A stretch of 12,647 nucleotides of DNA from Halobacteriovoraceae bacterium. GTDB lineage: Bacteria > Bdellovibrionota > Bacteriovoracia > Bacteriovoracales > Bacteriovoracaceae. Within the stretch, counting starts at the first letter, position 1. Each line of letters begins with the position of its first letter. Location of the stretch: positions 1 to 12,647 of the forward strand of contig JABJPQ010000423.1 of NCBI GenBank assembly GCA_018663815.1, read 5' to 3'. The translations under genes and the position numbers were made by a program. Shown in pieces: positions 1 through 12,647 of the stretch. Below the pieces are notes generated by a model, which did not search any database, had not been told where the DNA came from, and worked only from the letters and a program-made list of their open reading frames with translations.

Positions 1-1
1 C

Positions 2-127
2 TTAGTTGTGAGTGAGTTTCAATTAGAGGGAGAGAGCATTAGGTCATATTATAGCTACTCAGGAATAGTTCTTGTCTTGGTATATTCATTAGTCGTTTTA
101 AGAAGGATGAGTGTGTGGAAGAAGTAA
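2..127 (+). CDS. C-terminal end of a membrane protein (5' truncated)
   Basis: Frame 2 is open from the window edge to a TAA at 125-127 and gives 41 residues. It contains a single hydrophobic stretch (GIVLVLVYSLVVL) followed by a basic tail (RRMSVWKK), as expected for a last transmembrane helix with a cytoplasmic C-terminus. The other two forward frames are broken by stops within the first 45 nt. The next gene starts at 115 inside this one, a 13-nt overlap, so this is the upstream member of the coupled membrane-protein operon. The start and most of the protein lie outside the window. By position it could be another subunit of the ion-pump-like module, but the family cannot be identified from 41 residues. 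Confidence 0.6.
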   Translation, partial: LVVSEFQLEGESIRSYYSYSGIVLVLVYSLVVLRRMSVWKK

Positions 128-354
128 TTGCAATCATGGTTGTTGCCGTCTTTTTATTACAGTCTTCTGATTCTAAAAAAGCGATTCGGGGTCTGGGTAT
201 GGTCGTTTTGGCTATGCTTTATTTTTTAAATGAAATTAAAGTGTATGAATATACAAAGCAAATATACTTAGATTTAATTGCTGTTATGATTTTATTCATC
301 TTCCCTTTTATTTTTAAAGCTTTTTATGTTTATAAGAAAGAGAGAAAAGCGTAA
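115..354 (+). CDS. small hydrophobic membrane protein, 79 aa
   Basis: This 79-aa protein starts at GTG, with an AGAAGGA ribosome binding site at 101-107. It has two to three predicted membrane segments: roughly residues 3-16, 24-40 and 50-70, the last being LDLIAVMILFIFPFIFKAF. It ends in a basic tail (YKKERKA). Size and topology recall the small subunits of Mrp antiporters or complex I (MrpF, MrpC, NuoK), but I see no diagnostic motif, so this is inference from context. It overlaps the upstream partial gene by 13 nt and shares TAATG with the next gene, so translation is probably coupled. It is likely a structural subunit of a membrane complex. Confidence 0.6.
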   Translation: MEEVIAIMVVAVFLLQSSDSKKAIRGLGMVVLAMLYFLNEIKVYEYTKQIYLDLIAVMILFIFPFIFKAFYVYKKERKA

Positions 355-1241
355 TGATAATATTTTTTTTCTTATTGGCTTATGTCCTTATTCTTCTTAA
401 TGGTAAGTTTTTAAATAAGGATAATAATAATCTTATTTCTGTGTTGTTTGGACTTCTCTCCCCTGTTTTCTTGTTTATAGAAAATAATTTTGGATTATTA
501 ATATTTAATTTGCATCAAATAGAACTTGCTTTTGTCGTTCTTTTTTCAGTTTTAAGTAGTTTGTACACTTTATATTGCTTGATTAATGAAAAAGAAAGTG
601 CGCGAGGAATCGACTTAGAATATGTAATGATGGCTTTGGTCTTGGTGAACTTAATCCCCTTTAAAATAATAGCCTTGTTGCTTTTAGAGGCTCATGAGGG
701 AGTAAAACTTGAAGGGGCTAGGCTAGGTTATTTTCCAAGATTACTAGCTTTGTGGGCTCTGATTTTTCTTTCAATGCATGGACAGTATGAGTACACGGGT
801 GTTTTTATTATCATATTAACAACTTATTATTCACTTGATAAAATATTTAAAATAGATTTAACTTCAAAGCTTTTAGGTATCGGCTTCTTGTTTAGCCTCG
901 TTTTAAATACAGTTGAATACAGTCCAATGTTTTACGGACTGATGTTATCGATGCTGTTAGTGTTATTGATCAAATTGATGTACCTGCGCCTTATACCTGA
1001 TCATCAAAAAAAGATACAAAATACGATCAAAAATGCTTTGTGGATTGAAAAAATGAACTTGTTGCTATCGCTTTCTAGTAAAAGAAAATGGTTTATTACT
1101 GAAATGAAAGCAGAGGTTACAATTAGTAAACATGTTACAGAAAGGAATGTTGATTATTTTAAAAAGACAGATGAAAAAGAAGTTTTTGCTCTTGTAAGCT
1201 TTGCGGTTTTATTCTTGTTACTTTTAGGTGCAATTAAATGA
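354..1241 (+). CDS. polytopic membrane protein, 295 aa, possible antiporter-like subunit
   Basis: The protein is mostly hydrophobic with about seven to eight predicted helices. It has a charged cytoplasmic-type loop near residues 212-265 (rich in K/E/D) and a final helix at about 273-293. Residues about 45-80 (FGLLIFNL followed by a long aliphatic helix) are reminiscent of the N-terminal part of NuoL/M/N proteins. An acidic helix-edge segment, LLLLEAHEGVKLEGARLGYF at about 108-127, carries three Glu residues that could be functional. It lacks the GR-GP loop of NuoH/HyfC. The start ATG overlaps the preceding stop (TAATG), and the end overlaps the next gene by ATGA. The family assignment is weak; the membrane localisation and operon membership are secure. 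Confidence 0.7.
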   Translation: MIIFFFLLAYVLILLNGKFLNKDNNNLISVLFGLLSPVFLFIENNFGLLIFNLHQIELAFVVLFSVLSSLYTLYCLINEKESARGIDLEYVMMALVLVNLIPFKIIALLLLEAHEGVKLEGARLGYFPRLLALWALIFLSMHGQYEYTGVFIIILTTYYSLDKIFKIDLTSKLLGIGFLFSLVLNTVEYSPMFYGLMLSMLLVLLIKLMYLRLIPDHQKKIQNTIKNALWIEKMNLLLSLSSKRKWFITEMKAEVTISKHVTERNVDYFKKTDEKEVFALVSFAVLFLLLLGAIK

Positions 1242-2251
1242 TAGAAATAACCTTCTTGTTATGTATTTTTCTTGTTTTAATTTTGGAGAGCCTCTTTCCA
1301 AAAAAGGTAATCAGTCTATTGGCAATTTGTGTTACCTATAGCATGTTTTTATATGTTGTAGGAGCAGACCTATTCTCGCCTATCCACTTTAAACTCGAAA
1401 GTATCTCAAAACCACTCTTTATAACGGTTATGCTAGGATATGTTGGAGCTCGATATTTGTCTGTAACTCAATATCGTCTCTCCGTTGGAGCTCTTCTTTT
1501 ACCTTTTTTAATGTATCTACCAGAGGTCTGGATGCATGCGGCAGTGTTGATCATATATGTTAATATTAGAAAAACATCCAAGGTGCTTAAGCTAGAAACA
1601 TTATTTATCTTACTCATTGTAAATAGTTTAAATTATAAATTGCTTATTCCAGCAAACATTCTTTACATTTTGAATAGTGGGATTATTTTTTCTTTCCTAT
1701 ATAATTTTTTAAGCAGTAAAAATACCAATGCTTCTGATGAGCAAGACATGTTTATGGTTGTCATTGCTTTAATGTACCTTCTTGGAACAGAGCCGTATCA
1801 AATTATGGAATTAAGCGGAATCAGCAATATGGTCATCATGTTTATATTGTTTATAATTGTATCGTTAAGAGGTATGAAAAAGTACTCCGTGATATCTATA
1901 GGCCTAATGAGTTTTTTAAGTACCGAGTCTATGGCAATTTTTATTTCAATACTCAGTATCTCTTTGGTGCTTGTGTTGAAACAAGAAAGTTGTGCATATG
2001 AAATTAAATCAAAAATAAAAGAAGATAATCAATTGTATCGGACACTGATGTTTGGATTAACTTCATATCTACTTTTCAGCATTGTTGTGAGTCACTATAA
2101 TAACCTAGTTGGTGTTTGTATTGGAGCATTGTTTACAGCATTGATGTTGAGAGTTGTAATAAAAGAAGAGGTGAATAATATTTATTTTAATTATAGAAAA
2201 TTAATTTCTTTGCTTTTGATTGTTTTTTCGGTGGTGGTCGTGTCCGTATGA
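1238..2251 (+). CDS. polytopic membrane protein, 337 aa, unknown family
   Basis: This protein has about nine to ten predicted membrane helices, short loops and no signal peptide beyond the first helix. A hydrophilic loop lies at about residues 159-169 (KNTNASDEQD) and another at about 249-268 (QESCAYEIKSKIKEDNQLYR). A helix beginning YQIMELSGISNMV carries an acidic residue. The overlaps at both ends are ATGA, so its production is tied to the genes before and after it. No recognised enzyme motif is visible. By size, topology and neighbours it may be a diverged proton-channel subunit of the NuoL/M/N or Mrp type. This rests on context only, and another polytopic transporter component is possible. 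Confidence 0.7.
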   Translation: MIEITFLLCIFLVLILESLFPKKVISLLAICVTYSMFLYVVGADLFSPIHFKLESISKPLFITVMLGYVGARYLSVTQYRLSVGALLLPFLMYLPEVWMHAAVLIIYVNIRKTSKVLKLETLFILLIVNSLNYKLLIPANILYILNSGIIFSFLYNFLSSKNTNASDEQDMFMVVIALMYLLGTEPYQIMELSGISNMVIMFILFIIVSLRGMKKYSVISIGLMSFLSTESMAIFISILSISLVLVLKQESCAYEIKSKIKEDNQLYRTLMFGLTSYLLFSIVVSHYNNLVGVCIGALFTALMLRVVIKEEVNNIYFNYRKLISLLLIVFSVVVVSV

Positions 2252-3342
2252 GTAACTTGGTATATGCCCTTATTGTTATTATTGTAAATCTAATACTTTT
2301 AGAGTTTACAAGCATGCGATCAAGATCAAGAAGCCTTGCACTGTCTGTCTTGTTTTTATCCCCCCTTTTTTTAGAGGTTAGCCACAATGAGGATTCCACT
2401 CGGGTCGTTATACTATTGTTAGGTTATTTGTTTGCAGTTGGGATGCTTTTGTTTAAGGCAGATGATGATGAGGGAGAGATGAATTTTTTTCACCTAATTC
2501 TACCTTGGTATTTGCTTGTTCTGGCTACGCCACAGTCTATTGTTGAATTAACAATCTTTGTTGTTGGGATTCATGTTATATATTTTATTTCACAAAATAA
2601 AAAAGTTTATGGAGATGGAAACCTTTTAAATTATATCGTTAGTAACTTGTTAACAATAATAATTTTCAGTGTCTTCGTCGTTGTTTGGAAAATTGTAGCC
2701 GGCATTGGAAACGGTACGTCTAATTTCGTTTATCAAGGCTTGGTACTTGTTTATTGTATTCATCTCGTGGGTGGATTTGGCTCATTCTCTTGGGGAGAAA
2801 GGACACTTTTAGTTCTTGACCGTCATAATGTAGTAACCTTTAAGCTTTTAAACCTTTTTATCATACCAGTTATCGTCTTTATGAAATTAAAAGAATTTAT
2901 TGAGGTTGAGACGATACTGAGTAATGATTTATATTTTGTTTTTATATTGTCTTTACTTGTTTTAATTTACACAAAAGATTTGATTAGAGGTCGTTTTGTA
3001 ACATCCTCATACTCAATAGTTAGTTATAACATGCTGTCTGCTGGACTTGTATATGTTTTTGTTAATGGATTTACTGAAGCGATGTTAATGGTTCTGCTTG
3101 TTCTCAATATTGCTTTGTACTCGCTAATTAACAGTCAAAAAAACATACCAAAAAATATCTCATGGTTTTTGGTGTTGTTATTGGTCGGAACGCCTTTTTC
3201 TCCATTCTTCATTTATAAATTTTTCTACTTAAAACAAATATTTGCTGGAATGAGCCCATTGCTCACACTTGTGTTTAGTGTCTTTTTGTTTATACCGTTA
3301 CTTTGGTTGAAGAAATTTCATCGCAAGGAAGTTTATGAATAA
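2248..3342 (+). CDS. polytopic membrane protein, 364 aa, resembles NuoN/MrpD-type antiporter subunit
   Basis: Of the three polytopic proteins this one carries the clearest family echo. The segment SSYSIVSYNMLSAGLVYVFV (about residues 251-270) resembles the 'AYSSISHMGY' helix of the proton-antiporter (NuoL/M/N, MrpA/D) family. The segment LLVGTPFSPFFIYKFFYLKQ (about 312-331) resembles the later 'L-GiP-t-GF--K-y' helix with its conserved lysine. The length is well below the usual 450-500 residues, so part of the fold is missing or too diverged to see. It overlaps its upstream neighbour by ATGA and the TPR gene by 8 nt. Its likely role is ion conduction in a membrane complex. The family link is moderate inference from motif shape, not a demonstrated homology. 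Confidence 0.65.
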   Translation: MSNLVYALIVIIVNLILLEFTSMRSRSRSLALSVLFLSPLFLEVSHNEDSTRVVILLLGYLFAVGMLLFKADDDEGEMNFFHLILPWYLLVLATPQSIVELTIFVVGIHVIYFISQNKKVYGDGNLLNYIVSNLLTIIIFSVFVVVWKIVAGIGNGTSNFVYQGLVLVYCIHLVGGFGSFSWGERTLLVLDRHNVVTFKLLNLFIIPVIVFMKLKEFIEVETILSNDLYFVFILSLLVLIYTKDLIRGRFVTSSYSIVSYNMLSAGLVYVFVNGFTEAMLMVLLVLNIALYSLINSQKNIPKNISWFLVLLLVGTPFSPFFIYKFFYLKQIFAGMSPLLTLVFSVFLFIPLLWLKKFHRKEVYE

Positions 3343-6300
3343 ATACAGAGTATTACTTAAAAATAAAAGAGCCATTGGACCATTTGATTTAAACCAAATA
3401 AGTGAACTGATCTTTAAAGGAAAAATCACAAAGGAAAATTTATTTCAACTATTTCCAACTGGGTCCTGGAAAAATGTCACTGAGGTTGATGAAGTTATTC
3501 GTTTGTTTGATAACGATAAAACCCTCCAGAGAGAGGAAACTTTTCTAGTAAACTTAAGAGAGCTGGGTCTCGAATTAGAGAATAGTAGTGAAGAAGTAAA
3601 AGAGATACTACCAACGATTAAAAATAAAAGTGAAAAAATAAGCACAAACAAAAAGAGTCTTACAGATAATATGATGCCCTCTGATGATGCAGAGTCAGAG
3701 ATTGTCTCTGAAATTATTGAACACAAAGCATTTGAGTTTGAACATAAAGCAGAACCTTTAAGAACAAGCGACGGAAAAGAAAAGAAGGTTGTGGATGAGA
3801 AAAAAGACATCGATCTAGAGACGACGAAAATAAACCCAGAATATCAGAAATACTTAAAAGAGTTAAAACGCGAACAAGAAGCTGAGGAAAAACAAGAGAA
3901 AAAAAACATTGCTAAAGAAATATTGCAGCAACAGGTTGAAGATGTTGATTATGAGAATGAGTCGACTCAGATGATTAACTTCGGAGACCTTGAAAGTAAT
4001 ATGAAAGATGCAGATGAAAATGAAATTGAACTTCTGAATGAGTATGTAAGAGAAAAGAAAAAGGTCATTGAAAGCAACAAGGAGGTCGTGGGAAGCCCGA
4101 GTGTAGATGAAGATATTGCGAAAAAAAATAAAAATTTTCTTATTGCTGGTGTTGCAATTTTATTGTTTGTAATGTTTTTTCTAGATTCAGAAGATGATAA
4201 TCAGAAGAGCAAGGGTGAAATAAAACTAAATCGTTCAGTTGTAACATTTCCTTCACGGTTTGATCTTGAAGATGCTGTTATAGCAAAAAACCTCTACGAG
4301 CAAGGTTTGAAACTTGAAAAAATGTATACATACGAATCCTCATTGAAGGCTTCTCACAAATATCTAGAGTCTGTAGAAAATAAATTTAATGACAATCCTG
4401 CTGCTGCAAGACTGATATTTTTATATGCACATAATTTAAATAATACTGAAAATAAAAACGAATCTGCAAATACAATATTTAAACTTGTTCAAATATTCAA
4501 AGGAAAAGCTAGTGATAATCCAAGCTTTGCGAGTAGCCTTGCATACTTTTATTATACAATAAATAAACTTAATGCTTCGGTTAAAATTTTTGATAAGTAC
4601 ATGACTTTGAATAAAACCAAGGCAACTCTAAAGCTATTTGCAGTTAACTTATTGGCTCTATCTAAGCTTGGACAAATTGATAAAGCGGATAAAATCGCGA
4701 GAAAGCTTAGAGGTCAAAGCACACGGGATTATTTTACTTCGTATGCTCTTTACGAATATTACAAACTTCAAGGTGAAGTTGAAAAAATGGAAGAAGTTCT
4801 TACGCAAGCGCTCTCAAACTATCCAAAATCGAGTTATTTTTGGATACAAAAAGGCTACGAATTAGTTGAAAATGGGGATTTTGATAACTTATTAATTGTT
4901 ATTAAAAAGTTAAAAAGTTTGGGTGTTGGGGGGTCACATTATTATTACTCACAATATTTAATTTTGCGAGGAATGTACTTTGCTAATGCGAAACAAACAG
5001 TCAAGGCTGCAAAGGAATTTAAAAAATCTTTGGCCATGTATGAGTCCGTGGAACTAATAGAGAAACTGGCATTTTTGGAAGAAGCAGAAAATGATGATGC
5101 GAATAACTTAATTATAGATAGTAAGGCCTTAAGACTCTTGAATATGGCAAAGCAGGAAGTCGCAAATAATAACCCAAAAGCAGCTTTCAAGCATTGTCTT
5201 GAAGCAGTTACGCTAGCACCTGAGATGATTTCTGTTAAATTATTTTTAGGAAAACTTCAACTTGATAGAGGTTTTATTACAGATGCTATTGTCCAACTTG
5301 AAGCACTCTATAAAGCAAACTCTTCTTCAGTGGATATTTTATTTGGTTTAGTAGATGCTTATACTGAAGGGTACAAGTTTAAAAAAGTTGAGTCGTTACT
5401 CGGGGTTGCTCAAAATACCCCAGGAGACCATCTTGATAGACTATATGCTGCCAGGGCAAAATATTCTAGTTATCAAGGGAATTTTAATGTTGCCTCTGGT
5501 TGGTTGCAACGAGCGATTAATGAAAACCCACTAAATGATAAAAATATCTATTCTTTGGCAAAGCTATATCTTAAGTATCATAAGTATAGTCGCGGACGAA
5601 GTGTATTAAAACGTGCAATGGAGTTAGACCCGGCAAACATCGACTACCGAATAAGTTTTGCAAAAGTTCTCTATGAAGTGGAGACGAGTAATGCAGCTAT
5701 TGGGTATCTATATAGCGTGCTTGAAAACTTTCCTGATAATTCAAAAATTTACAGTGCAATTGGTACTTACTACTATAGAAGTGGTCAAATCAAAAAATAT
5801 GAAGATATAAAAGAAAAAATACTCTCTTTACCTACCAAGGATGTTAGTCTCTATGAATTCCTGATTGAGTCCTCAAGATTAGATGATAATGTCGATAAAA
5901 TGATCGAATACTCAGAGAGTTTAATTTTAATTTCCCCCGGAAATTTAAAAGAAAGATTAAACTTAGCATCGACTTATATTGGATTACAGAAGTATAAGAA
6001 AGCAAAAAAGCACCTAGATGCTATTTCAAGCAGGTACGATTCGTATCCTAAATTACAACTACTTTATGCGAAGCTATACTTTCTTATTGATAAAGTTGAT
6101 AAAGCAACAATGTTGGCAGAAAGAGAAATAAAAGAAAATCCTACTGTAGAAGATGGATATAATTTACTAGGTGATATTTATATTAAAGAAAAGGATTTGA
6201 TCAAAGCGAGAAAGTTTTATCTTAAGGCTATGAAAATAAATCCCAAAAATATAGCGGCAAATATGGGAGTCGCTTATATTGCATTTCATAGAGACCGGTA

Positions 6301-6499
6301 TGATATGGCACTAGATCAATACCAAAAAGTTATTGAAATTGACCCTTCCCGCTCAGATGTTTACAGGTTGCTAGGAGATGTTTACCGCAAACTTGGGCAG
6401 AGTCAACTGGCCATAAGAAACTATAAACAATTTCTTGAGATTTCTCCCAACAGCCAGTATAAGAATAGTATTAAAACCTATATTAGAACTTTAGAGTGA
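3335..6499 (+). CDS. GYF_2 domain, transmembrane and TPR repeat protein, 1054 aa
   Basis: Residues about 4-58 form a GYF_2-type domain (YRVLLKNKRAIGPF, then an SELIFKGKITKE helix and GSWKNV). Such domains are thought to bind proline-rich or partner peptides. Residues about 60-265 are charged, Glu/Lys-rich and probably disordered or coiled-coil. One membrane helix lies at about 267-283 (NFLIAGVAILLFVMFFL), preceded by KKNKN and followed by DSEDD, which predicts N-inside and C-outside. The remainder is helical repeats. The clearest canonical TPRs are at about 935-1042, with the pattern LGDIY, A--FY-KA and P---A. The start has an AAGGAAG site at 3325-3331 and overlaps the previous gene by 8 nt. 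The protein is a likely scaffold linking the cytoplasm to a periplasmic TPR platform, perhaps for the upstream membrane module. Confidence 0.85.
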   Translation: MNKYRVLLKNKRAIGPFDLNQISELIFKGKITKENLFQLFPTGSWKNVTEVDEVIRLFDNDKTLQREETFLVNLRELGLELENSSEEVKEILPTIKNKSEKISTNKKSLTDNMMPSDDAESEIVSEIIEHKAFEFEHKAEPLRTSDGKEKKVVDEKKDIDLETTKINPEYQKYLKELKREQEAEEKQEKKNIAKEILQQQVEDVDYENESTQMINFGDLESNMKDADENEIELLNEYVREKKKVIESNKEVVGSPSVDEDIAKKNKNFLIAGVAILLFVMFFLDSEDDNQKSKGEIKLNRSVVTFPSRFDLEDAVIAKNLYEQGLKLEKMYTYESSLKASHKYLESVENKFNDNPAAARLIFLYAHNLNNTENKNESANTIFKLVQIFKGKASDNPSFASSLAYFYYTINKLNASVKIFDKYMTLNKTKATLKLFAVNLLALSKLGQIDKADKIARKLRGQSTRDYFTSYALYEYYKLQGEVEKMEEVLTQALSNYPKSSYFWIQKGYELVENGDFDNLLIVIKKLKSLGVGGSHYYYSQYLILRGMYFANAKQTVKAAKEFKKSLAMYESVELIEKLAFLEEAENDDANNLIIDSKALRLLNMAKQEVANNNPKAAFKHCLEAVTLAPEMISVKLFLGKLQLDRGFITDAIVQLEALYKANSSSVDILFGLVDAYTEGYKFKKVESLLGVAQNTPGDHLDRLYAARAKYSSYQGNFNVASGWLQRAINENPLNDKNIYSLAKLYLKYHKYSRGRSVLKRAMELDPANIDYRISFAKVLYEVETSNAAIGYLYSVLENFPDNSKIYSAIGTYYYRSGQIKKYEDIKEKILSLPTKDVSLYEFLIESSRLDDNVDKMIEYSESLILISPGNLKERLNLASTYIGLQKYKKAKKHLDAISSRYDSYPKLQLLYAKLYFLIDKVDKATMLAEREIKENPTVEDGYNLLGDIYIKEKDLIKARKFYLKAMKINPKNIAANMGVAYIAFHRDRYDMALDQYQKVIEIDPSRSDVYRLLGDVYRKLGQSQLAIRNYKQFLEISPNSQYKNSIKTYIRTLE

Positions 6500-6506
6500 G
6501 GCATCT

Positions 6507-7781
6507 ATGCATGATATAAAACAAATTGAAACGAACCAAGATTATGTAAAAGAAAATTTATTAAAGCAAAATTTTGATATATCGATTATTGATAAGGTTT
6601 TGAGTTTAAACATTAAGAGAAAAGAATTAACAACTAAGGTTGAGAAAATTCAAGCGGAAATCAAAAAAACCTCAAAAGAAGTAGGTTTGAAAAAGAGAAA
6701 TGGGGAAGATGCATCTGATCTAATGAAATCGGTTCATGAGTTTAAAGCTTCAATTGAGCTAAGCAATAGTGAACTTGATAAAATTAAAAATGATTTAAAT
6801 TATGAGCTTTCAACGATTCCAAATTTTATCGAAGACGACTCCCCTATTGGTACGACTGATGCAGATAATATTGAAGTCAAAAAATGGGGAGATCCAAAAC
6901 AGTTCGAATTTCAAACTATTGACCATGTTGATTTAGGTGAAAAATTAAAGATGCTAGATTTTGAGGCTGGAGCAAAACTTACGGGCGCAAGGTTTGTTGT
7001 TTATAAGGGAGCACTCGCAAAACTTGAAAGAGCGCTAGCAAATTTTATGTTAGATCACCATGCAACAAAAGGTTATGAAGAGATTATTCCTCCTTTTATT
7101 GTTCATGAGAGAGCATTGTTTGGAACGGGACAGCTTCCTAAGTTTAAAGAAGACCTTTTTAAAATCGAAGGACAAGACTGGTACTTGATTCCAACTTCTG
7201 AAGTCCCTCTTACAAATATTAAAAGAGATGAAATTTTTAATGAGGCAGAGTTGCCGATTAAGTATACTGGTCATACTCCTTGTTTTAGATCTGAGGCTGG
7301 CTCCCATGGTAAAGATACTCGTGGTCTGATTAGAATGCATCAGTTTAATAAAGTCGAGATGGTTAATATTGTTCATCCTGAAAAATCAGTTGCAGCGTTG
7401 GATGATATGACAAGAAATGCAGAGGAAATTTTAGAAAAATTAAACCTTCCCTATCGTACAGTAAGGTTATGTACTGGGGATATTGGTTTTAGTGCACGTA
7501 AAACTTTTGATATTGAGGTGTGGGTGCCAAGTCAAAGTACTTACAGAGAGATTTCTTCAATATCAAATTGTGGCGACTTCCAAGCCAGACGTGCAGGTAT
7601 AAGGTTTAAAAAAGATGGTGGAAAACCTCAGTTTGCTCACACTCTCAATGGTTCTGGCCTTGCGGTTGGGCGTTGCGTTGTGGCCGTAATGGAAAATTAT
7701 CAAAATTCTGATGGCTCCATAGCAATACCTGAGGCACTTGTGCCTTATATGGGTGGAATGGAGAAGATTGAGATCAAATAG
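6507..7781 (+). CDS. serS: seryl-tRNA synthetase
   Basis: This class II synthetase charges tRNA-Ser (and tRNA-Sec) with serine in the cytoplasm. At 424 aa it matches the usual bacterial length. Residues about 30-105 form the long Lys/Glu-rich antiparallel coiled-coil arm that grips the variable arm of tRNA-Ser. Catalytic landmarks are the TSE serine-binding loop at 230-232, motif 2 at about 260-280 (FRSEAGSHGKDTRG onward) and motif 3, GSGLAVGR, at 382-389. The ATG at 6507 is preceded by TGAGG overlapping the stop of the TPR gene, 7 nt upstream, so serS may be transcribed from the membrane-protein operon. Two tRNA-Ser genes follow directly. No truncation or missing active-site residue is seen. 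Confidence 0.98.
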   Translation: MHDIKQIETNQDYVKENLLKQNFDISIIDKVLSLNIKRKELTTKVEKIQAEIKKTSKEVGLKKRNGEDASDLMKSVHEFKASIELSNSELDKIKNDLNYELSTIPNFIEDDSPIGTTDADNIEVKKWGDPKQFEFQTIDHVDLGEKLKMLDFEAGAKLTGARFVVYKGALAKLERALANFMLDHHATKGYEEIIPPFIVHERALFGTGQLPKFKEDLFKIEGQDWYLIPTSEVPLTNIKRDEIFNEAELPIKYTGHTPCFRSEAGSHGKDTRGLIRMHQFNKVEMVNIVHPEKSVAALDDMTRNAEEILEKLNLPYRTVRLCTGDIGFSARKTFDIEVWVPSQSTYREISSISNCGDFQARRAGIRFKKDGGKPQFAHTLNGSGLAVGRCVVAVMENYQNSDGSIAIPEALVPYMGGMEKIEIK

Positions 7782-7784
7782 TCA

Positions 7785-7813
7785 TTGATTTCTTATACCT
7801 AAACGTTTATATT
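7785..7813 (+). promoter_or_regulatory. predicted sigma70-type promoter for the tRNA-Ser pair
   Basis: TTGATT (7785-7790) and TATATT (7808-7813) are separated by exactly 17 nt. The predicted start is near 7820, about 16 nt before the first tRNA. The -35 box begins 4 nt after the serS stop codon. Readthrough from serS is also possible because no terminator lies between. Confidence 0.6.
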
Positions 7814-7835
7814 CATGATTACAAAGTTTTCGAGT

Positions 7836-7925
7836 GGAAGTGTGTCCGAGTGGTTGAAGGAGGCAGTTTTGAAAACTGTTGAACGTTTGCGCGTTCCGTA
7901 GGTTCGAATCCTATCACTTCCGCCA
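7836..7925 (+). tRNA. tRNA-Ser(UGA)
   Basis: The acceptor stem GGAAGTG (7836-7842) pairs with CACTTCC (7915-7921), followed by discriminator G and an encoded CCA. The anticodon stem GCAGT/ACTGT encloses the loop TTTGAAA, giving anticodon TGA at 7870-7872, which reads UCA and other UCN codons. A long class II variable arm (GAACGTTTGCGCGTTC) and the T loop GTTCGAATC are present. All hallmarks of tRNA-Ser are intact. It lies 54 nt after serS and 41 nt before a second serine tRNA. Confidence 0.98.
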
Positions 7926-7966
7926 TTTTGTTGTTCTTTGATTTATAATTAATTTCAGTTTGCTTT

Positions 7967-8055
7967 GGAGATGTGGGTGAGTGGCTGAAACCAGGCCCTT
8001 GCTAAGGGTCCGAACGTTCTGCGTTCCGCGAGTTCGAATCTCGCCATCTCCGCCA
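7967..8055 (+). tRNA. tRNA-Ser(GCU)
   Basis: The acceptor stem GGAGATG (7967-7973) pairs with CATCTCC (8045-8051), followed by G and an encoded CCA. The anticodon stem GGCCC/GGGTC encloses TTGCTAA, giving anticodon GCT at 8001-8003, which reads AGC/AGU. The extended variable arm contains GAACGTTCTGCGTTC, close to that of the upstream tRNA-Ser, and the T loop is GTTCGAATC. It is probably co-transcribed with the UGA tRNA. Its 3' end (CTCCGCCAT, 8048-8056) recurs at 8735-8743, as expected for a tRNA gene used as an integration site. Confidence 0.98.
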
Positions 8056-8087
8056 TTTTCGCACTTTTTAGGTGTTATAAATACATA

Positions 8088-8122
8088 AAATTGCTCGGCT
8101 TTGTCGGGCAATTTTTGTTTTA
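8088..8122 (+). terminator. intrinsic terminator of the tRNA-Ser transcript
   Basis: A 10-bp stem AAATTGCTCG (8088-8097) pairs with CGGGCAATTT (8105-8114), with one G-U pair and a 7-nt loop. It is followed by the T-rich tract TTTGTTTT. It sits 32 nt after the CCA of the second tRNA. Confidence 0.8.
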
Positions 8123-8187
8123 GGGCTTTAAAATGTGCGGAAGTTCAATGAATTTAAACCTAGCATTAAAGAAATTGTGTGATTTTT

Positions 8188-8228
8188 CAGCGACCCTGTC
8201 GCCTTAACTTGTCAGGGATTTTGTCACC
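8188..8228. repeat. tandem 16-bp subterminal repeats of an insertion-sequence end
   Basis: CAGCGACCCTGTCGCC (8188-8203) and CAGGGATTTTGTCACC (8213-8228) match at 11 of 16 positions in the same orientation, 25 nt apart. They lie just outside the stop codon of the transposase remnant, where transposase-binding ends are expected. Each can also fold into a small hairpin (GCGAC/GTCGC, and TCAGGG/CCCTGA when extended to 8231). No matching opposite end was found by eye in the window. Confidence 0.5.
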
Positions 8229-8246
8229 CTGATTTAATTTCGGTTT

Positions 8247-8489
8247 CTAGGCTGCTTGTTTGAACTCTTTTGTGCTTAAATCTCTAACGTCGAGCTTTTT
8301 TCCTGCAAACAGAATTTCTTCTGTTAAATTTTGATAAGTTCTGATTTCGACTTTCTGTTTTTGAATCGAATACTTTAAGTCACTCTCAATTAAATATTGA
8401 ACTCCATCATAGCTGAAGGTGTGTGTATCCTCTCTTGGTAATATTGATTTTGAATGGACTCTATTAAAATGTAGAAACTGTGGGGTAAC
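8247..8489 (-). pseudogene. C-terminal remnant of an IS481/ISNCY-like transposase
   Basis: The minus strand is open for 80 codons between an in-frame TGA (8490-8492) and the TAG at 8247-8249, with no start codon of a whole gene. The last 60 residues read ILPREDTHTFSYDGVQYLI, then KQKVEIRTY and EEILFAGKKLDVRDL. This is the small beta-rich C-terminal domain found after the DDE integrase core in IS481/ISNCY-type transposases (YQG--Y-I, G--V-VR, G-I---Y-GK-L). The catalytic core is absent, so it is non-functional. Residues before about number 15 do not look transposase-like, placing the break near 8445. The family call is from motif shape and moderately sure. Confidence 0.55.
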
Positions 8490-8660
8490 TCATAATCTAC
8501 ATAAAGAGTTTTTTGGACTGCTAAAACGATCTAAGCCTGTAGCGCTATTCAAAATATCTAAGTTGGATTACTGTTTTTGCATTGTTTATATAAATTCTCC
8601 TACGAATTCCTATCGGCAGATTTACGTGATATATCTAGTCTGATTTTCATGGGATCGTGT

Positions 8661-8743
8661 ATGGTGGTGGAGGTATAATCTCTATGCAATCAGGCACTTA
8701 CAAGGCAAAATAAAGAGGTACAGGCGGGGATCACCTCCGCCAT
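8661..8743 (+). other. GC-richer structured segment, possible small RNA
   Basis: GGTGGAGGT (8666-8674) can pair with ACCTCCGCC (8733-8741), with one G-U pair, closing an 80-nt domain. Alternatively GGCGGGG (8723-8729) pairs with CCTCCGCC-side bases to form a compact 7-bp hairpin with a 5-nt loop. The segment is clearly richer in GC than its flanks and ends in CCGCCA. An intrinsic terminator follows at 8766-8821. No known RNA family is recognised; it lacks a T loop, so it is not a tRNA. Confidence 0.25.
8735..8743. repeat. candidate attachment-site copy of the tRNA-Ser 3' end
   Basis: CTCCGCCAT is identical to 8048-8056, the last acceptor bases, CCA and next base of tRNA-Ser(GCU), in direct orientation 687 nt away. 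This is what is left when an element integrates at a tRNA 3' end. At nine bases the match is short and could be chance; no integrase gene remains. Confidence 0.3.
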
Positions 8744-8765
8744 AATATCTTTAAGGTATTAAATA

Positions 8766-8821
8766 AAATCCTAAGTATTTTTGATTATGGAAATATATTT
8801 GCATTTACTTGGGTTTTTTTT
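8766..8821 (+). terminator. predicted intrinsic terminator
   Basis: CCTAAGTA (8770-8777) pairs with TACTTGGG (8806-8813), an 8-bp stem with one G-U pair. It is followed directly by eight T residues (8814-8821). The loop of 28 nt is long but AT-rich and may fold further. It would end a plus-strand transcript, yet no intact plus-strand gene lies between it and the terminator at 8122. Confidence 0.45.
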
Positions 8822-8832
8822 ATTTCTAAATT

Positions 8833-8892
8833 TCACAAGAAGTCACTAAACATCACAAATTTATGGTCACGAGATGGGCACTGAATGGTCAC
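8833..8892. repeat. helically phased TCAC repeat array
   Basis: TCAC occurs at 8833, 8843 and 8853 (exact 10-nt steps), then at 8867 and 8889, with a GCAC variant at 8878 halfway between. The last two TCAC copies sit in a longer direct repeat, ATGGTCACGA, at 8863-8872 and 8885-8894, spaced 22 nt. All copies therefore fall near one face of the helix. This looks like a protein-binding array (recombinase arm sites or an operator). It ends just before the stop codon of the ligase-like gene. Confidence 0.4.
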
Positions 8893-8896
8893 GAAA

Positions 8897-10495
8897 CTAC
8901 TGAATGCAATTTTTTAGTACATAAGAGTTAATGCTACTCTTTCCATTAAATAGTTGATTATACTTTTGATAGTGCTTACATGCTTCAACTTGGTTTTCCA
9001 TTTTTGAATATGTTATCGCGAGGTGTAAAATTGCAACATAATGATGAGGCATTCTTCTGATGACAGAGTTAAATGTGCCTATTGCTTTTGTGTAATTACC
9101 ATTCTTTTCTTCAAGAAATCCCTTTTGAATGCATAATCGCCAATTTGATGGATATAAACGGCAGCCAACTCTAGTAAGGCGTAGGTTGTTTCTTTTGTTA
9201 AACTCTATATAATGGGAAGCAGTAAAAAAACATCCTACTAACAAAATCGAAATAAATAGTGGAATGAATAAAATTTTTATCTGTTTTGTTGATAGAGCAA
9301 TATTTTGAGGAATTAATAGTTTAAGTGATATACCCAATAAAAAAGCAAAAAATCCAAATAGAAATGGTGTTTCCAGTGGAAATGCCCACATCAGTTGATT
9401 ACAAAAATAAATAATAAGAGAAAATGAAAAGAGGTAATGCATATTATGTATTTTTTGAAAAGTACCATGAAGCAAAAAATAAAAAAGGAATAATATAGGA
9501 AAAATACTTAAAAATCCGATTTCCGACATAACTTCTAAATATCCATTATGCGGTGACTTTACTACAATCTTTTCTGTTGATTCTCTATCATACTCAAAAA
9601 AATCATCATAAGGAATATAACCAAACTCAAAATTTCCCAGGCCAACACCTTCGGGGTTCTTAAATATCATTGCAGAAGTATTTTTCCATTTTGTTATTCT
9701 TAGCCCTGCACTTCCAACCTTTAATCCATATTGCTTGTAAACATTGGTAGATGCGATATTGAGTAAAATCGCAGAACCTAAAAATGTTAAAAAGAATAAC
9801 GATATTAATTTAGTTTTATTTTCACGAAACTTTAAAAAGATAATTATGGAAAATGAAAGACTTATACCTAAAATCACAGACCTTGTATAAAAAAGTGAAA
9901 TAAATGATAATGTTGCACTGAGAATCAAAGTCTTTGGTATAGTAATTTTTTTTTTATTGGTTTCAATAAGTGAGATAATCTGAATTATAGCAGATAAGCC
10001 AAGTATCTCACTTATTCTATTTCGGTGACCAAATAATGAGGTTGGAAAAGAACTTTTTGTAAACGAAGACAAGAGGTCAAATCCAAAAAATTGTAGGTAG
10101 CCTATCAATAGTATAACTCCAGTGGGTATTATAATTGGTAAGTACAATTGCTTGGAGAAAGGACTGTTACTAGAGTATTGATTATACCCAAAAATACAAA
10201 TGATTAGAAAACATAACCAATCTAAAAGATGGTTATCAAAATATATTGGCCAATTTGAAATTGAACTTATGACCAGACTAATAAAAATTAATAATAAGGA
10301 AATATTTATAGAGGTGTTTTTGGGAATAGATAACGTTTTTTTTTTTAAAAAGCTTACTAATAGTATTAGTGCAGAAAGATAAAGCCCTATCCACTTAGGT
10401 GTATACCACTGATCTAAGAATGAAAGACTTACTGGTAAAGTAATTAATGAAAATAAAACGAAGTAAAGAAACTTAAAATTACTTAGGAATGGCAT
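8897..10495 (-). CDS. O-antigen ligase-like membrane glycosyltransferase with TPR tail
   Basis: The protein is 532 aa from the ATG at 10495. Upstream in-frame starts (to 10531) would lie deeper inside the preceding gene and add a polar leader. The chosen start gives an N-terminal membrane helix and has AAGG upstream. About ten to twelve helices follow. Wzy_C/WaaL-type features are GHRN at about 156-159, an Arg in GLRITKW at about 266, and the large periplasmic-loop motif SPHNGYLEVMSEIGF at about 314-328. Residues about 440-518 form two TPR-like repeats outside the last helix. Family members transfer lipid-linked glycans to lipid A core or to protein (PglL type). It overlaps the upstream secreted repeat protein by 17 nt, so a protein O-glycosylation role is plausible. 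The substrate is unknown. Confidence 0.8.
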   Translation of the reverse strand: MPFLSNFKFLYFVLFSLITLPVSLSFLDQWYTPKWIGLYLSALILLVSFLKKKTLSIPKNTSINISLLLIFISLVISSISNWPIYFDNHLLDWLCFLIICIFGYNQYSSNSPFSKQLYLPIIIPTGVILLIGYLQFFGFDLLSSFTKSSFPTSLFGHRNRISEILGLSAIIQIISLIETNKKKITIPKTLILSATLSFISLFYTRSVILGISLSFSIIIFLKFRENKTKLISLFFLTFLGSAILLNIASTNVYKQYGLKVGSAGLRITKWKNTSAMIFKNPEGVGLGNFEFGYIPYDDFFEYDRESTEKIVVKSPHNGYLEVMSEIGFLSIFPILFLFYFLLHGTFQKIHNMHYLFSFSLIIYFCNQLMWAFPLETPFLFGFFAFLLGISLKLLIPQNIALSTKQIKILFIPLFISILLVGCFFTASHYIEFNKRNNLRLTRVGCRLYPSNWRLCIQKGFLEEKNGNYTKAIGTFNSVIRRMPHHYVAILHLAITYSKMENQVEACKHYQKYNQLFNGKSSINSYVLKNCIQ

Positions 10496-10919
10496 AAGGA
10501 GTACCCTTGCCTGGGTTACCACTAATTTCACTGCTGATTGATTCTTCTATTAAACTGTCTCTTACTTGATTATCGACTTGAGTGGGAATAATTTGATTAC
10601 ACGGGAAAATTGGGTAACCAGGGTAACTTGAATGACTTGGATGACTTGGATAGCTAGGATGACTTGGGTAACTCGGGTAATATGGGTGACTTGGATGACT
10701 TGGTTGACTTACACTGCTTGGGTAAAACGGGTGACTTGGGTAACTAGTATTGCCGGGATAGCTTGGGTGATTTGCGTAAATCGGCTGACAATCATGGCTA
10801 GAATTCCTCGATGATGTAATAATGCTTGTGAAAGAGTTCCATATTTTAGTAAAGAACCCATCCTCAGAATAAGCGATGTTACTAAAAGCGATAATTGAAA
10901 TAATCAAAATTAACTTCAT
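10479..10919 (-). CDS. secreted His/Pro/Ser/Tyr-repeat protein, 146 aa
   Basis: The ATG at 10919 has AGGAA 7 nt upstream and begins a clear signal peptide (MKLILIISIIAFSNIAYS, cleavage after about residue 18). A TTG start at 10946 would extend it but lacks that ribosome site. The mature part is Ser/Thr-rich (SFTSIITSSRNSS). Residues about 51-106 are made of xPS triplets (HPS, YPS, with YPG variants), flanked by Cys44 and Cys107, which could form a disulfide closing the repeat domain. The tail is polar. It is probably periplasmic, surface or secreted, and Ser/Tyr residues could be glycosylated by the enzyme encoded next, which it overlaps by 17 nt. No family is recognised. Confidence 0.7.
   Translation of the reverse strand: MKLILIISIIAFSNIAYSEDGFFTKIWNSFTSIITSSRNSSHDCQPIYANHPSYPGNTSYPSHPFYPSSVSQPSHPSHPYYPSYPSHPSYPSHPSHSSYPGYPIFPCNQIIPTQVDNQVRDSLIEESISSEISGNPGKGTPYAIPK
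10602..10769 (-). repeat. coding tandem repeat encoding xPS/xPG triplets
   Basis: Degenerate 9-nt units (CCAAGTCAC / CCAAGTTAC-type on the minus strand) recur through this stretch and encode HPS/YPS steps. The imperfect tandem DNA suggests expansion by slippage and likely length variation between strains. Confidence 0.7.
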
Positions 10920-11081
10920 ACGAATTCCTATAGAAAATATTCCCAATATGACGTTATCAAATAGAAGTATTTAAGTCTAGCACGGTACTAATTACCATAA
11001 ATAAAATAAACTCTTTAATTTACGAGTGGCTTGTTACTTGAGAAATACAATAGGGAATGCTCTTTTAGAGGTGAAGTGGTC

Positions 11082-11120
11082 AAAAAAACCCGATCAAGCC
11101 TTCTTAAGAGACTTACTTGA
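11082..11120 (-). terminator. possible terminator of the copper-chaperone operon
   Basis: On the minus strand TCAAG (from 11120) pairs with CTTGA (to 11094), with an inner TCTTAAGA palindrome. GGG and seven T residues (11082-11088) follow, about 70 nt after the PCu(A)C stop. The stem is interrupted and the gap before the T tract is long, so support is modest. The rest of 10920-11186 shows nothing convincing. Confidence 0.35.
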
Positions 11121-11186
11121 ATAAAACATAATGGAATTAGTAAACAAGACGAAGAAAAATAAAAAAATTCCCAGCTACCGCAATAC

Positions 11187-11603
11187 TTAGTGCCTTTTAA
11201 TCTTCTGAACAGTAGGCTTAATAACTTGTTCTTTAATATGATCTTTAAAAACAAGTGTGATAGGAATTTCTTCGTTTAGCTTTAAAGGTTTTGTTAACCC
11301 TATTAGCATTATGTGAAAACTTCCTGGTTTAAGCTGAGTACTACCTTTGGCCGGAATGATAATCTTGGGAACTTCTCTCATCATCATCATGCCGTTTTCT
11401 TTAATATGAGTATGAAGCTCTACTCTCTTTGCGCGAGATGACTTTGCTTTTACTAAAGTCACATCAAAATCGTGAGGGTTAATAATATCGACAAAAACTC
11501 CTGTCGCAGGTGTACTTGGAGGAAGAAGTCTTACTCTGGCATTTTGAAATTCCAAGGCAAAAGCATTGAAACTTAAAAGCATTATTAATAGTGCGATTTT
11601 CAT
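11187..11603 (-). CDS. PCu(A)C periplasmic copper chaperone
   Basis: This 138-aa protein has a signal peptide (MKIALLIMLLSFNAFA) and one PCu(A)C beta-barrel domain. The copper-binding pattern H-x10-M-x21-H-x-M is present exactly: His64, Met75, His97 and Met99. Extra His66 and Met72-74 lie around the site. The family carries Cu(I) in the periplasm and supplies the CuA or CuB site of cytochrome c oxidase together with SCO proteins. The start overlaps the SCO1 stop by ATGA, so the two are translationally coupled. The tail is basic (KPTVQKIKRH). Identification is firm; the oxidase genes it serves are outside the window. Confidence 0.92.
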   Translation of the reverse strand: MKIALLIMLLSFNAFALEFQNARVRLLPPSTPATGVFVDIINPHDFDVTLVKAKSSRAKRVELHTHIKENGMMMMREVPKIIIPAKGSTQLKPGSFHIMLIGLTKPLKLNEEIPITLVFKDHIKEQVIKPTVQKIKRH

Positions 11604-12184
11604 ATTTTTTCTCCCATATATAATTTAATATTTTTTATACTTATATTAACATCTTCACCGTAAGGAATAATATCTTTTAACTGACCATCTTTACCCACAA
11701 TAAAAGCTTCGGCGCTATGGTCTACAGTATAAGACGTTTGGTCTTTGTCTTTTGGTTTGTGAATCTTATATTTAACGCCATAAAGGTTTGCAATGTGATC
11801 TAACTTTTCTCGAGAGGAGGTCGCGCCAATAAATGTTGAGTGAAAAAAATTAACATACTCATCAAGAACAGGAATGGTGTCTCTTATTGGATCTAAACTA
11901 ATAAAGATTACCTGTAATAAGTCTTGTTCAGGGGGCGTTAGTTTGTTTTTAATAAAAGCTAAGTCTGACAAGGTCGTTGGACATACATCAGGACAATATC
12001 GATAACCAAAATAGACAATAACTATTTTTCCCCTATCTTGGCGTAAATTATATTTTCCCTTGGTTGATGTGATCTTAAAATCACCACCTAAGTATTCAGG
12101 CTTGCGAGTTTGCAGGTAAAATATTGTTGTCGTAACTATAACTAAGGTTAGTACTGATAAAAATATTCTGAAGTTTGAATTCAT
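11600..12184 (-). CDS. SCO1/SenC family copper-delivery protein
   Basis: This 194-aa protein has an N-terminal membrane anchor (about residues 6-24) and then a thioredoxin-fold SCO domain. The copper ligands are present: Cys64 and Cys68 in YRYCPDVCPT, and His156 in TVDHSAEAFIVG. The DP motif ISLDPIRD at about 95-102 is also typical. SCO proteins are membrane-tethered facing the periplasm and metallate the CuA centre of cytochrome oxidase, or reduce its cysteines. It is the first gene of a two-gene operon with the PCu(A)C chaperone and is divergent from the gene at 12323. An AAGG site lies about 10 nt before the ATG. No lipobox is seen. Confidence 0.95.
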   Translation of the reverse strand: MNSNFRIFLSVLTLVIVTTTIFYLQTRKPEYLGGDFKITSTKGKYNLRQDRGKIVIVYFGYRYCPDVCPTTLSDLAFIKNKLTPPEQDLLQVIFISLDPIRDTIPVLDEYVNFFHSTFIGATSSREKLDHIANLYGVKYKIHKPKDKDQTSYTVDHSAEAFIVGKDGQLKDIIPYGEDVNISIKNIKLYMGEKI

Positions 12185-12234
12185 AAGTGTTTTTACCTTG
12201 TTTTTTCAGGAACACCAGTGATTTTTATCATGTT

Positions 12235-12263
12235 TTGGATTTAAATTTAGGTAAAAATATCCT
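12235..12263 (+). promoter_or_regulatory. weak candidate promoter for the gene at 12323
   Basis: TTGGAT (12235-12240) and TATCCT (12258-12263) are spaced by 17 nt, each matching four of six consensus bases. The 138-nt divergent intergenic region is very AT-rich, so other TATA-like boxes (for example around 12275-12292) are equally possible. It must also contain the promoter for the SCO1 operon. Confidence 0.25.
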
Positions 12264-12322
12264 GCTTTATACTTTTATAAAATAATATACAATCTGAGTA
12301 AATATTTTAAGTGAGGTGAAGT

Positions 12323-12647
12323 ATGGATGATAATTATTCTGAGGAATTCTGGTTTAAAAACTTTGATATGTTTTCTTATCTTGCTCTACCGGGAATGATG
12401 GTCGCAGAAGTTCCAAATTATTTAAATGAAAAAGATGTTAGTAATAATCAAGTAAAAAAAGCATTTATGACAAATTCCAATACTGCATTTAAAAAAAATT
12501 CATCAGGCTGCAAAGATAGAAAAAACTTTTTGACCCACCTGAGAACTAACAAAGATAGTTTTGAACCTTTCTTGTTTTTTGCGAGGCAACATAAGAATAG
12601 AATTCAAAGTATCCAGGTTAATATCACCTGCTTGTATAAAGTTTTAC
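12323..12647 (+). CDS. hypothetical protein, N-terminal 108 aa (3' truncated by window)
   Basis: An ATG at 12323 preceded by GAGGTGAAG (a strong ribosome site at 12313-12321) opens a frame that stays open for 108 codons to the window edge. The product starts MDDNYSEEFWFKNFDMFSYL and is soluble, with no signal peptide. It is rich in Asn, Lys and Phe, with scattered Cys (two in the visible part). I recognise no domain. It is divergent from the SCO1 operon and seems to be transcribed alone. Confidence 0.7.
   Translation, partial: MDDNYSEEFWFKNFDMFSYLALPGMMVAEVPNYLNEKDVSNNQVKKAFMTNSNTAFKKNSSGCKDRKNFLTHLRTNKDSFEPFLFFARQHKNRIQSIQVNITCLYKVL

Follow-up and report, generated by a model that had tools for sequence, protein, structure and literature searches.

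Background

Complex I (NDH-1, NuoA-N) is usually pictured as a redox pump, and natural 11-subunit forms of it exist that lack the NADH module. Antiporter-like membrane subunits also work without a redox arm in the Mrp antiporter and in DAB2, the complex of vectorial CO2 hydration; to our knowledge neither of these contains NuoA, CD or I. Ehr (energy-converting hydrogenase-related) complexes are a further group of complex I relatives, in which the active-site ligands of the large subunit are missing.

The DNA analysed here (the window) is an entire contig of 12,647 bases from the Bdellovibrionota (Halobacteriovoraceae/Bacteriovoracaceae), a lineage with kinship to marine predatory bacteria. We have little doubt that its module, which extends beyond the window, descends from a second complex I; the window would hold the 3' part of the membrane arm (the end of J', and K', L', M' and N') together with an accessory GYF-TM-TPR protein. 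No description of a second, eroded complex I was found in the open-licence literature: PMC11656739 and PMC5760749 make no mention of NADH, nuo, complex I, tetratricopeptide, respirat or quinone, and the available part of PMC12361115 has no word beginning Bdellovibrion.

Layout of the locus

Five genes on one strand, and a sixth truncated at the contig start, overlap at each junction (Table 1), by 13, 1 (TAATG), 4 (ATGA), 4 (ATGA) and 8 nt in order, exactly as a sequence-only reading of this DNA had described them. That reading took such coupling to imply fixed stoichiometry in one complex, for which gene overlap alone is not proof. Overlap is the rule in this group: 46 of the 48 junctions among the seven membrane genes of eight other reduced loci show it. 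At the stop frequency of a random frame (~0.079 per codon, from the base composition of the window), the probability of staying open by chance is 2.5e-11 for 295 codons, 7.9e-13 for 337 and 8.4e-14 for 364.

Table 1. Features of the window and the grounds on which each is named
Feature	Position	Strand	Grounds and remarks
J', C-terminal 41 residues, NuoJ position	2..127	+	cut by contig start; ends ...LRRMSVWKK stop
K', 79 aa, 3 TM, NuoK position, GTG start	115..354	+	gene order; weak hhalign
L', 295 aa, NuoL position, ~8 predicted TM	354..1241	+	order and lateral-helix-like stretch
L' non-TM stretch, residues 215-275, before last TM	996..1178	+	NuoL lateral-helix position
M', 337 aa, NuoM position, ~11 predicted TM	1238..2251	+	order only
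N', 364 aa, NuoN-like	2248..3342	+	profile match and low-confidence predicted model
Vestigial G-x-P-x-x-P-x-F-x-x-K, N' residues 314-324	3187..3219	+	compared with NuoN broken-helix motif
GYF-TM-TPR protein, 1054 aa	3335..6499	+	Pfam search
GYF_2-like N-terminal stretch, residues 9-53	3359..3493	+	15.6 bits, gathering cut-off 25.8
Single TM segment of TPR protein, residues 268-284	4136..4186	+	position chosen by eye
serS (seryl-tRNA synthetase), neighbour	6507..7781	+	7-nt gap after TPR gene

The sequence-only reading looked to the region upstream of position 1 for further subunits; in genomes of the same genus A', H' and a complete J' stand there, upstream of K'. These contigs run A-H-J-K-L-M-N, the canonical complex I order, and then come to the GYF-TPR gene. 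The order of the membrane arm is found in 27 loci with seven frames (the last seven frames before the TPR gene being taken) and also in the window, with its four frames and a fragment. In many relatives, though not in all, the TPR gene is followed by one of serS size; serS is possibly co-transcribed with the module, and is a frequent downstream neighbour that lies outside the complex.

Subunits of the membrane arm

No Nuo or Mrp family of Pfam or NCBIfam matches any of the four complete membrane proteins of the window, or the cut one, at E <= 10, and family scans of the membrane proteins of the first relatives likewise returned nothing: annotation that relies on families misses this module. 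A graded series of intermediate sets connects the reduced set to NuoA-N. When these intermediates are compared with canonical NuoA-N by hhalign, each diagonal is the best of its row (H, L, M and N at 99 percent or above, A at 93, K at 91, J at 23). Reduced N' is row-best against the intermediate N' profile at 54 percent; row-best on the diagonal, if weakly, are also K' at 49 percent and J' against intermediate J' at 34, the J' comparison being made on proteins other than that of the window, which is cut. K' lies between J' and L' in all nine reduced loci, and whole J' proteins of 140 and 146 aa, ending ...DGKKWK and ...RRNFWKK, occupy the same place in L005 and L006. The sequence-only reading's broad suggestion of a reduced complex I relative is in this way borne out by profile comparison.

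The H', L' and M' proteins of the window's genus have no sequence match to the NuoH, L and M profiles, nor do they acquire one when the intermediates are divided into a long and a short set (after this division the short-set L and M gave matches to the long set that did not exceed those of other subunits); the pooled intermediates do match canonical L and M. These three subunits are assigned by order and hydropathy, not by sequence. The TM counts of A, H, J and K (3-8-5-3) are largely retained down to the reduced set. The length of L' is graded, from 657 down to 217 aa, and about half of the 15-17 segments of NuoL are gone from the L' of the window. Its predicted structure model is too poor for use. 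Just before the last TM, eight of the nine reduced L' proteins (the exception is L141) have their longest non-TM stretch, of 58-79 residues; the corresponding stretch of canonical NuoL measures 107-110 residues in seven of eight cases and 52 in L164.

N' had been called NuoN-like from its helix motifs, and this identification has stood up, through its profile match, its motif and a low-confidence predicted model whose 29 top-scoring rows belong without exception to antiporter-like subunits (with Foldseek alone, no N' hit fell below E 0.001). The vestigial motif of N' (Table 1) matches GxPxxxGFxxK, which we take to be the broken-helix motif of NuoN; within it P316 is the only nearly invariant column among 22 N' proteins, and the Lys is present in three of the nine reduced loci (the window, L005 and L006). 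No sign was seen of the polytopic proteins belonging to unrelated families or turning up separately; in the case of L' and M' the sequence comparison gave a plain negative.

An ion pump, which the sequence-only reading had also proposed, finds no support in what remains of the charged residues. Across the nine reduced (window-like) loci not a single charged residue is invariant in K', L', M' or N', and the transport Lys/Glu residues of canonical NuoL, M, N and K do not survive as a set (reduced L', M' and K' can be aligned to the canonical columns only with uncertainty, but the lack of an invariant charged column holds within the reduced group as well). The glutamates of canonical NuoK are not retained at the aligned places of K'. 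E45 of K', in the predicted TM2-TM3 loop, is retained in eight of the nine reduced loci, which implies that some specific constraint remains. The 10 longer intermediate sets keep both the Glu of NuoM TM5 (E in nine, D in one) and the Lys of the NuoN broken helix (K in nine, R in one).

A quinone module at a second locus

The catalytic arm that the sequence-only reading did not see is indeed absent from the window; it is present in the genome, as a diverged lipoprotein-B'-CD'-I' locus on another contig (G000:C4, L129). NuoB, C, D and I are all encoded there, B' being weak: CD' scores 119 bits against Complex1_49kDa (cut-off 24) and 1e-46 against NuoD over the length of that profile, I' scores 4.8e-16 against NuoI, and for B' the only NCBIfam match at E <= 0.01 is NuoB (E 0.0065), with no match to Pfam NuoB at E <= 1.

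Half of the B' proteins (15 of 30) carry all four of the aligned NuoB cysteines, presumably the ligands of cluster N2. None of the seven window-like ones does so; not one of these cysteines stands at its aligned place in G000 (the window's genome), G001 (two copies), G002, G012, G149 or G074. The aligned His and Tyr of NuoD, which we take to be quinone-site residues, are both intact in four of 31 second-complex CD' proteins (G034, G064, G067, G071), and the other 27 are without the pair. Neither residue is found at its aligned place in any of the eight window-like rows, G018 lacking the entire Tyr stretch. CD' nevertheless has 37 columns that are invariant across seven proteins. I' of the window's genome keeps two ferredoxin-like cysteine motifs, which would be superfluous in a purely structural part and count against the scaffold considered below.

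NuoF (PF01512) was found in three of 16 genomes, none of them window-like, and had no match in G000-G003, G012, G018, G074, G077, G149 or G021 (genome completeness is 81 percent for G000 and 99 for G002). PF03116 (NqrB/RnfD) was found in 14 of the 16, strongly in 13; it is of NqrB type in every window-like genome tested, in G000 as a cut frame.

Some neighbouring or similar genes were set aside. In L132, I' is followed by a 361-aa frame that encodes a fatty-acid desaturase (PF00487) and is no part of the system; by eye, the frames after I' in L133 and L134 resemble it. A normal nuo piece in the same assembly (G000:C538) was rejected as the other half of the complex: its order, D-H-I-J-K-L-M (by eye), differs from the split loci of the family, its GC is 0.368 versus 0.330, its NuoH falls outside the family clade in the tree, and a search with PF00146 detects no NuoH of this kind in G001 or G002 at E <= 1 (nor any in G012, G014, G018 or G021; G003 has sub-cut-off pieces). 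On the strength of its order, GC and tree position and the absence of its NuoH from relatives, it is probably a foreign contig.

The TPR protein and the lipoprotein

As to the GYF_2-TM-TPR architecture first proposed, the TPRs are clear (TPR_14, 95.4 bits over seven stretches, cut-off 23.5) and the GYF_2 part is sub-threshold only. To judge from the charges, the TPRs that follow the TM segment are presumably periplasmic. Wherever a locus was readable, the TPR gene comes immediately behind its last nuo-type gene, and relatives of its product (E <= 1e-20) occur in 111 of 125 family genomes. For finding relatives it is a better query than the second-set NuoM of G020, which matched only within its own genus (two of 129 genomes); the PLSDB plasmids, searched with the TPR gene, gave no match. 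G021 and G009 have no second arm, yet both the TPR gene and the lipoprotein remain in them; neither, then, depends on that arm.

Distribution and evolution

The family has a canonical set, nuoAHJKLMN with a separate nuoBCDI, of full length and with its residues kept. The second set follows this normal nuoAHJKLMN set directly, in tandem, in 16 of 46 labelled loci, and occupies the same place, between mfd and the TPR gene. Co-occurrence of the two loci across the family holds as a rule and not strictly: second membrane arm and second quinone module are both present in 30 genomes and both absent from nine, with two genomes having the arm only and two the quinone module only (Fisher p 4.8e-6; the count takes in G022 and G028, in both of which CD' lies near the lipoprotein gene, and leaves out G137, G138 and G141, which are cut). 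The exceptions are G119, with a full second quinone module and no second arm, G076, with CD' and no second arm, and G003 and G077, with a second arm and no CD' found; they argue against strict coupling of the two loci. Seven of the nine genomes without CD' have separate NuoC-sized and NuoD-sized frames (G006, G009, G104, G106, G109, G139, G140), G035 has one match across a stop, and G021 has none. The membrane set is gone from G021, and the second set is absent from G009, G076 and G119. At the other extreme, G071 has an intact second complex with NuoF beside it.

The frames of the nine reduced loci are open at ~20 percent identity. In five less eroded pairs dN/dS of second-set genes is below 1 wherever computable, with values of 0.20-0.45 in L148/L149 versus 0.08-0.10 for the canonical copies; the window's own group has no pair close enough for dN/dS, and selection is read there from the open frames. 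In a NuoH tree (45 rows, midpoint root) the end branches of six eroded copies measure 4.3-10 changes per column against a median of 0.39, lengths at which these copies are unplaceable (one canonical row, G045, likewise has a long branch, of 3.85). The second copies that are intact, four in number (G067, G064, G071, G017), separate from the family's canonical clade with branch support, and the proposal that the window's set is a recent copy of the canonical set was rejected on that ground.

What the eroded complex may do

Since the N2 and quinone residues and invariant charges are missing and NuoF was not found, the second complex I is probably neither a redox enzyme nor a pump. To judge by its residues, the window-type complex very probably reduces no quinone, and it is likely that it does not pump either. 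In this lineage the complex appears to be without its NADH module, the ligands of N2, the His and Tyr of the quinone site and the conserved residues of the proton channels, with open frames remaining; a remnant of the quinone module (B', CD', I') lies beside the lipoprotein at the second locus. Most likely the products still assemble into an L-shaped inner-membrane body, without quinone chemistry or pumping, that could serve as anchor or scaffold for a trans-envelope structure of the TPR protein (its GYF part cytoplasmic and its TPR part periplasmic) and the lipoprotein. Such a non-redox scaffold for the TPR-lipoprotein pair is the best overall explanation that we can offer for the function, and one that we hold with modest conviction. 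Its more extended version, that complex I as a whole, down to its quinone module, has become a structural platform, neither redox-active nor pumping, that holds the two proteins across the envelope, and that the family keeps the steps (intact in G071, then quinone-dead copies, the window's eroded form and complete loss in G021), is offered more tentatively. What the sequences themselves show is that the set descends from complex I genes (in the case of H', L' and M' of the window's genus through nothing but order and hydropathy), that catalytic residues have gone, that the two loci tend to be retained together and that the frames are open; assembly, topology and the scaffold role are inferred beyond this.

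Simple decay is a serious rival, even if we think it rather unlikely: once Na+-NQR oxidised NADH a second complex I would be superfluous, and its genes might be drifting under weak constraint with no present role. The graded shrinkage of L', the losses in G021, G009, G076 and G119, the long NuoH' branches, the dN/dS excess of L148/L149 over canonical copies, the NqrB-type protein of each window-like genome tested and the half-systems of G119 and G076 all fit it. Against decay, a drifting 295-codon frame would almost surely have been broken, and frames stay open in nine reduced loci; the 37 invariant columns of CD' and the usually joint retention or loss of the two loci weigh on the same side, and we lean slightly towards a retained non-redox role rather than pure decay. 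If the role were instead that of a conformational machine driven by membrane potential, in line with the sequence-only reading, where a few sites left in the eroded arm still let ions pass and the TPR protein transmits the movement to some process at the envelope, one could account for the NuoM Glu and NuoN Lys of the longer intermediates, the nearly invariant motif Pro and the envelope-spanning partner; but those two sites are lost in most reduced loci, no charge is invariant in K', L', M' or N', and about half of the L' segments are gone, which makes such a machine improbable. The failure of L', M' and H' of the window's genus to resemble NuoL, M and H in sequence counts against the explanation that we prefer. 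A replacement of the nuo genes at this locus by unrelated membrane proteins (a transporter or an envelope complex, for example) we regard as very improbable and disfavour, given the unchanged place and seven-gene order between mfd and the TPR gene, the retained TM counts and lateral-helix-like stretch, the profile links of A', J', K' and N', the fold of N' and the diverged NuoB-CD-I locus in the same genome.

Judged from sequence, nearly all subunits of complex I here outlast its quinone chemistry and pumping, and what outlasts the channels is the lateral-helix-like stretch of L', the core of NuoD and the small subunits. With the intermediate stages preserved in relatives, nature offers a way of telling the parts of complex I that serve assembly from those that serve catalysis. 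The case also suggests that an enzyme of respiration, once Na+-NQR has taken its place, can persist as part of the envelope.

Comparison with known systems

With complex I the system shares its content of A, B, CD, H, I, J, K, L, M and N, the order of the arm, and CD' and I' that profiles still recognise. It differs in that the window's group lacks N2 cysteines, quinone His and Tyr and canonical transport residues, with NuoF not found; in the L', M' and N' of the window, shorter by a quarter to more than half; and in its two extra partners, the GYF-TPR protein and the lipoprotein. The normal complex I set of the same family, unlike the window's set, is of full length with its residues kept. 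The Mrp kinship that had been raised is not favoured, and membership was rejected: relatives have A and H homologues in the system and a normal nuo set in tandem, and CD' and I' are clear in the window's genome. Mrp and DAB2 differ from it in just this respect, remnants of NuoA, CD and I being present here, and also in that the arm is eroded and not a working channel. In Ehr complexes the antiporter subunits are full-length, whereas here they too are eroded.

The window locus and its full gene set

The window is one entire contig (12,647 bases) of an assembly with 717 contigs and a completeness of 81 percent. Re-reading its frames confirmed the six overlapping genes of the sequence-only reading, with junction overlaps of 13, 1, 4, 4 and 8 nt. 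No Nuo or Mrp family is hit, even at E <= 10, by the truncated membrane protein or by any of the four complete ones. The same locus is found in two genomes of the same genus (L005 in G002, L006 in G003), where seven membrane genes stand in a row, encoding 89/91, 269/271, 140/146, 75/80, 292/285, 344/337 and 357/372 aa (L005/L006) and overlapping at 11 of 12 junctions. The GYF-TPR gene and then serS follow the seventh gene in L005; the L006 contig ends shortly past it. The predicted transmembrane counts run 3, 7-8, 5 and 3, with three larger proteins after them; gene order and predicted counts correspond to NuoA, H, J, K, L, M and N.

Two tRNA-Ser genes come right after serS, which thus clusters the serine charging enzyme with two of its tRNAs. 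The 155-aa protein farther downstream matches no Pfam family at E <= 0.001, and the SCO1/SenC-PCuAC pair probably serves cytochrome oxidase assembly.

Features downstream of serS in the window
Feature	Position	Strand	Remarks
tRNA-Ser, two genes (anticodons TGA, GCT)	7836-7925, 7967-8055	+	immediately 3' of serS
O-antigen ligase-like polytopic protein, 544 aa	8897-10531	-	Wzy_C 50.1 bits; weak C-terminal TPR
Secreted-looking protein, 155 aa	10479-10946	-	Ser-His-Pro-Tyr-rich repeat stretch
SCO1/SenC gene and PCuAC copper-chaperone gene	11187-12184	-	overlapping

A second locus encoding B', CD' and I'

Searching with NuoD profiles uncovered a second locus in the window's genome (L129, contig C4), at which a lipoprotein gene (492 aa; lipobox read by eye) precedes genes for diverged complex I subunits, here primed: B' (146 aa), a C-D fusion (CD', 527 aa) and I' (141 aa). 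CD' is above cut-off for Complex1_49kDa (119 bits) and Complex1_30kDa (35 bits) and matches NuoD (1e-46); for I' the match is NuoI (4.8e-16), and the sole match of B' is to NuoB (0.0065). The NuoD core of CD' has 37 invariant columns among seven proteins. Profile scans assign no clear family to the lipoprotein, relatives of which occur in 106 of 125 family genomes (E <= 1e-5). The G001 assembly (9 percent contamination) holds two differing loci of this kind (L130, L131) and is likely a mixture of two strains.

The simplest account is that the family possesses two complex I's. The normal one is divided over two loci, nuoAHJKLMN and nuoBCDI, as in G005 and G024 (L126, L138). A fragment of an ordinary contiguous nuo operon in the window's own assembly (L088, contig C538; D-H-I-J-K-L-M) differs from these split loci and is probably a foreign contig. 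Further hydrogenase-4-like complex I relatives, up to several per genome, were seen by eye in G020 and G022 (L038, L039, L041).

A graded series at the TPR gene

Relatives of the GYF-TPR protein occur in 111 of the 125 genomes (E <= 1e-20), and the loci inspected show four kinds of surroundings. A normal nuoAHJKLMN is followed by a shorter second set and then the TPR gene at 16 of 46 labelled loci (G005, G013, G024, G026 and G089, for example). A second-type set stands alone in G014, G020, G022, G032 and G150, and also in reduced, window-like form in G000-G003, G012, G018, G074, G077 and G149, where sets were assigned by gene order, profiles labelling J' or K' at most. The longer set of G020 lies at the same place; its A, H and N exceed Pfam cut-offs for complex I families, the best match of K is a sub-threshold one to Oxidored_q2, and the same scan gave no family match for J, L or M. 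Third, a normal set alone precedes the TPR gene in G006, G009, G035, G076, G104, G106 and G119, and shorter pieces from G109, G139 and G140 have a normal N immediately 5' of it. Lastly, the membrane set is absent at the TPR gene of G021. There (L079, contig C15) only ~115 bases separate an mfd-sized gene from the TPR gene, the membrane set having been cleanly lost; the TPR gene is kept, as is the lipoprotein elsewhere in the genome. Frequent neighbours of the locus are mfd on the opposite strand (identity checked for L006) and a serS-sized gene. A scan with a single peptide pattern, covering only loci that bear it, placed 33 of 59 loci in relatives, mostly Bacteriovoracaceae, Bacteriovorax or Bdellovibrionales; the others, nearly all of them from Bacteroidota to judge by their titles, match weakly to part of the TPR region only.

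The second membrane set next to the TPR gene mostly occurs together with the fused CD': among 43 genomes in which both could be scored (taken from those with loci fetched, not a random draw) 30 have both, two the membrane set only (G003, G077), two CD' only (G076, G119) and nine neither (Fisher p 4.8e-6, uncorrected for shared ancestry). G137, G138 and G141 were excluded because their contigs are cut; G034, whose set scores equally as canonical and second, and G028, whose set has only a weak label, were both entered as positive for the second membrane set. CD' and the lipoprotein of G014 lie on different contigs.

Catalytic and channel residues

Among 31 CD' proteins, both the quinone-site His and Tyr are intact in four (G034, G064, G067, G071); G100 also keeps the His alone, and G087, G103 and G107 the Tyr alone. 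All four N2 cysteines are present in 15 of 30 B' proteins. The window-like rows (G000, G001 twice, G002, G012, G074, G149, and G018 for CD' only) keep neither the His, the Tyr nor any N2 cysteine at the corresponding alignment positions. In the window's genome, I' retains two ferredoxin-like cysteine motifs.

Sixteen genomes were scanned for electron input. PF01512 (NuoF) was found in three, G026, G067 and G071 (in G071 it follows CD' on the same strand after ~0.7 kb), and not in any window-like genome tested, nor in G005, G013 or G024. PF03116 (NqrB/RnfD) is strong in 13 and weak in G071, and was not found in G026 or G067; size and score suggest that these proteins are NqrB.

Of the membrane-arm columns at which all eight canonical sets share a charged residue (or Tyr), longer intermediate sets keep a fraction of 0.15-0.32, three of them (L153, L163 and L166) keeping most of these columns; the fraction is 0.03-0.14 in shorter intermediates and 0.01-0.16 in reduced sets, where alignment is uncertain. 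K', L', M' and N' of the reduced group have no invariant charged column. Its best-kept charges are a Glu in a loop of K', present in 8 of 9, and some basic or acidic positions shared by 7-8 of 9, most of which lie close to chain ends or transmembrane borders (the latter judged by eye).

Selection and divergence

In five second-set pairs dN/dS is below 1 wherever computable, at 0.02-0.45 (NG86) and up to 0.50 (YN00), values that are rough because dS is mostly saturated, many YN00 and some NG86 values being uncomputable. Pairs whose second complex retains its residues (L153/L166, L153/L163) resemble canonical genes in this ratio, and pairs in which the residues are not retained (L148/L149, L159/L162) lie several-fold above canonical. 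The window's own group offers no pair close enough for dN/dS, so that selection is argued there from frames staying open at ~20 percent identity. End branches of NuoH' carry 4.3-10 changes per column in six eroded copies, against a median of 0.39.

What the second complex may be for

In lineages with Na+-NQR and without NuoF, the second complex I may first have given up its redox role, after which its channels would have eroded. That order is not general, since G026 has NuoF elsewhere and no NQR was found in it, and its second complex is nonetheless eroded. Decay in progress is a less likely but serious alternative. The second complex has not simply been dropped, in that its subunits are still encoded, the 37 NuoD-core columns are invariant and the loci are still accompanied by two envelope proteins. 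The TPR protein and the lipoprotein are already partners of an intact second complex (G067, G071), and they persist where that complex is lost (G009, G021). With the subunits retained, and with envelope partners that accompany intact copies and outlast the complex, we favour with moderate confidence, on sequence evidence, a second complex that would serve as scaffold in a trans-envelope assembly. GYF-TPR proteins may be linked to the gliding machinery of myxobacteria; a literature search for such a link found none.
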